Positions 1-64,000 of a stretch of 64,000 nt of DNA are shown here, piece after piece. Below the pieces are notes generated by a model. That model worked only from the letters and a program-made list of their open reading frames with translations, ran no database searches and had not been told where the DNA came from. The stretch covers positions 5,952,001 through 6,016,000 of the forward strand of contig NZ_RJKL01000001.1 in NCBI RefSeq assembly GCF_003751945.1, written 5' to 3'. Position numbers and translations under genes: made by a program. The number at the start of each line of letters is the position of its first letter. Position 1 is the first letter of the stretch. The stretch is from Couchioplanes caeruleus (GTDB lineage: Bacteria; Actinomycetota; Actinomycetes; Mycobacteriales; Micromonosporaceae).

Positions 1-821
1 ATCTTCGCCAGCAGCGGATCGGCGGCGAGCTCGTCCGGGCTCATGTTGCCGAGATGCTGATACACCCAGTACGAGGCCAGGCCGCTCGCGATGCGCTCGG
101 CCCACCAGGGCTGCGCCGACATGTCCGAGCGCCAGGACGCGGACGTGTTCCAGTCGTCGATGATCTCGTGGTCGTCGAAGATCATCACGCTCGGCACGGT
201 GGCCAGCAGCCAGCGGACCTCCGGGTCGCGCCACGATTCCAGATACAGCTTGGTGTACTCGTCGAACGAGACCACCTCGTCCGCCGGGCCCTTGTGACCC
301 GACGGCCGGTGGCGGCGCAGGAAGCGCCGTACCTTCGCCGAGGTCTTGTCCGCGTAGACCTGGTCGCCGAGGAGCACCACGAGGTCGGGGCGCAGGTCCG
401 GGTCGCCGGGGTCGGTCATCAGCCGCCGGGCGTACGCGTCCAGCGCGTCGGGGGGCAGCTTGCGCGCGGTCGCGTGCGGGGTGGCCTCGCGGCAGGAACC
501 GAAGATCATGCTGACCGGATGGTCGGCGTCCTCGGCCGGGCGGGTCACGATCACGGTCGGCGGGTACGGCGAGTCCGGCTGCGGCCACACCTCGCGCTCG
601 TCGAGCCACACCCGGTATTCGCTCGCCACGCCGCGACGCAGGCCCTCCACCACCACGATCGCGTAGTGGTGCCCGTACACGGAGAAGGTGGGAGCGGAGC
701 CGGCGCCGCCGCCGGTCGCCTCGACCCGCACCCGGGCCGGGCCGCTTGTCTCCACCCAGATCGTCGCCTTGTCGCCGACGACTCGGCGGAGGACCGGCCC
801 GATGAGCAGCGACGCGGTCAC
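1..821 (-). CDS. PhoD-like phosphatase (partial, 3' end outside the window)
   Basis: This is a metallophosphatase of the PhoD-like family. The first ~100 residues form a beta-rich domain (ATIWVET near residue 24), followed by the PhoD core with FGSCRE, LVVLLGDQVYAD and MIFDDHEIIDDWN, which carry the metal-binding Cys/Asp/His residues. The reading frame is open to the left edge, so the C-terminal part is missing. The chosen GTG start gives a family-typical N-terminus (LLIGPVLRR). It overlaps by 4 nt an 8-codon ORF that has a strong Shine-Dalgarno, so translation may be coupled. The gene is divergent from ftsY. No signal peptide is visible, so a cytoplasmic enzyme is likelier than a secreted PhoD. 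The substrate is unknown. Confidence 0.85.
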   Translation of the reverse strand, partial: MTASLLIGPVLRRVVGDKATIWVETSGPARVRVEATGGGAGSAPTFSVYGHHYAIVVVEGLRRGVASEYRVWLDEREVWPQPDSPYPPTVIVTRPAEDADHPVSMIFGSCREATPHATARKLPPDALDAYARRLMTDPGDPDLRPDLVVLLGDQVYADKTSAKVRRFLRRHRPSGHKGPADEVVSFDEYTKLYLESWRDPEVRWLLATVPSVMIFDDHEIIDDWNTSASWRSDMSAQPWWAERIASGLASYWVYQHLGNMSPDELAADPLLAK

Positions 822-844
822 CGTACCGCCGTGGTGAGAGCCAT
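818..844 (-). other. candidate 8-residue leader ORF before the phosphatase
   Basis: An ATG 8 nt after a GGGGAGG ribosome-binding site opens an ORF of eight codons (MALTTAVR). Its TGA overlaps the GTG start of the phosphatase in a GTGA junction. This could be a translation-coupling leader, or a sign that the annotated phosphatase start is displaced. The good Shine-Dalgarno clearly belongs to this ATG and not to the GTG. Confidence 0.3.
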
Positions 845-974
845 GCTGCCATCCTCCCCACCGGCCCGGGATTCCGCCACCACGCTTTGGGTCACCTCGT
901 GATCACCGGGCGGGTCCGGCGGCAACGGACGGGTGGCACCACGGTCCTCCGGTCCATCTGTCAGGATTTCGTAC

Positions 975-2177
975 ATGGAATACGTGGTCGCCTCCCTGAT
1001 CCTGCTCGCGGTGCTCGTCGTCGGGGCCGTCGGTCTCGTCGTGCCGCGGCTGCGGCGGCGGGAGCTTCCGCCGCCCGGGGAGAGCCGGCCGGGGGAGACC
1101 CGGGCGGGCACGACCACGCTCGAACGGCCTCCGGTCGCGCCGCCGGCTCCCGAAGCCGAGGCGCTGCCGCCGCTGATCGAACGCCCGGCCGCGCCGCCCG
1201 CCGAGCCGGTGGTCGAGGCTCCGGCGAAGCCGGCCCTCGAGAAGCCCGAGCCCACCGCCGGCCGCCTGGTGCGCCTGCGGGCCCGGCTCAGCCGCTCGCA
1301 GAACGTCTTCGGTCGCGGCCTGCTCAGCGTGCTCTCCCGCGACCACCTGGACGAGGACGCGTGGGAGGAGATCGAGGACAGTCTGATCACCGCCGACGTG
1401 GGCGTCGAGGCCACCCAGGTTCTCGTGGAGCGGCTGCGCGAGCGGGTGCGCGTGCTCGGCACGCGGACGGTCGCCGGGGTGCGCGAGCAACTCGCCGAGG
1501 AGCTGACCGCCGCGCTGGATCCCCAGCTCGACCGTGGCCTGCGTACCGCACCGCACGATGGCCGTCCGGCGACCGTGCTGGTCGTCGGGGTCAACGGCGC
1601 CGGGAAGACCACCACCTGCGGCAAGATCGCGCGGGTGCTGGTCGCGGACGGGCGTACGGTGCTGCTGGGCGCCGCCGACACCTTCCGGGCCGCCGCCGCG
1701 GACCAGCTCACCACATGGGGCGAGCGGGTCGGTGCCGAGACCGTCCGGGGTCCCGAGGGCGGCGACCCGGCCAGCGTGGCGTTCGACGCCGTGAAGCGGG
1801 GCATCGACGTCGGCGTGGACACCGTGCTGATCGACACCGCCGGCCGGTTGCAGAACAAGGTCGGGCTGATGGACGAGCTCGGCAAGGTCAAGCGGGTGGT
1901 GGAGAAGCACGGCCCGGTCGACGAGACCCTGCTGATCCTGGACGCCACCACCGGTCAGAACGGCCTCGAGCAGGCCCGGGTGTTCACCGAGGTGGTGGAT
2001 GTCACCGGCGTCGTGCTCACCAAGCTCGACGGCACCGCCAAGGGTGGAATCGTCATCGCCGTGCAGCGCAAGCTGGGGATTCCGGTCAAGCTGGTCGGCC
2101 TGGGCGAGGGCCCGGACGACCTCGCGCCGTTCGAGCCCGCCGCCTTCGTCGAGGCCCTGCTTGGCGCCGACGCGTAG
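975..2177 (+). CDS. ftsY: Signal recognition particle receptor FtsY
   Basis: FtsY is the membrane-docking GTPase for the SRP (Ffh at 20.5 kb). The 400-residue protein starts with a hydrophobic anchor (residues 1-24), then a Pro/Glu-rich linker to about residue 100, then the NG GTPase domain. The P-loop GVNGAGKTTT lies near residue 204, DTAGRLQNK near 286 and TKLDGTAKGG near 348. The ATG was chosen because it begins the anchor and follows an AGGA about 8 nt upstream. In actinobacteria ftsY typically lies next to amt-glnK-glnD-ffh, as here. Confidence 0.97.
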   Translation: MEYVVASLILLAVLVVGAVGLVVPRLRRRELPPPGESRPGETRAGTTTLERPPVAPPAPEAEALPPLIERPAAPPAEPVVEAPAKPALEKPEPTAGRLVRLRARLSRSQNVFGRGLLSVLSRDHLDEDAWEEIEDSLITADVGVEATQVLVERLRERVRVLGTRTVAGVREQLAEELTAALDPQLDRGLRTAPHDGRPATVLVVGVNGAGKTTTCGKIARVLVADGRTVLLGAADTFRAAAADQLTTWGERVGAETVRGPEGGDPASVAFDAVKRGIDVGVDTVLIDTAGRLQNKVGLMDELGKVKRVVEKHGPVDETLLILDATTGQNGLEQARVFTEVVDVTGVVLTKLDGTAKGGIVIAVQRKLGIPVKLVGLGEGPDDLAPFEPAAFVEALLGADA

Positions 2178-2187
2178 GCTCGAAGGC

Positions 2188-2226
2188 GGCAAGCCCGTGA
2201 CGGGGTGGCAAACCCGTGAAGCGGGG
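2188..2226 (+). repeat. imperfect direct repeat forming two small hairpins
   Basis: Two copies of GGCAARCCCGTGA (starting at 2188 and 2207) are each followed by a run of G that can pair back on CCCG. This gives two consecutive short hairpins between the ftsY stop and the ribosome-binding site of the next gene. It may be a structured leader. It does not match a riboswitch consensus I can recognise. Confidence 0.35.
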
Positions 2227-2247
2227 AACTTCCAGGGGAGGTCGTGG

Positions 2248-3060
2248 GTGACCCAGGAGCGCAGCGCTCCCGACAGCAGTCGCGAGATCCCCTTGCACGG
2301 CGGCAACGTCAGCACGGTCTCCAAACTGGGCGACACGGTACGCCGTAATGCCGGGCCGTGGACGCCGGCCGTGCACTCGCTGCTGAACCACCTGCAGCAG
2401 GTGGGTTTCACAGGATCTCCGCACGCCCTCGGCATGGACGAGAAGGGCCGCGAGGTCCTGTCCTACCTCGATGGCGAGTGCGGCGAGTATCCGCTGGCCC
2501 CGCACTGGACGACCGAGGAGGCCCTGGTCACGGTCGGCACGATGCTGCGGATGTTCCACGACGCGCAGTACGGCTTCCAGCCGCCGCCGGGCGCGGTCTG
2601 GCGCAGCTTCGGCCCGCCGCCGCCGGACACCGAGGTGATCTGCCACCACGACGCCGCACCGCACAACGTGGTCTGGCGGCCGGACGGCACCCTCGCCCTG
2701 ATCGACTTCGACCTGGCCTCGCCGGGCGCGCGGATCTACGACGTCGCGTACGCGGCCTGGACCTGGGTGCCGCTGTTCAGCGACCGGGACTCGTACACGC
2801 TGGGCTGGAAGCGGCCCAACCGGCCGCGGCGGCTGCGGCTCTTCGCGGACGCGTACGGACTGATCCCGCGCGACCGTCACCGCCTGGTCCGGACCATCCG
2901 CAAGCGGATCGTCGACCACGTCGAGGGCATCCGCAGGATGGCCGCGGCGGGCGACCCCGCCTTCGTCCGTATCGTGCACAAGGGACATCTGCGGCGACCG
3001 ATGCGAGATCTCCGCCTGCTCGACTACGAGCGCCACACCCTGGAGTACGCCCTGCGGTGA
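2248..3060 (+). CDS. Aminoglycoside phosphotransferase-family kinase
   Basis: This 270-residue protein has the APH/choline-kinase fold active site: CHHDAAPHNVVW near residue 132 (catalytic Asp and metal-binding Asn) and LIDFDLASPG near 151 (DFD-type metal motif). Such enzymes transfer phosphate from ATP to a hydroxyl of a small molecule, and the substrate cannot be deduced here. The GTG start follows a GGGGAGG Shine-Dalgarno. The gene lies downstream of ftsY in the same orientation, with a short structured gap. It is a conserved but uncharacterised family member and not necessarily a resistance gene. Confidence 0.8.
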   Translation: MTQERSAPDSSREIPLHGGNVSTVSKLGDTVRRNAGPWTPAVHSLLNHLQQVGFTGSPHALGMDEKGREVLSYLDGECGEYPLAPHWTTEEALVTVGTMLRMFHDAQYGFQPPPGAVWRSFGPPPPDTEVICHHDAAPHNVVWRPDGTLALIDFDLASPGARIYDVAYAAWTWVPLFSDRDSYTLGWKRPNRPRRLRLFADAYGLIPRDRHRLVRTIRKRIVDHVEGIRRMAAAGDPAFVRIVHKGHLRRPMRDLRLLDYERHTLEYALR

Positions 3061-3092
3061 GAAGCCGCTTGTGAGAGTTTCTTCACACGTAC

Positions 3093-3141
3093 GAAACAAA
3101 CGGTGACCTGCCGGAAATCGCGCGTTGACCCTGCGCGAAAC
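3093..3141 (+). promoter_or_regulatory. GlnR-type operator upstream of amt-glnK-glnD
   Basis: The arrangement GTGAC (3103-3107), 6 nt, GAAAT (3114-3118), 6 nt, TTGAC (3125-3129), 7 nt, GAAAC (3137-3141) closely follows the known actinomycete GlnR box (GTnAC-n6-GAAAC repeated). A further GAAAC sits at 3093-3097. It lies 129 nt before the amt start. GlnR is the OmpR-type nitrogen regulator that activates amtB-glnK-glnD in Streptomyces, so this operon is probably induced under nitrogen limitation. Confidence 0.75.
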
Positions 3142-3269
3142 AGCCGACCGGAAGGCTGGCGCCTCACACCGGTCGAACGGCGCGACGCTGCCCCGGCACC
3201 GGCTCCGCATTGCCCGCACGGCCCCGCCGTGGGCAAGCGCGGCAGGACACCTATCGGAGAGGAGGCAGC

Positions 3270-7273
<4,004 letters not shown>

Positions 7274-7344
7274 ACCGTCACTTCCCGCGCGGCGGCGGCG
7301 TTGCCTTAGTGACATTCAGGGGCTAAGAAGAGGTCTGTTGCCGC

Positions 7345-9855
7345 ATGGGGGAACCAGCCGGTCTGCTCGACGACTACCTGAGGATCGCCCGGTACCACGT
7401 GCAGCGGGCCGTGCCGCCCACGGCGATCCGGCTGCGCTCGCTGGAGATGCGCCGGCTGTTGGCGTACATCGCGCTGCGGGAGACGGGGGCCACGTACGCG
7501 GACCTGCTTGCCGCCGTACGCAGCGGTGACGTGGCCTGGCTGCGCCGGATCAAGCGGGACGCCCGCTCCTCCGTGCTCGCCGGGCTGGCGCAGACGCTGG
7601 CGTTGCAGGACATGCTTCCGGCGGACCGCACCGACGCGCTGGGGTTGTACGCGCTCGTCCGTGACGCGTGGGGTGCCCCCGCGATGCCGGGCGCCCACCA
7701 GGGACTGCACGCACAGCTCACGTACACCTGGCGCGGCGCCGACGCGGCTCGCGCGTTGCTGCGGACGTACTCGGGGATGAGCGAAGCCATCCGAACCGAC
7801 CTCGAGATCGACGTGGCGAATCCGTTCGCCGGCGACGGCGAACTGCCGGTGGCGCCGTGGCTCGCCGCGTTCCAGCGGCTGATGCCGAAGCCCTATCCGG
7901 CGCTCGACCCGGCCAACGGGTTGCCGCCGTTCGACCGGCTCACGGCGGCCGCCGAGCCCCTGCCGGTCGACGAGCCGCACCGGATCTCGGTCATCGTCAC
8001 CGCGTTCCACCCCGACGAGGGCCTGATCACGGCGGTCCGCTCGATCCTCGCCCAGTCCTGGCGCAACGTCGAGATCGTCGTCGTCGACGACGCGTCGCCG
8101 CCGGAGTACGACGAGATCCTGCAACGGGCGGCCGCGCTCGGGCCGCGGATCCGGGTGGTGAAGCAGCCGTACAACCAGGGCACGTACGCGGCCCGCAACG
8201 CCGGGCTCGACGCGGCCGAGGGCGAGTTCGCCGCCTTCCAGGACTCCGACGACTGGTCCCACCCGCGCCGCCTCGAACTGCAGGTGCGGCCGATGCTGGA
8301 GAACGCCCGCATCGTCGCCACCACCACGGACGGGCTGGCCGTCACCGAGCGGCTCGTGCTGACCCGCCCGGCGGTGCGGCGCGGCCGCTTCAACCCGTCC
8401 TCGCTGCTGTTCCGCCGCCAGCTCGTGATGGACCGGATCGGCTACTTCGACCAGGTACGCAAGGCCGCGGACTCCGAATACATCGGACGGATGCGGGCGG
8501 TCTACGGCGAACGGGCCGTGCGCCACATCGACTCCGAGCCGCTGGCGCTGATCCGGCTGTCCCAGGGGTCGCTGTCGCGCTCGGAGATCCGGGCGTACTG
8601 GATGCACCCGGCTCGGGTCGCGTACTCCTCGGCCTATCAGCAGTGGCACGGCCGCATCGCGGCCCGGGCAGCGAAGCCCTACCTTCCCCGCGAGGGCGGC
8701 GATCGGCCGTTCGCGGCACCCGACCACCTCCGGTACGGCCGCGGGGAGGCGCCGCCCCGCCCGGAGTACGACGTGGTGATGGCCGGCGACTGGCGGTTTC
8801 TGCAGGGCCCGCAACTGTCGGCCGTGGAGGAGATGCTGGCCCTCGCGGACCGGGGGCTGCGCGTGGCCGTGCTCCACCTCGAATCGCTGCGGCCGCCGGC
8901 CCGGCGGCGCTATCCGCTGGCGGGCCCGATCCAGAAGCTGGTCAACGCGGGGCGGATCGCCCAGGTGCTGCCCGGCGACGTCAACGAGGCGGCGCTGGTC
9001 GTCGTCCGGCACGCGGCGGCGCTGCAGTTCGCGCCGGACGACGAGTGCCTGTTGCGGCCCCGGCGGGTGCTGATCGTCGCGGATCAGGCCCCGGTGCGCC
9101 GCGACGGTCTCGACCACCGGTACGAGCCCGCGGCGTGCACGGCGACGGCGACGCGGTTGTTCGACGCGCCCGTGGTGTGGTGCCCGCAGGATCCCGAGGT
9201 CCGGACCGCCTTGCGCGGGTATCCGGCGCTCGAGCTGACGCCGTACGACCTGCCTGTCGTGATCGGGGCCGAGCGCTGGACGGCGGCGCGCGACGGCGCC
9301 ACGCGGGACGCGCCGGTGGCCGGCACGGACCTGTGCGACCAGGGAGTGTGGCCGCGGGACACCCGCGAGTCGCTGTACGTCTTCGACGGCCTGCGCAGGG
9401 TGGATGTGCGGCTGCGACTGCCGGACTGGCCGCGGATCGACGTGCAGCTCGGCGGTCCGCGCTCGCATCTCGTCTACGAGGCCGGCGACCTGGACCTGCG
9501 GACCTTCCTGCACCAGCTCGACTTCTACCTGCACTTCCCGCACCCCGAGACGGTGGAGACCTTCTCCCGCCCGGCGTGCGAGGCGGCGGCGCAGGGGTGC
9601 GTGGTGGTCACCCAGGAACGGCACGCGGCGGTCTTCGGCGATGCCGCCGTCTACTGTGCACCGGCCGAGGTCGCGGGGGTTGTCAAGCGTTACACCGAGG
9701 ACCGGGTGCTCTTCGCCGAGCAGAGCCGGCGGGCCCGCGCCGTCGTGGCCAACGCCCATCCTCCGCAGGCGTACGTGGACCGCATCGCCGCTCTGGTGCA
9801 CGCGCCGCGGCACTCCACGCCGGCCCAACGCACACCCGAGCCCGCGTGCGCGTAA
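7345..9855 (+). CDS. Bifunctional GT2 / GT-B-type glycosyltransferase
   Basis: This 836-residue cytoplasmic protein opens a surface-glycan island. Residues ~1-205 form an unassigned helical region. Residues ~212-400 are a GT2 domain (ISVIVTAFHPDEG, VVVDDAS near 246, QDSDDW near 301). Residues ~470-815 resemble a GT-B fold C-terminal half, with LHFPHPETVETFSRP and CEAAAQGCVVV near 720-760 typical of GT4-like donor-binding regions. Two active sites on one chain suggest a polymerase or a chain-extending enzyme adding two residues. It is followed by a methyltransferase. A modest AAGAAGAGG lies about 10 nt upstream of the ATG. The donor sugars are unknown. Confidence 0.8.
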   Translation: MGEPAGLLDDYLRIARYHVQRAVPPTAIRLRSLEMRRLLAYIALRETGATYADLLAAVRSGDVAWLRRIKRDARSSVLAGLAQTLALQDMLPADRTDALGLYALVRDAWGAPAMPGAHQGLHAQLTYTWRGADAARALLRTYSGMSEAIRTDLEIDVANPFAGDGELPVAPWLAAFQRLMPKPYPALDPANGLPPFDRLTAAAEPLPVDEPHRISVIVTAFHPDEGLITAVRSILAQSWRNVEIVVVDDASPPEYDEILQRAAALGPRIRVVKQPYNQGTYAARNAGLDAAEGEFAAFQDSDDWSHPRRLELQVRPMLENARIVATTTDGLAVTERLVLTRPAVRRGRFNPSSLLFRRQLVMDRIGYFDQVRKAADSEYIGRMRAVYGERAVRHIDSEPLALIRLSQGSLSRSEIRAYWMHPARVAYSSAYQQWHGRIAARAAKPYLPREGGDRPFAAPDHLRYGRGEAPPRPEYDVVMAGDWRFLQGPQLSAVEEMLALADRGLRVAVLHLESLRPPARRRYPLAGPIQKLVNAGRIAQVLPGDVNEAALVVVRHAAALQFAPDDECLLRPRRVLIVADQAPVRRDGLDHRYEPAACTATATRLFDAPVVWCPQDPEVRTALRGYPALELTPYDLPVVIGAERWTAARDGATRDAPVAGTDLCDQGVWPRDTRESLYVFDGLRRVDVRLRLPDWPRIDVQLGGPRSHLVYEAGDLDLRTFLHQLDFYLHFPHPETVETFSRPACEAAAQGCVVVTQERHAAVFGDAAVYCAPAEVAGVVKRYTEDRVLFAEQSRRARAVVANAHPPQAYVDRIAALVHAPRHSTPAQRTPEPACA

Positions 9856-9919
9856 CGGGCGGGGAGGCGCCGGAGTTAGGGGACGTGTTGAGACGCGCGC
9901 ACATCGGAGGTTTGAGCGA

Positions 9920-10963
9920 ATGAGCGGCCTGACCCGGTTCGGCGGTCGGCTGGCGGTACGGCTGCAGAGCCTGACCCGTCCGCAAGCGGTGGTGCTCATG
10001 GTGGTGCTGGCGCTCGTCGCCGGCGTCTGGACGGCGGCCGCCTCCGGGCATGCGGGCCTCGCCACCTCGCTTGTCGCGGTGCTGCTGCTCGGCGTGCTGC
10101 TCGGCATCCTGCATCTGTCGCGCTGGATGGCCGGGCTCTACCGTGCCAACCAGGCCGCCCACCGCGATCTGCGGATCGTGGTCGAGCAGATGCAACGCCG
10201 GGTGGTGGCGGGGGTCGAGAAAGAACGGCTCAGCGCGGGCGACCGGCACCAGGAGCTGACCCGGACCCTCGCCCGCGGCCTGCGCCAGCACGGGCACGGC
10301 AACGACCTGCTGCTGCGCGCGCAGAGCCGGGAGATCGAGGCGATGTTCCAGCTCTTCGCGGAATTCACGCCGCGGGCGCCGATGCCGTCCTCCGGCGACT
10401 TCGCGCTCAACCCGACGGACCTGCTCGACCTGCTGTACCTCGTCCGGCTGCGCCGGCCGCAGTTGGTGGTCGAGCTCGGCAGCGGCACGTCGACGGTGTG
10501 GCTCGCGTACGCCCTGGAGAAGACCGGCGGGCGGCTCGTCTCGCTCGACCACGACGGCGACTACGCCCGGAAGACCCGCGAGCAGCTCGACGCGCACGGG
10601 CTGTCGGCGGTGGCCGAGGTGCGTACCGCGCCGCTCACCGAGCTGGCCGTGGATGGCAAGACCTATCGCTGGTACGACGTCGAGAAGCTCGCCGACGTGC
10701 GCGACATCGACCTGCTGCTGATCGACGGCCCGCCCGCGGCGACGGGACCGGACGCCCGCTATCCGGCGCTGCACGCCCTGCAGAGCCGCCTGGCCCCGGT
10801 CGCCACGGTGGTCCTCGACGACGCCGACCGGCCCGACGAGCAGGACGCCGTCCGGCGCTGGACCGAGAACATCACCGGCCTGACCGCCGAGCCCCGGCTG
10901 TTGGGGCGGCACGCCGTGCTGTCGTACTCGCGCAGCGGCGCGCCGGCCTCCGTACCCGCGTGA
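9920..10963 (+). CDS. Membrane-anchored class I SAM-dependent methyltransferase
   Basis: The 347-residue protein has one or two transmembrane helices (about residues 24-62), a charged likely coiled-coil region (65-145) and a class I methyltransferase domain with the SAM-binding motif VVELGSGTSTVW (about 183). LLLIDGPPAA near 265 is typical of Methyltransf_24/CmcI-like enzymes. It probably methylates a sugar or lipid-linked glycan at the inner membrane face. The ATG follows GGAGG with 9-nt spacing. It lies 64 nt after the glycosyltransferase and ends at a long bidirectional hairpin. Confidence 0.82.
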   Translation: MSGLTRFGGRLAVRLQSLTRPQAVVLMVVLALVAGVWTAAASGHAGLATSLVAVLLLGVLLGILHLSRWMAGLYRANQAAHRDLRIVVEQMQRRVVAGVEKERLSAGDRHQELTRTLARGLRQHGHGNDLLLRAQSREIEAMFQLFAEFTPRAPMPSSGDFALNPTDLLDLLYLVRLRRPQLVVELGSGTSTVWLAYALEKTGGRLVSLDHDGDYARKTREQLDAHGLSAVAEVRTAPLTELAVDGKTYRWYDVEKLADVRDIDLLLIDGPPAATGPDARYPALHALQSRLAPVATVVLDDADRPDEQDAVRRWTENITGLTAEPRLLGRHAVLSYSRSGAPASVPA

Positions 10964-10967
10964 AAAA

Positions 10968-11001
10968 GACCGGCCGGCATGCGGGGGCATGCCGGCCGGT
11001 C
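10968..11001. terminator. bidirectional intrinsic terminator
   Basis: A perfect 15-bp inverted repeat (10968-10982 and 10987-11001) with a GGGG loop lies between convergent genes. Five A precede it on the plus strand, which gives a U-tract for transcripts of the minus-strand CAP gene. AGAAAAAA on the other side is less useful for the plus strand. Confidence 0.85.
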
Positions 11002-11060
11002 GAGGGGGAGAAAAAAGCCTTCGGTCCGCCCGTGGGTGGCGGTGGGGTGGTCGGAAGGGG

Positions 11061-11552
11061 TCAGCGGCTGCCGAACATCTGCGTGTAGTACGGCGTGCCG
11101 TTGGTCGAGTAGACGACGCCGACGGCGAACGTCCTGGCGCCGCAGTCGAGCAGGTTGCGACGGTGGCCCGGCGACTTCAGCCAGCCGTTGACGACCTCGC
11201 GGGCGCTGCGGTAGCCCCAGGCGATGTTCTCGCTGCGCGCGGCGGTGTAGCCGGCGGCGCGGGCCCGGGCGGCGAACGTGGAGTTGCGGGCGCCGGTGTG
11301 GCTGAACCTGCCGCTGGTGGCCATGTACTTGCTGTGGCCGCGGGCGGCCCAGAGCAGCGCCGCGTTGACCTTCAGCGCCTTGCAGCCGGCCTTGACCCGC
11401 GCCTGGTTCGACAGGCTCACGACCTGCGTCTGCAGCGTCGAGGTGGAGACCACGGCCGCCTGCGCGGGCGCTCCGGCGATGACCAGGCCGATGAACGCGG
11501 CGGCGGGGATCAGCGCGAGGGTGGCGAGGCGACGGACCAGGGTCTTCGGCAC
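11061..11552 (-). CDS. Secreted CAP-domain (SCP/PR1) protein
   Basis: The 163-residue protein has a signal peptide (positively charged start, hydrophobic core, AQA cleavage near residue 33) and a CAP domain with the conserved GHSKYMA, FSHTG, SENIAWG and WLKSPGHRRNLL motifs. These include the His/Glu pairs of the CAP cavity. Bacterial CAP proteins are extracellular and of unclear biochemical role. GTG at 11552 was chosen over GTG at 11558 because AAAGG lies 8 nt upstream of it. It is transcribed against the neighbouring glycan genes and ends at the strong terminator. Confidence 0.88.
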   Translation of the reverse strand: MPKTLVRRLATLALIPAAAFIGLVIAGAPAQAAVVSTSTLQTQVVSLSNQARVKAGCKALKVNAALLWAARGHSKYMATSGRFSHTGARNSTFAARARAAGYTAARSENIAWGYRSAREVVNGWLKSPGHRRNLLDCGARTFAVGVVYSTNGTPYYTQMFGSR

Positions 11553-11793
11553 GGGCACAACCTTTCGGGAACTCCGCCCCGGCGCTTGTTCGCCAGGTAC
11601 GCCATTCCCTTCGGAGGCCTGGCGGCATTCACTGATGCCTGTTCAGGTGCCTTGCCGTGAGTGCTGGGTTGCCGGTCGGGTACCTGGTCGAGCCGGGTTG
11701 CAACACCGGTCGAGGCCCGGGTGCAGACGGGTTGCCGACCCCGCGTCACTGCGACATTCCGGACATCGTTGGGCTGGTGTGAGCGCCGAGACC
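11553..11793. other. intergenic region between divergent CAP and membrane-protein genes
   Basis: About 240 nt separate the divergent starts. No clear ORF, long repeat or well-formed TANNNT element was recognised directly before either gene. Confidence 0.5.
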
Positions 11794-13419
11794 ATGGATG
11801 TCCCCCGGCAAGTGGCGACGCCCGCGGCGGTCGTGCCGGCGAATCGCTGCGGGCCGGCCGGGCGGCCCTGGCGGCGGGCGATGCTGCGCGCCGCCCTGGT
11901 GCCACTGGCCGTGCTGCTGCCGCTGGTGACGCTCGCGCCCACCGCGGACCACCGCTTCAACGTGTACTGGCACGGCGGCGACTTCCGCGCGCACCCGCTG
12001 CGCCAGCTCGCCGAGCCGTTCCGGACCGTGCCGATGTACCTGGAGTTCGGCAACTTCCGGCCGCTCGGGCGGCTGCTGGAGCGCGGCGTGGACGTGGCGA
12101 CCTACCTGCTGATGGAGGTCCTTCAGCTCCCCGCGAACATCGCCCTGCGCGTCGTGTCGATGCTGGCCGCGATGGTGCTGACCGCCGCGGCGATGCTGCT
12201 GGTGGAGAGCGTCACGGCGCGCGGGCGCCTGTGGCGCACCCCGCCGTCGGCATGCGCGATGCTGGTCCCGTACGGCGTCGGGGCCGCGCTCGTAGCGGCC
12301 GGCGGCACGAGCACGACCGTGCTCTTCGGCGGTCTGTACTTCCTCTCCGCGGCGCTGGTCCTCGGCGTCGCCGCCGTGTGCTGCCGGGCGGTTTCCGCGG
12401 ACGGAGCGCCGCTGCGCGCGGTCCCGGCCGTGGCCGCGGTGCTGTCGGGTTCCGCGCTGGCCGCGTTCAACGAGATCGCCTACCTGGCGCTGCCGCTCGC
12501 CACCGTCGCCGTCGTGGCCCGGGGGCGCCTCGTCCTCGGCCTCGATCCGCGTGCCCTGCTCGGCAATCGGGCGACCCACCTTGTGGGCCTGCTCTGGCTC
12601 GGCTTCCTTCCGGTGTTCGTCCCGGTGCGGTGGCTGATCGCGCGGGCCTGCGGCGCGGGTGACTGCTACGGCGGATCGGACGTCGTACTCGGGCCGGATC
12701 TCGGCCACGCCTGGGTGCATCGGATGGTCGCGTGGCTTCCCCCGGTGCAGTGGCAGGAGGCGACGCGCGGCACCCACGGGTTCTGGGCCGGGGGCCTGCT
12801 GCCCGTGCTGGCCCTGCTGGTACTCGTCCTGCTCGCCGCGGGCACCGCCGCGGACCTGCGGAGGCTGCCCGACACCGACCGCCGGGCGGCGTTGGCCGTG
12901 GCGGTCGGCGCGGGCACCGTGCTCGTCCTCGGCACGGCCCTTGCGGCGGCCGCCGCCGACAACCAGGCCGCGGCGAGCGCCGGTCGGTGGGGCCTCGGCT
13001 GGCGCGACAGCGGCCTCGCCGCGGCCGCCGGCGCCTCGGCGCTGCTGGGCCTGGTCCTCGCCCTCGCGAGATGGCGGCACACCCCGGCCGCCCTGCTGAC
13101 GCTGCTGGTCCTCGTCGCCGCCGCGTCCGCCGCCGCCAACGGCAGGTACGCGGTGAACACCGCGGACCGCCAGTCCTCGGTGCTCAACAACGCCATCGCG
13201 CACGAGGTCGCCGTCTTCGACCGGACGCCCGCCGGCAACGCCCGCCGGTGCGCGTTGAAGACGGAGTTCCGCGCGCTCTACCCGGACTCTCCCTACTCCC
13301 GGTTCGCCCGTGCCGAGCTTCCCGGCACCACGACACCGACCGAACGCCTCGAGGTGACGATCGACATGGCCACCAGACAGCTCTACGGCCGCCGGTTCTG
13401 CGCCCCGGACCAGCCGTGA
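11794..13419 (+). CDS. Polytopic membrane protein of the glycan island
   Basis: This 541-residue protein has about ten or more hydrophobic segments, a C-terminal soluble tail of ~90 residues (from AVNTADRQSSVLNN) and a short polar region after the first helix (HRFNVYWHGGDFRAHP). The topology recalls GT-C glycosyltransferases or uncharacterised membrane proteins paired with polyprenyl-phosphate sugar synthases, but no GT-C catalytic motif is certain. Its stop overlaps the start of the next gene (GTGA), a sign of coupling. The start is uncertain: GTG at 11779 is in frame, and neither has a good Shine-Dalgarno. Confidence 0.65.
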   Translation: MDVPRQVATPAAVVPANRCGPAGRPWRRAMLRAALVPLAVLLPLVTLAPTADHRFNVYWHGGDFRAHPLRQLAEPFRTVPMYLEFGNFRPLGRLLERGVDVATYLLMEVLQLPANIALRVVSMLAAMVLTAAAMLLVESVTARGRLWRTPPSACAMLVPYGVGAALVAAGGTSTTVLFGGLYFLSAALVLGVAAVCCRAVSADGAPLRAVPAVAAVLSGSALAAFNEIAYLALPLATVAVVARGRLVLGLDPRALLGNRATHLVGLLWLGFLPVFVPVRWLIARACGAGDCYGGSDVVLGPDLGHAWVHRMVAWLPPVQWQEATRGTHGFWAGGLLPVLALLVLVLLAAGTAADLRRLPDTDRRAALAVAVGAGTVLVLGTALAAAAADNQAAASAGRWGLGWRDSGLAAAAGASALLGLVLALARWRHTPAALLTLLVLVAAASAAANGRYAVNTADRQSSVLNNAIAHEVAVFDRTPAGNARRCALKTEFRALYPDSPYSRFARAELPGTTTPTERLEVTIDMATRQLYGRRFCAPDQP

Positions 13420-14405
13420 GTAGGCCTGCCGATCCACTCGTGTCGGTCGTCGCGCCGGTCTTCGACGAGGGCGACGGGGTGGACGGGTTCGTGCGGCGCA
13501 CCGGCGCCGTGCTGCAGGCGGCGGGGCTGCGCTACGAGCTGATCCTCGTCGACGACGGCTCCACCGACGACTCGTGGCCGCGGATATGCGCGCAGAGTGG
13601 CGCCGACCCGCGCGTCCGCGGCATCCAGCTCTCCCGCAACTTCGGCAAGGAGGCCGCCGTCCTCGCCGGGCTGGAGCACGCGGGGGGCGACGCCGTGGTG
13701 GTCATCGACGCCGACCTTCAGCACCCGCCCACGGCCATTCCCGCGATGGTGCAGTGCTGGAGCGACGGCGCCGAGGTCGTCGAGGCGGTCAAGCGCAACC
13801 GGACCGGCCAGCCGCCGGTCGCCCGCCTCGCCGCGTCGCTGTTCAACGCGACGTTCACCCGGCTCACCACCGTGGACCTGGTGAACGCCACCGACTTCCG
13901 GCTGCTGAGCCGACCGGCGTGCGACGCGCTGCTGCGGCTGCCCGAGCACTCGTCGTTCTTCCGGGGCACCTCGAGCTGGATCGGCTTCCGGCGTACGGTC
14001 GTGGAGGTCGACATCGACCACCGCGGCGACGGCGCGTCCCGGTGGACCTTCCGGTCGCTGTGCCGGCTCGCCGTCAACGGGTTGACGTCCTTCACCTCCG
14101 CGCCGCTGCACCTCGTGACGGTCGTCGGCTTCGGCTTCGCCGCATTCTCGGTCGTGCTCGGGGTGCAGACGCTCGTCAGGTGGCTGCGCGGCGGTTCCGT
14201 CGCCGGCTTCCCGACCGTGATTCTCGTGCTGCTCGTGATGGGTACGTTCATCCTGCTCGGCCTCGGGGTGATCGGGGAGTACCTGGCCCGCATCCACGAG
14301 GAGGTCCGCGGACGCCCGCGCTACCTCGTCCAGGGTCGGACCGGTCCGCCGGCGGGCGAGCAGCCGGTCATCGTCGGGCAGCGGGCCGAGCATGCCGAGC
14401 TTTGA
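13416..14405 (+). CDS. GT2 polyprenyl-phosphate glycosyltransferase (GtrB/DPM-like)
   Basis: The 329-residue enzyme has an N-terminal GT2 domain (VSVVAPVFDEGDG, LILVDDGSTDDSW near 45, VVIDADLQHPP near 105). Two C-terminal transmembrane helices (about 230-290) are typical of GtrB/ArnC-like synthases. These transfer a sugar from a nucleotide donor to polyprenyl phosphate for later export and transfer. It starts in a 4-nt GTGA overlap with the membrane protein and overlaps the following GtrA gene by 14 nt. The three genes therefore form a tight unit resembling gtrAB-gtr glycosylation modules. Confidence 0.9.
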   Translation: MSRPADPLVSVVAPVFDEGDGVDGFVRRTGAVLQAAGLRYELILVDDGSTDDSWPRICAQSGADPRVRGIQLSRNFGKEAAVLAGLEHAGGDAVVVIDADLQHPPTAIPAMVQCWSDGAEVVEAVKRNRTGQPPVARLAASLFNATFTRLTTVDLVNATDFRLLSRPACDALLRLPEHSSFFRGTSSWIGFRRTVVEVDIDHRGDGASRWTFRSLCRLAVNGLTSFTSAPLHLVTVVGFGFAAFSVVLGVQTLVRWLRGGSVAGFPTVILVLLVMGTFILLGLGVIGEYLARIHEEVRGRPRYLVQGRTGPPAGEQPVIVGQRAEHAEL

Positions 14406-14820
14406 CCTCGGCCGCCTGCTGCGCTACGGCGTCAGCGGTGCCGCGAGCACCGTCACCCACCTCGGCGTGGCCCTCGCGCTGCACGACGGCGCGGGGCTGT
14501 GGCCGGTCGTGGCGACCACGGTCGGGTTCGCGGCGAGCATCGTGGTGTCGTACACGTTGCAGCGCAACTGGGTGTTCCGGTCGGCGGTCGGCCACGGGGT
14601 GGGCGCGGCCCGGTTCCTCGCCGTCACCGCCGTGGCCTGGACCGTCAACACCGTCACGGTCGGTACGGGCACCTCCGTGCTGGGCCTGCCCTACGCCTAC
14701 GTGCAGGCCTTCGCCATCGTCTGCATCCCGATCGTGAACTACGCGCTCAACTCGCGCTGGACCTTCACCGCAACCGAGCCGCCAGCTCCGGAGCCAGCAG
14801 CCGGCTGTACGCGGTGGTGA
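14392..14820 (+). CDS. GtrA-family membrane protein
   Basis: The 142-residue protein has four hydrophobic helices and the GtrA family pattern (LLRYGVSGAASTVTHLG at the start, YTLQRNWVF mid-protein, YALNSRWTF at the end). GtrA proteins are thought to flip or stabilise polyprenyl-phosphate-linked sugars. It overlaps the GT2 synthase upstream by 14 nt. Its 3' end overlaps the convergent acyltransferase gene by 56 nt. Confidence 0.88.
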   Translation: MPSFDLGRLLRYGVSGAASTVTHLGVALALHDGAGLWPVVATTVGFAASIVVSYTLQRNWVFRSAVGHGVGAARFLAVTAVAWTVNTVTVGTGTSVLGLPYAYVQAFAIVCIPIVNYALNSRWTFTATEPPAPEPAAGCTRW

Positions 14821-16843
14821 CATGGTGCTGGTCGCGGTAGACCAGCACGTTGCCGATCACCGGCGGGCACGTCGTCCTGGTGCAGAACCACGGCGTCGGG
14901 TCGATGACCTTCGCGCCCGCCCGCTGTGCCGCCGCCGCGACCAGCGTGCGGCGCTCCGGCTTGGCGAGCGCCGTCTCGCGGGATCGGGCGCACGCACCGA
15001 CGTCGTCGAGGTGCTCCGAGAGGCAGTCGGGCACGTTACCGACCATCCACGGGGTGTCGTTCATGAAGAACACCTCGGTGTCGGGTGCGGACACCGCCCG
15101 GACGGACCGCTCCCATCCCGAGACCCATGCCTCCTCCTGCGTGCCGGGAACTCCGAGCAGCTCGCTGCTCGGATACGTCGACGCCATCAGGACCTTCGCC
15201 GGGCGCAGCGAGCGGATGTGCTGCCACGCGTCCCTGCGCCACCGCACGCACTCGGTGAACTCGCGTTTGAGCTGTGGCAGGTAGATCAGGCTGTCCGCGG
15301 CGGTGCAGGCGCTCTTGGAGACCACGACGAGCTTCCACCGCTCCTGCTGGGCGGCGGCCTCCAACGCGGGGAACCAGTGGCCGGCGTGCGAGTCGCCGAA
15401 CAGCACGACCGTGGTATCCGAAGTCAGGTCGCCGTACGCACAGGGCTTCTTCACCTCGGGATCGTCGAAGTCGCCGGAGCAACCCTCGCTGTAGTAGCGC
15501 GGCTTGTCCTTGCTCGCGTGCTGCAGCTTCGGCGTCAGGTTGGTGGGTACGGCGGGCGCGTCCACGCTCGCGGCGATCTGTGTGGCCAGGCTCCTCGGGT
15601 CGAGGGTCGCCGGGTCCAGCTCCGCGGCCCGGTAGGTCGGCGCCCCGCTGAGATGCGTGGCGGCGGACGTGACGGCGACGCACAGCGCGGCACAGAGCAC
15701 CGAGATGCCGAAGCCCACGCCGATGCCGCGCCACGGGCGGTTCCGCAGGGCGGCGAGGTGCCGTACCGGGTTCTCCACGAGCGCGTAGGTGAGGGCGGCC
15801 AGCGCCAGCGCGCCCAGCGCCACGAGCACGTTCTCCCAGACGGCGAGGGGCCGGCCGAGCGCGTGCGGCGCGATAAGCAGGGCCGGCCAGTGCCACAGAT
15901 ACCAGGAGTACGAGAGCCGCCCGACGGCCTGCAACGCGGGCAGCCCGAGCAGACCGGCCGGACGCCCGGTGCCGCCGGCGACCACCGCGGCGGTGCCCAG
16001 GACCGGCAGCAGGGCGGCGTACCCGGGAAACGGGGTCTGCGCGGTGTAGAGGACTGCCGACGCGGCGACGGCGACGAGGCCGGCGGGGACGCACCAGCGC
16101 GGCAGCCGCAGCGCGGTCAGCGCGAGCAGGGCGCCGACGCCGAGCTCCCAGGCGCGGGTGTGCGCCCCGAAGTACGCCCACCCGGCATTCTCGCGCGTCT
16201 GCCACAGCGCGACGGCGAGCGAGCCCACGGTCAGCAGCGACAGCACCGCGCCGAGGCCGCGCCGGCGGATGAAGACGATGATCAGCAGCGGCCAGACGAG
16301 GTAGAACTGCTCCTCGACCGCCAGTGACCAGAAGTGCTGCAACGGCGACGGTTCCGCGTCCGTCTGCAGATAGTCCGTGCCGACCGCCGCGAGCCGGTAG
16401 TTCATCGCGTAGACCGCGGTGTGCAGCGCGTCGGACAGGATCGCGCTCAGCCGCAGAGGCGGCAGCCACAGCGCGGAGGCCGCGACCGTGACCACCACCA
16501 CGACCGCGGAGGCGGGCAGCAACCGCAGGGCCCGGCGGGCGTAGAAGCGCGGGATCGACACCGTGCCGGAGCCCCGCGCCTCGCGCAGCAGCAGGCCGGT
16601 GATCAGGAAGCCGGAGATCACGAAGAAGACGTCGACGCCGACGTAGCCGCCGGAGACGAAGGGCAGACCACAGTGGTACGCGACCACGAGGAGCACCGCG
16701 ACCGCGCGCAGCCCCTCGATGTCGCGGCGGTGCCGGGGTGCTGCCGCGGCCGGGGCGGGAGTGCCGCCGGCCGGGGCCGGTCCGCTCGCTCGCGGGGTCT
16801 GCCGGGGGGAGGGCGCGACGGGCGCGATGCTCATCTCGGTCAC
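14765..16843 (-). CDS. OafA/YrhL-type acyltransferase with C-terminal SGNH domain
   Basis: The 692-residue protein has a Pro/Ala-rich cytoplasmic start, then an acyltransferase-3 membrane domain (RRDIEGLRAVAVLLVVAYH from about residue 38, VFFVISGFLITG, FWSLAVEEQFYLVWP). A long extracytoplasmic SGNH hydrolase-like domain follows (GDSHAGHW near 483, the HH pair near residue 671). Such proteins O-acylate surface polysaccharide. The GTG start overlaps the stop of the UDP-sugar dehydrogenase (GTGA). An in-frame ATG lies three codons downstream. Confidence 0.9.
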   Translation of the reverse strand: MTEMSIAPVAPSPRQTPRASGPAPAGGTPAPAAAAPRHRRDIEGLRAVAVLLVVAYHCGLPFVSGGYVGVDVFFVISGFLITGLLLREARGSGTVSIPRFYARRALRLLPASAVVVVVTVAASALWLPPLRLSAILSDALHTAVYAMNYRLAAVGTDYLQTDAEPSPLQHFWSLAVEEQFYLVWPLLIIVFIRRRGLGAVLSLLTVGSLAVALWQTRENAGWAYFGAHTRAWELGVGALLALTALRLPRWCVPAGLVAVAASAVLYTAQTPFPGYAALLPVLGTAAVVAGGTGRPAGLLGLPALQAVGRLSYSWYLWHWPALLIAPHALGRPLAVWENVLVALGALALAALTYALVENPVRHLAALRNRPWRGIGVGFGISVLCAALCVAVTSAATHLSGAPTYRAAELDPATLDPRSLATQIAASVDAPAVPTNLTPKLQHASKDKPRYYSEGCSGDFDDPEVKKPCAYGDLTSDTTVVLFGDSHAGHWFPALEAAAQQERWKLVVVSKSACTAADSLIYLPQLKREFTECVRWRRDAWQHIRSLRPAKVLMASTYPSSELLGVPGTQEEAWVSGWERSVRAVSAPDTEVFFMNDTPWMVGNVPDCLSEHLDDVGACARSRETALAKPERRTLVAAAAQRAGAKVIDPTPWFCTRTTCPPVIGNVLVYRDQHHVTTAYSRLLAPELAARLR

Positions 16844-18087
16844 AGCCGGTGCGCCTCCCGGTTGGTGGTGACGCCCCGGGTGTCGAAGAAGCGCTTCGCG
16901 ATGCCCGCCAGGTGGTCGGCGTCGTACTCGCGGTGGTGCTGCACCAGGATGACCAGGTCGGCGGCCGCGGCGGCGCCCTCCAGGTCGTCGGTGCGCGGCA
17001 CACTCCACTGCGTCACGTACGGGTCGTGGAAGGTGAGGACGGCGCCCAGCGACGAGAGGTGGCGAGCCAGGGGAGTGGCCGGCGACTCGCGCTGGTCGGC
17101 GATGTTCGGCTTGTAGGTGACGCCCAGCAGCAGGATCTTCGCGCCGTGCACGGCCACGCCGTCGGCGTTCAGCAGGTTCTGCGCGCGGCGGGCTACGTAC
17201 GCCGGCATGGTCGCGTTGATCTCCTGGGCGAGCTCGACGAAGCGGAAGGGGTAGCCGAGCTTGCTGCGGACGTTGTGGCTCAGGTAGTTCGGGTCGATCG
17301 GGATGCAGTGCCCGCCGACGCCCGGGCCGGGGTAGAACGCCTGGAAGCCGAACGGCTTGGTCGACGCGGCGTGGATGACGTCCCACAGGTCGATGTCGAG
17401 CTCGTGGCAGAACCGGGCCATCTCGTTGACCAGCGCGATGTTGACGTGCCGGTACGTGTTCTCCAGCAGCTTCGCGGTCTCCGCCTCACGGGTGCCGCGG
17501 GTGCGCACGACGGTCTCGACGAACCGGCCGTAGAACGCCTCCACCAGGTCGGTGCAGCCGGGGGTGTAGCCGCCGACGACCTTCGGGGTGTTGTGCGCGC
17601 CGAACCGCTCGTTGCCCGGGTCGATGCGCTCGGGCGAGAACGCGACGTGGAAGTCGATGCCCGCGGTCAGGCCGGACAGCTTCTCCAGCAGCGGGCGTAC
17701 CACGTCGTCGGTGGTGCCCGGATAGGTCGTCGACTCCAGCACGACCAGCATGCCGGACCGCAGGTGGCGCCCGACGGCCTCGGTCGCGCCGATCACCGCG
17801 CGCAGGTCGGGGCCGTCGCCCTCGGACAGCGGCGTCGGCACGCAGATGACCGCGGTGCCCGCCTCGGCGATGCGCGTCTCGTCGGCGGTCGTGCGGAACC
17901 CGCCGGCGATCATCTCCGCCACGTCGGCATCGGACAGGTCGTCCACGTGCGAGCGGCCCGCGCCGAGCGCGTCGACCACCGCCGGGTTGACGTCGAAGCC
18001 GAGCACGGACAGGCCGGCGCGGGTGGCCTGCTGGGCCAGCGGCAGGCCCACGTACCCGAGGCCGAGAATGACGACGTCGAAGCTCAC
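16840..18087 (-). CDS. Nucleotide-sugar (UDP-hexose) 6-dehydrogenase
   Basis: The 415-residue enzyme of the UDP-glucose/UDP-N-acetylhexosamine dehydrogenase family oxidises a UDP-sugar to a UDP-uronic acid with NAD. The Rossmann motif GLGYVGLPLA is at the N-terminus. VPTPLSEGDGPDL near 85 and the catalytic Cys in GPGVGGHCIPIDPN near 260 are intact. The sequence style is closer to WbpA/WecC-type enzymes than to UDP-glucose dehydrogenase. The GTG start is preceded by AAAGGAG. It sits between the Stealth gene and the acyltransferase in one minus-strand unit, so the polymer probably contains a uronic acid. Confidence 0.9.
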   Translation of the reverse strand: MSFDVVILGLGYVGLPLAQQATRAGLSVLGFDVNPAVVDALGAGRSHVDDLSDADVAEMIAGGFRTTADETRIAEAGTAVICVPTPLSEGDGPDLRAVIGATEAVGRHLRSGMLVVLESTTYPGTTDDVVRPLLEKLSGLTAGIDFHVAFSPERIDPGNERFGAHNTPKVVGGYTPGCTDLVEAFYGRFVETVVRTRGTREAETAKLLENTYRHVNIALVNEMARFCHELDIDLWDVIHAASTKPFGFQAFYPGPGVGGHCIPIDPNYLSHNVRSKLGYPFRFVELAQEINATMPAYVARRAQNLLNADGVAVHGAKILLLGVTYKPNIADQRESPATPLARHLSSLGAVLTFHDPYVTQWSVPRTDDLEGAAAAADLVILVQHHREYDADHLAGIAKRFFDTRGVTTNREAHRL

Positions 18088-18111
18088 GTAGATCTCCTTT
18101 GCACGGACCCG

Positions 18112-19929
18112 TCAGGCGACGGGCGAATTGGTGGCGGCCGGCCCGCCGTGCGGCTGGACCGGCACGGCGACCTCCGGCGCCTTGCCGGTGGCGCCGGGTG
18201 CCAGCGCCGGGCCCCGGTCGACCTGGGGCAGGAGCGGGGGAGCGAGTCGCGCTCCGGTCAGCTCGTACGGCGACGCGAACGGCAGATACGCCGGCAGGAA
18301 CTCGTCGAGCAGCGCCGCCTGCTCGGCGGCGACCGCCTCGTTCGAGTCGGTGTCGTTGAGGCAGAACGCGTCGAGGTTGCGGTGCCGCAGCAGGCCGGCG
18401 AGCTTCAGCGGCGTCGCCGGATTGGCCAGGTCGGCGTACGCGTAGGCGATGGTCCCCGGCACTGCCCGGCCGGTCAGGTACGCGTAGTACTGCTGCAGCG
18501 ACGACAACAGGGAGATGTCGTCGGGGTGCCGGAACTGATGCCCGGCGGTGGCGTCGACGTGCTCGGCGAAGCGCTGCTCGATCTCGGCGATGACGCCGCG
18601 CCGTGACGGATGCGGCGTGTGCATCATCTTGCGGGTCAGCACCCGGCCGAACGTCTCGCGGATCAGCTCGCGGTTGTTCTTGCCGGCCGAGTCGGCGGGC
18701 GGGTCGTCGGGCCGCCGCGGCGCCGAGTCCACCTGGGCGCTCGAGAAGAAGAACCGGGTCAGTCCGCCCGGCGTGAAGAACATGTCGGGGGAGACGGGCC
18801 GGCCGAGGAACACGTCGTCGTTGAGGTAGAGGAAGTGCTCGCTGAGCCCGGGGATGCGGTGCAGCCGCGACTCGATCGCCTGCGAGTTGAAGGTCGGCAG
18901 CCGGCCGGTGTCGCCGAAGATCTCCCGATGGCTGACCACGGTCAGGCCCGGGTAGCCGGCGTCCAGCCAGTCCGGCACCTGGTCGTCGGTGACCAGGTAG
19001 ACGTGGTTCACCCAGGGCGCGAAGCAGTGCAGGGCGCGCAGCGAGTAGCGCAGCTCGTCGCGGGACGTGTAGCGCGAATCGTTGCTGGCGAGCCGGCTCG
19101 CCTCGTCCAGCCAGGCGTTCTCGGCCAGCGCGGCCGCCTTGCGGGCCCGCCACTGCGGGTCGCCGCCGTCGACCCAGGTGTAGACGACGTCGATCGGGAA
19201 ATCGATCCGGTCCGGGCTCGGCAGGGTGAAGATCTGCCGGGTCCGGTACGCCGTGCGGTCGTGCGGCGAGCTGAATGGGCCGAAGGCCGGTTCGGGTGCG
19301 GTCACCACCGGCTCGTCGAGCGGGATCACGTCGGCGATCGGGTTGCCGCGCGGGCCGGTCAGGACGCCGTCGCGCTCGGTCCAGAACTCGATCTCGCAGC
19401 CCAGGTCCGGGCCGAGCAGGAGCCGGCCGCGCGGGTCGGTGACCGGCCAGCAGACCTTCAGGATCGCCGCGGCACCCGGCTTGGCGCGGCGGGGCTTGAC
19501 GACGTCGAGCATGCCGGCGTGTCCCTCGGTGATCCCCCGCAGGAGGCGCAGCACCGCGGGCCGGTCGGCCGCGCGAACGGCCACCGCCGTCGTGCGCAGG
19601 GCCTTGGTCGGGATCCGGAACCAGTCGACGCCCGCCTCGTCGAGCGCGGCGACGACCCGGTCCAGGTTCTCCCGGCGTACGCCCGTGGGGCTGGCGGCGG
19701 TCTCGCGCCGGGCGGTGACCCACCCCCGGGCGGTGCGGACCCGCATCGTCGGCGCGTCCGCGCCGCGCATCAGCGAAAGCCGCGGCGGCGGGTCGAGCGA
19801 CACCAGGCGGCGGGCGACCCCGAGCCGCTGGGCCTCGGCGACGTGCGGCAGCACGCGGCGTTGCACGGATTTGAGGATGCGTGACCGGACTTCCCAGGGC
19901 GCCAGTCGCAGGATCCGCCGTAGAGGCAC
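18112..19929 (-). CDS. Stealth-family capsular polysaccharide phosphotransferase
   Basis: The 605-residue protein has the Stealth conserved regions. CR1 is around DVVYTWVDGGDPQW (near 246). CR2 includes DELRYSLRALHCFAPWVNH (near 290) and LNDDVFLGRPV. CR3/CR4 are around HQFRHPDDIS and the stretch ending FCLNDTDS (near 510). Stealth proteins are sugar-1-phosphate transferases related to the human GlcNAc-1-phosphotransferase GNPTAB; several build phosphodiester-linked capsules. The first ~200 residues are an extra lineage-specific domain. The GTG start follows AAGGACGAG. It heads the minus-strand unit with the dehydrogenase and acyltransferase. Confidence 0.92.
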   Translation of the reverse strand: MPLRRILRLAPWEVRSRILKSVQRRVLPHVAEAQRLGVARRLVSLDPPPRLSLMRGADAPTMRVRTARGWVTARRETAASPTGVRRENLDRVVAALDEAGVDWFRIPTKALRTTAVAVRAADRPAVLRLLRGITEGHAGMLDVVKPRRAKPGAAAILKVCWPVTDPRGRLLLGPDLGCEIEFWTERDGVLTGPRGNPIADVIPLDEPVVTAPEPAFGPFSSPHDRTAYRTRQIFTLPSPDRIDFPIDVVYTWVDGGDPQWRARKAAALAENAWLDEASRLASNDSRYTSRDELRYSLRALHCFAPWVNHVYLVTDDQVPDWLDAGYPGLTVVSHREIFGDTGRLPTFNSQAIESRLHRIPGLSEHFLYLNDDVFLGRPVSPDMFFTPGGLTRFFFSSAQVDSAPRRPDDPPADSAGKNNRELIRETFGRVLTRKMMHTPHPSRRGVIAEIEQRFAEHVDATAGHQFRHPDDISLLSSLQQYYAYLTGRAVPGTIAYAYADLANPATPLKLAGLLRHRNLDAFCLNDTDSNEAVAAEQAALLDEFLPAYLPFASPYELTGARLAPPLLPQVDRGPALAPGATGKAPEVAVPVQPHGGPAATNSPVA

Positions 19930-20200
19930 GAACTCGTCCTTCCGCCGGATGTCGTCGGGGCCGATCGCTCAGCCGCCCGGTTCCTGTGCCTCAACGGCGA
20001 GATCTGCCGGATGGTTGCGGTCGATGACTGCTTTTCGGACATCTGTGCTATTCCACCGTTACGCCTGATATCTGCGGTATACGCGATTTGCCGCTATGGC
20101 GCCGGGAAACGGCGGCGGCCCACCCCTACGGGTGCGCCCTGATGTGCCGCCTTGCACCGCGGAGGCATCGTGGACAACGGGCTCTCGAAGGGAGAACGAC
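19930..20200. other. intergenic region between the Stealth gene and a small membrane protein
   Basis: About 270 nt of relatively AT-richer sequence lie between divergent genes. They probably contain the promoters of both units. I see no ORF or repeat that can be supported. Confidence 0.5.
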
Positions 20201-20440
20201 ATGGGCAAGGCAGTGGCCTACCTGGTGGCGATGATCGCCGGTGTGATCGTCGTGGGCTGGGTGGCGGTGGTGGTGCTGGACACGCTGCTCGGCGCGCTCG
20301 GATACCTGATCGTGGGCGCGCTCGTGGTCGGCGGCGGCGTCTACCTGTACGGCAAGGCCAAGAAGGGGCTCGCGCCCGGCACCCGGACGCAGCGCCGGAT
20401 CGAGGCGGCCGCGAAGACGTACCGGATGCGCAACCGGTGA
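20201..20440 (+). CDS. Small two-helix membrane protein
   Basis: The 79-residue protein has a hydrophobic N-terminal half with two transmembrane segments (about residues 5-27 and 30-48, Gly/Val-rich). A basic C-terminal tail follows (KAKKGLAPGTRTQRR). The ATG follows AAGGGAG. No function is recognised. It lies directly upstream of ffh, in the same orientation, after the island. Confidence 0.7.
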   Translation: MGKAVAYLVAMIAGVIVVGWVAVVVLDTLLGALGYLIVGALVVGGGVYLYGKAKKGLAPGTRTQRRIEAAAKTYRMRNR

Positions 20441-20457
20441 GCGTTCCGGCGGGCCGC

Positions 20458-20463
20458 TAGGCT
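20458..20463 (+). promoter_or_regulatory. candidate -10 element of ffh (TAGGCT)
   Basis: TAGGCT matches the TAGGNT hexamers seen before several starts in this window. Here it lies 41 nt before the ffh GTG, which would leave a short leader. Confidence 0.4.
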
Positions 20464-20504
20464 TGCGGGCATCTCCTCCCTACTGACCAACGGGAAGTTG
20501 TGCC

Positions 20505-22067
20505 GTGTTTGACACCTTGAGCGACCGCCTCTCCGGGATCTTCACCAAGCTCCGGGGCAAGGGCCGGCTCACCGACGCCGACATCGACGCCACCGCGCGG
20601 GAGATCCGCCTCGCGCTGCTGGAGGCGGACGTCGCCCTGCCGGTCGTCAAGGCGTTCATCGCCAGCCTCAAGGAACGCGCCCGCGGCGCCGAGGTGTCGC
20701 AGGCGCTCAACCCGGCCCAGCAGATCATCAAGATCGTCCACGAAGAGCTGATCAACATCCTCGGCGGCGAGGGGCGGCGGCTGCAGTTCGCCAAGCAGCC
20801 GCCCACCGTGATCATGCTGGCCGGTCTCCAGGGTTCCGGTAAGACCACGCTCGCCGGCAAGCTGTCGCGCTGGCTCAAGGGTCAGGGCCACCAGCCGCTG
20901 CTGGTCGCGTGTGACCTCCAGCGACCCAACGCGGTCAACCAGCTCCAGGTGCTCGCCGGGCGGGCCGGCGTCGACGTGTACGCGCCTCAGCCCGGCAACG
21001 GCGTCGGCGACCCGGTCCAGGTCGCCCGGGACTCCATCGAGCACGCCCGGCGCACGGCGAAGGACATCGTCATCGTCGACACCGCCGGCCGCCTCGGCAT
21101 CGACGCCGAGATGATGCAGCAGGCCCGCGACATCCGCGCCGCCGTCGACCCGGACGAGGTCATCTTCGTCATCGACGCCATGGTCGGCCAGGACGCGGTC
21201 AGCACCGCCGAGGCCTTCCGCGACGGCGTCGGCATCACCGGCGTGGTGCTGTCGAAGCTCGACGGTGACGCCCGCGGCGGTGCCGCGCTCTCGGTCCGCC
21301 ACGTCACCGGCGAGCCCATCCTCTTCGCGTCCACGGGCGAGAAGCTCGAGGACTTCGACGTCTTCCACCCCGACCGGATGGCCAGTCGCATCCTCGGCAT
21401 GGGCGACGTGCTGACCCTCATCGAACAGGCCGAGCAGGCCTTCGACGAGGATCAGAAGGAGAAGATGACCGCCAAGCTGCTCGGCGGCGAGCAGTTCACC
21501 TTGGAGGACTTCCTCGACCAGCTCATCGCGGTGCGCCGGATGGGTCCGATCGCCAACATCCTCGGCATGATGCCGGGCATGGGCCAGATGAAGGACCAAC
21601 TGGCCGAGCTCGACGACAGCCACTTCGACCGGGTGACGGCCATCATCCGCTCGATGACCCCCGGCGAGCGCACGAACCCGAAGATCATCAACGGCTCCCG
21701 CCGCGCCCGCATCGCCAACGGCTCGGGCGTGACGGTCATGGACGTCAACCAGTTGCTCAACCGCTTCGCCGACGCGCAGAAGATGATGAAGCAGATGGGC
21801 GGCATGATGGGCCTGCCGGGCGCGGGCCGCCGCAAGGCGACCAAGAGCCCGAAGAACAAGCGCAAGGGCACCAAGGGTGGCAACCGGCCCCGGATGGGCG
21901 GCGGCATGCCGGCGGGCTTCCCGGGCGGCATGCCCCAGCTTCCCCCGGGCATGGACCCGGGCGCCCTCGGCGGCGGTGGCGGCCAGGGTCTGCCGCCGGG
22001 CTTCAAGCTCCCCAACCTCGACTTCAACAAGCTCACTCGCAAAAAGAACGACGACGACAAGCGCTGA
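20505..22067 (+). CDS. ffh: Signal recognition particle protein Ffh (SRP54)
   Basis: Ffh binds SRP RNA and signal sequences and delivers ribosomes to FtsY. The 520-residue protein has the N domain (1-90), the G domain with P-loop GLQGSGKTTL near 105, DTAGRLGIDAEM near 189 and SKLDGDARGG near 248, and the Met-rich M domain (300-440). The C-terminal ~80 residues are a Gly/Pro/Met-rich tail longer than in E. coli. The GTG start gives the canonical FDTLSDRLSGIF N-terminus. Confidence 0.97.
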   Translation: MFDTLSDRLSGIFTKLRGKGRLTDADIDATAREIRLALLEADVALPVVKAFIASLKERARGAEVSQALNPAQQIIKIVHEELINILGGEGRRLQFAKQPPTVIMLAGLQGSGKTTLAGKLSRWLKGQGHQPLLVACDLQRPNAVNQLQVLAGRAGVDVYAPQPGNGVGDPVQVARDSIEHARRTAKDIVIVDTAGRLGIDAEMMQQARDIRAAVDPDEVIFVIDAMVGQDAVSTAEAFRDGVGITGVVLSKLDGDARGGAALSVRHVTGEPILFASTGEKLEDFDVFHPDRMASRILGMGDVLTLIEQAEQAFDEDQKEKMTAKLLGGEQFTLEDFLDQLIAVRRMGPIANILGMMPGMGQMKDQLAELDDSHFDRVTAIIRSMTPGERTNPKIINGSRRARIANGSGVTVMDVNQLLNRFADAQKMMKQMGGMMGLPGAGRRKATKSPKNKRKGTKGGNRPRMGGGMPAGFPGGMPQLPPGMDPGALGGGGGQGLPPGFKLPNLDFNKLTRKKNDDDKR

Positions 22068-22133
22068 TGATGGCAGGAGACAGCTAGTCGCATGTCTAGT
22101 GAGCTGAGCAGCGGTCCGTCCGGGGAGGAATCG

Positions 22134-22250
22134 ATGACCGCTGCGCTCAGCCGCTTCGAGACGGAGGTGCCGTTTCCGGTGACGTTGGATCTGCCGGGGC
22201 CGACGGCGCGGTGGAAGGCGTTGCTCGGGCGGACCCAGGGCGAGGGCTGA
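22134..22250 (+). CDS. Small conserved-context protein downstream of ffh
   Basis: A 38-residue ORF starts at an ATG with an excellent Shine-Dalgarno (GGGGAGG, 5-nt gap) and reads MTAALSRFETEVPFP onward. An in-frame ATG at 22092 would add 14 residues, but those codons (TCT, AGT) are atypical for this genome. It is soluble, with no recognised domain. It lies between ffh and the amidohydrolase, both forward. Confidence 0.5.
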   Translation: MTAALSRFETEVPFPVTLDLPGPTARWKALLGRTQGEG

Positions 22251-22263
22251 GGCGGGCATCGGG

Positions 22264-22269
22264 TAGGAC
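22264..22269 (+). promoter_or_regulatory. candidate leaderless promoter -10 (TAGGAC) of the amidohydrolase
   Basis: TAGGAC ends 6 nt before the ATG at 22276, the spacing expected if transcription starts at the start codon. The last base departs from TANNNT. No Shine-Dalgarno is visible. Confidence 0.4.
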
Positions 22270-22275
22270 TGACGC

Positions 22276-23352
22276 ATGGCTTTGCATGTGCGTGGCGTGG
22301 TGCTGCCCGAGGGGGAGGTTCGCGACCTCTGGCTCGTCGGCGACCGGGTGACCTTCGAGCCCGTGAAGGACGCCGAGACGATCAGCGACGGTGGCTGGAT
22401 CGTCCCAGGACTGGTCGACGCTCACTGCCACCTCGGCATCCGCTACGGCGCGTCACCGATCGAGAGCCTGGACGAGGCCCGCGAGCTCGCCGCCAAGGAC
22501 CGGGACGCCGGGGTGCTGGCGCTGCGGGACGCCGGGTCGCCGTACCCGTACCCGGAGCTGGACGACGAGCCCGAGATCCCGCGGCTGGTGCGTGCCGGGC
22601 GGCATGTCGCGCCGACCCGGCGTTACCTGCGGGACATCGGTGTCGAGGTCGACGCCGCCGACGTGGTCGAGACCGTCACCGCGCAGGCGAAGGCGGGCAG
22701 CGGCTGGGTCAAGATCGTGGGGGACTGGATCGACCGGTCCGTGGGCGACCTGGCACCCTCGTGGGACGCCGCGACCATGGCCGCCGCCGTGGAGGCCGCG
22801 CACGCCGCCGGGGCGCGGGCCGCCGTGCACACCTTCTCGGAGGAGGCGGTGGCGCAGATGGTGCGGGCCGGCGTCGACTCCGTCGAGCACGGGACAGGGC
22901 TCTCGCTCGACCTGGTCGACGAGATGGCGCGCCGGGGGACCGCGCTGGTGCCCACGATGATCAACATCCGGACCTTCGGGAAGATCGCCGATCAGGCGCG
23001 GCCCAAGTTCCCCGGGTACGCCGACCACATGCTGCGCCTGCGCGACCGCTTCCCGCAGGTCGTCGTGGCGGCCCACGAGGCGGGCGTGCCCGTCTACGTC
23101 GGCACGGACGCCGGGGGCAGCATCCGGCACGGGCTCGCGGCGGAGGAGATGCTGCTACTGCACGAGGCCGGCATCCCCGCGGTGGACGTGCTGGCCGCCG
23201 CCTCGTGGCGGGCCCGCGCATGGCTGGGCTTCCCCGGGCTGGTCGAGGGCGGGCTGGCCGACCTGGTCGTCTATCCCGAGGATCCCCGCGCCGACCTGCG
23301 GGTGGTGCGCGAACCTGGCCGGATCGTCCTCAAGGGGCGGATCGTCCGCTGA
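22276..23352 (+). CDS. Amidohydrolase-family protein
   Basis: The 358-residue metal-dependent hydrolase belongs to the amidohydrolase superfamily (imidazolonepropionase-like branch). The first metal-binding motif is GLVDAHCHLG near 45. Further ligand candidates are AVHTFSEEAV near 180, VEHGTG near 210 and the catalytic Asp in YVGTDAGGS near 276. The substrate is unknown. An amidohydrolase adjacent to ffh is conserved in actinobacteria (Rv2915c in M. tuberculosis), so it belongs to the core block. Confidence 0.88.
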   Translation: MALHVRGVVLPEGEVRDLWLVGDRVTFEPVKDAETISDGGWIVPGLVDAHCHLGIRYGASPIESLDEARELAAKDRDAGVLALRDAGSPYPYPELDDEPEIPRLVRAGRHVAPTRRYLRDIGVEVDAADVVETVTAQAKAGSGWVKIVGDWIDRSVGDLAPSWDAATMAAAVEAAHAAGARAAVHTFSEEAVAQMVRAGVDSVEHGTGLSLDLVDEMARRGTALVPTMINIRTFGKIADQARPKFPGYADHMLRLRDRFPQVVVAAHEAGVPVYVGTDAGGSIRHGLAAEEMLLLHEAGIPAVDVLAAASWRARAWLGFPGLVEGGLADLVVYPEDPRADLRVVREPGRIVLKGRIVR

Positions 23353-23391
23353 CACGGGCCGCCCGCGCCCCGGCGGCCACCGCGGCGCGGC

Positions 23392-23397
23392 TAGGAT
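23392..23397 (+). promoter_or_regulatory. candidate leaderless promoter -10 (TAGGAT) of proS
   Basis: TAGGAT ends 8 nt before the proS ATG, and no Shine-Dalgarno is present. This is consistent with a leaderless transcript. Confidence 0.45.
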
Positions 23398-23405
23398 GCT
23401 GCCTC

Positions 23406-24812
23406 ATGGCTCGCGTGCTCACTCCCCGTGCGGAGGACTTCCCCCGCTGGTACCAGGACCTCATCGCCAAGGCGCAGATGGCCGACAACGGGCCGGTGCG
23501 CGGCACGATGGTGATCCGGCCGGCCGCGTACGCGATCTGGGAGCGCATGCAGGCCGCGATGGACGCGCGGATCAAGGAAGCCGAGGCGCAGAACGCCTAC
23601 TTCCCGCTGTTCATCCCGGAGAGCTACCTGAGCCGTGAGGCACAGCACGTCGAGGGCTTCTCGCCCGAGCTGGCCGTGGTCACCCACGCCGGGGGCAAGG
23701 AGTTGGCCGAGCCGATCGTGGTCCGCCCGACCAGCGAGACGATCTTCGGCGAGTTCATGGCGAAGTGGATCGACTCCTACCGCGACCTGCCGCTGCTGCT
23801 CAACCAGTGGGCCAACGTGGTGCGCTGGGAGCTGCGGCCGCGCACGTTCCTGCGGACCACCGAGTTCCTCTGGCAGGAGGGCCACACCGCGCACGCCACC
23901 GAGGCCGACGCCCGCGACTACGCGCGGCGGATCCTGCACTCGGTCTACGAGGACTTCATGGTCAACCTGCTGGCCATCCCGGTCGTCCCGGGCCGCAAGA
24001 CCAAGGGCGAGCGGTTCGCCGGCGCGACCAACACCATGACCCTCGAGGCCATGATGGGCGACGGCAAGGCCCTGCAGATGGGCACCTCGCACGAGCTGGG
24101 TCAGAACTTCGCCAAGGCGTTCGACATCACCTACACCTCGCAGGCGGGCACGGTCGAGCACGCCTGGACCACCTCGTGGGGCAGCACGACCCGCATGATC
24201 GGTGGCCTGATCATGGTGCACGGCGACGACAGCGGCCTGCGGCTGCCGCCGCTGCTCGCCCCGATCCAGGCTCAGATCATGGTGGTCAAGGCCGGTGAGG
24301 GCGTCACGGAGGCGGCGGTCAAGCTGCGCGACGAGCTCAAAGCCGCGGGCGTACGGGTGAAGCTCGACGATCGCGCCGACATCCCCTTCGGGCGTCGCGC
24401 GGTCGACGCCGAGCTGCAGGGCATCCCGGTCCGCATCGAGGTGGGCCCGCGCGACCTGGCCGCCGGCAACGCGGTGGTGGCCCGGCGCATCGACGGCACC
24501 AAGTCCCCGGTGGCGCTCGCCGACGTGGTCACCGAGGTGACCGGCGCCCTGAAGACCGACCAGCAGCGGCTCCTCGACAGCGCGCTGGCCCTGCGCCAGG
24601 AGCGCACCGTCGACGTCGAGACCCTGGGCGACGCGATCGAGGCGGCACAGACCGGCTGGGCGCGGGTGCCCTGGTCCGCGGTCGGCACCGACGGCGAGGC
24701 CGAGGCGAACGGCAAGGCGGTCACGGTCCGCTGCCTGATCCGCCCCGACGGCTCGGTGCCCGAGTCGGACGAGGAGCCCGGCGTCCTGGCGATCCTGGCG
24801 CGCGCGTACTGA
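23406..24812 (+). CDS. proS: Prolyl-tRNA synthetase (short, eukaryote/archaeal-type)
   Basis: This class II aminoacyl-tRNA synthetase charges tRNA-Pro. The 468-residue protein lacks the ~180-residue editing insertion of E. coli ProS and matches the type-3 architecture. Motif 1 is within YFPLFIPESYL. Motif 2 is in LRPRTFLRTTEFLWQEGHT. The anticodon-binding domain starts near 285, and a zinc-domain-like C-terminus ends the protein. The ATG gives the family-typical start and is preceded by a TAGGAT hexamer. The stop overlaps the DUF402 start by 1 nt. Confidence 0.95.
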   Translation: MARVLTPRAEDFPRWYQDLIAKAQMADNGPVRGTMVIRPAAYAIWERMQAAMDARIKEAEAQNAYFPLFIPESYLSREAQHVEGFSPELAVVTHAGGKELAEPIVVRPTSETIFGEFMAKWIDSYRDLPLLLNQWANVVRWELRPRTFLRTTEFLWQEGHTAHATEADARDYARRILHSVYEDFMVNLLAIPVVPGRKTKGERFAGATNTMTLEAMMGDGKALQMGTSHELGQNFAKAFDITYTSQAGTVEHAWTTSWGSTTRMIGGLIMVHGDDSGLRLPPLLAPIQAQIMVVKAGEGVTEAAVKLRDELKAAGVRVKLDDRADIPFGRRAVDAELQGIPVRIEVGPRDLAAGNAVVARRIDGTKSPVALADVVTEVTGALKTDQQRLLDSALALRQERTVDVETLGDAIEAAQTGWARVPWSAVGTDGEAEANGKAVTVRCLIRPDGSVPESDEEPGVLAILARAY

Positions 24813-25462
24813 TGTTCGCCCCCGGCCGTCAGGTCCTGTACCGCAACGTCGACGGTCCGCGGCTGGCCTCCGTACGCCCATGCCGGGTGATCTCCGACGA
24901 CGCGCGCGGCCTGCTGCTCTGGCTGGCCCGGGGTTCGGCCGTGCTCGTCGAGGAGGCCGCCGACGGGCGCGGCATCCGCGACATGCCGTTCCCGGAGTGG
25001 GCCGGCCTGGAGCACCGTGTCGTCCCGGCCGTGTGGCGGGGTCCGGGCCTGCTCAAGTTCATCCCGCCGGACGCCGACCACTCGGTCTGGTTCTTCCGCG
25101 ACGACGAGGGCCGCTTCACCGGCTGGTACGTCAACCTGGAGGAACGGGCCCTGCGCTGGGATGACGGCGACCTGGCCGGCGTCGACGTGATCGACCAGGA
25201 CCTCGACGTCGTGGCCCGCCCGGACCGCTCCTGGGAGTGGAAGGACGAGGACGAGTTCACCGAGCGCCTCGCCCTCCCGGAGCACTACTGGGTCCGCGAC
25301 GAGGCCGCGGTCCGCGCCGAGGGCCTCCGCGTGATCAAGCAGATCGAGGCGGGCGACTTCCCCTTCGACGGCACCTGGACCGACTTCCACCCGGACCCCA
25401 CCTGGCCGGTCCCCACGTCGATCCCATCCGGCTGGAACCGCCCACCGGTCCCGCGTCCTTGA
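24812..25462 (+). CDS. DUF402-domain protein
   Basis: The 216-residue protein has the DUF402/FomD-like signature, with HSVWFFRDDEGRFTGWYVNLE (about residues 90-110) and DYDVxD-like acidic residues in VIDQDLDVV. Family members bind divalent metal and act as nucleotide phosphatases. It starts in a TGATG overlap with proS, so the two are co-translated. A role in hydrolysing a nucleotidyl by-product is possible but is only inference. Confidence 0.85.
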   Translation: MFAPGRQVLYRNVDGPRLASVRPCRVISDDARGLLLWLARGSAVLVEEAADGRGIRDMPFPEWAGLEHRVVPAVWRGPGLLKFIPPDADHSVWFFRDDEGRFTGWYVNLEERALRWDDGDLAGVDVIDQDLDVVARPDRSWEWKDEDEFTERLALPEHYWVRDEAAVRAEGLRVIKQIEAGDFPFDGTWTDFHPDPTWPVPTSIPSGWNRPPVPRP

Positions 25463-25495
25463 TCACTCTGGACTGCGTCACGGTGCACCGATCCG

Positions 25496-25501
25496 TAGCC
25501 T
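25496..25501 (+). promoter_or_regulatory. candidate leaderless promoter -10 (TAGCCT)
   Basis: TAGCCT ends 8 nt before the GTG at 25510. The GTG has no Shine-Dalgarno, and this hexamer decided the start choice. Confidence 0.4.
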
Positions 25502-25509
25502 GCCTTCGA

Positions 25510-26163
25510 GTGACTTTGGCCCCACCGGTCGCTCAGGCCCCTCCGGCCCCTGCCTGGGACCCGGGGCCTCGCCCACCGCGGTGGATCGCCGCCCTGGTCG
25601 CACTGCTCCTTGTCATCGCCGGCACGGCGTTCGGGCTCTACGGCGTCGTCGGATTCGTGCGCGCCCCTTTCGGGGTCCGGGCGGACGTCTGCCCCATGCT
25701 GGATCTCGGCCCGCTCACCGATGCGCTGACCGTCCCGGACGTTCAGGACATGCCGGGTGCTCCGCAGCGGTACGGCGGCCTCTCGCGGGCGGCCTGTGCC
25801 TCCTCGATCGACGGCCGTGATGTGAGCCCGCGGGCCATCGGCGAACTCAGAGTGGAGTGGTTCGACTCCGCGTTGGCGGCGGAGATGCACTTCGCGCTCG
25901 CCGAAGGCAACGCCTCTGGGCGTTCCCAGGTCGCCGACCTGGGCGAGCGTGCGTTCGCGGCGTTCGACCCCGACGAGGCCGAGGTGGCCGGGAAGCGCCT
26001 GCGCAGGTTTTCGGTGGCGGTCCTCGACAGCAACGTCTTCCTGGGCCTGCGGGTGACGGTGTCCGATCGCCATGCCGACATGCCGTGGCCGGATGGGCAG
26101 GTCGACGCCGCGCACGCCGTCCTGACAGAGACCGCGCGCACCGCGTTGCAGCGGCTGGCGTGA
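25510..26163 (+). CDS. Single-pass membrane protein of unknown function
   Basis: The 217-residue protein has a Pro-rich cytoplasmic start, one transmembrane helix (about residues 29-50, IAALVALLLVIAGTAFGLYG) and an extracytoplasmic domain. That domain contains Cys near positions 64 and 97, probably a disulfide. No family is recognised. It lies between proS-DUF402 and the rpsP operon, and its start rests on an upstream TAGCCT hexamer. Confidence 0.6.
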   Translation: MTLAPPVAQAPPAPAWDPGPRPPRWIAALVALLLVIAGTAFGLYGVVGFVRAPFGVRADVCPMLDLGPLTDALTVPDVQDMPGAPQRYGGLSRAACASSIDGRDVSPRAIGELRVEWFDSALAAEMHFALAEGNASGRSQVADLGERAFAAFDPDEAEVAGKRLRRFSVAVLDSNVFLGLRVTVSDRHADMPWPDGQVDAAHAVLTETARTALQRLA

Positions 26164-26501
26164 CGGGTTCGCCCACTCACGCAGAATGAAGGGTGCGGAG
26201 GCCCGTTCTGGCGCCGCCAGGCGCCTGGGGCTCCGCGCCCGGCCTCGGCGGGAGCGACGGTTCGTACCATGCAACCAGGCACGACATCCAGATCTTGACC
26301 TTGATCTTGATCTTGACCGCCCTTCTTCCCGGCCCGATTGGGAACGACCGCCCATCGTCTGGCAGAATGAACGGCTGGTATCCGGCACGCGTGAGGCGCC
26401 CTCTAACCCTGATCGCGTTGCCAGTCCACCGAGACATCGGTCCCGCATCCCCACGTGGGTTCCGTCGGCTCACCCTCGTGATCATCAGGAGCGAAACAAC
26501 C
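26164..26501 (+). other. 338-nt region upstream of rpsP
   Basis: No gene is seen. It contains four consecutive hexamers CTTGAC/CTTGAT (26294-26317) whose TTGAC/TTGAT cores resemble -35 boxes, and two copies of GCAGAATGAA (near 26179 and 26361). The second copy lies downstream of TTGGGA and may mark the rpsP promoter. A ribosomal-protein leader RNA is possible but unproven. Confidence 0.4.
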
Positions 26502-27017
26502 GTGGCCGTTAAGATCCGGCTCCTGCGGATGGGCAAGATCCGCAACCCGCAGTACCGCATCGTCGTCGCCGACTCGCGCACCAAGCGTGACGGTCGCGCC
26601 ATCGAGTACGTCGGCATCTACCAGCCCAAGCACGACCCCTCGCTGATCGAGGTCAAGAGCGAGCGCGTGCAGTACTGGCTCTCGGTCGGCGCGCAGCCGA
26701 GCGAGGCCGTGCAGCGCATCCTCGAGAAGACCGGCGACTGGCAGAAGTTCAAGGGTCTGCCGGCCCCGCCGCCGCTGCTCGTCGCGCCGGAGAAGGCCAG
26801 CCGCCAGGCCGCCTACGAGGCCGAGGCCAAGGCCGCCGCCGGTGTCGCCGAGACCCCGGCCAAGCCCGCCAAGAAGGCCACCAAGGTCGCCGCCGCTCCG
26901 GAGGCCGCCGCGGCCAAGCCGGCGCAGACCAAGGCCGCCGACCCGGCCGAGCCGAACCGCGAGGCCGTCGCCGAGACCGCAGAGGACCCGGCCGGTGCCG
27001 GCGCCGACGCGAGCTGA
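26502..27017 (+). CDS. rpsP: 30S ribosomal protein S16
   Basis: S16 is a 30S assembly protein. The first ~80 residues contain the canonical [19 protein letters not shown] and the [25 protein letters not shown] motifs. The protein is 171 residues against ~82 in E. coli. The extra ~85 residues form a low-complexity Ala/Lys/Pro/Glu tail common in actinobacterial S16. The GTG start gives AVKIRLLRM at the N-terminus. The 3' end overlaps khpA by 23 nt. Confidence 0.97.
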
Positions 27018-27252
27018 CGGGGCGCTCCGGCCCGCGCTGGAGCACCTCGTCAAAGGCATCGTCGACAACCCGGACGACGTCCGGGTGCGGCTGGTCGACT
27101 CGCGCCGCGGCAAGCGGCTCGAGGTGCGCGTGCACCCCGAGGACCTGGGAACGGTCATCGGGCGTGGCGGGCGCACGGCCAAGGCGCTGCGTCAGGTCAT
27201 CGGGTCGATCGGTGGGCGCGGCATCCGCGTCGACATCGTCGACGCCTACTGA
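26995..27252 (+). CDS. khpA: KH-domain RNA-binding protein KhpA
   Basis: The 85-residue single KH-domain protein has the GxxG RNA-binding loop in [16 protein letters not shown]. KhpA binds RNA and typically pairs with KhpB. It is usually encoded between rpsP and rimM, as here. The GTG within the end of rpsP was chosen because GAGG lies about 9 nt upstream and it gives the family length. Confidence 0.92.
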
Positions 27253-27266
27253 CCACCCGTCGCGCG

Positions 27267-27836
27267 ATGCTGCTGGTAGTCGGCCAGATCGGTAAGCCCC
27301 ACGGCATCCGTGGGGAGGTTCTGGTGACCGTCCGGACCGATGAGCCAGAGGCGAGATTCGTCGCCGGATCGGTGTTCACCACCGAGGTCCCCCGGGACCG
27401 CAGGGTGAGCACCGGTCCGGCGACCGCCGCCGTCCCGGGAGTGCCCTACCGGGTCCCCGCCAAGCTGACCCTGGAATCGCTGCGCTGGCACCAGGGCCGG
27501 ATCATCGCCCAGTTCGAGGGCGTGCACGACCGCAACGTCGCCGAGGCGCTGCGCGGCGTGCTGCTGCAGGTCGACAGCGCGGAGGTGCCGCCGCCGGACG
27601 ACCCGGACGAGTTCCACGACCATCAGCTCATCGGGCTCACGGTGGTCGCGCTCGACGGCACCGAGCTGGGCACGGTCGACCGCATCGACCACGCGCCCGC
27701 CTCCGACCTGATCGTGCTCCGCAAGTCCGCGGGCGGTGTCGCGCTCGTGCCGTTCGTCAGCGCGATCGTGCCGACGGTCGACCTGGCCGCCGGCCGCGTC
27801 GTCGTCGACCTGCCTGAGGGCCTGCTCGACCTCTAG
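27267..27836 (+). CDS. rimM: Ribosome maturation factor RimM
   Basis: The 189-residue 16S processing factor binds S19 during 30S head maturation. The N-terminal domain has [15 protein letters not shown] and the C-terminal PRC barrel has [10 protein letters not shown] and [12 protein letters not shown]. It lies between khpA and trmD in the standard rpsP-khpA-rimM-trmD-rplS arrangement. Confidence 0.95.
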
Positions 27837-27846
27837 AAGGCTCCTG

Positions 27847-28611
27847 GTGCGCGTCGACGTCATCTCCATCTTTCCGGACTACTTCTCGCCGTTGGAACTG
27901 TCGCTGATCGGCAAGGCCCGCGCCGGCGGGATTCTCGACCTGTCCGTGCACGACCTGCGTTTCTGGACCTCCGACGTGCACCGGACGGTGGACGACACCC
28001 CGTACGGCGGCGGGCCGGGCATGGTGATGCGCCCCGAACCGTGGGCCGCCGCTTTCTCCGCCGTGGCGTCCCCCTCGGCCACGCTCGTGGTGCCGTCCCC
28101 GGTGGGCCGGCCGTTCACGCAGGCGGACGCGCACGAGCTGGCCTCGCTCGATCATCTCGTCTTCGCGTGCGGCCGGTATGAGGGCATCGACCAGCGGGTT
28201 CTTGACGACGCCGCGACCCGGATGCCGGTCCGCGAGGTGTCTTTGGGGGACTATGTCCTCTTCGGTGGCGAGGTCGCCGTCATCGTGATCATGGAGGCCG
28301 TCACCCGGCTGCTGCCCGGCGTGCTGGGTAACGCCGAGTCGCTGACCGAGGAATCGCACGCGGCCGGGCTGCTGGAGGCGCCCGTCTACACCAAGCCGGC
28401 GTCGTGGCGGGGGATGGACGTGCCCGAGGTGCTGCGCTCCGGTGACCACGGGCGGATCGCCCGCTGGCGGCGGGAACAGTCGCTGCTCCGGACGGCCGCC
28501 CGCCGGCCGGACCTGTTCGACGCGTACCCGCCGGACCGGCTCGACAGACGAGACCGGGCCGCGATCGAGGACGCCGGATTTCGGATCCCGGGGTCGGATG
28601 TGGCAAAGTAG
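27847..28611 (+). CDS. trmD: tRNA (guanine37-N1)-methyltransferase TrmD
   Basis: The 254-residue SPOUT enzyme makes m1G37 in tRNA to prevent frameshifting. The start [12 protein letters not shown] and motifs [22 protein letters not shown] and [12 protein letters not shown], which form the knotted SAM site, are intact. The GTG start lies 10 nt after rimM stops. Confidence 0.96.
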
Positions 28612-28652
28612 GGAGGTTGCCGTTCGTCCCCACGCCGTGGCGGCCGGACGAG

Positions 28653-28678
28653 GATCCTCCCGCGGTTGGCGGAGGATC
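28653..28678 (+). other. hairpin in the trmD-rplS gap
   Basis: GATCCTCC (28653-28660) pairs with GGAGGATC (28671-28678) across a 10-nt loop, about 60 nt before rplS. It could be a weak terminator or a leader structure for L19 control. No U-tract follows. Confidence 0.35.
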
Positions 28679-28738
28679 AGAATCACCCATTCGCGCATCG
28701 AACTCCCGGTGCGCTTTGAGTTACACGAGGATGCAGCG

Positions 28739-29098
28739 ATGAATACGCTGGACGCTCTCGACGCCCAGTCGCAGCGCACCGACATTCCCGCCTTCCGTGC
28801 CGGGGACACGCTCAAGGTCCACGCCCGGGTCGTCGAGGGTAACCGTTCCCGGGTCCAGGTCTTCCAGGGCGTCGTGATCAGCCGCCAGGGCGGTGGCCTC
28901 CGTGAGACCTTCAAGATCCGCAAGATCAGCTTCGGCGTCGGTGTCGAGCGCACATACCCGGTCAACAGCCCGGCGATCGACCGCATCGAGGTCGTGACCC
29001 GTGGTGACGTCCGCCGCGCCAAGCTGTACTACCTGCGCGAGCTCCGTGGCAAGAAGGCCAAGATCAAGGAGCTGCGCGAGAAGCAGACCGTCAGCTGA
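28739..29098 (+). CDS. rplS: 50S ribosomal protein L19
   Basis: L19 lies at the 30S-50S interface. The 119-residue protein is of family length, with [34 protein letters not shown] and [18 protein letters not shown]. The ATG follows ACGAGG at 8 nt. It closes the rpsP-trmD block and precedes the signal peptidase genes, the conserved actinobacterial order. Confidence 0.97.
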
Positions 29099-29221
29099 AC
29101 CCCCTCGTGGTCCGGGCCGTATTCACTCGGACTGACGTTTACAGCGCGGGCGAACTACGCTTGCGCCGGTGACGGATGGGAATCAGTGCCATTGCGGCGT
29201 CCGCCGCGAAGGCGGCCATTC

Positions 29222-29268
29222 GCACTACCGCCCGATCTGTTCCCCGAGGGGAATGCGGGCGGTAGTGC
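29222..29268 (+). terminator. long nested hairpin after rplS
   Basis: A perfect 13-bp stem (29222-29234 with 29256-29268) encloses a second hairpin (TTCCCC/GGGGAA, 29240-29253). No U-tract follows. It is probably a terminator or processing structure between rplS and lepB. Confidence 0.6.
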
Positions 29269-29309
29269 TGTATCCGGGGCGGTCGACCGGATCGGCGGCG
29301 GGAGATGCG

Positions 29310-29315
29310 TAGCGT
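29310..29315 (+). promoter_or_regulatory. candidate leaderless promoter -10 (TAGCGT) of the first lepB
   Basis: TAGCGT ends 7 nt before the ATG at 29323, which favours that start over the in-frame ATG at 29305. Confidence 0.4.
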
Positions 29316-29322
29316 GGAACCG

Positions 29323-30207
29323 ATGCAGGGGTACCGGGGCTCCTCTTCCCGGCGCCGCCGCGGCCGGGTGATCCGGCGCAAGGAGATGCCGCTCTGGCAG
29401 GAGCTTCCGCTGCTGCTGGTCGTGGCCTTCTGCCTCGCGGTGCTCATCCGCACCTTCCTCGTCCAGGCGTTCTTCATCCCGTCCGGCTCCATGGAGAACA
29501 CCCTGCTCGTCGGCGACCGGGTGCTCGTCAACAAGGTCGTCTACGACATGCGCGACCCGGTCCGCGGCGAGGTCGTCGTCTTCCGCGGCACCGACAACTG
29601 GGCGCCCGAGCAGCCCGCCGAGCCGATCAGCAACACCTTCGGCGCCAAGCTGGGGCGCACCATCGGCGACCTCGTCGGCGTCAGCCGCCCGGGTGAGCGT
29701 GACTTCATCAAACGGGTGATCGGGCTGCCCGGCGACAAGGTGGCCTGCTGCGACGACAAGGGCCGGATCACCGTCAACGGCGCGCCCATCGACGAGCCGT
29801 ACCTGTTCGAGGACTCCCCGCTCGATGCGCCGCCCAACCCGCGGCAGTGCAGCAGCCGGCGCTTCGCCGAGGTGACCGTGCCGCAGGATGAGATGTTCGT
29901 CATGGGCGACCACCGGCTGGTCTCCCAGGACGCCCGGTGCCAGGGCACCGTCCCGATCGACAACGTCATCGGCCGCGCCTTCGTGGTGGTCTGGCCGACG
30001 AGTCGCTTCACCAGCCTCTCCGTGCCCGACAACTGGAAGGCGTACGCCGCCGGGCAGCCTGTCGGCGCTGCCCCGCTCGGCTCCGCGCCGGCCCGCGAGC
30101 CCGATCCGGCCACCACGGCGGCGGCGCTCCCCTTGCTGCTGACTATCGGCGTATCCGCGCGTTCCGGACTGTGGTTGAGGCCTCGGGGACGTAGGCTCCG
30201 TTCGTGA
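29323..30207 (+). CDS. lepB: Signal peptidase I (first of a tandem pair)
   Basis: This membrane serine/lysine protease cleaves Sec/Tat signal peptides. The 294-residue protein has a basic cytoplasmic start (SSSRRRRGR) and one N-terminal transmembrane helix (about 27-50). The catalytic Ser is in FIPSGSMENTLL (about 55), the Lys is in FIKRVIGLPGD (about 129), and box E is FVMGDHRLVSQDAR. The C-terminal ~60 residues are Pro/Ala-rich and may include a second helix (TAAALPLLLTIGVSA). It overlaps the second peptidase by 4 nt. Confidence 0.93.
   Translation: MQGYRGSSSRRRRGRVIRRKEMPLWQELPLLLVVAFCLAVLIRTFLVQAFFIPSGSMENTLLVGDRVLVNKVVYDMRDPVRGEVVVFRGTDNWAPEQPAEPISNTFGAKLGRTIGDLVGVSRPGERDFIKRVIGLPGDKVACCDDKGRITVNGAPIDEPYLFEDSPLDAPPNPRQCSSRRFAEVTVPQDEMFVMGDHRLVSQDARCQGTVPIDNVIGRAFVVVWPTSRFTSLSVPDNWKAYAAGQPVGAAPLGSAPAREPDPATTAAALPLLLTIGVSARSGLWLRPRGRRLRS
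30192..30197 (+). promoter_or_regulatory. candidate leaderless promoter -10 (TAGGCT) of the second lepB
   Basis: TAGGCT ends 6 nt before the GTG at 30204, inside the end of the first lepB. It suggests an internal leaderless promoter in addition to coupling. Confidence 0.45.
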
Positions 30208-30854
30208 TTGACGAGCAGACCGGCGAGCAGCGCCGCGGTTCCTTCTGGCGCGAGCTGCCCATCCTGCTGGGCGTGGCGATCCTGGTCGCGGTTCTCGTCC
30301 GCGCCTTCGTCCTGCAGACCTTCTACATCCCGTCGCCATCGATGGAGCACACGCTCAACATCTGGGACAGGGTGCTGGTCAACAAGCTCGTCTACGACTT
30401 CCGCGAGCCCCGCCGCGGCGAGATCATCGTCTTCAAGGCGCCCGCCGACTGGCAGAGCGGCGGCGACGGCGAGGACTTCATCAAGCGCATCATCGGTGTA
30501 CCCGGCGACCGTGTGATCTGCTGCGATCCACAGCAACGCCTGATGATCAACGGTCAGTCGCTGGATGAGCCATACATCTACAAGGACGCGGGCGGCAACC
30601 AGGACCCGGTCGCGGACGAGCCGTTCGACATCACCGTGCCGAAGGACCGGCTCTGGGTGATGGGCGACCACCGCTCGGCCTCGGGAGACTCGCTGGAGCA
30701 CTGGCAGCAGAGCCAGAGCATCGAGGAAGCCACGATCGAGAAGGAGTCGATCGTCGGGCGTGCCTTCACGATCTTCTGGCCGGTCGGGCGCGCGAGCTGG
30801 CTGCCGGTCCCCGAGCAGTTCGACGCCATCCCGGATACCGCACCCGTCGAGTAG
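30204..30854 (+). CDS. lepB: Signal peptidase I (second of a tandem pair)
   Basis: The 216-residue type I signal peptidase has a transmembrane helix at about residues 15-35, catalytic Ser in YIPSPSMEHTL (about 48), Lys in FIKRIIGVPGD (about 93) and WVMGDHRSASGDS. It is shorter than its neighbour and lacks the extended tail. Tandem sip/lep genes after rplS are known in Streptomyces and allow substrate specialisation. Start GTG overlaps the previous stop. Confidence 0.94.
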   Translation: MIDEQTGEQRRGSFWRELPILLGVAILVAVLVRAFVLQTFYIPSPSMEHTLNIWDRVLVNKLVYDFREPRRGEIIVFKAPADWQSGGDGEDFIKRIIGVPGDRVICCDPQQRLMINGQSLDEPYIYKDAGGNQDPVADEPFDITVPKDRLWVMGDHRSASGDSLEHWQQSQSIEEATIEKESIVGRAFTIFWPVGRASWLPVPEQFDAIPDTAPVE

Positions 30855-30889
30855 CCCCGGGCCGGGGTCAAGATCGATCTCTGGCGCAA

Positions 30890-30895
30890 TAGGCT
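30890..30895 (+). promoter_or_regulatory. candidate leaderless promoter -10 (TAGGCT) of the NUDIX gene
   Basis: TAGGCT ends 6 nt before the GTG at 30902. A GGAGG lies between them, but only 1 nt from the GTG, too close to act as a normal Shine-Dalgarno. Confidence 0.45.
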
Positions 30896-30901
30896 GGAGG
30901 C

Positions 30902-31366
30902 GTGACGTACATCGAACGGCGGGCCGCCCGGGTGCTCCTCGTCGACGCCGGCGAGCGCGTCCTGCTGCTGCACGGCGGCGACCCCGCCCGGCCGGGCCTG
31001 CGATGGTGGTTCACCCCCGGAGGCGGCCTGGACGAGGGCGAGACGCCCGCTCAGGGCGCCGCCCGGGAGCTGTTCGAGGAGACCGGCCTGCGTCTCGATC
31101 CCGCGGAGCTCGGCGAGCCCGTGCACCACGAGGTGACGGAGTTCAGCTACGACGGCCGGCAGTACCGGCAGGACCAGCACTTCTTCCTCCACCGCGTGCC
31201 GGCCTGGGAGGTCGACTTCGCCGGGTTCGACGCCCAGGAACGCCAAACCATCACCGAGCACCGCTGGTGGACCCTTACCGAGATCGACGGCACGGACGCG
31301 GAGATCTACCCACCGGGCCTCACCGGGTTGCTCCGGCGGTGCCTCGCACTCGCACGGGGTCACTGA
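30902..31366 (+). CDS. NUDIX hydrolase
   Basis: The 154-residue enzyme has a complete Nudix box, beginning GGGLDEGETP and ending with REL and EETGL, at about residues 41-63. It would hydrolyse a nucleoside diphosphate derivative; the substrate is unknown. It lies between lepB and rnhB, with its stop overlapping the rnhB ATG (TGATG). Confidence 0.9.
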   Translation: MTYIERRAARVLLVDAGERVLLLHGGDPARPGLRWWFTPGGGLDEGETPAQGAARELFEETGLRLDPAELGEPVHHEVTEFSYDGRQYRQDQHFFLHRVPAWEVDFAGFDAQERQTITEHRWWTLTEIDGTDAEIYPPGLTGLLRRCLALARGH

Positions 31367-32229
31367 TGCTCGCCCCACCCCGCACCGTCGTCCGACGCGA
31401 AGGCGGCCTCTACGCGCTGGAGCGGGCCCTGCAACGCCGCGGCTTCCGGCACGTGGCCGGCGCCGACGAGGCCGGCCGGGGCGCCTGCGCGGGACCGCTC
31501 GTCGCGGGCGCGGCGATCCTGCCCGAGGGCAAGCGCGGCGAGATCGACGAGCTCGCCGACTCCAAACTGCTCACCGCGGCCGCCCGCGAACGCGTCTACG
31601 ACGAGGTGGTCAAGCGAGCCCTGGCCTGGTCCGTCGTGGTCATCCCGCCGGCCGAGGTCGACGCCCGGGGCCTGCACGTCTGCAACCTCGCGGCGATGCG
31701 CCGGGCGCTGGCGTCGCTCGCCACCGTCCCGGACTACGTCCTCACCGACGGCTTCCCGGTCGACGGCCTCGGCGCACCTGGGCTCGCGGTCTGGAAGGGC
31801 GACCGGGTGGCGGCCTGCGTGGCCGCGGCCAGCGTGCTCGCCAAGGTCACCCGGGACCGGCTCATGGTCGAGCTGGACGGACGGTTCCCGAATTACGGGT
31901 TCGCTGTGCACAAGGGCTACATCACGGACGAGCACAGCGCGGCGCTCACGGCGCATGGGCCGTGCGCGGAGCACCGGTTCTCTTATGTGAACGTCGCCGC
32001 GGCGTCCGGGCGCGGGAATCGCCCGCCGCGGGCGCGGCGTCCGGCGGCGGCCTCCGCCTCCGCCCCGTCCTCGTCTTCGGGTGCCGGGTCGCTTTCCGTG
32101 GTGGCTTCTGCCGAGCCGCTGATGCTCTGGCCGGAGCTTGAGGGTACCGTCGGCGTGGCGTCGGGCGAGCAGCCTCGGCCGCCGGTGCCGGTGGGGGAAG
32201 ATGAGGCCATGGAGGGCGAGAAGCGATGA
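31366..32229 (+). CDS. rnhB: Ribonuclease HII with a disordered tail
   Basis: RNase HII cleaves RNA in RNA-DNA hybrids and at single ribonucleotides. The catalytic motif ADEAGRGACAGP is near residue 30, with the later active-site Asp residues in LTDGF and VTRDRLM. The conserved core ends near residue 210. The remaining ~77 residues are Ala/Ser/Pro-rich with no family counterpart. ATG overlaps the NUDIX stop, and the rnhB stop overlaps the DUF2469 ATG. Confidence 0.95.
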   Translation: MLAPPRTVVRREGGLYALERALQRRGFRHVAGADEAGRGACAGPLVAGAAILPEGKRGEIDELADSKLLTAAARERVYDEVVKRALAWSVVVIPPAEVDARGLHVCNLAAMRRALASLATVPDYVLTDGFPVDGLGAPGLAVWKGDRVAACVAAASVLAKVTRDRLMVELDGRFPNYGFAVHKGYITDEHSAALTAHGPCAEHRFSYVNVAAASGRGNRPPRARRPAAASASAPSSSSGAGSLSVVASAEPLMLWPELEGTVGVASGEQPRPPVPVGEDEAMEGEKR

Positions 32230-32549
32230 GCGCAGAGGATCTCGAGAAGTACGAGACCGAGATGGAGCTGCAGCTCTACCGGGAGTACCGCGACATCGTC
32301 CGCCAGTTCTCCTACGTGGTGGAGACGGAGCGTCGCTTCTACCTGGCGAACCAGGTGGACCTGCACGTGCGCAACTCCGACGGCGAGGTGTATTTCGAGG
32401 TGGAGATGCACGACGCCTGGGTCTGGGACATGTACCGGCCGGCGCGCTTCGTCAAGAACGTGCGCGTGATGACCTTCAAGGACGTCAACGTCGAGGAGCT
32501 CGAGAAGCCGGACATCTCCCTGCCGGACGACGCGAACTTCGGCGGCTGA
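32226..32549 (+). CDS. DUF2469 family protein
   Basis: The 107-residue acidic protein begins MSAEDLEKYETEMELQLYR and matches the actinobacterial DUF2469 family, which sits directly after rnhB (Rv2901c next to Rv2902c in M. tuberculosis). No function is established. The 4-nt ATGA overlap with rnhB suggests co-translation. Confidence 0.92.
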   Translation: MSAEDLEKYETEMELQLYREYRDIVRQFSYVVETERRFYLANQVDLHVRNSDGEVYFEVEMHDAWVWDMYRPARFVKNVRVMTFKDVNVEELEKPDISLPDDANFGG

Positions 32550-32582
32550 TCCCGACGGCCGCGGCCGTCCCACGGGTTGACC

Positions 32583-32612
32583 CTTTTCCACAGGAGTTCG
32601 CTTTTCCACAGG
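32583..32612 (+). repeat. two direct CTTTTCCACAGG repeats (DnaA-box-like)
   Basis: Two identical 12-mers start 18 nt apart in the DUF2469-M23 gap. Each contains TTTTCCACA, one mismatch from the DnaA box TTATCCACA. They may be DnaA sites or a promoter element of the M23 gene. Confidence 0.45.
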
Positions 32613-32652
32613 CGGTTCTGCGGCGGCCGGCTGATCCCGGCACTATGCCGGC

Positions 32653-33108
32653 ATGGCTTCGCTGGTCGTGTTCCTGCTCTCCCTGCCGTTGCTCCCCTGG
32701 CCGGTCTTTCATTGGCCGGTCCCGGGCGCCGCGATCGTTCGTCGCTTCGATCCGCCACCACAACCCTGGCTGGCCGGTCACCGCGGCGTGGATCTCGCCG
32801 CCGCGCCGTCCGCACCCGTCCGCTCCGCCGGGGCCGGCACCGTCGTCTTCGCCGGCAGGGTCGCCGAGCGGGGGGTCGTGAGCGTCGCCCATCCCGGCGG
32901 CCTGCGCACGACCTACGAACCGCTGACGGTGACGTCGCTGCGGGTGGGCGATCCGGTCACCGCCGGGCAGGAGATCGGGCGGCTCGCGCCGGGCCACCCG
33001 GGCTGCCCGGCCCCGGCGTGCCTGCACTGGGGCCTGCGCCGCGGCGACGACTATCTGGACCCGCTGACCCTGCTGGGCCTCGGTCGAGTGCGCCTGCTCC
33101 CGCTGTGA
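32653..33108 (+). CDS. M23 (LytM-type) peptidase-domain protein
   Basis: The 151-residue secreted protein has an N-terminal hydrophobic signal or anchor (about 1-20). A compact M23 domain follows with HRGVDLAA (zinc His/Asp near 43-47), GTVVFAGRVAERGVVSVAHPGG and LHWGLRRGDDYLDP (C-terminal His). It would be a peptidoglycan endopeptidase or an activator of one. A CACTAT hexamer ends 6 nt before the ATG. In related genomes this gene is adjacent to rpsB. Here it is 12.6 kb away and in the same direction. Confidence 0.88.
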   Translation: MASLVVFLLSLPLLPWPVFHWPVPGAAIVRRFDPPPQPWLAGHRGVDLAAAPSAPVRSAGAGTVVFAGRVAERGVVSVAHPGGLRTTYEPLTVTSLRVGDPVTAGQEIGRLAPGHPGCPAPACLHWGLRRGDDYLDPLTLLGLGRVRLLPL

Positions 33109-33158
33109 TGCCGCTGTCCGGCTCTTCGTCGCCTTGCCTCAGGCGGCCGTCCTGCGCT

Positions 33159-34346
33159 CTATCGCAGACCGCTCAGGAGCTCCGGGAGGTGCTGGGCGAA
33201 GCGATCGTATTCCTCCGCGCGGTTGTAGACCTGAGCGCTCAGCCGCAGCCATCCACGGCCGCCCCACGCGTTCACCGCCACCTCGGTCGCCAGCTTCTCC
33301 GCGATGTGCTGGCGCAGGGCGTGCGCCTCGGGATACGTCGTGGCGACGCCCGGCGGGAGCGGGAGCACGCGCATCGAGGCCTCGGCGGCGCCGGGGTCCG
33401 GCAGGTCGGTGGGCGAGAGGCCGAGGGCGGCACCCACCACCCGCTGACCGTACGCGGCCAGCGCCGCATTATGACTCCGCACGGTGTCCACGCCGAGGGT
33501 GCGCAACATGAACAGCCCGGTGGGGGCGGAGAGCCACGACGTGTAGTCCACCGTGCCGTGGAACTCCACACACAGCGGGAAGCCGGCCTCCTGCTCCCAC
33601 GAGACGACCAACGGTTCCATCCGGCGCCGCCAGGGCTGGGCCACGACCAGCAGGGCGGTGCCTCGGGGCGCGTACGCCCACTTGTGCAGATTCCCGACCC
33701 AGAAATCGGCGCCGATCCGGTCGACCTCGACCGGAAGCATCCCCGGCACATGGGCGGCGTCGACGAGCACCGGGATGTCGTGCTCGCGAGCGGCGGCCAC
33801 GACCTCCCGTACGGGCAGCACCTTGGCGGTGGGCGAGGTGAGCTGGTCGACGATCAGCAGCTTCGTCCGTCCCGGCCGCAGCGCACTCCGGATCCGCGAC
33901 ACGACCTCCGCATCCCCGGCGTCGACCGGCAGCGCGACGGTCCGCGCGGTGGCGCCGTCCCGCCGGCACTGCCGCCGGGTGGCCAGGGCGTTCGCCCCGT
34001 ATCCGTGATCGGTCAGCAGCACCTCGTCACCGGGCTGCAACCGCACCGACTGCAGCACCAGGGAGACGCCGGAGGTGGTGTTGGGCACGAGAGCACTGCC
34101 CTCGGGGTCGGCGCCGAGGAACTGGGCCACATGACGTCGGGTATGGACGATGCGATCGGTGAGCCCGGGCGGCGCGAAGAAGGCCATGGGGTTGCGCTCG
34201 GTCTCGTCCCGCAGCCGCTGTTGGGCCCGCTGCACGCTGATCGGCACGGCACCGAACGAGCCATGATTGAGGTAGGCGGTGGCGGCATCGAGCGAGAAGA
34301 GGAGCCGCGCTCCCGGAATGGGCGGGGGCGGATCTCCGGCGCTCAC
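33159..34346 (-). CDS. Class V aminotransferase (isopenicillin-N-epimerase-like)
   Basis: The 395-residue PLP-dependent enzyme begins with LLFSLDAATAYLNHGSFG. The PLP-lysine is in FWVGNLHKWAYAPRG (about 207), with VDAAHVPGM upstream as the PLP-contacting Asp motif. Members include CefD-like epimerases and cysteine desulfurase-like enzymes; the substrate is not predictable. GTG at 34346 was chosen because a TACGAT hexamer ends 6 nt upstream. Upstream in-frame ATG/GTG codons (34367, 34364) are alternatives. Confidence 0.85.
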   Translation of the reverse strand: MSAGDPPPPIPGARLLFSLDAATAYLNHGSFGAVPISVQRAQQRLRDETERNPMAFFAPPGLTDRIVHTRRHVAQFLGADPEGSALVPNTTSGVSLVLQSVRLQPGDEVLLTDHGYGANALATRRQCRRDGATARTVALPVDAGDAEVVSRIRSALRPGRTKLLIVDQLTSPTAKVLPVREVVAAAREHDIPVLVDAAHVPGMLPVEVDRIGADFWVGNLHKWAYAPRGTALLVVAQPWRRRMEPLVVSWEQEAGFPLCVEFHGTVDYTSWLSAPTGLFMLRTLGVDTVRSHNAALAAYGQRVVGAALGLSPTDLPDPGAAEASMRVLPLPPGVATTYPEAHALRQHIAEKLATEVAVNAWGGRGWLRLSAQVYNRAEEYDRFAQHLPELLSGLR

Positions 34347-34352
34347 GCTGCG

Positions 34353-34358
34353 ATCGTA
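34353..34358 (-). promoter_or_regulatory. candidate leaderless promoter -10 (TACGAT) of the aminotransferase
   Basis: On the minus strand TACGAT ends 6 nt before the GTG at 34346, and no Shine-Dalgarno is seen. Confidence 0.4.
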
Positions 34359-34517
34359 CGTCACCATGGGTTGCCGGGGTGCGGTGATCAAAGACGGCAG
34401 CGGGATCCCTGCCGCCGTACGCGGGAGGCGGGTCGCGGCGTCTCACGTGCGGCATGGGCCTGGCCGAAACGGCCACCGTGTTCCCGCTCTGCCCCGCGGC
34501 AGTAGCGAGGACGCCCG

Positions 34518-35435
34518 TTAAGCGCGGGGATGGGCCTGGTCGAAGGCGGCGCGGAGACGTTCCGTCGATACGTGGGTGTAGATCTGCGTGCTCGACAGCG
34601 ACGCGTGCCCCAGCAGCTCCTGGACCGCGCGCAGGTCGGCGCCTCCGTCCAGCAGGTGGGTTGCCGCCGAGTGGCGCAGGTCGTGCGGGCTGGTGTGGGG
34701 CAGGCCGGCCGCCCGGGCCGCGGCGTCGACGATGCGGCGTACCACGGTGGGCTGCAACCGGCCGCCACGAGCGCCGAGGAACAGGGCGTCGCCGCTGCCT
34801 GCGTGGGCCAGCGTCGGACGTCCGTCCCGCAGCCAGTCGTCGAGGGCGCGCTGCGCCGGCACGCCGTAGGGAACAGCCCGCTCCTTGTTGCCCTTGCCCA
34901 GGACGCGGACCACGCGGCGTGCTTCGTCCACGTCGGTGCGGTCCAGGCCGCAGAGCTCGCTCACCCGTACGCCAGTGGCATAGAGGAGCTCGAGCACCGC
35001 TCGGTCGCGTACGCCATGCGGATCGGTCGCGGTCACGACCAGGTCCGCCGCCTGATCGGCGCGCAACACCGACGGGAGATCGCGATGCGCGCGGGGGCTG
35101 GCGAGCTGCGCGCCCACGTCGGCCGCGCACAGCCCGGAGCGATGCGCCCACGCGGTGAACGTGCGTGCCGCGGCCGCCCGCCGCGCCTGCGAGGTGCGCG
35201 CGGCGCCGCCGGACATCCGCTGCGCGAGCCATCCGCGGAGAACCCCGAGGTCCAGGTCGCCGGGGGAGGAGCACCCTCGCTGCGCGGCATGGTCGAGCAG
35301 AGAGACGACATCACCGACATATGCCCGTACGGTGTGGACCGAGCGGTTGTCGACCCGGGCCAGATGCAGGCCGAAGTCGTCCACGGCCTGGCGCAGAGCC
35401 GGAGGCAGCGCCTCGTGAACATCGCGGGTGTTCAT
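34518..35435 (-). CDS. xerC: Tyrosine recombinase XerC
   Basis: The 305-residue site-specific recombinase resolves chromosome dimers at dif with XerD. It has an N-terminal core-binding SAM-like domain (1-100). The catalytic Arg is in YATGVRVSELCGL, the Lys in GKGNKERAV, HDLRHSAA gives His/Arg, and the nucleophile Tyr is in SSTQIYTHVS. ATG gives MNTRDVHEALPP. xerC near dprA is the conserved actinobacterial location, so a chromosomal XerC is likelier than a mobile-element integrase, although an accessory region follows. Confidence 0.93.
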   Translation of the reverse strand: MNTRDVHEALPPALRQAVDDFGLHLARVDNRSVHTVRAYVGDVVSLLDHAAQRGCSSPGDLDLGVLRGWLAQRMSGGAARTSQARRAAAARTFTAWAHRSGLCAADVGAQLASPRAHRDLPSVLRADQAADLVVTATDPHGVRDRAVLELLYATGVRVSELCGLDRTDVDEARRVVRVLGKGNKERAVPYGVPAQRALDDWLRDGRPTLAHAGSGDALFLGARGGRLQPTVVRRIVDAAARAAGLPHTSPHDLRHSAATHLLDGGADLRAVQELLGHASLSSTQIYTHVSTERLRAAFDQAHPRA

Positions 35436-35495
35436 CGGTCCATCATTCCGCGTCCGGTCCACGCGAGCGCGGCGGAAGTTGTCGGGCCCAAGCTC

Positions 35496-35501
35496 TAGGG
35501 T
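35496..35501 (+). promoter_or_regulatory. candidate leaderless promoter -10 (TAGGGT)
   Basis: TAGGGT ends 6 nt before the ATG at 35508, which has no Shine-Dalgarno. Confidence 0.45.
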
Positions 35502-35507
35502 CGAACC

Positions 35508-35969
35508 ATGGCGAGTTGGCAGGAGATAGAGAAGGACAGCCCGGCGTTCGCCGCCAAGGTCAAGGCCCGCTTCGAGGCGGGCACCAACAAAACCATCGCG
35601 ACCCTGCGCCGCGATGGTTCTCCCCGCATCAGCGGCACCGAGCTCGGCTTCGACGCCGGCGAGATCACCTTCGGCTCGATGAGCGGCTCGATGAAACTCC
35701 TCGACGTCCGCCGCGACCCCCGCATCGCGATCCACAGCCCCACGCTCGAGCCCCCGCCCGACCATCCGGAGCGGTGGCCGGGCGACGCCAAGCTCGCGGG
35801 CACCGCTGTGGAGATGCCGGTGCCGGCGGACAGCCCGTTCCCGGATTCGGGCTACTTCCGGGTGGATGTGCGGGAGGTGTCCCTGACCTACGTGGGCGAC
35901 CCGGCGGACCATCTGGTGATCGAGTCCTGGGACACGGAGCACGGCTACCGCCGCCGCACCCGTAAGTGA
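35508..35969 (+). CDS. Pyridoxamine 5'-phosphate oxidase-like flavin/F420-binding protein
   Basis: The 153-residue split-barrel protein has a typical first half (AGTNKTIATLRRDGSPRISG, then FGSMSGSMKLLDVRRDPRIA). It probably binds FMN or F420 and a small substrate. No catalytic role is assigned. It starts a forward gene at the left edge of the accessory region. Confidence 0.8.
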   Translation: MASWQEIEKDSPAFAAKVKARFEAGTNKTIATLRRDGSPRISGTELGFDAGEITFGSMSGSMKLLDVRRDPRIAIHSPTLEPPPDHPERWPGDAKLAGTAVEMPVPADSPFPDSGYFRVDVREVSLTYVGDPADHLVIESWDTEHGYRRRTRK

Positions 35970-36038
35970 GCCCGCAGAGCCATCCCGTCCGGCCGCGGGG
36001 AGGCAGCCGGCGGCCCTCCGCTAAGAAGGCAGTCTCCC

Positions 36039-36120
36039 GTTCGGTGGCGGACTCCCCGTTCGGTGGTTGCCCACTCGGCGGCGGACTTCGCGTTCGGTGC
36101 GGACTCTGTTCGGTCGTGGA
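36039..36120 (+). repeat. degenerate GTTCGGT / GCGGACT repeat cluster
   Basis: Four GTTCGGT copies (36039, 36058, 36092, 36108) alternate with GCGGACT or GTGGACT in the gap before the racemase. It looks like a decayed minisatellite. No ORF is supported here. Confidence 0.5.
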
Positions 36121-36191
36121 CTTGTTCTTTCGCGATTCCCGTTCGGGCTTGCCATCCGTCGTCTCTGGCCACCATTTAGGGTTTTGCGGAA

Positions 36192-36914
36192 TCAGTCTGC
36201 GGCGAGCCTGAGGTGCGTGGTCCGGCCCTGCAGCGCAGCGTTGACGGCGGCTTGGACGTGCAGCCGGGAGGTCGGGAAGACGGGAACGGGGCTGTCGGCG
36301 GGCGAGATCAGCAGTTCGATCTCGGTGCAGCCGAGGATGACGCCCTGCGCGCCGGACTGGACGAGGCGGTCGATGACCTGTCGGTAGGTCTGTCGGGATG
36401 TCTCGCGGACGTCGCCGAGGCACAGCTCGTCATAGATGACGCGGTGTACCTCGGCGCGGTCGCGTGGTTCGGGGATGATCACGCGCAGGCCCCGGCGGGC
36501 GAGCCGATCGCGGTAGAAATCCTGTTCCATGGTGAAGGCGGTGCCGAGCAGTCCCACCGTGTGCAGGCCGGCACCGGTGACCGCGTCGGCGGTCGCGTCG
36601 GCCAGATGCAGCAGCGGTATGGTGACGGCGGCCTGCACCTGGTCGGCGACCTTGTGCATGGTGTTGGTGCACAACAGCAACAGGTCGGCGCCGGCGGCCT
36701 GCACCGCGGCGGCGGCCTGGCCAAGCAGGCGACCAGCTTGTTCCCACTGCCCGCTGCTCTGCAGGTGCTCAATCTCGGCGAAGTCGACGGAGTACAGCAC
36801 GCACCGTGCCGAATGCAGGCCGCCGAGGCGGTCCCGGACCAGTTCGTTGGCCAACCGGTAATAGTGGGCGCTGGACTCCCAGCTCATCCCACCCAGCAAC
36901 CCGATCGTGAGCAT
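36192..36914 (-). CDS. Aspartate/glutamate racemase-family protein
   Basis: The 240-residue PLP-independent racemase has both catalytic cysteine regions, LCTNTMHKVAD (about 83) and LGCTEIELLI (about 195), and the N-terminal IGLLGGMSWESS typical of the YgeA/aspartate racemase branch. It would interconvert L- and D-amino acids or a related substrate. It is isolated on the minus strand in the accessory region next to a decayed transposase. Confidence 0.88.
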   Translation of the reverse strand: MLTIGLLGGMSWESSAHYYRLANELVRDRLGGLHSARCVLYSVDFAEIEHLQSSGQWEQAGRLLGQAAAAVQAAGADLLLLCTNTMHKVADQVQAAVTIPLLHLADATADAVTGAGLHTVGLLGTAFTMEQDFYRDRLARRGLRVIIPEPRDRAEVHRVIYDELCLGDVRETSRQTYRQVIDRLVQSGAQGVILGCTEIELLISPADSPVPVFPTSRLHVQAAVNAALQGRTTHLRLAAD

Positions 36915-37094
36915 GGGTCCTTCTTACCATCGGCGCCCGCGACTAGCGGTGGCTCGAGTAGGTCCAAGACTTCTTCGCGATCACGTGTCAACGAGCGACA
37001 TGGGGAGCCGAAACTCGCCCGTAGATGGGGCCACCACTCGGCCGCGCGATTCCCCGAGGCCCAGCCGTACGTTGCGCTCCTGTGTGACGAGACG
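36915..37094. other. gap between the racemase and the transposase remnant
   Basis: No intact gene is seen. The segment may include further decayed transposase sequence, but I cannot support it. Confidence 0.4.
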
Positions 37095-37676
37095 GTCCAG
37101 CAGCTACTGCCGCACCTTGCGAGAGACGTTCACGCAGATCGGCCTGGCCCTCGACAGATCGCCCGGCACCTGAACTGGGGACGGCACACCGTCCAGCGCT
37201 ACGCCCGCGCCGCTACCTGGCAAGAGATGATCGTCGGGCAGAAACCACGCCCGAGCAGCCTCGACCCCCGTTCACGGCTCACCTTCTGCGGCGCATCAGC
37301 GAAGGCTGCCTCAAAGCCACCGTCCTGCACGGCGAGGTCACCGCCCGGAGCTTCACCGGCGGCTACGGCATCGTCTGCGCTTTCGTCGAGCACCACCGCA
37401 CCCGCCCGGATCCGAGCGCGGTGGTCAAACCGCCGTCGGTCCGCGAGGTGACCGGCTGGATCTGCCGCCACCCCGATCACCTTGTCGAGCGGGACACCGT
37501 ACGGGCTCCGAGCCCTTCTCGACCACTGTCCAGAACTGGACACCGCAGCCGACCTCGTGCGCTCGTTCGCCGACATGCTGACCAACCTGCACGGAGGCCA
37601 ACTCGGCACCTGGATCGCCGCCGCTCAGCAGGCAGCACTGCCCGGCCTCACGGGGTTCGCAGGTCCGAAGACCTAA
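37095..37676 (+). pseudogene. degenerate ISL3-family transposase remnant
   Basis: Three reading frames, read in succession, restore a C-terminal portion of an ISL3-type transposase. RQIARHLNWGRHTVQRYARA (helix-turn-helix, up to ~37260) is followed after a shift by ATVLHGEVTARSFTGGYGIV (to ~37497). After another shift comes ELDTAADLVRSFADMLTNLH, ending at 37676. The N-terminal half and the end containing the last catalytic residue are absent. I recognise the family from recalled motifs. No terminal inverted repeats were found. Confidence 0.7.
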
Positions 37677-37683
37677 GGGCAAA

Positions 37684-37689
37684 TATAGT
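37684..37689 (+). promoter_or_regulatory. candidate leaderless promoter -10 (TATAGT)
   Basis: TATAGT, the closest match to the canonical TATAAT in the set, ends 6 nt before the GTG at 37696. Confidence 0.5.
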
Positions 37690-37695
37690 CACGCG

Positions 37696-38337
37696 GTGAA
37701 CTTGGAGCAGGTGCGGGACGCGTATGCCTCCGTGACAGGCCTTTACATCGAGCTGTTTGGCACGATCCAACAGGTACATGCCGATGACCTAGCCTTCATC
37801 GGACGGCATCTGTCGATTCAGCCTGGCGAAGTGCTTGATGCGGGCTGCGGACCTGGCCACATCACCGACCATCTTCGGTCGCTCGGCATCAATGCGATGG
37901 GGATCGATATCGTTCCCGAGTTCATCGCTCACGCGAAGGCGGCCCACCCGACCGGTGAGTACCAACTCGGGTCGATGAAACGTCTCGACGTCGAGAGTCA
38001 TACCATCGCCGGCATCTTGGCCTGGTTCTCGTTGATCCATCTACCGCCGCAGGAGCTCGACGGAGTGCTCGCCGAGTTCCGGCGGGTGATGACACCAGCC
38101 GGCACGTTGGTGGTCGGCTTCTTCGACGGCGCCGAGGCCAGCCGCTTCGATCACAAAGTCGTGACTGCCTATCGCTGGCCCGTCGACGAGTTCTCCGAGC
38201 GGTTGATGCAGGCCGGCTTCACAGAGGTCGAGCGCCTGCATCGACCCGGCGATGGCACTCATCGGCCGTACGCCGCGATCGCGGCGGTCATGCGCCAGGA
38301 GCGAGCGGAGCCAACAGGTACCCGCACTTGCAGGTAG
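37696..38337 (+). CDS. SAM-dependent methyltransferase (class I)
   Basis: The 213-residue enzyme has the SAM-binding motif VLDAGCGPGHITDHL (about 46), acidic motif II in GIDIVPEFI (about 69) and a WFSLIHLP post-motif typical of methyltransferase type 11. The base composition is slightly less GC-rich than the neighbours, which fits horizontal acquisition. The substrate is unknown. It lies directly after the transposase remnant. Confidence 0.85.
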   Translation: MNLEQVRDAYASVTGLYIELFGTIQQVHADDLAFIGRHLSIQPGEVLDAGCGPGHITDHLRSLGINAMGIDIVPEFIAHAKAAHPTGEYQLGSMKRLDVESHTIAGILAWFSLIHLPPQELDGVLAEFRRVMTPAGTLVVGFFDGAEASRFDHKVVTAYRWPVDEFSERLMQAGFTEVERLHRPGDGTHRPYAAIAAVMRQERAEPTGTRTCR

Positions 38338-38722
38338 GACATCTGCAGAATGACGGCGCCCCCCGCTCGCCTCCACACTCCGTGGGCCAGAACCCACCAC
38401 TCGTTGATGGCAGCCAGGCGGGTGACTTCCGGTAGCGCTGGGGCGTCGTCGGCGTCTCGCCGTTGGGCGGGTGGGTCTGCACCGCGGCCGTGCTGGGCGC
38501 TGTCGGTGTGTCGCCGATGGGCCATGGGGTCTTCTGGCCGTGCTGGGCGCTGTCGGTGAGTCGCCGCTTGGCGATCGGGCCTATCTGGCCTCGCTGGGCG
38601 TCGTCGGTGTCTCGTTGGCGGCTGACCGTTCCGCTACGCCGGCGCCTTTCCGATCCTGCGGCTGGCAGTCGAGGCGGAAGTGCAGTGCCACTTGTGGTAG
38701 ATCCCGCGAAGCGGGACGTCCG
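38338..38722 (+). other. non-coding repeat-bearing gap before the GntR gene
   Basis: This 385-nt stretch holds the four-copy ~50-bp minisatellite listed separately. A long ORF crosses it, but its translation is repetitive, with Trp/Ser-rich repeats and no Shine-Dalgarno, so it was not called. Confidence 0.5.
38436..38620 (+). repeat. four-copy minisatellite (~50-56 bp period)
   Basis: The core GCTGGGCG-NN-GTCGGTG-N-STCG recurs at 38436, 38492, 38542 and 38593 (spacings 56, 50, 51). Copies two and three are the most alike. Between the cores the sequence is less conserved but still related. There are no CRISPR-like palindromic repeats or unique spacers. Confidence 0.65.
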
Positions 38723-39127
38723 TCAGGGGCGCGTCAGTTGGACCCGGTCGGCGGGGTGCACCGTGACCGTGCCGTCGGTCGCCGTGACGACCAGGACGGG
38801 CACGCCCTCGCCGAGGCGGTAGGTGCGGCGTTCCGCGTCGGTGGGCATGCGCGCTCCGGCCTTCTCGCCGCGGCCCAGGGTCACGATCTCCATCGGCTCA
38901 GGCACGCGCACGAACGTCCCTCGAGGACGGTCGACCGTGACGAGGCCCTCGGTGCGGAGTTGGCCGATCGCCTGCCGGACCGTCGTGCGGCTGATGCCGT
39001 ACTCCTGGGCGAGGCGCAGTTCGCTCGGCAACGGCTCGCCCGGCGCGAGGTCGCCCGACTCGATCTGGCTGCGCAGCAGATCGGCGAGCTGGCGGAACAC
39101 CGCGCGGTCGGCCGAGGGATCGATCAT
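38723..39127 (-). CDS. GntR-family transcriptional regulator
   Basis: The 134-residue protein has an N-terminal winged helix (RQLADLLRSQIESGDLAPGE, then EYGISRTTVRQAIGQLRTEG). A short C-terminal domain of ~60 residues is too small for a typical UTRA or FCD effector domain. ATG at 39127 was chosen because a TACGGT hexamer ends 7 nt upstream; GTG at 39136 is the alternative. KorSA-type GntR repressors control actinobacterial integrative elements, and the neighbours fit that comparison, but the match is inferred. Confidence 0.88.
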   Translation of the reverse strand: MIDPSADRAVFRQLADLLRSQIESGDLAPGEPLPSELRLAQEYGISRTTVRQAIGQLRTEGLVTVDRPRGTFVRVPEPMEIVTLGRGEKAGARMPTDAERRTYRLGEGVPVLVVTATDGTVTVHPADRVQLTRP

Positions 39128-39134
39128 GACAGAC

Positions 39135-39176
39135 ACCGTACGTGGTCACGATGCTCCATAATATTGTACGTACGAA
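39135..39176 (-). promoter_or_regulatory. GntR promoter and candidate operator
   Basis: On the minus strand TACGGT (39135-39140) ends 7 nt before the gntR ATG. Upstream, TTGTACGTACGAA (39164-39176) is a near-palindrome with the core GTACGTAC, a plausible autoregulatory operator. On the plus strand CATAAT (39157-39162) could be a divergent -10. Confidence 0.4.
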
Positions 39177-39299
39177 GGAACGTCGGTATGATCCTCGTGC
39201 CACGCTGAGAAGGCCGAGCTTGATCGCGTGGCGAGCGGCGGTCGGCGGTCCCCCAAGGTCCCGGCCGCCGTCTGCCCTTCACTGTTGCGTCAACCAGGG

Positions 39300-39584
39300 A
39301 TGGCTGTGTCGACCTTCGACGGAGATCCGCAGCATCCACCCGCCGAGCCACCTACCGGAGCGGACCCGCTGATCTGGCGCCTGGCCTATGGCCTGTACCA
39401 CGATCACCGGTCCCGCGAGGATGGTTTCTGCACCGCATGCCGGAGCTGCTGGCCCTGCGACCCGCACAATCTCGCCCGCCACGGACTGACCGCGGCTCTC
39501 CGGCGAGGGAACCCCGCGGCTGCTCCGCACGCACGCGCATTGCGAGCCAGACGCCGCCAGGGAAACGCCGGCACCCACTACTGA
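39300..39584 (+). CDS. Small protein with a CxxCxxCxxC cluster
   Basis: The 94-residue protein has a conserved-looking middle (LIWRLAYGLYHDHR) and a four-cysteine cluster FCTACRSCWPCDPHNLARHG (about residues 46-65), probably binding zinc or iron-sulfur. The C-terminus is basic. The start is uncertain (ATG at 39300; a GTG at 39228 is in frame). It is divergent from gntR and meets the next protein convergently, with a 7-nt overlap. From recall, similar small proteins occur near regulators in Micromonosporaceae elements. No function is known. Confidence 0.5.
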   Translation: MAVSTFDGDPQHPPAEPPTGADPLIWRLAYGLYHDHRSREDGFCTACRSCWPCDPHNLARHGLTAALRRGNPAAAPHARALRARRRQGNAGTHY

Positions 39585-40045
39585 TCGCCCGTCTCGTCGT
39601 TGCCCGGCGAATCCCGCGGAGGCGCGTCGCCCGACGTCTCTCCCGGAGGCGTGCCATCGTGTGCTGCTTGCGAAGGCATGTCCTCGTGCGTCGACGGCGG
39701 GAGTCCGTCGTTCGGCGCACTGCCCGGAGGCGTGCCATCGTGTGCTGCTTGCGAAGGCACTGCATCGGGCCCGGTTCCGCCGGTCGTGCGAGGAACCCAC
39801 CCCAGAAACCGCTGCCAGAGATCGGCTGGCGGCAGCCCGCCGAGAGCCGTCAAATCTTGGGCCGCAATGGACATGTACGAGGACAAGTACAGCGTCAACA
39901 ATGTGGGAGCGTGCGCGAACTCGGCGATGAGTTCCGCCTTCGCCTGTGCGCAGGGCCACGGCTGTGCGCACGCCGCACAGTCCCATCGAGGCGGGCTGCC
40001 CAGATGCTCGATCGGTGGCCATGCCGGGTAGGGATGGCTTACCAC
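39578..40045 (-). CDS. Small protein with CxxC...C motif and repeated tail
   Basis: The 155-residue protein begins with MVSHPYPAWPPIEH and the cysteine motif WDCAACAQPWPCAQAKAEL (about residues 21-39). A helical region TLLTLYLSSYMSIAAQDLTA follows, then GLPPADLWQRFLGWV. The C-terminal ~60 residues are disordered and carry two copies of PSQAAHDGTPPG encoded by a perfect 37-bp direct repeat. I recall related short proteins in Micromonosporaceae. No biochemical role is known. GTG start without a clear Shine-Dalgarno. Confidence 0.65.
   Translation of the reverse strand: MVSHPYPAWPPIEHLGSPPRWDCAACAQPWPCAQAKAELIAEFAHAPTLLTLYLSSYMSIAAQDLTALGGLPPADLWQRFLGWVPRTTGGTGPDAVPSQAAHDGTPPGSAPNDGLPPSTHEDMPSQAAHDGTPPGETSGDAPPRDSPGNDETGDQ
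39643..39760 (+). repeat. two 37-bp perfect direct repeats
   Basis: Identical 37-bp copies lie at 39643-39679 and 39724-39760 (81-bp period, 27 codons), within the minus-strand gene above. The in-frame period implies tail expansion by duplication. Confidence 0.85.
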
Positions 40046-40175
40046 GGGCGGCCCCGATGCATCCCCCGCAGCCAGGTGCGTTGGGGCAACGTCGAGAGGA
40101 CGCGCCTGAGTAGTAGAGAGAAATGGTCACTGTGTTCGCTCTCTGAATCTGCGGCACGATGCGTGCCGGTGGGTG

Positions 40176-41324
40176 TCATGCGCGGCCCTGATTCGCACGG
40201 AAGGCCTGCGCCGGCGTGAGTGCACCCGCCCTGCCGATCTGGTCAAAGGCCACCGTGGGCCCCGCCCAGCCCGGTACGGCGCCACTTCCTGCGGTTTCGT
40301 GCAGCGGCGGGGCCGTGCCCGTAGGGCCGTGCTGATATCGATGTTCCGTGGGCGAACGCGCGTTCGCCGAAGCCCCGACGTCATGGCCCGGTGTGGAAGG
40401 ACGTGGCACGGACCACTGGGCGGGAACTGAGAACCGTCCGGTCCCTGGCGGAAGGCGTCCGGTCTCGGGCGGAAGGCGTCCGGTCTCGGGCGGAAGGCGT
40501 CCGGTCTCGGGCGGAAGGCGAGCGGTTCCGGGTGGGAGGCGGCTGGTGCCGGTCGCGGAAGTCCCGTGTTGCGCTTCGTCCGCATCGGAAACGGCTGTTG
40601 GGCGGATCCTGCTTCTCGGGCGCACCTCCTCGTTGAAGAGATGCCGAACCGGTTGTACATCCTCACGCGGCGCCCAGTTCGTCGGCTGTGCCTCTTCGCT
40701 CCGCGAGACATCCGCTCCGGCTCGAAGGCGGTCGGGCCCGAAAGGCGCGCGGACCGCGGATGCGGAGCGGTCCGCTCCGGGGCTTGGGCTTTCGTCGGCC
40801 GAGACCTCATTTGTCAAGTGCCCTAGTCGCGTCGGTTCCGGCGCGAGAGGGGCAGAGGTTCGCTGGGAATGGCCGCCCTGGGGTGAGGCTCTACTCATGA
40901 AGGCGTAGTGCGGTTGTAACTCGTCCGTGGACGGATGATCCGTCGGCGGATAGGCGCCTGGTGTCGGCGGATATGCGGATGCCGCGTGCGAAGAAGCGTC
41001 GGGTGGACGTCTCTGGAACTCGCGCGCTGGTGATGGATGCGAGGGTCGACCGTTGCGCCAGGTGGCGTCGGCCCGGGGTGGCTCAGGGGCGGAGACCGCG
41101 AGCCACCCGACATCCCGGTTCGCTGTGTCGTTCTCGCGAGTACCAAGATTGTCGCGAGTCCGAGGGTCATCGCGGGTCCGAGAATCGCCGGGATTTCGCG
41201 CCGTGCCGAAGGGGCAGGAAGCCTGGTGGCCGCATACGCAACGTCGCCACAGGCTGCGCCATTGGCGTCTGTGGGAGCTGGGGTGCGGAGCCGGATCTGG
41301 GCTTCGCCCGCGTGGGGTTGTCAT
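40176..41324 (-). CDS. Disordered protein with N-terminal Cys motif and heptapeptide repeats
   Basis: The 382-residue protein starts MTTPRGRSPDPAP and has a short conserved-looking motif WRSLWRRCVCGHQASCPF (about 23-40). A very long disordered region rich in Pro, Ser, Arg and Thr follows. Residues ~272-306 are heptapeptide repeats RLPPETG, and the end is GRAGALTPAQAFRANQGRA. Only the two ends look constrained. The ATG was chosen because a TACAGT hexamer ends 6 nt upstream. Function unknown. It is divergent from the AlpA gene. Confidence 0.55.
   Translation of the reverse strand: MTTPRGRSPDPAPHPSSHRRQWRSLWRRCVCGHQASCPFGTARNPGDSRTRDDPRTRDNLGTRENDTANRDVGWLAVSAPEPPRADATWRNGRPSHPSPAREFQRRPPDASSHAASAYPPTPGAYPPTDHPSTDELQPHYAFMSRASPQGGHSQRTSAPLAPEPTRLGHLTNEVSADESPSPGADRSASAVRAPFGPDRLRAGADVSRSEEAQPTNWAPREDVQPVRHLFNEEVRPRSRIRPTAVSDADEAQHGTSATGTSRLPPGTARLPPETGRLPPETGRLPPETGRLPPGTGRFSVPAQWSVPRPSTPGHDVGASANARSPTEHRYQHGPTGTAPPLHETAGSGAVPGWAGPTVAFDQIGRAGALTPAQAFRANQGRA
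40447..40530 (+). repeat. 21-bp tandem repeat (three perfect copies plus a degenerate one)
   Basis: The unit GGCGGAAGGCGTCCGGTCTC plus G repeats at 40447-40467, 40468-40488 and 40489-40509, with a diverged copy after. Its period of 7 codons keeps the minus-strand gene in frame and encodes RLPPETG. Confidence 0.9.
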
Positions 41325-41330
41325 GCCGTC

Positions 41331-41336
41331 ACTGTA
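41331..41336 (-). promoter_or_regulatory. candidate leaderless promoter -10 (TACAGT)
   Basis: On the minus strand TACAGT ends 6 nt before the ATG at 41324. Confidence 0.45.
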
Positions 41337-41390
41337 GTTGACCCGTAACAACCTGTCCTAGAACAAGTTGACCCATGACTAATAGTCATG
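41336..41390 (+). promoter_or_regulatory. AlpA-gene control region: spaced direct repeat and palindrome
   Basis: AGTTGACCC occurs at 41336-41344 and 41366-41374, exactly 30 bp apart (about three helical turns). It is followed directly by the 17-bp palindrome CATGACTA-A-TAGTCATG (41374-41390), which covers the first possible ATG of the AlpA gene. The TTGACC cores could serve as -35 boxes. This looks like an autoregulated divergent promoter. Confidence 0.5.
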
Positions 41391-41614
41391 CGCCTACGGT
41401 CGATCATGTGGCTAAGTCGATCCGACTCATGGGTGCGCACGAGATCCGCGTCCGTCTGGGCGGGGTGAGCCGGCAGCGGGCATACCAGATCACCAGCAGG
41501 GCCGACTTCCCCGCGCCGATCGCGGATCTCGCGCAGGGCAAGGTCTGGCTGACCGAGGATGTGGAGGCGTGGATGAAGGTTCATCGGCGCGACCTCGACG
41601 ACACCGAAGGCTAG
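41375..41614 (+). CDS. AlpA/excisionase-type helix-turn-helix protein
   Basis: The 79-residue protein has a MerR/AlpA-like winged helix (MGAHEIRVRLGGVSRQRAYQ, DFPAPIADLAQGKVWL, DVEAWMKVHRR). Such proteins act as excisionases or activators in integrative elements. The first ATG lies inside a perfect palindrome; GTG at 41408 or ATG at 41429 are alternative starts. It sits beside the divergent disordered protein, in an accessory region with a GntR regulator. Confidence 0.75.
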   Translation: MTNSHAPTVDHVAKSIRLMGAHEIRVRLGGVSRQRAYQITSRADFPAPIADLAQGKVWLTEDVEAWMKVHRRDLDDTEG

Positions 41615-42172
41615 GTCGGCCTCGCTTCCTCGCAGGGCACCGAGGGCTCTCGGCCTCGCTGTCCCGCGTGGAGCGCGGCCGCCGACGCAACGCGACTCGC
41701 GGCACCGCCCGTGAACGAGCGCGCGCGGGCCAGCCCGTGAACGAGCGCGCGGACATGCAGCATGAACGGGTGCGCAGACCCCGGGAACGAGCCCCGGGCA
41801 CCGAGCGTGAAGGTGCCGCGAGGTCGGCGAGCGAACACGCGCCAGCGCACGCCGAGACGCTCCGCCCCGACCCGCTCGGTGCTGCCAAGCCGGCACCGAG
41901 GAAGGTTCGACGCTTGGCGCGGTACTCCCGCGTCGCCGGACGCGGCGGAGGCCGGGCCGAACTCGACGCGGCGAGGCCGGCGGAACTCGACGCGGCGAGG
42001 CCGGCGGAACTCGACGCGGGGGATCCTGCGCCCGGGTGCAGGGGACGCCTTCGACACCGGGCGCGAAAGGCTCTGCCACGCCAGCACGGGCCTCTTCGAC
42101 ACGATGCGCGAATGGGTTCTGCGAGCCAGCGCCGAGGGACTTGTGCACCAGTGCGCGGGGAACGCGCCGGTG
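41615..42172. other. 558-nt repeat-rich gap before dprA
   Basis: No gene could be supported. Several frames are open on both strands, but all translate to low-complexity Arg/Ala/Pro repeats. It includes two copies of CCCGTGAACGAGCGCGCG (near 41720 and 41737) and the 24-bp tandem repeat listed separately. Confidence 0.5.
41951..42022 (+). repeat. 24-bp tandem repeat, three copies
   Basis: A unit around GGCCGGCGGAACTCGACGCG recurs with a 24-bp period. The first copy (from 41951) has mismatches, and those from 41975 and 41999 are nearly identical. Confidence 0.75.
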
Positions 42173-43453
42173 TTACGCCGGGAAGCGTGTCCGTGGCGGC
42201 GTGTCGGTGCGGGCGACCGGTGTCCTGGCCAACGCCGCCAGTGCGATGCCGCCGTCCCGGCGTACCACCAGACCTTTGATCTCCAAGAGTGACAGCCGCC
42301 GCAGCACTGTGCGCAGCCCCAGACCCGCCCTTGCTGCCAGTTGCTCGGGACCCGCGATCCCGCGGCGCGGCACCGCCTCCAGCACCAGGGCCGATTCCTC
42401 GTCGAGGCCGTCGCGGACGTGGTCACCGCCCCGAGCCGGCTCCGCCAGGTATTCGCCGATCCGGCCGACCTCGTCGAGTACGTGCGCGACGCCCGTCACC
42501 AGGCGCGCCTGCGGATATCGGCGCAACAGTTCGTGACAGCCGACGGACATCGCCGAGGTGACCGGGCCGGGTACGACCATCGCGCGCCGGTTCAGGGCCA
42601 CCACGCGGCTCATCGTCTGCACGGCGCCGCTGCGGGCCGCCGCCTCGGCCACCACCGTGCCGGCCGTGGCCGCGGCGATCACGCGGTTGCGGATCAGGAA
42701 CCGGTGCCTGAGCGGCTCCGCGCCCGGCGGCCACTCGCTCATCAACAACCCACTCTCCGCGATCTGCTCGAACAGCGCGGCATTGCCCACCGGGTACGGA
42801 CGATCGACGCCGCACGCCAGCACCGCGACCGTGAACCCGCCCGCGGCCAGCGTCGCCCGGTGCGCGGCGGCGTCGATCCCGAACGCCCCGCCGGAGACCA
42901 CCGTCCACTCCTGCTCGGCGAGGCCATAGGCGATGTCCGCGGTCACGTGCAACCCGTACGGCGTGGCTGCTCGAGCCCCGACGACCGCCACCGACCGCTC
43001 GAACGCGTCGCCCAACGGCCGTGAGCCACGCACCCAGAGACACAGTGGAGGCCGGACGTCCCGGCTGATCCGGCCTCCGACGTCCAGTTCGAGCGTCGCC
43101 AGCGACTGCACCCCGGTGGGCCATTCGTCGTCGGACGGCACGACCACCCGGGCACCGAGCCGCTGCGCGCGGCGCAGGGCGTACTCGGCGACCCGCCGCG
43201 GGTCTCCTGAGCTCGATCGCGAGGCCACAGCCGCACGCAGCGAGGCCTCGGGTATGTCGCCGCCGATCAGCCGATCGAGGGTCTCCTCGGCGCCATGGGC
43301 CTGCACGAGCTGCCAGACGATCCGGTTGCCGGGCTCGGCCAGCCAGGTGAGCGCGACCCGGGCCAGCCGGTCCCCCTCACCGCTGAGCCGGCCGGCCTCA
43401 CCGCTCGGTCTGTCGTCGTTTCCCTGCCGCTCAACTCCGGGCGTGACGATCAT
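42173..43453 (-). CDS. dprA: DNA-processing protein DprA
   Basis: DprA loads RecA on incoming single-stranded DNA. The 426-residue protein has an N-terminal SAM-like region, the Rossmann-like DprA core (VAVVGARAATPYG near 190, VVSGGAFGIDAAAH near 217, NRVIAAATAGTVVAEAAARS near 286) and a C-terminal winged helix (GPEQLAARAGLGLRTVLRRL). ATG overlaps the comM stop region by 23 nt, giving a yraN-comM-dprA unit. It borders the accessory region downstream. Confidence 0.94.
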   Translation of the reverse strand: MIVTPGVERQGNDDRPSGEAGRLSGEGDRLARVALTWLAEPGNRIVWQLVQAHGAEETLDRLIGGDIPEASLRAAVASRSSSGDPRRVAEYALRRAQRLGARVVVPSDDEWPTGVQSLATLELDVGGRISRDVRPPLCLWVRGSRPLGDAFERSVAVVGARAATPYGLHVTADIAYGLAEQEWTVVSGGAFGIDAAAHRATLAAGGFTVAVLACGVDRPYPVGNAALFEQIAESGLLMSEWPPGAEPLRHRFLIRNRVIAAATAGTVVAEAAARSGAVQTMSRVVALNRRAMVVPGPVTSAMSVGCHELLRRYPQARLVTGVAHVLDEVGRIGEYLAEPARGGDHVRDGLDEESALVLEAVPRRGIAGPEQLAARAGLGLRTVLRRLSLLEIKGLVVRRDGGIALAALARTPVARTDTPPRTRFPA

Positions 43454-44969
43454 GTGCTTCTCCCATCCTCAATTGAGCGGCCTCGTCCACGTCGGACCCG
43501 TTCGGTCTGTCCCGGCCGTCCAGATCCGCGATCGACCAGGCCAGCCGCAAGGTGCGGTCGAAGCCGCGGGCCGACAGCGAGCCCCTTTCCAGCCCGTTGC
43601 GCAGTGCCCGGGTGTCCTGGGGTGGCAGGCGCCAGGGCGGGCGGCGGAGCTGCGGCCCCGGCACCTCGGCGTTGACCCGCCAGCCCCGGTCGGACCAGCG
43701 CGCCGCCGCGGCGGCGCGGGCTCTCGCGACCCGGACCGCCACCCGGGCGGACGACTCGGCCGGGGTCTCCGGCGTCATGAGCTGGGCGACGCCGAGCGGC
43801 TCGAGCTTGATGTGGATGTCGATGCGGTCCATCAGCGGACCGGAGAGTCTGCCGAGGTAGCGGCGGCGGGCGATCGCCGAGCACTGGCAATGCTGATCTC
43901 CGGCCGGGTTGGCGCAGGGGCAGGGGTTCGCGGCCAGGACGATCTGGACCTGGGCCGGATACTCCGTCGTGCCGCGCGCACGGGCGAGGACGACGCGGCC
44001 GCTCTCGAGCGGTTGTCGCAGGGCCTGCAGTGTGGCCTGCGCGAACTCGGGCGCCTCGTCGAGGAACAAGAGGCCGCGGTGGGCGAGCGAGATCGCACCG
44101 GGCCGCGCCAGGCCTGCGCCCCCGCCGACCAGGGCCGCCAGGCTGGCGCTGTGGTGTGGTGCCTGGAACGGGGGGCGCCTGATCAAGGTGCCGCCGGGTG
44201 GGAGGACGCCCGCAATGGATTGCAGGGCGGTCACTTCCAGGGCCGACGCGTCGTCCAGCTCGGGCAGGATCGAGGGCAGGCGCTCCGCCAGCATCGTCTT
44301 CCCGGCGCCCGGCGGTCCCACCATGGCTACGTGGTGACCTCCGGCGGCGGCGACCTCGATCGCATAACGGCCCAGCTCCTGGCCAGCCACGTCCGCCATG
44401 TCGGGGCCGTCGACGACGGGCGCGGCCTGGCGGGGAGGGAGATCCGGGAGGGGTTTCTCGCCCTTGATGAAGGCGACGAGCCGATGCAGCGAATCCACCG
44501 GCCCGACAGTGATGCCGGGTACGGCGGCGGCCTCCCGGGCGTTGCCCACCGGCACGACCACGCGGGTGATGCCCGCCTCGACGGCCGCCGTGACCATCGG
44601 AAGGACTCCGCGGACGCGGCGGACTGTGCCGTCCAGGCCGAGCTCGCCCAGCACGACGACACCCTCCATCGGCGCGAGTGGCAGCTCCCCGGCACTCGCC
44701 AGAAGCGCGCACGCGATCGCCAGGTCGAAGGCGCTGCCGTACTTGGGTAACGCGGCGGGGAGGAGGTTGACGGTGATGCGCCGGTTGGGCCAGACCTGTC
44801 CGGAGTTGACCAGGGCGGCACGGACCCGGTCGCGCGCCTCGCTCAGCGCCGTGTCCGGCAGCCCGGTCAGCACCACGGCGGGCAGGCCCTGGGAGAGGTC
44901 GGCCTCGACCTCGACGAGGTGACCGCGCACGCCGACGAGGCCGACGCAGAGCACTTTTGCGTAGCTCAT
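43431..44969 (-). CDS. comM: ComM/YifB-family AAA+ ATPase
   Basis: This Mg-chelatase-like ATPase is a branch-migration helicase for integrating transforming DNA in naturally competent bacteria. The 512-residue protein has an N-terminal Lon-like domain (VEADLSQGLPAVVLTGLP), Walker A MVGPPGAGKTMLAERLP (about 216), Walker B GLLFLDEAPEF (about 296) and a C-terminal Mg_chelatase domain (ARAAAAARWSDRGWRVNAE). Start ATG lies directly after the yraN TGA. Confidence 0.94.
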   Translation of the reverse strand: MSYAKVLCVGLVGVRGHLVEVEADLSQGLPAVVLTGLPDTALSEARDRVRAALVNSGQVWPNRRITVNLLPAALPKYGSAFDLAIACALLASAGELPLAPMEGVVVLGELGLDGTVRRVRGVLPMVTAAVEAGITRVVVPVGNAREAAAVPGITVGPVDSLHRLVAFIKGEKPLPDLPPRQAAPVVDGPDMADVAGQELGRYAIEVAAAGGHHVAMVGPPGAGKTMLAERLPSILPELDDASALEVTALQSIAGVLPPGGTLIRRPPFQAPHHSASLAALVGGGAGLARPGAISLAHRGLLFLDEAPEFAQATLQALRQPLESGRVVLARARGTTEYPAQVQIVLAANPCPCANPAGDQHCQCSAIARRRYLGRLSGPLMDRIDIHIKLEPLGVAQLMTPETPAESSARVAVRVARARAAAAARWSDRGWRVNAEVPGPQLRRPPWRLPPQDTRALRNGLERGSLSARGFDRTLRLAWSIADLDGRDRPNGSDVDEAAQLRMGEAHDRHARS

Positions 44970-45329
44970 TCAGAACGCCGCGCGGAGGTGCTCGATCCGG
45001 GTCGCGCCCCTGGACTGTGGTGTGACCGCCACCACGTCGAAGCGGACCTCTCGTGGTCGCAGGGTGCTCTGCGCCAGCCAGCGGGACGCGAGTTTCCTCA
45101 GCCGTTGGACCTTGGTGCGGTCGACGGCCTCCGCCGGGCTTCCGTACGCGTCGCCGCGCCGGGTTTTCACCTCGCAGAACACGACGTCCTCGCCGTCGCG
45201 GAGGATCAGGTCGACTTCGCCGTCGTCGCAGCGCCAGTTGCGGGCCAGGACGACCAGGCCCTGATCGCTCAGGTGGCGTTCCGCGAGGCGTTCGCCGTAC
45301 GCGCCGACCGCCTGTCTCTGCTTCGTCAT
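44970..45329 (-). CDS. YraN-family (UPF0102) endonuclease-like protein
   Basis: The 119-residue protein has the Holliday-junction-resolvase-like fold motif of UPF0102, with GEVDLILRDGEDVVFCEVKTR (Asp, Glu-x-Lys) at about 36-56 and a conserved GAYGERLAERHL start. It heads the minus-strand yraN-comM-dprA unit. The true role is unclear. Confidence 0.92.
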   Translation of the reverse strand: MTKQRQAVGAYGERLAERHLSDQGLVVLARNWRCDDGEVDLILRDGEDVVFCEVKTRRGDAYGSPAEAVDRTKVQRLRKLASRWLAQSTLRPREVRFDVVAVTPQSRGATRIEHLRAAF

Positions 45330-45695
45330 GGCCGCCACCCTGGCCCGGGGGAGACGGAATCGCCTACCGGCGCTGTGGACGGTACAGAAATGTGGATAAC
45401 GCCCAAGCGCGGTGCAGCCGTGGTAGACGGCCCGCAAATCGGGCCCGGACCAGCCCGGGAGCGAGCACCCCGGCGCACGGCGTATGCTTGTCGGCGGCGA
45501 CCGCCCTGCGCGGTCGACCTCGCGCGCCCTCTGCCGCTGCTGTGAATCGATCAGTGCCATGTTCGATCATGAGCCGTCAGCGACGGCCCTCCCTGGTCCC
45601 GAATTGCTTCGGGCCCACTCCGGGCCGGCGACCGGGCGCCAGGACGCCCACCGCCGGTGAGCGTGACAACCAGGGATCACAGGGAGCAATTCACC
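45330..45695 (+). other. 366-nt region upstream of rpsB
   Basis: It holds the divergent promoters of yraN and rpsB and a probable long rpsB leader. A perfect DnaA box is on the minus strand at 45391-45399. No ORF was called. A structured S2 leader is possible. Confidence 0.45.
45391..45399 (-). promoter_or_regulatory. perfect DnaA box (TTATCCACA)
   Basis: The minus strand carries the exact consensus TTATCCACA within the yraN-rpsB gap. A single box far from an origin could titrate DnaA or regulate a neighbour, or it may occur by chance. Confidence 0.45.
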
Positions 45696-46538
45696 ATGGC
45701 CGTCGTGACCATGCGTCAGCTACTGGAGAGCGGTGTCCACTTCGGGCACCAGACCCGGCGCTGGAACCCGAAGATGAAGCGCTTCATCTTCACCGAGCGC
45801 AACGGTATCTACATCATCGACCTGCGCCAGACCCTCGACTACATCGAGAAGGCGTACAGCTTCGTGCGGGACACCGTCGCCGAGGGTGGCCACATCCTCT
45901 TCGTCGGCACCAAGAAGCAGGCTCAGGAGGCGATCGCCGAGCAGGCGACCCGTGTGGGCCAGCCGTACGTCAACCACCGCTGGCTGGGCGGCATGCTCAC
46001 CAACTTCCAGACGGTGTACAAGCGCCTGCAGCGCATGAAGGAGCTCGAGGCTCTGGGTGACCTGACCGGCACCGCCGCGGGTTACACCAAGAAGGAGACC
46101 CTGCAGCTCTTCCGCGAGAAGACCAAGCTCACCAAGACCCTCGGTGGCCTGCGGGACATGACGAAGGTGCCGTCGGCGATCTGGGTCGTCGACACCAAGA
46201 AGGAGCACATCGCCGTCGATGAGGCCCGCAAGCTGGGCATTCCGGTCATCGCGGTGCTCGACACCAACTGCGACCCGGACGAGGTCGACTTCCCGATCCC
46301 GGGTAACGACGACGCGATCCGCTCCGCCGAGCTGCTGACCAAGGTCGTCGCCACCGCGGTCGCCGACGGTCTGATCGCCCGTTCCGGCCGGGGCCGGGGC
46401 GGCGACGCCGACGCCAAGCCCGAGGCCACCACCGTCGCCGCCGGCGAGCCGCTGCCCGAGTGGGAGCGCGACCTCTACGAGGGCGCCGAGAAGAAGGCCG
46501 ACGAGACCGAGCAGCCGGTCGCGACCGCCGCGGAGTAA
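45696..46538 (+). CDS. rpsB: 30S ribosomal protein S2
   Basis: The 280-residue protein has the S2 hallmarks [20 protein letters not shown] and [14 protein letters not shown], and ends in an acidic Ala/Glu-rich tail. The ATG follows AGGGAG at about 9 nt. Cotranscribed with tsf, with a hairpin in between. Confidence 0.97.
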
Positions 46539-46550
46539 TTCCTCACGGTG

Positions 46551-46572
46551 CCGGCCGCCGCACGGCGGCCGG
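46551..46572 (+). terminator. attenuator-like hairpin between rpsB and tsf
   Basis: CCGGCCGCCG (46551-46560) pairs with CGGCGGCCGG (46563-46572); the CA between them would open to a larger loop. Further partial pairing extends the stem. No U-tract follows. Read-through control between rpsB and tsf is known in Streptomyces, and this position fits. Confidence 0.5.
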
Positions 46573-46611
46573 TGCCGCAGACCCGATACTCAGAGGATCG
46601 AAGAGAGAGCC

Positions 46612-47442
46612 ATGGCCAACTACACCGCCGCGGACGTCAAGAAGCTCCGCGACCTCACCGGCGCCGGCATGATGGACTGCAAGAAGGCGCTCGAGGAGTC
46701 GGACGGTGACTTCGACAAGGCCGTCGAGTTCCTGCGCATCAAGGGTGCCAAGGACGTCGGCAAGCGCGCGGGTCGCACCGCCGCCAACGGCATCGTCGCG
46801 CACTCCGGCACGGCGCTGCTCGAGCTGAACTGCGAGACGGACTTCGTCGCCAAGAACGCCGACTTCGTCGCGCTGGGTCAGCAGCTGGTCGAGCACGGTG
46901 CCAAGACCAAGGCCGCCGACGCCGCCGCGCTGCTCGGCTCGAAGCTCGAGGACGGCCGCGCCGTCGCCGACGTGGTCCAGGACTTCTCCGCCAAGATCGG
47001 CGAGAAGATCGTGGTCAACCGCTTCGCCGAGCTCGACGGCACCGTCGCGGTCTACCTGCACCGCAAGGCCCAGGACCTGCCGCCGCAGGTCGGTGTCCTG
47101 GTGCAGTACACCGGCAAGGACGACGAGGCCGGCGCCGACGACGCCCGCGCCGTCGGCATGCAGATCGCCGCGATGCGGCCGAAGTTCCTCACCCGCGACG
47201 AGGTGCCGGCCGAGACGGTCGAGAACGAGCGCCGCATCGCCGAGGAGACCGCGCGCGAGGAGGGCAAGCCCGAGCAGGCCCTGACCAAGATCGTCGAGGG
47301 CCGGGTGAACTCCTTCTTCAAGGACTTCGTCCTGCTCGAGCAGGCGTCGGTCACCGACAACAAGAAGACGGTCAAGCAGGTCGCCGCCGACGCCGGCATC
47401 GAGGTCACCCGCTTCGTCCGGTTCGAGGTCGGCCAGGAGTAA
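46612..47442 (+). CDS. tsf: Elongation factor Ts
   Basis: EF-Ts recycles EF-Tu-GDP. The 276-residue protein has the N-terminal UBA-like region with [19 protein letters not shown] and the core motif [14 protein letters not shown]. It lies downstream of rpsB and before pyrH. Confidence 0.97.
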
Positions 47443-47464
47443 TCCAGCCGCCGGCGTACTGCGC

Positions 47465-47500
47465 GGGAGGTCGGGACGCTGGACAAGCGCCCGGCCTCCC
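47465..47500 (+). terminator. hairpin after tsf
   Basis: A 15-bp stem with one bulge (47465-47480 with 47486-47500) and a 5-nt loop follows the tsf stop by 22 nt. There is no U-tract, so it may be a partial or factor-assisted terminator. pyrH starts 44 nt later. Confidence 0.6.
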
Positions 47501-47544
47501 CGTCACATAAGGTCTCGGGTTAGCGAAGGAAGGGCGGGGTCGGC

Positions 47545-48309
47545 ATGACGATGGTGACCGAGCAGACTGTTGCGGTGAGCGAGATCCCGGCGCCGCGGCC
47601 CGAACGGCCCCGGCGGGTTGTCCTCAAGCTCTCCGGCGAGGTCTTCGGCGGTGGTGCGGTCGGTGTCGACCCCGACGTCGTCCAGGGCATCGCCCGGCAG
47701 ATCGCTACGGTGACGCGGCGTGGCGTCCAGATCGCCGTCGTCGTCGGAGGCGGCAACTTCTTCCGCGGCGCCGAGCTGCAGAAGCGCGGCATGGACCGCA
47801 ACCGTGCTGACTACATGGGCATGCTCGGCACGGTCATGAACTGCCTCGCCCTGCAGGACTTCCTCGAGAAGGAGGGCATCGAGACGCGGGTGCAGACCGC
47901 GATCACGATGGCCCAGGTCGCGGAGCCGTACATTCCACTGCGTGCCATCCGCCACCTCGAGAAGGGCCGGGTCGTCATCTTCGGCGCCGGCGCCGGCATG
48001 CCGTACTTCTCCACGGACACCGTCACGGCGCAGCGTGCCCTGGAGATCCACGCCGATCTGGTGCTCATGAGCAAGAACGGCGTCGACGGCGTCTACACCG
48101 CCGACCCCCGTACGGATCCCGCGGCCCGCAAGATCGACCACATCACCTTCGCCGGCGTCCTCCAGCAGGGCCTGCGGGTGGCCGACCAGGCCGCCTTCAG
48201 CCTGTGCGAGGAGAACGGCCTGCCGATGCTCGTCTTCGGTGCCCAGGGTGACGAGACCATCGTCCGCGCGGTCAGCGGCGAGAAGATCGGTACCTTGATC
48301 ACCACCTGA
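47545..48309 (+). CDS. pyrH: Uridylate kinase
   Basis: UMP kinase makes UDP. The 254-residue protein has [13 protein letters not shown] near 30, [13 protein letters not shown] and [13 protein letters not shown], the amino-acid-kinase fold motifs. The N-terminal ~25 residues are an extra Pro/Glu-rich segment. Start ATG; ATG/GTG codons further in are alternatives. Confidence 0.96.
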
Positions 48310-48365
48310 TCCCGCGCCACCCCCACCATCGGATTTTTCAGCAGAAGCAAGGAGGCGACGGAGCG

Positions 48366-48923
48366 GTGATCGACGAGATCCTCTTCGAGGCCGAAGAAAA
48401 GATGGAGAGCGCGGTCGAGCACGCCAAGGAGGAGTTCGCCGCGATCCGTACGGGTCGTGCCACGCCGGCGATGTTCTCCAAGATCGTTGTCGACTACTAC
48501 GGCGCGCCGACCCCGGTGACCCAGATGGCGTCCGTCGGGGTGCCCGAGCCGCGCATGGTGATCGTGAAGCCCTACGACGCGTCGCAGCTCGGCGCGATCG
48601 AGCGCGCGATCCGCGACTCCGACCTCGGGGTGAACCCCAACAACGAGGGCACCCAGTTGCGCATCCACCTGCCGCAGATGACCGAGGAGCGGCGTCGCGA
48701 GATGATCAAGGTCGCGCGGCACAAGGCCGAGGAGGGGCGCGTGGCGATCCGCAACGTGCGCCGCAAGGCCAAGGAGCAGCTCGACCGCCTGGTCAAGGAC
48801 GGCGAGGCCGGTGAGGACGACGGCCGCCGCGCCGAGAAGGAGCTCGACGACGTCACCCACCGCTATGTCGCGGTGGTCGACGAGCTGGTCAAGCACAAGG
48901 AAGCCGAGCTGCTCGAGGTCTGA
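48366..48923 (+). CDS. frr: Ribosome-recycling factor
   Basis: RRF splits post-termination ribosomes with EF-G. The 185-residue protein has the family start [18 protein letters not shown], the [11 protein letters not shown] motif and the [10 protein letters not shown] end. GTG start with AAGGAGG upstream. The stop overlaps the cdsA ATG by 1 nt. Confidence 0.97.
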
Positions 48924-50032
48924 TGACGTACCCCGAGCCCCGCGGCGGGCACCCCTCCGGCAGCCGGGCGTCAGGACCCTCCGACGCCCCGCTCAACGCC
49001 GGGCATGCACCCGCCGAGCGGCTCGGGCAGGACCGGCATCCCGTCGCCCCGGCCCGGCCGTCCGGCGCGCTGCGGGCGGCCGAGCCGGACTGGGCGGCAC
49101 CCACGGCCGCGACCTCCACCTCTCAGGCGGAGTGGGAGTTGACCACCGCGGAAGCCGGCCGCCGGGGACCGGGTAAGCGCCGAGCGGGACGAGACGGGAA
49201 GCCGGTGCCGGCGAAGCAGAAGGGCAAAGCGGGCCGCAACCTGCCCGCGGCGATCGGCGTCGGCGTGGGCCTCGGCCTGGTCATCCTGCTCTCTCTGGTG
49301 ATCCGGAAGGAAGCCTTCCTCGGCGTCCTCGTGGTCGTCGCGGGCGTGGGCATCTGGGAGACCGTCCGAGCGCTCAAGGTCGCCGGGGCGCGGCCCCCGC
49401 TGGTCCCGCTCTTCGCCGGCGGCATCCTGATGATCGGCCTGGCCTGGTTCTACGGGCCGGACGCGCTCCAACTCGGCCTGCTGGCCACGCTGCTCGCCAC
49501 CGTCGTCTGGCGCTTCAGCGAGCACAAGGCCGGCTTCCGGCGGGATCTGGCCGCGGCCGCCCTGGTCGCCGTCTACGTGCCGTTCCTGCTCGGCTTCGGC
49601 GTGCTGCTCGCCGAGCCGGACGACGGACCCTCGCGCGTGCTGTCCGCGCTGATCGCGGTGATCCTCTCCGACACCGGCGGGTATGCGGCCGGTGTGTTCT
49701 TCGGCAAGCACCCGATGGCCCCCACGATCAGCCCCAAGAAGTCCTGGGAGGGCTTCGCCGGCTCGGTGACCGCCGCCGCCGTGGGCAGCGGGCTGTTGCT
49801 GTACTTCCTGCTCGACGTCTCGTTCGGGTGGGGTCTGCTGTTCGGTGCCGTGATCTCCGTCGCAGCGGTCACGGGTGATCTCGCCGAGTCGATGCTCAAG
49901 CGCGACATCGGGGTCAAGGACATGAGCAACCTGCTGCCGGGCCACGGCGGGCTCATGGACCGGCTCGACTCCATCCTGTTCGCGGTCCCCGCGGCATATC
50001 TGCTGCTCTCCCTCATCGCGCCGCCGGGGTAG
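48923..50032 (+). CDS. cdsA: Phosphatidate cytidylyltransferase
   Basis: CdsA makes CDP-diacylglycerol for phospholipid synthesis. The 369-residue protein has a ~95-residue Pro/Ala/Gly-rich cytoplasmic N-terminus not present in E. coli CdsA, about eight transmembrane segments and the signature [18 protein letters not shown] with [11 protein letters not shown] following. It is translationally coupled to frr. Confidence 0.95.
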
Positions 50033-50066
50033 GCATGTGTACTCGACGTGGGAGACTGGATCCGTC

Positions 50067-51245
50067 ATGACGATTCTTCCGGTCATTCCGACCAGCCCCG
50101 ACCAGCCCGACGCGGTGTCCACGCGCCGTCGTCCCGCCATGCCCCCGCGCCACCTCGCCGACCTCGACCTGGCCGGGCGCCGGGCCGCCGTGGCCGACCT
50201 CGGCGAGCCTGCCTTCCGGGCCAAGCAGCTCTCCACCCACTACTTCGGCCGGCTCGTGCGCGACCCCGCGGCCATGACCGACCTGCCGGCCGCCTCCCGC
50301 GACCGTCTCACCGAGGTGCTGCTGCCCACGCTGCTCACCCCGCAGCGGGAGCTGGCCTGTGACGACGGCGCCACCCGCAAAACGCTGTGGAAGCTGCACG
50401 ACGGCGCCATGGTCGAGAGCGTGCTCATGGGCTACCCCGACCGGGTCACCGCCTGCGTGTCCAGCCAGGCTGGCTGCGGCATGGCGTGCCCGTTCTGCGC
50501 CACCGGGCAGGCCGGGCTCACCCGCAACCTGTCCGTGGCCGAGATCGTCGACCAGGTCGTGTATCTCGCGGGCGTGGCCGCCTCGGGCGCGGTCACCGGC
50601 TCGCCGCCGCGGCTGTCCCGGGTCGTCTTCATGGGCATGGGCGAGCCGCTGGCGAACTATCCGCGGGTGATCGAGGCCGTGCGCCGCCTCACAGCGCCTG
50701 CACCGGAGGGTCTCGGGCTCTCACAACGGCACATCACCGTGTCGACCGTGGGTCTGGTGCCCGCAATGCGCCGGTTGATAGCCGAAGGGCTGTCTGTGAC
50801 CCTTGCGTTGTCCCTGCACGCCCCCGATGATGATCTGCGCGATGAGCTTGTGCCCGTCAACCAGCGCTGGAAGGTGGCCGAGGTGCTCGATGCCGCGTTC
50901 GACTACGCGGCGCAGACCGGTCGTCGGATCTCCATCGAATACGCCCTGATCAGGGACGTAAACGATCAGCCCTGGCGTGCCGACCTGCTCGGCAGGCTGC
51001 TGCACGGCAAGCTGGCGCATGTGAACCTGATCCCGCTCAACCCGACGCCGGGCAGCCGGTGGGACGCCAGCCCCAAGCCGGTCGAGCGCGAGTTCGTCCG
51101 CCGGCTGCGCGAGGCGGGCGTCGCGACGACGGTCCGCGACACCCGGGGGCGGGAGATCGATGGTGCGTGCGGCCAGTTGGCCGCAAGCGAGCTGACGGTG
51201 GTGGACGCAGGGGGCGCCGCCGCCGACGCGGAGGTGGCACGATGA
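50067..51245 (+). CDS. rlmN: 23S rRNA (adenine2503-C2)-methyltransferase RlmN
   Basis: This radical-SAM enzyme methylates A2503 in 23S rRNA and A37 in some tRNAs. The 392-residue protein has the CxxxCxxC cluster in [13 protein letters not shown] (near 137), [20 protein letters not shown] and the C-terminal catalytic Cys in [11 protein letters not shown] gives [13 protein letters not shown] at 50037 is an alternative. Confidence 0.95.
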
Positions 51246-51285
51246 CTGGGGCCGGTTCCCAGCGGACGCGAATTTGGGAGACGTT

Positions 51286-52383
51286 GTGACGAGTCAGGGG
51301 CAGCGTTTCCGCCGTCGCGCACTGCGCCGCGGCTACAAGGTGGACGAGGTGGACGCCTTCCTCGACCGGGTCGAGGCGACCCTCGCCGGCGAGCAGGTCG
51401 GCGCGCCCGTCGGCGCCCAGGAGGTGCACGACGTCGTCTTCCGCGTGCGTTTCGGCGGCTACGACGAGTGGCAGGTCGACCTGCACCTCGACCGGGTGGA
51501 GCGGCAGCTCGCCGAGTTCGAGGACCGGGGTGGCCGTGCCCCGGAGGCCCGCATGCAACCCGAACCGATGCGCGGCGGGGGCATGCCCGCCGACCGGATG
51601 GGCCAGTCGCTGGGACGCTCCTCCCCGCCGACCGAGCGGCTGTCCGCCCCGGTCCGCGACGACCGCCAGTTCGCCCGCGAGGACCAGTACGCCCGGGAAG
51701 ACCAGTACGCCCGCGAGGACCAGTACGCGCGCGAAGACCAGTACGCCCGCGACCCGTACGCGCAGGACGACCGCATGTCGCCGCAGCAGATGCCGCAGCG
51801 GCAGCAGATGCCGGCGCCGGACCCGTACGGGCGTTACGACGAGCCGACCGGCTACGGCCAGCAGATGCCGCAGCGGCCGGCCGGGCCGCAGGGCTACGAC
51901 ACGGGCGGTTACGAGCAGTTCGAGCCGGGCCGGCACGGCAAGCCCGACATGACCGCGGAGATCCGCATGCCGGAGCGCGACCGCGGCTTCGGCGGCCCGG
52001 CCCCGATGAGCGGCCCGCCGATGAGCGGTCCCCCGATGGGTGGCCCGGCCCCGATGAGCGGCCCGCCCATGAGCGGCCCTCCGATGGGCGGCGGCCCCGG
52101 GGGAGGCCCCGGCGGGGGTCCGGGCGGCAGCCCCGAGCTCTACCGCGTCGACCAGCTCCGTCGCACCTTCCAGCCGCGGCGCTTCGGCAGCGGATACGAC
52201 CCGGCGCAGGTCGACCGCCTCTTCGAGAGCATCATGCAGGCCATGACCGGCCGGGGCCCGATGCCGGTGCCCGAGAACGAGCTCGACACGCTGCAGTTCG
52301 GGCTGGTTCCCGGCGGCTACTTCGAGGCCGAGGTCGACGCCGCCCTACGCGAGGTGAAGGACATCCTGCTACACCTGCGGTGA
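51286..52383 (+). CDS. DivIVA-like protein with two terminal domains and repetitive centre
   Basis: The 365-residue protein has DivIVA-type segments at both ends: RALRRGYKVDEVDAFLDRVE near the start, and RFGSGYDPAQVDRLFESI near 300. The centre is low complexity. Residues ~130-155 repeat AREDQY four to five times, and ~240-285 are Gly/Pro/Met-rich (SGPPMSGPPMGG). DivIVA/Wag31 proteins scaffold polar growth; this Gly/Met-rich paralogue probably has a related envelope role. GTG follows TTGGGAG at 5 nt. Confidence 0.75.
   Translation: MTSQGQRFRRRALRRGYKVDEVDAFLDRVEATLAGEQVGAPVGAQEVHDVVFRVRFGGYDEWQVDLHLDRVERQLAEFEDRGGRAPEARMQPEPMRGGGMPADRMGQSLGRSSPPTERLSAPVRDDRQFAREDQYAREDQYAREDQYAREDQYARDPYAQDDRMSPQQMPQRQQMPAPDPYGRYDEPTGYGQQMPQRPAGPQGYDTGGYEQFEPGRHGKPDMTAEIRMPERDRGFGGPAPMSGPPMSGPPMGGPAPMSGPPMSGPPMGGGPGGGPGGGPGGSPELYRVDQLRRTFQPRRFGSGYDPAQVDRLFESIMQAMTGRGPMPVPENELDTLQFGLVPGGYFEAEVDAALREVKDILLHLR
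51673..51744 (+). repeat. 18-bp in-frame tandem repeat
   Basis: Four units of GCCCGCGAGGACCAGTAC with synonymous changes (51673, 51691, 51709, 51727) encode AREDQY. Synonymous drift suggests selection on the peptide. Confidence 0.85.
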
Positions 52384-52410
52384 GCCCGCGACAAGCGGTG
52401 AGCCGCGAAA

Positions 52411-52443
52411 AAGGCCCGCCTCCCACCAGGGAGAGCGGGCCTT
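52411..52443. terminator. bidirectional intrinsic terminator
   Basis: A 14-bp stem (52411-52424 with 52429-52443, one bulged A) with an ACCA loop lies between convergent genes. GAAAAAGG on the left gives a U-rich tail for minus-strand transcripts of the DUF2631-like gene. Confidence 0.8.
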
Positions 52444-52459
52444 CGCGCGTCTGCGGAGG

Positions 52460-52687
52460 CTACTGGTCGTTCGGCTTGAGGCCGTTGCGGCGCAGGACCA
52501 CGTCGCCCAGCACGATCAGGACCAGCATCGCCGCCGTACCGATGAGCCAGATGTTCTCGGTGTTGCCTTCGTGGTTTCCCCACAGCATCGTCAGCAGGAC
52601 GACGGCCGTCCCGAGCGCGCCGATCCGGGCCGACTTGCGGTTGCCCGGCTTGAGCTGGTCAGGCGCGTAAACCGGCTCTTCTGCCAC
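52460..52687 (-). CDS. Two-helix membrane protein (DUF2631-like)
   Basis: The 75-residue protein has two transmembrane helices (about 22-38 and 46-66), a WGNHEGNTENIWLIGTAAM segment and an LRRNGLK end. This recalls the actinobacterial DUF2631 family found near rlmN/dxr. GTG at 52687 has an excellent GGGAGG ribosome-binding site. A longer start upstream lacks support. Confidence 0.75.
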   Translation of the reverse strand: MAEEPVYAPDQLKPGNRKSARIGALGTAVVLLTMLWGNHEGNTENIWLIGTAAMLVLIVLGDVVLRRNGLKPNDQ

Positions 52688-52814
52688 GAGGTCCTCCCGA
52701 AACGAACGCTTCCCTGGTGGCACACAGTGTCGCACGACGCCTCCGCGCGCGGCTCACCAACCCGTACCCGGTACCTTCGATGCCGTCGGATTTGTGCGAG
52801 CCGAGGGAGCGAGA

Positions 52815-54365
52815 GTGCGGATCACGGGCACTGGGCATGCCAGCATGCGGATCGACACGGGCGCGGGCAGCATCCTGTGCGACCCGTGGGTCAACCCGGC
52901 GTATTTCGCGTCGTGGTTCCCGTTCCCGGACAACTCGCTGCTGGACTGGGAGGCGCTGGGCGACGTCGACTACCTCTACGTCTCCCACCTGCACCGGGAC
53001 CACTTCGACGCCGAGCATCTGAAGCGGTTCATCAGCAAGAAAGCCACGGTCCTCCTCCCGGAGTATCCGACCAGCCAGCTCGAGGACGAGCTGCGTGACC
53101 TCGGCTTCACCAGCTTCCTGAGGACCAGGAGCGACGAGGTGCATGAGCTCGACGGCGGCCTCAAGGTCATGATCCAGGCGCTGATCAGCCCTACCGACGG
53201 CCCCATCGGCGACTCCTCCCTCTGGGTGGAATACGACGGTGTCCGCCTGCTCAACCAGAACGACGCCCGGCCGTCCGACCTCTCCCGCTTCGCCGAGCTG
53301 GGCCACGTGCACGCGCACATGCTCCAGTTCTCCGGCGCGATCTGGTATCCGATGGTCTACGAGCTGCCCACCGCCGCGAAGACGGCCTTCGGCAAGCAGA
53401 AGCGCGACCGGCAGTTCGACCGCACCTGGCGCTACATCGACGACCTGAAGGCCGACCACGTCTTCCCTATCGCCGGCCCGCCGTGCTTCCTCGACGACGA
53501 GCTGTGGCAGTTCAACGACATCTTCGGCGACGAGGGGAACATCTTCCCCGACCAGTCGGTGTTCATGAGCGAGTACGCGAAGGTCGGCGGCACCAACGGC
53601 GTCGTGCTGCTCCCGGGCAGCGCTTCGGAGGTCACCGCCACGGGCGACATCACGACCACCCACCCCACCGACGTCGACGAGTTCTTCGCGAACAAGAAGG
53701 CGCACCTCGAGGAGATGCGCGAGCGCAAGGCGCCGATCATCGCCGCCGAGAAGGCCTCCTGGCGGCACCCCGAGATCGACGTGCTGGGCGAGCTGAAGAA
53801 GCGCATCGAGCCGCTGCTCGAGGAGTCCATCTACCTGGCCAAGGGCGTCGGCGGCCCGGTCCGCTTCGACCTGGTCAGCTACGACGGCGACGCGGTCGAG
53901 TCGATCGTCGTGGACTTCCCCGGCAAGCAGGTCCGCGCGTACGCCGACGAGAAGGTCCGCTACCGCTTCCGCACCCAGCGCGAGCTGATCGAGCACCTCA
54001 TCTTCATCGACGAGGGCGACTGGGTGAACTCCCTCTTCCTGAGCTGCCGCTTCTCCGCCGCCCGCATCGGGCAGTACAACGAGTTCGTCTACGCGTTCTT
54101 CAAGTGCCTCAGCGAGGAGCGACTGCAGTACGCCGAGGGCTGGTATGACGAGCACGAGAAGGCCGTCGAGGCGGAGGACACCCACCTGGGCGAGTGGACG
54201 GTCCAGCGGCGCTGCCCGCACCTGAAGGCGGATCTGAGCCGGTTCGGGATCGTCGAGGGGAATGTGCTCACCTGTCAGCTCCACGGCTGGAAGTTCGACT
54301 TGCCGAGCGGGAAGTGCTTGACGAGTGTGGGGCACAAGATCCGAGCGGAAAAGACAGGTTCCTAA
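52815..54365 (+). CDS. MBL-fold hydrolase fused to a Rieske [2Fe-2S] domain
   Basis: The 516-residue protein begins with a UlaG-like metallo-beta-lactamase domain (GTGHASMRIDTGAGSIL, metal motif SHLHRDHFD near 59). A middle helical region follows. It ends in a Rieske domain with CPH in QRRCPHLKADLS and CQLHGWKFDLPSGKC near 488, giving the C-x-H/C-x2-H ligand set. Similar fusions exist in actinobacteria and cyanobacteria, with unclear substrate. GTG follows GAGGGAG. The cytoplasmic enzyme might couple hydrolysis to an electron-transfer or sensing role (inference). Confidence 0.88.
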   Translation: MRITGTGHASMRIDTGAGSILCDPWVNPAYFASWFPFPDNSLLDWEALGDVDYLYVSHLHRDHFDAEHLKRFISKKATVLLPEYPTSQLEDELRDLGFTSFLRTRSDEVHELDGGLKVMIQALISPTDGPIGDSSLWVEYDGVRLLNQNDARPSDLSRFAELGHVHAHMLQFSGAIWYPMVYELPTAAKTAFGKQKRDRQFDRTWRYIDDLKADHVFPIAGPPCFLDDELWQFNDIFGDEGNIFPDQSVFMSEYAKVGGTNGVVLLPGSASEVTATGDITTTHPTDVDEFFANKKAHLEEMRERKAPIIAAEKASWRHPEIDVLGELKKRIEPLLEESIYLAKGVGGPVRFDLVSYDGDAVESIVVDFPGKQVRAYADEKVRYRFRTQRELIEHLIFIDEGDWVNSLFLSCRFSAARIGQYNEFVYAFFKCLSEERLQYAEGWYDEHEKAVEAEDTHLGEWTVQRRCPHLKADLSRFGIVEGNVLTCQLHGWKFDLPSGKCLTSVGHKIRAEKTGS

Positions 54366-54425
54366 GAGCGTGATGTCGTAGCGGGGTGGTGGGTACAGAC
54401 CGCTGCTCCCGCCGAGGGCCGGGGC

Positions 54426-54464
54426 GGGCCGAGCAGGGCGCGGGGCGCCCAGAACGCTCGGCCC
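54426..54464. terminator. branched hairpin between convergent genes
   Basis: GGGCCGAGC (54426-54434) pairs with GCTCGGCCC (54456-54464) and encloses a GGGCG/CGCCC hairpin. No U-tract. It is a probable terminator between the Rieske fusion and the flavoprotein. Confidence 0.5.
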
Positions 54465-54511
54465 ACCCCGGCGACGTGCGTGAGTGGTCGCGCCCGAAGG
54501 TCAACCCCGCG

Positions 54512-56146
54512 TCAGCGGCCGAGGTCGCGCAGGATGCGCTGGGCGGCGTTGTGGCCGGCGGCGCCGATCACGCTCCCGGCCGGGTGGGCGCCCGCCGAGC
54601 CGGCGTAGAGGCCGTCGAGACCCGTGAAGTAGGGCATGCGCTCGTCGAAGGCGACCGTGTTGTCGACGTGGTGGATGTGGCCGCCGGTGATGCCGAAGTG
54701 CTGCTCGATGCCGGGCGGGGTCAGCGGCATCATGTCCGCTACCAGGGACGACGTGCCCGGGGCGTAGCGGTCGCAGATCGCCAGCAGCTTGGTGACGTAG
54801 CCGGGGAGAGCCTCGTCCCAGGTGGTGTCGGCGAGCTCGAACGGCACCGACTGCACGAAGAGGGCCGACGAGTGGTGTCCCGCGCCGTCGCGCAGTGACG
54901 GGTCGACCGTGGTGTGCAGATACCACTCGATGGTCGGCTCCGCGGGCAGGCGCCCGGCTTGCACGTCCGCCCACATGGCGCGCAGAGCGGCCATCGGGGA
55001 GTTGTAGTCGGCGAGGCCACCCATGACGGTTTTGCCGCGGTCTTCCGCCGCGGTAGGGCTCAGCCCTGCGGACCCCGGCAGCAGGTGGATCGTCGAGCCG
55101 AACGGCGACGGGGTGTCCTCCGGCAGGCAGGAGAAGCGCGGCAGCCCGGACAGCGCCAGGTTGACCTTCATCGTGGTGCCGGTCCTGCGCACGGCCGCCA
55201 TCCGCTCGGTGAGCGTGGTGGGCAGCGCGCCCTCGGGCACCAGCGACATCAGCCGGTAGGGGTCGCACGCACCCAGCACGACCCGGGCCTCGACGGTCCG
55301 GCCGTCGGCGAGGGCCACGCCGGTCGCCGCGCCCTGGGAGACGGTCACCGCGCTCACCGGCGTACCCGTGAAGATCTGGGCGCCGGCCGACCGGGCCGCC
55401 GCCGCGAAGGTGCGGGAGACGGTGCCCATGCCGCCGGCGGCGATCATCCACGTGCCGTCCGCGCCCGGCAGGCGGCACATGTTGTGCACGAGGAAGTTGT
55501 GGCCGGTGCCGGGGTCGTCGGGGCCCGCGTTCAGCCCGGACAGGCCGTCGGTCACCGCGTACATGCTGGTCAGCAGTTCGCTCTTGAATCCGAACCGCTC
55601 GAGGTAGTCGGCGACCGAGCCGCGTACCAGATCGATGAAGGTGCTCTGGAGCTGCGGCCGGATGTGGCGGTCGGCGATCTCCTCGACGGGCCGCGGCTCC
55701 TCGAGCCAGGCGGGGGCGAGATCGGCGCGCAGCGCGGCGATCTCGACCTGCATCGCCTCGTCCGCGGCGATGTCGCGGGGGGAGAAGAACCGCGCCATCT
55801 GGGCGCGGGTGGCCTCGCGGTCGGTGCCGAAGAGCAGATAGGGCGAGCCGGGCCCGCCCGGCGTCGGCAGGAAGTAGTGCGGGTCGCGGCGCAGCACGGG
55901 GATGTCGACGCCGAGGGTGGCGATCAGCTCCGGCGGCATCAGGCCGAGCAGGTAGGAGCCGGTGGACTGGCCCAGGCCCGGCACCTTGGCGAAGGGATGC
56001 TCGGTGCGGGTGGCGCCGCCGAGCACGTCGGCGGCCTCGAGGACGACGACGGAAAGGCCCGCGCGGGCCAGCAGGACGGCGGAGACCAGGCCGTTGTGAC
56101 CCGACCCGATGATCACGACATCGGCGCGTTCCGGCAGAGCACTCAT
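54512..56146 (-). CDS. Phytoene-desaturase-like FAD-dependent oxidoreductase
   Basis: The 544-residue flavoprotein has the N-terminal dinucleotide-binding motif VVIIGSGHNGLVSAVLLARA and VLEAADVLGGATRTEH. It ends in YAGSAGAHPAGSVIGAAGHN, typical of the CrtI/PYROXD2 group. It probably desaturates or oxidises an isoprenoid or lipid; no other carotenoid genes are adjacent, so a carotenoid role is not shown. ATG is preceded by TAAGCT 8 nt upstream, which includes the tetR stop. Confidence 0.88.
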   Translation of the reverse strand: MSALPERADVVIIGSGHNGLVSAVLLARAGLSVVVLEAADVLGGATRTEHPFAKVPGLGQSTGSYLLGLMPPELIATLGVDIPVLRRDPHYFLPTPGGPGSPYLLFGTDREATRAQMARFFSPRDIAADEAMQVEIAALRADLAPAWLEEPRPVEEIADRHIRPQLQSTFIDLVRGSVADYLERFGFKSELLTSMYAVTDGLSGLNAGPDDPGTGHNFLVHNMCRLPGADGTWMIAAGGMGTVSRTFAAAARSAGAQIFTGTPVSAVTVSQGAATGVALADGRTVEARVVLGACDPYRLMSLVPEGALPTTLTERMAAVRRTGTTMKVNLALSGLPRFSCLPEDTPSPFGSTIHLLPGSAGLSPTAAEDRGKTVMGGLADYNSPMAALRAMWADVQAGRLPAEPTIEWYLHTTVDPSLRDGAGHHSSALFVQSVPFELADTTWDEALPGYVTKLLAICDRYAPGTSSLVADMMPLTPPGIEQHFGITGGHIHHVDNTVAFDERMPYFTGLDGLYAGSAGAHPAGSVIGAAGHNAAQRILRDLGR

Positions 56147-56154
56147 GGCCGCGA

Positions 56155-56160
56155 AGCTTA
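56155..56160 (-). promoter_or_regulatory. candidate leaderless promoter -10 (TAAGCT) of the flavoprotein
   Basis: On the minus strand TAAGCT ends 8 nt before the ATG at 56146. Its TAA is also the tetR stop. The gene could have its own promoter besides read-through from tetR. Confidence 0.35.
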
Positions 56161-56865
56161 TCGTGCCAACTGCCGGAGAGCCCGGGCCAACTCGACTTCG
56201 AACAGGGGCTCGACGTCCGTGACCGCCCAGGCCAGATGGCCGAAGACCTCCATGGCCACCATGCCGTACAGGCGGGTCCACGAGGTGATGAAGAAATAGA
56301 TGACCGGCGCTGGGAACCGGTCGCCGAAGTTCTCCAGGTACGGCCGGAAGATCTCGCGCAGTGCCGGATCGGGCAGCTCGTGCGGCTCCCCCGCGAAGGA
56401 GTGCCGGGCGTAGTGCTCGCTCATGACGGCGAAGAACGTCTCGCCGAAGCGGGCTCCGGCCTCGTCCAGCGGCGGTCCCCGCTGCGGCAGCGGGGTGACG
56501 CCGGGCACGGGGCTGCCGAACATCAGTGCGAACTCAGCCGGATGGTCCAGCGACCAGCGCCGGAAACCGCGTGCCATGTGCCCGATGCGGGTAAGGGGAT
56601 CCTCGTCGGCGTGTGCCGCCGCGACGCCCGCCACGGCGGCCCGGAGCTCCTCGAAGAGGTCGGTGACGATCGCCGTGACCAGGGCGTCGAGGCTGGCGAA
56701 GTAGCGGTAGAGCGCCGGTGCGGTCATGCCGACGTCGCGGGCGATGGCGCGCAGGGAGATCGCCGTCGGGCCGCCGGCGACCAGCAGACGCCGCGCGGCG
56801 TCCTTGATCTCGGTGACGGTCTCCGCGCGCAGCCGTTCGCGCCGGCTGGGTGTGGTGGCCGTCAT
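56158..56865 (-). CDS. TetR/AcrR-family regulator with WHG-type C-terminal domain
   Basis: The 235-residue repressor has an N-terminal TetR helix-turn-helix (ISLRAIARDVGMTAPALYRY near 37) and a C-terminal domain with FRRWSLDHPAEFALMF, recalling the WHG family. It probably represses the divergent MMPL transporter and/or itself and the adjoining flavoprotein. GGAG lies 8 nt before the ATG. Confidence 0.92.
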   Translation of the reverse strand: MTATTPSRRERLRAETVTEIKDAARRLLVAGGPTAISLRAIARDVGMTAPALYRYFASLDALVTAIVTDLFEELRAAVAGVAAAHADEDPLTRIGHMARGFRRWSLDHPAEFALMFGSPVPGVTPLPQRGPPLDEAGARFGETFFAVMSEHYARHSFAGEPHELPDPALREIFRPYLENFGDRFPAPVIYFFITSWTRLYGMVAMEVFGHLAWAVTDVEPLFEVELARALRQLAR

Positions 56866-56889
56866 AGCAGGGGCTCCATTGACGTAGCG

Positions 56890-56917
56890 AACGGTGTTTG
56901 CAACCGTAAACGGTGTT
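56890..56917. promoter_or_regulatory. candidate TetR operator in the tetR-mmpL gap
   Basis: Direct repeats AACGGTGTT at 56890-56898 and 56909-56917 (19-bp period) flank an inverted ACCGT half-site at 56903-56907. The cluster lies midway between the divergent starts, a typical TetR binding position. Confidence 0.6.
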
Positions 56918-56973
56918 CACTGAGAAGTCGACGATCTGTGGCGACTGTAACGGCTCGGGCAGGAGGTGGACGA

Positions 56974-59118
56974 ATGTTCGACTGGTGGGGCAGAACGGTC
57001 GTCACGCTGCGCTGGTGGGTCGTCGCGGCCGCACTCGCGCTGATCGTCGGCGGCGCCACGTGGGGAACCGGGGTCTTCGGCGCGCTGACCGGCGGCGGCT
57101 ACGACGACCCGGACAGCGAGTCCAACCGCGCGGCGGCGGCCATCGCACAGCAGCTCGGCACCCGCGACCCCGACCTCGTGGTGGTCTGGTCCACCGGCTC
57201 CGCGACGGTCGAGGACGACGCCGTCCGGCAGGCGGTCACCGCCGCGGTGAACCGGATCCGTGCGCGGCCCGACGTGCAGCAGGTGGCCGCCTACACCGAT
57301 CCGAAGGCCCCGCCGACCCTGGTCAGTACCGACAAGCGCGCGACCTATGCCGCCGTCTACCTCAAGGCGGCCGACGAGGACGGCAAGCGGGCGGCGTACC
57401 ACCGCATCGAGTCCGACTTCGCCGCGCCCGGGCTGCGGACGCAGGTCGGCGGCCTCACCGCCTTCGCCGACGAGGCCAACACCCAGACCGAAAAGGACAT
57501 CACCCGCGCCGAGATCTTCTCGCTGCCGGTGCTGTTCGTCCTGCTCGTGCTGATCTTCCGCGGGCTGATCGCCGCGCTGTCGCCCCTGCTCATCGGCGGA
57601 ATCGCCATCATGGGCGCGTTCCTCGCCGTGCGGGCGCTGACCTATGTCACCGACATCTCGGTCTTCGCGATCAACGTCATCACGCTGCTCGGCCTCGGCA
57701 TGGCGGTCGACTACTCGCTCTTCGTCGTCAGCCGGTTCCGCGAGGAGCTGTCCCACGGTCACGAGGTGCCGGCCGCCGTGCGCACCACGGTCGCCACCGC
57801 CGGGCGTACCGTCGTGGTCTCGGGCCTGACCATCGTCCTCGCGCTCTCCAGCCTGCTGATCTTCCCGCAGCCGTTCCTCGGCGGCATCGCCATCGGCGGC
57901 ATGGCCGCCGTCCTGGTCGCGATGCTCGCCTCGCTCACCGTGCTGCCGGCCGTGCTGTCCCTGCTCGGGCACCGCATCGACAAGCTGCCGATCCCACTCC
58001 CGGCGCGCCGGCGCCCCGGAACGGGCGGCGGATGGGCCAAGGTCGCGCACAGCGTCATGAAGCGCCCCGTCCTGTACGCCGTCGGCGTGCTCGTCGTCCT
58101 CCTGGCCTTCGCCGCGCCGTTCCTGCGCGTCGAGTTCGGCGGCTTCGACGAGCGCGTGCTGCCGCCCGGCTCGGAGCCGCGCGTCGTCGGCGAGCGGCTG
58201 GACGCGGAGTTCCCCGGCGGCGGCGAGGACCCGATCACCGTGCTGGTGAAGGGGCCGGCCGGCGGCCTCGCCGAGCGGATCTCCGCGCTGCCGGACGTCA
58301 CCGGAGCCACGGTCACCGCGCAGCAGGGCGACTCCACGCTCCTCACGGTGACGTACCCGCCCGGCCTCTCCAACGCCGAGTCCCGCGAGATCGTCTCCGG
58401 CATCCGCGACCTCACCCCGCCGGCCGGCGCCGAGGTGCTCGTGGGCGGCCGCCCGGCGATCGACCTCGACCTGCTGGAGAGCCTCGCCGAACGGCTCCCC
58501 TGGATGGCGCTCATCATGGCGGTCGCCACGATGATCCTGCTCTTCCTGGCATTCGGCTCGATCCTGTTGCCGATCAAGGCCGTCCTGATGAACGCGGTCT
58601 CGATCGGCGCGTCCTTCGGCGTGGTCGTCTGGATCTTCCAGGACGGGCATTTCGAGAATCTGCTGCGCTTCGAGTCGACCGGTTTCATCGAACCGAGCAA
58701 CATGATCCTGGTCCTCGCCGTGCTGTTCGGCCTCGCCACCGACTACGAGGTGTTCCTGCTGTCCCGTGTCCGCGAGGAGTGGGACGCCGGCGGCGACAAC
58801 ACCGCCGCGGTGGCCACCGGCCTGCAGCACACCGGCGGCATCATCACCGCCGCGGCCGTCCTGCTGATCACCGTGGTCGCGGGCTTCGCCACCGGCGGCA
58901 TGAGCGTCATCAAGACCATCGGCGTCGGCATGATCGTAGCCATCATCGTGGACGCCACCCTGGTCAGAGCGCTGCTGGTCCCGGCGACGATGCGGCTGCT
59001 GGGCCGGTGGAACTGGTGGGCGCCGGGCCCGCTGGGCCGCTTCTACAACCGCTACGGGATCCACGAGGCGCCGGCCCGGCAGGCGCCGGATCCGCAACGG
59101 GACTCCGTGACCGTCTGA
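56974..59118 (+). CDS. MMPL-family (RND) transporter
   Basis: The 714-residue protein has twelve predicted transmembrane helices in two halves, a large first loop (about 40-180) and the MMPL/RND core with GLGMAVDYSLFVVSRFREE near 240 and GLATDYEVFLLSRVREEW near 590. It would export a lipid or drug powered by the proton gradient. The ATG follows AGGAGG. It is divergent from tetR. The 3' end overlaps the convergent yihY gene by 155 nt. Confidence 0.93.
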   Translation: MFDWWGRTVVTLRWWVVAAALALIVGGATWGTGVFGALTGGGYDDPDSESNRAAAAIAQQLGTRDPDLVVVWSTGSATVEDDAVRQAVTAAVNRIRARPDVQQVAAYTDPKAPPTLVSTDKRATYAAVYLKAADEDGKRAAYHRIESDFAAPGLRTQVGGLTAFADEANTQTEKDITRAEIFSLPVLFVLLVLIFRGLIAALSPLLIGGIAIMGAFLAVRALTYVTDISVFAINVITLLGLGMAVDYSLFVVSRFREELSHGHEVPAAVRTTVATAGRTVVVSGLTIVLALSSLLIFPQPFLGGIAIGGMAAVLVAMLASLTVLPAVLSLLGHRIDKLPIPLPARRRPGTGGGWAKVAHSVMKRPVLYAVGVLVVLLAFAAPFLRVEFGGFDERVLPPGSEPRVVGERLDAEFPGGGEDPITVLVKGPAGGLAERISALPDVTGATVTAQQGDSTLLTVTYPPGLSNAESREIVSGIRDLTPPAGAEVLVGGRPAIDLDLLESLAERLPWMALIMAVATMILLFLAFGSILLPIKAVLMNAVSIGASFGVVVWIFQDGHFENLLRFESTGFIEPSNMILVLAVLFGLATDYEVFLLSRVREEWDAGGDNTAAVATGLQHTGGIITAAAVLLITVVAGFATGGMSVIKTIGVGMIVAIIVDATLVRALLVPATMRLLGRWNWWAPGPLGRFYNRYGIHEAPARQAPDPQRDSVTV

Positions 59119-59917
59119 GCCGCCGGCACCCGCTCGCGCTCCGCGTCGCGGCGAACCCGGCGAGCACGATGACGTGGAACAGGTAGAGCCACAACCCCAC
59201 GGCGACCACGCCGCCGATCGCGGTGAACCCGCCGAACGGGACGCCGAGATCCAGCGGCAGCGCGCAGAACAGCACGAAGCCGTGCAGGAAGCCGGAGAGG
59301 TTGGCGGCGGTGAACGAGCCGACCAGCGCCGTCGCCGGCCAGTCCGGTCGGCCCGGCGCCACCCCGCGGTAGACCCAGACCACCGCGGGGGTCAGCACCA
59401 GCCAGGCGGCGAGAAACGACAGGACCACTCCGGCGACCGCGTACCAGCCGCCGCGTACCCAGAGGCCGCTGGTCACGGGCAGCGCCAGGAACAGGGCGAG
59501 CAGCAGGGCGGGAGAGGCGGCGAGCAGTGGTAGCCAGAGCAGCCGCCCACGCCACCCGGCCAGCGACTCGCCGCCCTCGCCCAGGCTGACGAACGCCCGG
59601 CGCAGGCCCTCGCCGTAGAGCGTGGCGGGCAGCAGGCTCGCCAGCGCCAGCAGCGGAGTGAGCTGCAGCCCGGCGTCGATCAGCCGTTCCAGGGCGTGCG
59701 GCGCCCCGAGGGCGTCCGGCAGCGCGTCGATCGTGCGCCCGGTGAGGCGGCGTACCCGCTCCGGCCCGGCGACCAGCCCGGTGATCCACACGGCCAGCAG
59801 CGCGACCGGCACCACGGCGATCCCGGCGTAGAACGTCACCGCGGCGGCATGCAGCGCCAGATCCCGGCCGCGCAGCGGGCGGAACGGGGCGGTCAACGTC
59901 CGGCGCAGCTTTCGCAT
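58964..59917 (-). CDS. YihY/virulence factor BrkB family membrane protein
   Basis: The 317-residue protein has about six transmembrane helices. It begins [15 protein letters not shown] and has the family-like [38 protein letters not shown] and [17 protein letters not shown]. After residue ~263 comes a Pro/Ser/Arg/Gly tail that runs antisense over the end of mmpL and is probably not conserved. GTG at 59926 is an alternative start. Function unknown. Confidence 0.82.
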
Positions 59918-60014
59918 CCACCCCACATACCCCGGGCGTCGTGGTTCTCACGACCGCCCCGGACGAGCAAGGCTGGGCGCCGCCGGGGTGCGGGCGTCCG
60001 GAAAGATGGCTGTC

Positions 60015-61217
60015 ATGCGTGAGGTTGTGCTGCTCGGTTCCACCGGGTCCATCGGTACCCAGGCCATCGACATCGTCCGGCGCAACCCGGACGCCTTCCG
60101 GGTCGTCGCGGTCGGTGCCGGGGGCGGCAACGTCGAGCTGCTCGCCGAGCAGGCGCTGGAGCTGGGTGTCGACGCCGTCGGGGTGGCCCGGTCGAGCGTC
60201 GTGCAGGACCTTCAGCTCGCGTTCTACGCCGAGGCGCAGCGGCGGGGCTGGGCCAGCGGAGACTTCAAGCTGCCCAAGATCGTGGCGGGCCCGGAGGCGA
60301 TGACCGAGCTCGCGCAGTGGCCCTGTGACGTGGTGCTCAACGGGGTCGTCGGCAGCCTCGGGCTCGCTCCGACGCTGTCGGCACTGCGCTGCGGGCGTAC
60401 CCTCGCGCTCGCCAACAAGGAGTCGCTCGTGGCCGGCGGCCCGCTGGTCAGGGCCGCGGTGACGCGGCCGGGGCAGATCGTGCCGGTGGACTCCGAGCAT
60501 TCGGCGCTGGCCCAGTGTCTACGCGGCGGCGCGCAGCGGGAGGTACGGCGGCTGGTGCTCACCGCGAGCGGGGGTGCCTTCCGCGATCGCCGGCGCAGCG
60601 AGCTGACGAATGTCACACCCGAGGAGGCGCTCAAGCATCCGACCTGGGACATGGGGCCCGTGGTCACGATCAACTCGGCGACCATGGTGAACAAGGGGCT
60701 GGAGGTGATCGAGGCGCACGAGTTGTTCGGCGTGGCCTACGACGACATCGAGGTGATGGTGCACCCACAGTCGGTGCTGCACTCGCTGGTCGAGTTCACC
60801 GACGGCTCGACGCTCGCCCAGGCGAGCCCGCCCGACATGCGCCTACCGATCGCACTGGCGCTGGCCTGGCCCGACCGGGTTCCGGAGGCGGCTGCCGCGG
60901 TCGACTGGACGATGGCGCACAACTGGGAGCTGCGGCCGCTGGACGCCGATGCGTTCCCCGCCGTGGAGCTCGCCAAGGCGGCGGGCCGGGCGGGCCGCTG
61001 CCGTCCGGCGATCTACAACGCCGCGAACGAGGAGTGTGTGGCCGCCTTCGCGGCTGGTCGGCTACCTTTTCTGGGCATCGTCGACACCCTGGCGGCGGTG
61101 CTCGCGGCGGCTCCCGATTTCGACGAACCGGGTACCGTCGAGGAGGTGCTTGCCGCGGAGACCTGGGCGCGGGCCCAGGCACAGCGGATGATCGCGACTG
61201 CGGCTGAAGGAGCCTGA
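60015..61217 (+). CDS. dxr: 1-deoxy-D-xylulose-5-phosphate reductoisomerase
   Basis: Dxr makes MEP from DXP with NADPH in isoprenoid synthesis. The 400-residue protein has [40 protein letters not shown] and [18 protein letters not shown] at 60015 lies 9 nt after GGAAAG; ATG at 60006 is an alternative. The stop overlaps the M50 gene ATG. Confidence 0.96.
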
Positions 61218-62467
61218 TGCTGTATTGGGTGGGGACGGCGGCCTTCGCGCTCGCCATCCTGATCTCGGTGAGCCTGCACGAACTGGGCCACATGATCACG
61301 GCTAAGCGGTTCGGCATGAAGGTCACCAAGTACTTCGTCGGCTTCGGCCCGACGATCTTCTCCTTCAAGCGCGGCGAGACCGAGTACGGCCTCAAGGCCA
61401 TCCCGCTCGGCGGCTTCTGCAAGATCGTCGGCATGACGCCGCAGGACGACGACGTCGAGGAGCAGGACCAGCACCGGGCCATGTGGCGCTACCCGGTGTG
61501 GAAGCGCACTGTCGTGATGTCCGCCGGCTCGATCACCCACTTCGCCCTGGCGATCGTCGCGACGTGGTTCGCCGCCGTCTTCGTCGGTCTGCCCAACCCC
61601 GATCTGCCGAAGACCCCCGCCGAGGATCGCGCGATCCCCGCGAAGATCTCCGTCGCCGAGTGCGTGCAGGTCGTCCTCTCCAGCCGGCAGGGCTGTGCCC
61701 CGACCGACCCGAGGGCGCCCGCGGCGGCCGCCGGCCTCAAGAGCGGTGACCTGATCACCAGCGTCGGGGGCCAGCCGATCCAGAACTACGGCCAGCTCAC
61801 CGACACGATCCGCTCACTACCCGCCGGCGCCGTCGACTTCGGCTACACCCGCGACGGCGTGGCCGGCACCGCCAAGGTCACGCTCATCGCGGCCCAGCGC
61901 CCGCCGCTCGACGACCCGGACGGCGAGGTCAAGCAGGTGGCCGTCGCCGGCGTCGGTCCCCGGCTCGACATGCCCGCCCTGGTCACCTACGGGCCGGTCG
62001 AGGGCATCGGGGTGACCTTCGACTACGGCTGGAGCATGGTGAAGGCCTCCTTCGCCGCGATGAAGCGCATCCCGGAGAAGATCCCGGCGCTGTGGAACTC
62101 CATCACCGGCGACGAGCGCGACCCGGACACGCCGATCAGCGTGGTCGGCGCCAGCCGGCTCGGCGGCGAGGCGATCGAGAAGGGCGTTCCGGAGATCTTC
62201 CTCATGATCTTCATTTCGCTGAACGTCTTCATCGGCCTCTTCAACCTGCTGCCGCTGCTCCCGGTGGACGGCGGCCACATCGCGATCGCCTGGTACGAAC
62301 GGGCCCGGTCGTGGGTGTACGCACGCCTCAAGAAGCCCGATCCCGGCCGCGTCGACTACTACAAGCTCATGCCGTTGACGTACGCGGTCATCCTGATCGG
62401 TGGCGCGTTCACGCTGCTGACGATCACCGCCGACGTCGTCAACCCGATCTCCATCTTCTCCAGGTGA
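61217..62467 (+). CDS. M50 site-2 metalloprotease (RIP/RseP type)
   Basis: This intramembrane zinc protease cleaves membrane-bound anti-sigma factors. HELGH (residues 21-25) in the first helix gives the zinc His pair and Glu. A PDZ domain lies near 155-235 ([15 protein letters not shown]), and the C-terminal zinc motif is in [13 protein letters not shown] near 345. The 416-residue protein is of Rip1/RseP length. It is translationally coupled to dxr and followed by ispG, as in mycobacteria. Confidence 0.94.
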
Positions 62468-62474
62468 GTGTGAA

Positions 62475-63647
62475 ATGACCGCGATCAGCCTCGGCATGCC
62501 CGCCGTACCGCCGCCACCGCTGGCCGCCCGCCGGCAGAGCCGCCAGATCAACGTCGGCGGCGTCCTCGTCGGCGGCGGCGCACCGGTCAGCGTGCAGTCG
62601 ATGACCACCACCCTCACCGCGGACGTGAACGCGACGCTCCAGCAGATCGCCGAGCTGACCGCCTCGGGCTGCCAGATCGTCCGGGTCGCGGTCCCGTCGC
62701 AGGACGACGTCGAGGCGCTGCCCGCGATCGCGAAGAAGTCGCAGATCCCGGTGATCGCCGACATCCACTTCCAGCCCCGCTACGTCTTCGCGGCCATCGA
62801 CGCGGGCTGCGCGGCGGTCCGGGTCAACCCCGGCAACATCCGCCAGTTCGACGACAAGGTCAAGGAGATCGCCAAGGCGGCCTCCGGCGCCGGCGTGCCC
62901 ATCCGCATCGGCGTCAACGCGGGCTCGCTCGACAAGCGCCTGCTGGAGAAGTACGGCAAGGCCACCGCCGAAGCGTTGGTCGAGTCGGCGCTCTGGGAGT
63001 GCTCGCTGTTCGAGGAGCACGGCTTCCGCGACATCAAGATCTCGGTCAAGCACAACGACCCGGTCGTGATGATCCGCGCCTACCGCCAGCTCGCCGAGCA
63101 GTGCGACTACCCGCTGCACCTCGGCGTCACCGAGGCGGGTCCGGCCTTCCAGGGCACCGTCAAGAGCGCCGTGGCGTTCGGCGCCCTGCTCGCCGAGGGC
63201 ATCGGCGACACCATCCGGGTCTCCCTGTCGGCGCCGCCGGTCGAGGAGATCAAGGTCGGCCAGGCCATCCTGGAGTCGCTCGGCCTGCGCGAACGCGGCC
63301 TGGAGATCGTCTCCTGCCCCTCCTGCGGCCGCGCCCAGGTCGACGTCTACACGCTCGCCGAGCAGGTCACCGCGGCGCTCGAGGGCTTCCCGGTCCCGCT
63401 GCGCGTCGCGGTCATGGGCTGCGTCGTGAACGGCCCGGGCGAGGCCCGCGAGGCCGATCTCGGCGTGGCGTCCGGCAACGGCAAGGGCCAGATCTTCGTC
63501 AAGGGCAAGGTCATCAAGACGGTTCCGGAATCGATCATCGTGGAGACGCTGGTCGAGGAGGCGCTTCGCCTGGCCGACGAGATGGGCGCGGAGCTCCCGG
63601 AGGAGCTGCGCGACCTGGTCCCCGGCCCTCAGGTCACGGTCCACTGA
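62475..63647 (+). CDS. ispG: 4-hydroxy-3-methylbut-2-enyl diphosphate synthase IspG
   Basis: IspG is the [4Fe-4S] enzyme of the MEP pathway. The 390-residue protein has [19 protein letters not shown] near 35, [15 protein letters not shown] and the cluster ligands in SCPSCGRAQ (near 280) and [12 protein letters not shown] (near 315). It forms a dxr-rip-ispG operon. Confidence 0.97.
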
Positions 63648-63655
63648 TCGTCAGA

Positions 63656-63698
63656 AAGAACGACGGGGCGCACCGGATCGGTGCGCCCCGTCGTTCTT
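63656..63698. terminator. strong bidirectional terminator
   Basis: A perfect 19-bp stem (63656-63674 with 63680-63698) with a 5-nt loop, ending TTCTT, lies between convergent ispG and the PadR gene. It is the longest perfect hairpin in the window. Confidence 0.92.
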
Positions 63699-63703
63699 GG
63701 TGA

Positions 63704-64000
63704 TCACTCACCGTCGGCGAGGATGGCGTAGAGCTTGCGCTTGGTCTCGTTGAGCACCTCGAGGGCGCGCTGACGCTGCTCCGGGGTGCCGCTGAAGCCG
63801 ACCTGGCGCAGGGCGCTCATGATGCCGACGGCCGCGTCGCGGAAGTCCTGGACCTGCGACATGGTGTCGTCGCTGAACTGGGCCCACGGCGGGTTCTCCG
63901 CGGCGGTCTGCGCCTCGGCGCGCCCCGCGTCGGTGAGCGAGAAGCGCTTGCGGCCGCCGGTGGCCTCGGCCTCGATCAGACCCTCGTCCTCCAGCAACTG
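63704..64000 (-). CDS. PadR-family transcriptional regulator (partial, 5' end outside the window)
   Basis: The visible ~98 residues are the C-terminal part of a PadR regulator. The wing ends with LIEAEATGGRKRFSLTDAGR, followed by the Vir_C-like dimerisation helix (RQRALEVLNETKRKLYAILA). The N-terminal helix-turn-helix lies beyond the right edge. Confidence 0.85.
   Translation of the reverse strand, partial: QLLEDEGLIEAEATGGRKRFSLTDAGRAEAQTAAENPPWAQFSDDTMSQVQDFRDAAVGIMSALRQVGFSGTPEQRQRALEVLNETKRKLYAILADGE

Follow-up and report, generated by a model that had tools for sequence, protein, structure and literature searches.

The glnD–ffh glycan locus of Couchioplanes caeruleus is a counterpart of the Actinoplanes gsf cluster, with fixed ends and an optional GtrA cassette

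Introduction

The closest described locus is the gsf cluster of Actinoplanes missouriensis 431T (AMIS_70380-70480), which was reported by Tezuka and Ohnishi in June 2026 (PMC13390465). According to that paper, the gsf genes are switched on together early in sporangium formation, and the Δgsf mutant forms smaller sporangia with uneven, immature spores and releases fewer spores. AMIS_70410, a GtrB protein, is proposed there as a possible extracellular transferase, and AMIS_70420 is presented without a domain. A separate study tested 22 acyltransferase genes, among them AMIS_70460, whose loss by itself had no visible effect in SEM (PMC11064477). In our literature search on such a polymer or locus, PMC13390465 was the only paper that treats the cluster, and the words glnD, ffh, conserved and homolog do not occur in its main text.

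Several other systems are related to parts of this locus. Multi-component transmembrane glycosylation systems combine a GtrA flippase with a GT-A and a GT-C enzyme (PMC8035078). CpsY acted as a phosphotransferase in an assay with UDP-GlcNAc (PMC10668966), and in the Group 2 capsule polymerases, GT-A or GT-B domains are coupled to a hexose-phosphate transferase domain (PMC5974469). The organism studied here, Couchioplanes caeruleus, is described as forming flagellated arthrospores (PMC11960193).

Results

Layout of the locus

The window, i.e., the whole stretch of 64,000 nucleotides that was analysed, belongs to a genome of 8.43 Mb in 2 contigs. Between the end of glnD (7273) and the start of ffh (20505) are 13.2 kb of envelope-glycan genes, made up of nine envelope-type genes and a small membrane ORF adjoining ffh (Table 1). 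A preliminary description of this DNA had reported 12.6 kb of envelope genes between glnD and ffh. The interval indeed holds them, close to where they had been drawn, and all nine genes were found again with the functions assigned to them; the small ORF J had been left out of that list. The start of D is uncertain: positions 11881, 11779 and 11794 are possible, and codon scoring favours 11779.

Table 1. Features of the glnD–ffh interval in the window
Feature	Position	Strand	Remarks
A: bifunctional glycosyltransferase	7345-9855	+	N-terminal helical region, GT-A, GT-B; core gene
B: membrane-anchored SAM-dependent methyltransferase	9920-10963	+	Pfam Methyltransf_24 7e-13; core gene
C: secreted CAP-domain protein	11061-11558	-	Pfam CAP 2.3e-20
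D-E-F cassette	11687-14781		~3.1 kb; in window, absent from compact islands
D: predicted GT-C-fold membrane glycosyltransferase	11881-13419	+	11 hydrophobic helices
E: GtrB-type polyprenyl-phosphate glycosyltransferase	13416-14405	+	GT2 + 2 TM; Pfam Glycos_transf_2
F: GtrA-type flippase	14392-14820	+	Pfam GtrA_DPMS_TM (PF04138) 7.5e-20, full profile matched
G: AT3 acyltransferase fused to SGNH domain	14765-16840	-	Pfam SGNH, Acyl_transf_3
H: nucleotide-sugar 6-dehydrogenase, UDP-HexNAc type	16840-18087	-	TIGR03026
I: predicted Stealth sugar-1-phosphate transferase	18112-19929	-	Pfam Stealth CR1-CR4; core gene
J: small membrane protein, 79 residues	20201-20440	+	adjoins ffh, always beside Stealth

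Correspondence with the gsf cluster

In A. missouriensis 431T (G206), the glnD–ffh interval contains 11 genes of glycan type, and their order agrees with that published for AMIS_70380-70480. They encode, one after another, Stealth, a UDP-HexNAc dehydrogenase, GtrA, a GT2 protein with two TM, an 11-TM protein and an unknown protein, followed by GT28-C, GT2, AT3, methyltransferase and GT2 proteins. The GT28_C domain spans residues 619-685, the position given for AMIS_70440 in the paper (PMC13390465). Beyond the island come glnD, a P-II gene and amt; from their order, these should correspond to AMIS_70490-70510. Both the gsf cluster and the island of the window lie between glnD and ffh, and they share eight families: Stealth, the UDP-HexNAc dehydrogenase, GtrA, GtrB, the 11-helix protein, AT3, the methyltransferase and a GT2 protein. 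Judged from the sequences, the window's island represents the glnD–ffh glycan locus of the Actinoplanes group, gsf. The island had earlier been put forward as a candidate for an undescribed pathway, which did not hold, because the island is orthologous to a cluster with a published deletion phenotype (PMC13390465).

The two loci are not identical. The window lacks orthologues of AMIS_70430-70450 (a small protein, family cc; a GT1/GT28 protein, family A2; and a second A-type GT) and has a CAP gene, unlike gsf of A. missouriensis, and its acyltransferase gene has another place in the order and lies on the opposite strand.

Distribution and gene content in the genus

The locus was covered in 53 of 67 genomes of the genus: 47 from an ffh-anchored survey, five more, and the window. 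A locus was called full when glnD and ffh were both placed, which was the case for 47 of the 53; the other six are short of glnD (G001, G009, G011, G030, G031 and G040). The 14 genomes outside the locus set include G154 and G108 (pieces L149 and L151 stop before ffh). Most locus pieces end just short of ffh, and its place was taken from the separate ffh-anchored survey. Gene orders were obtained by in-house ORF calling and BLAST clustering of ORFs free of internal stops.

The island was present in all 47 full loci, with an interval of 9,995 to 31,423 bp (median, 18,565 bp). In the ffh-anchored survey, which involved no selection for Stealth, Stealth was found beside ffh in each of the 47 genus genomes surveyed in addition to the window's. 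A Stealth match was obtained in every one of the 67 genomes, although that in G210 extends over residues 2-252 only. In the named collection, whose loci overlap with the genus genome set so that the counts are not independent, Stealth adjoins J and ffh in 40 of the 69 loci holding a Stealth relative. These 40 belong to Actinoplanes, Paractinoplanes, Couchioplanes, Winogradskya, Pseudosporangium, Nucisporomicrobium, Symbioplanes, Jidongwangia and Mangrovihabitans. In the remaining 29 loci, of which three or more come from the same family and most from elsewhere, Stealth does not have J and ffh as neighbours. The presence of the island in all full loci rules out a chance cluster. It also means that the island, which had been described as inserted, is the genus norm at this position.

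Among the full islands, A, B, Stealth and J occurred in 47 of 47 and H in 45, followed by C (39), G (39), D (35), E (31) and F (31); J was found in all 53 loci. A and B lead the island in 44 of the 47, and H, Stealth and J close its ffh end in 45. The number of distinct gene orders in the 47 loci was 21 by the 12 common families and 31 by every ORF; since the loci come from different species, these numbers are silent on variation within a species. Some islands carry unrelated cargo, such as aromatic-degradation genes (families f14/f15) and an AraC regulator (f16). Two further families, A2 (31/47) and cc (35/47), vary within the locus type and so do not define the gsf locus. In the best aligned segment, identity to the window was 80–87% for the flanking glnD, 82–98% for H, 61–92% for Stealth, 44–83% for A, 41–92% for G and 43–86% for D. 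The window's Stealth is 92% identical to the Stealth protein of Couchioplanes caeruleus subsp. azureus. The locus has fixed ends and a variable middle, an architecture also seen in capsule loci.

Comparison with other genera of the family

The outgroup consisted of 35 loci, taken from among the 90 genomes outside the genus in which glnD was found; one of these loci had no ffh within 20 kb. In the 34 family loci holding both genes, the median glnD–ffh gap was 310 bp; 19 gaps were shorter than 1 kb, 9 measured 1–4 kb and the remaining 6 were 4 kb or longer. The expected contrast with a compact glnD–ffh order was therefore confirmed for the family. Relatives of the island proteins were found in one of the 34 loci, L118, which carries an A-type glycosyltransferase, Stealth and J and looks like a minimal form of the locus. 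It had been suggested earlier that finding the same gene set here in most of the family, already assigned to a known polymer, would speak against novelty. All sampled members of the genus have the locus, whereas most of the family does not, and in the literature searched, no known polymer is assigned to it.

Core and common proteins

In A, a helical N-terminal region is followed by a GT-A domain (residues ~200-460) and a GT-B domain (~470-820), and B begins with two hydrophobic helices. The longer ORF of G matched Pfam SGNH (3.6e-33) and Acyl_transf_3 (5.6e-29); its score against NCBIfam SucT, 291 bits, is under the cut-off of 1275. Motif patterns were not universal in these families (AT3 in 35/44, SGNH D..H in 32/44).

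H exceeded the cut-off of TIGR03026 with 405 bits, and the GGHC motif was present in 51 of 51 H sequences. All of its more specific NCBIfam scores are under the cut-offs: 243 and 228 bits for UDP-ManNAc dehydrogenases, 216 for TviB, 162 for AglM and 102 for TuaD. In the comparison with teichuronic acid (tua) synthesis, the 102 bits to TuaD stand against 243 to UDP-ManNAc dehydrogenase, both sub-cut-off values. In the PDB ranking, the UDP-ManNAcA dehydrogenase 4r16, Cap5O (3ojl) and the GalNAcA dehydrogenase 3g79 were placed above the UDP-glucose dehydrogenases. By both measures, a UDP-glucose dehydrogenase was not favoured, and because H is nearer to the UDP-N-acetylhexosamine enzymes, its sequence indicates that the acid is more likely a HexNAc-uronate. 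The O-acylated, uronic-acid-containing, phosphodiester-linked polymer predicted in the preliminary description is reasonable from the protein families, with this change in the nature of the acid.

The Stealth protein of the window contains all four Pfam regions, CR1–CR4, over the cut-off, and its PDB matches were CpsY (8j2n, 1.2e-78) and GNPTAB (7s6n, 4e-45). The CR1 (IDVVYT-like) and CR4 (C[LI]ND) motifs, shared with these two proteins, were both present in 53 of 53 loci of the genus; patterns for CR2 were not universal (43/53 and 33/53). Unlike the CpsY and GNPTAB entries compared, the Stealth of the island has a long N-terminal extension, 240 residues without a Pfam domain, and its transferase role is predicted from the family. 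For J, the Pfam search gave only a sub-threshold, holin-like match. Pfam searches of the window's island genes revealed neither an oligosaccharide flippase nor a Wzy or an ABC exporter, and no ligase was recognised among them. In this respect, the island differs from Wzx/Wzy or ABC-exported capsule clusters, which have their transport genes in the locus.

The GT-C/GtrB/GtrA cassette

D, E and F were all present in 29 of the 47 full islands, all missing in 12 and partly present in 6. D had no match anywhere in 16 of the 67 genomes and was found in the other 51 by the same search. The empty site was clean in 7 of 7 compact islands compared: DNA similarity breaks off and then returns at the cassette edges, with the flanks 21 to 135 bp apart. 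A single match within the cassette was obtained in this comparison, 33 bases to another part of G017. The GtrA pathway that gives gsf its name is an accessory cassette.

On the glnD tree, the presence of D-E-F requires at least 7 changes, 5 of them forced by well-supported branches, and it is strongly clustered by descent (none of 500 shuffles was as clustered). The cassette thus follows descent, which speaks against free exchange. Support is only 89 and 90 for the forks that place the window among relatives without the cassette, on a tree from which its nearest relative, G030, is left out, and the cassette may be recent, or may have been repeatedly lost, in the window's lineage.

At the thresholds used, D could not be placed in any Pfam or NCBIfam family, and the PDB offered no sequence family for it either; it was therefore assigned via its predicted fold. 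In a set of 41 sequences, the Asp at residue 23 of D is invariant. The model is mostly helical and of the GT-C type, and the 11-helix protein is predicted to be a GT-C enzyme that belongs with GtrB and GtrA. Among 120 listed D homologues, taken from the best matches of 8,000 scored candidates, one (P0071) is annotated as a 4-amino-4-deoxy-L-arabinose transferase. AMIS_70420 also looks, from the model, like a GT-C transferase of the D type. For E, the NCBIfam scores were under the cut-offs (PgfS, 230 bits; ArnC, 169 bits), and the nearest solved structures were sll0501 (5ekp, 5e-61) and then ArnC (9bhc, 1e-48). Motif patterns were again not universal, for GtrB (11/33) and for D (39/45 and 34/45). 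F, E and D would together supply all three parts of a multi-component transmembrane glycosylation system, from which D differs in having no Pfam or NCBIfam family at the thresholds used.

Discussion

We lean, with modest confidence, towards a pathway in which a Stealth-linked HexNAc-uronate phosphoglycan is the product of the core, with a side sugar contributed by the cassette. H would oxidise a UDP-N-acetylhexosamine to the uronic acid, and A, with its GT-A and GT-B domains, would add two sugars inside the cell, possibly including this acid. Stealth would then use a UDP-sugar as donor of sugar-1-phosphate, so that repeats or branches are joined by phosphodiesters, and B would O-methylate the glycan. 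Export would depend on a system encoded elsewhere, as the island has no recognised oligosaccharide flippase, Wzy or ABC exporter. These steps would form the constant pathway. O-acylation by G outside the cell would be a common step (39/47). In the window, E would charge polyprenyl phosphate with one sugar, F would flip the charged lipid, and D would place the sugar on the glycan outside, as a side-chain step that comes and goes. Because the cassette comes and goes in this way, the nine genes need not all serve one backbone, as had been assumed when a single polymer was proposed for all of them. By analogy, the island would work like the Group 2 capsule polymerases, with glycosyltransferase domains and a sugar-phosphate transferase producing phosphate-containing repeats. 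Those enzymes are Gram-negative and have a fused, TagF-like phosphate transferase, whereas the island has a separate Stealth protein.

A broader proposal, which we hold tentatively and rate somewhat short of probable, is that the glnD–ffh locus is a capsule-type ('serotype') locus. The constant Stealth/HexNAc-uronate genes would make the backbone of an undescribed wall phosphoglycan, the side chains would vary as cassettes between the fixed ends are gained and lost, and the GtrA pathway would be one optional decoration. Such a polymer would serve hyphae or spores generally, not sporangia alone. C. caeruleus is described as forming arthrospores, so the sporangium phenotype of gsf may not carry over to it, and either the locus has a role beyond sporangia or its polymer is a different one. 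This and several other observations count against the core-and-cassette pathway. H is missing at the locus in two of the 47 full islands (G005 and G027), no exporter or ligase was recognised in the island, the loss of AMIS_70460 by itself had no visible effect in SEM (PMC11064477), the cassette follows descent, D is placed as GT-C by a mostly helical predicted model, and the sporangia of the Δgsf mutant still contain matrix (PMC13390465).

The continued production of matrix by Δgsf fits the model of the A. missouriensis authors (PMC13390465), which treats gsf in its entirety as a GtrA-dependent apparatus decorating sporangium-matrix polysaccharides made by wps-1 (and imp). Part of wps-1, from the GH26 gene/wpsE onward, is colinear in the window's genome, so matrix decoration stays a candidate there: the best matches of 9 consecutive ORFs (L183:1136 to L183:12722) follow the same order in L184 with 61–85% identity, the gene assignments being inferred from position and order. 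We nevertheless regard this model as rather unlikely. The genes that never vary in presence are A, B and Stealth, while GtrA is found in 31 of 47 islands and 12 have none of D, E and F. Moreover, the extracellular transferase suggested in PMC13390465 is the GtrB protein AMIS_70410, whereas it is AMIS_70420 that looks like the GT-C enzyme.

A different reading is that glnD–ffh is a hot spot collecting unrelated envelope genes. Separate polymers would then be the targets of the CAP protein, the acyltransferase, the GtrB-GtrA-GT-C cassette and the Stealth unit. The many gene orders, the unrelated cargo and the location of island genes on both strands agree with this, but A-B and H-Stealth-J hold the ends while the middle changes, and the gsf genes are activated together (PMC13390465), which makes the hot spot improbable. 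A genomic island recently acquired by this strain or species only, suggested by the compact glnD–ffh order of other genera, is rejected for the core as very improbable, given the Stealth match in all 67 genomes, the island in all full loci, and an island GC of ~0.70-0.75, within the range of the flanks.

Returning to the core-and-cassette pathway, the genus-wide presence, the fixed core and the optional GtrA/GT-C cassette seem to be unreported in the literature searched. A seeming orphan locus is now tied to the published developmental phenotype of gsf. Beyond the main text of the gsf paper, the island occupies a fixed position across the genus, and the GtrA system that gave gsf its name does not belong to the constant part. 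AMIS_70420 and its orthologues, with their predicted GT-C fold, are candidate enzymes for the extracellular transfer step, and the nature of the sporangium and spore-surface glycans in these bacteria can now be reduced to specific single-gene tests.

Variation in gene content among the islands

The number of genes for D, the membrane protein of predicted GT-C fold, was different among the islands. Three D-type genes per island were present in G043, G013 and G022, and two in G004, G020 and G036, which suggests several side-chain additions. In the window, the convergent genes for GtrA (+) and the AT3-SGNH acyltransferase (-) share 56 bases at their 3' ends, close to the junction of the D-GtrB-GtrA cassette. 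Some islands also carry aromatic-degradation genes and an AraC regulator, interspersed with the glycan genes: a catechol dioxygenase fused to Fe-ADH was found in 8 of the 53 loci, an aromatic hydroxylase in seven and the AraC regulator in six.

Related genes at other sites and in other genera

Extra Stealth genes away from the glnD-ffh locus were detected in 15 of the 67 genus genomes (matches with E up to 1e-60), and in several of them two lie near each other. The window's genome also contains a region colinear with part of wps-1, a cluster of A. missouriensis whose predicted product, according to its authors, is a sulfated polysaccharide.

In certain genera of the family, glnD was not found at E 1e-60; full-length relatives of the two-domain glycosyltransferase A (35–45% identity) were present in family genomes lacking this match (G083, G090, G092, G093 and others). 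In G107, from another genus of the same family, the glnD-ffh gap holds genes for a secreted-type protein, an A-type glycosyltransferase, Stealth and J, and this set is possibly near the ancestral minimal form of the island.

Positions of the features described
Feature	Position	Content
Overlap in the window	14765-14820	GtrA (+)/AT3-SGNH gene (-)
Aromatic-degradation/AraC cargo, examples	L103:5973-7844, L097:6870-8603, L102:10569-11453	
Second Stealth site, example (A. missouriensis 431T)	G206:C1:175661-181651 (in L160)	
wps-1-colinear region	L184 (G000:C1:3270000-3289999)	
glnD-ffh gap of G107	L118:3282-7699	secreted-type protein, A-type glycosyltransferase, Stealth (52%), small membrane protein J
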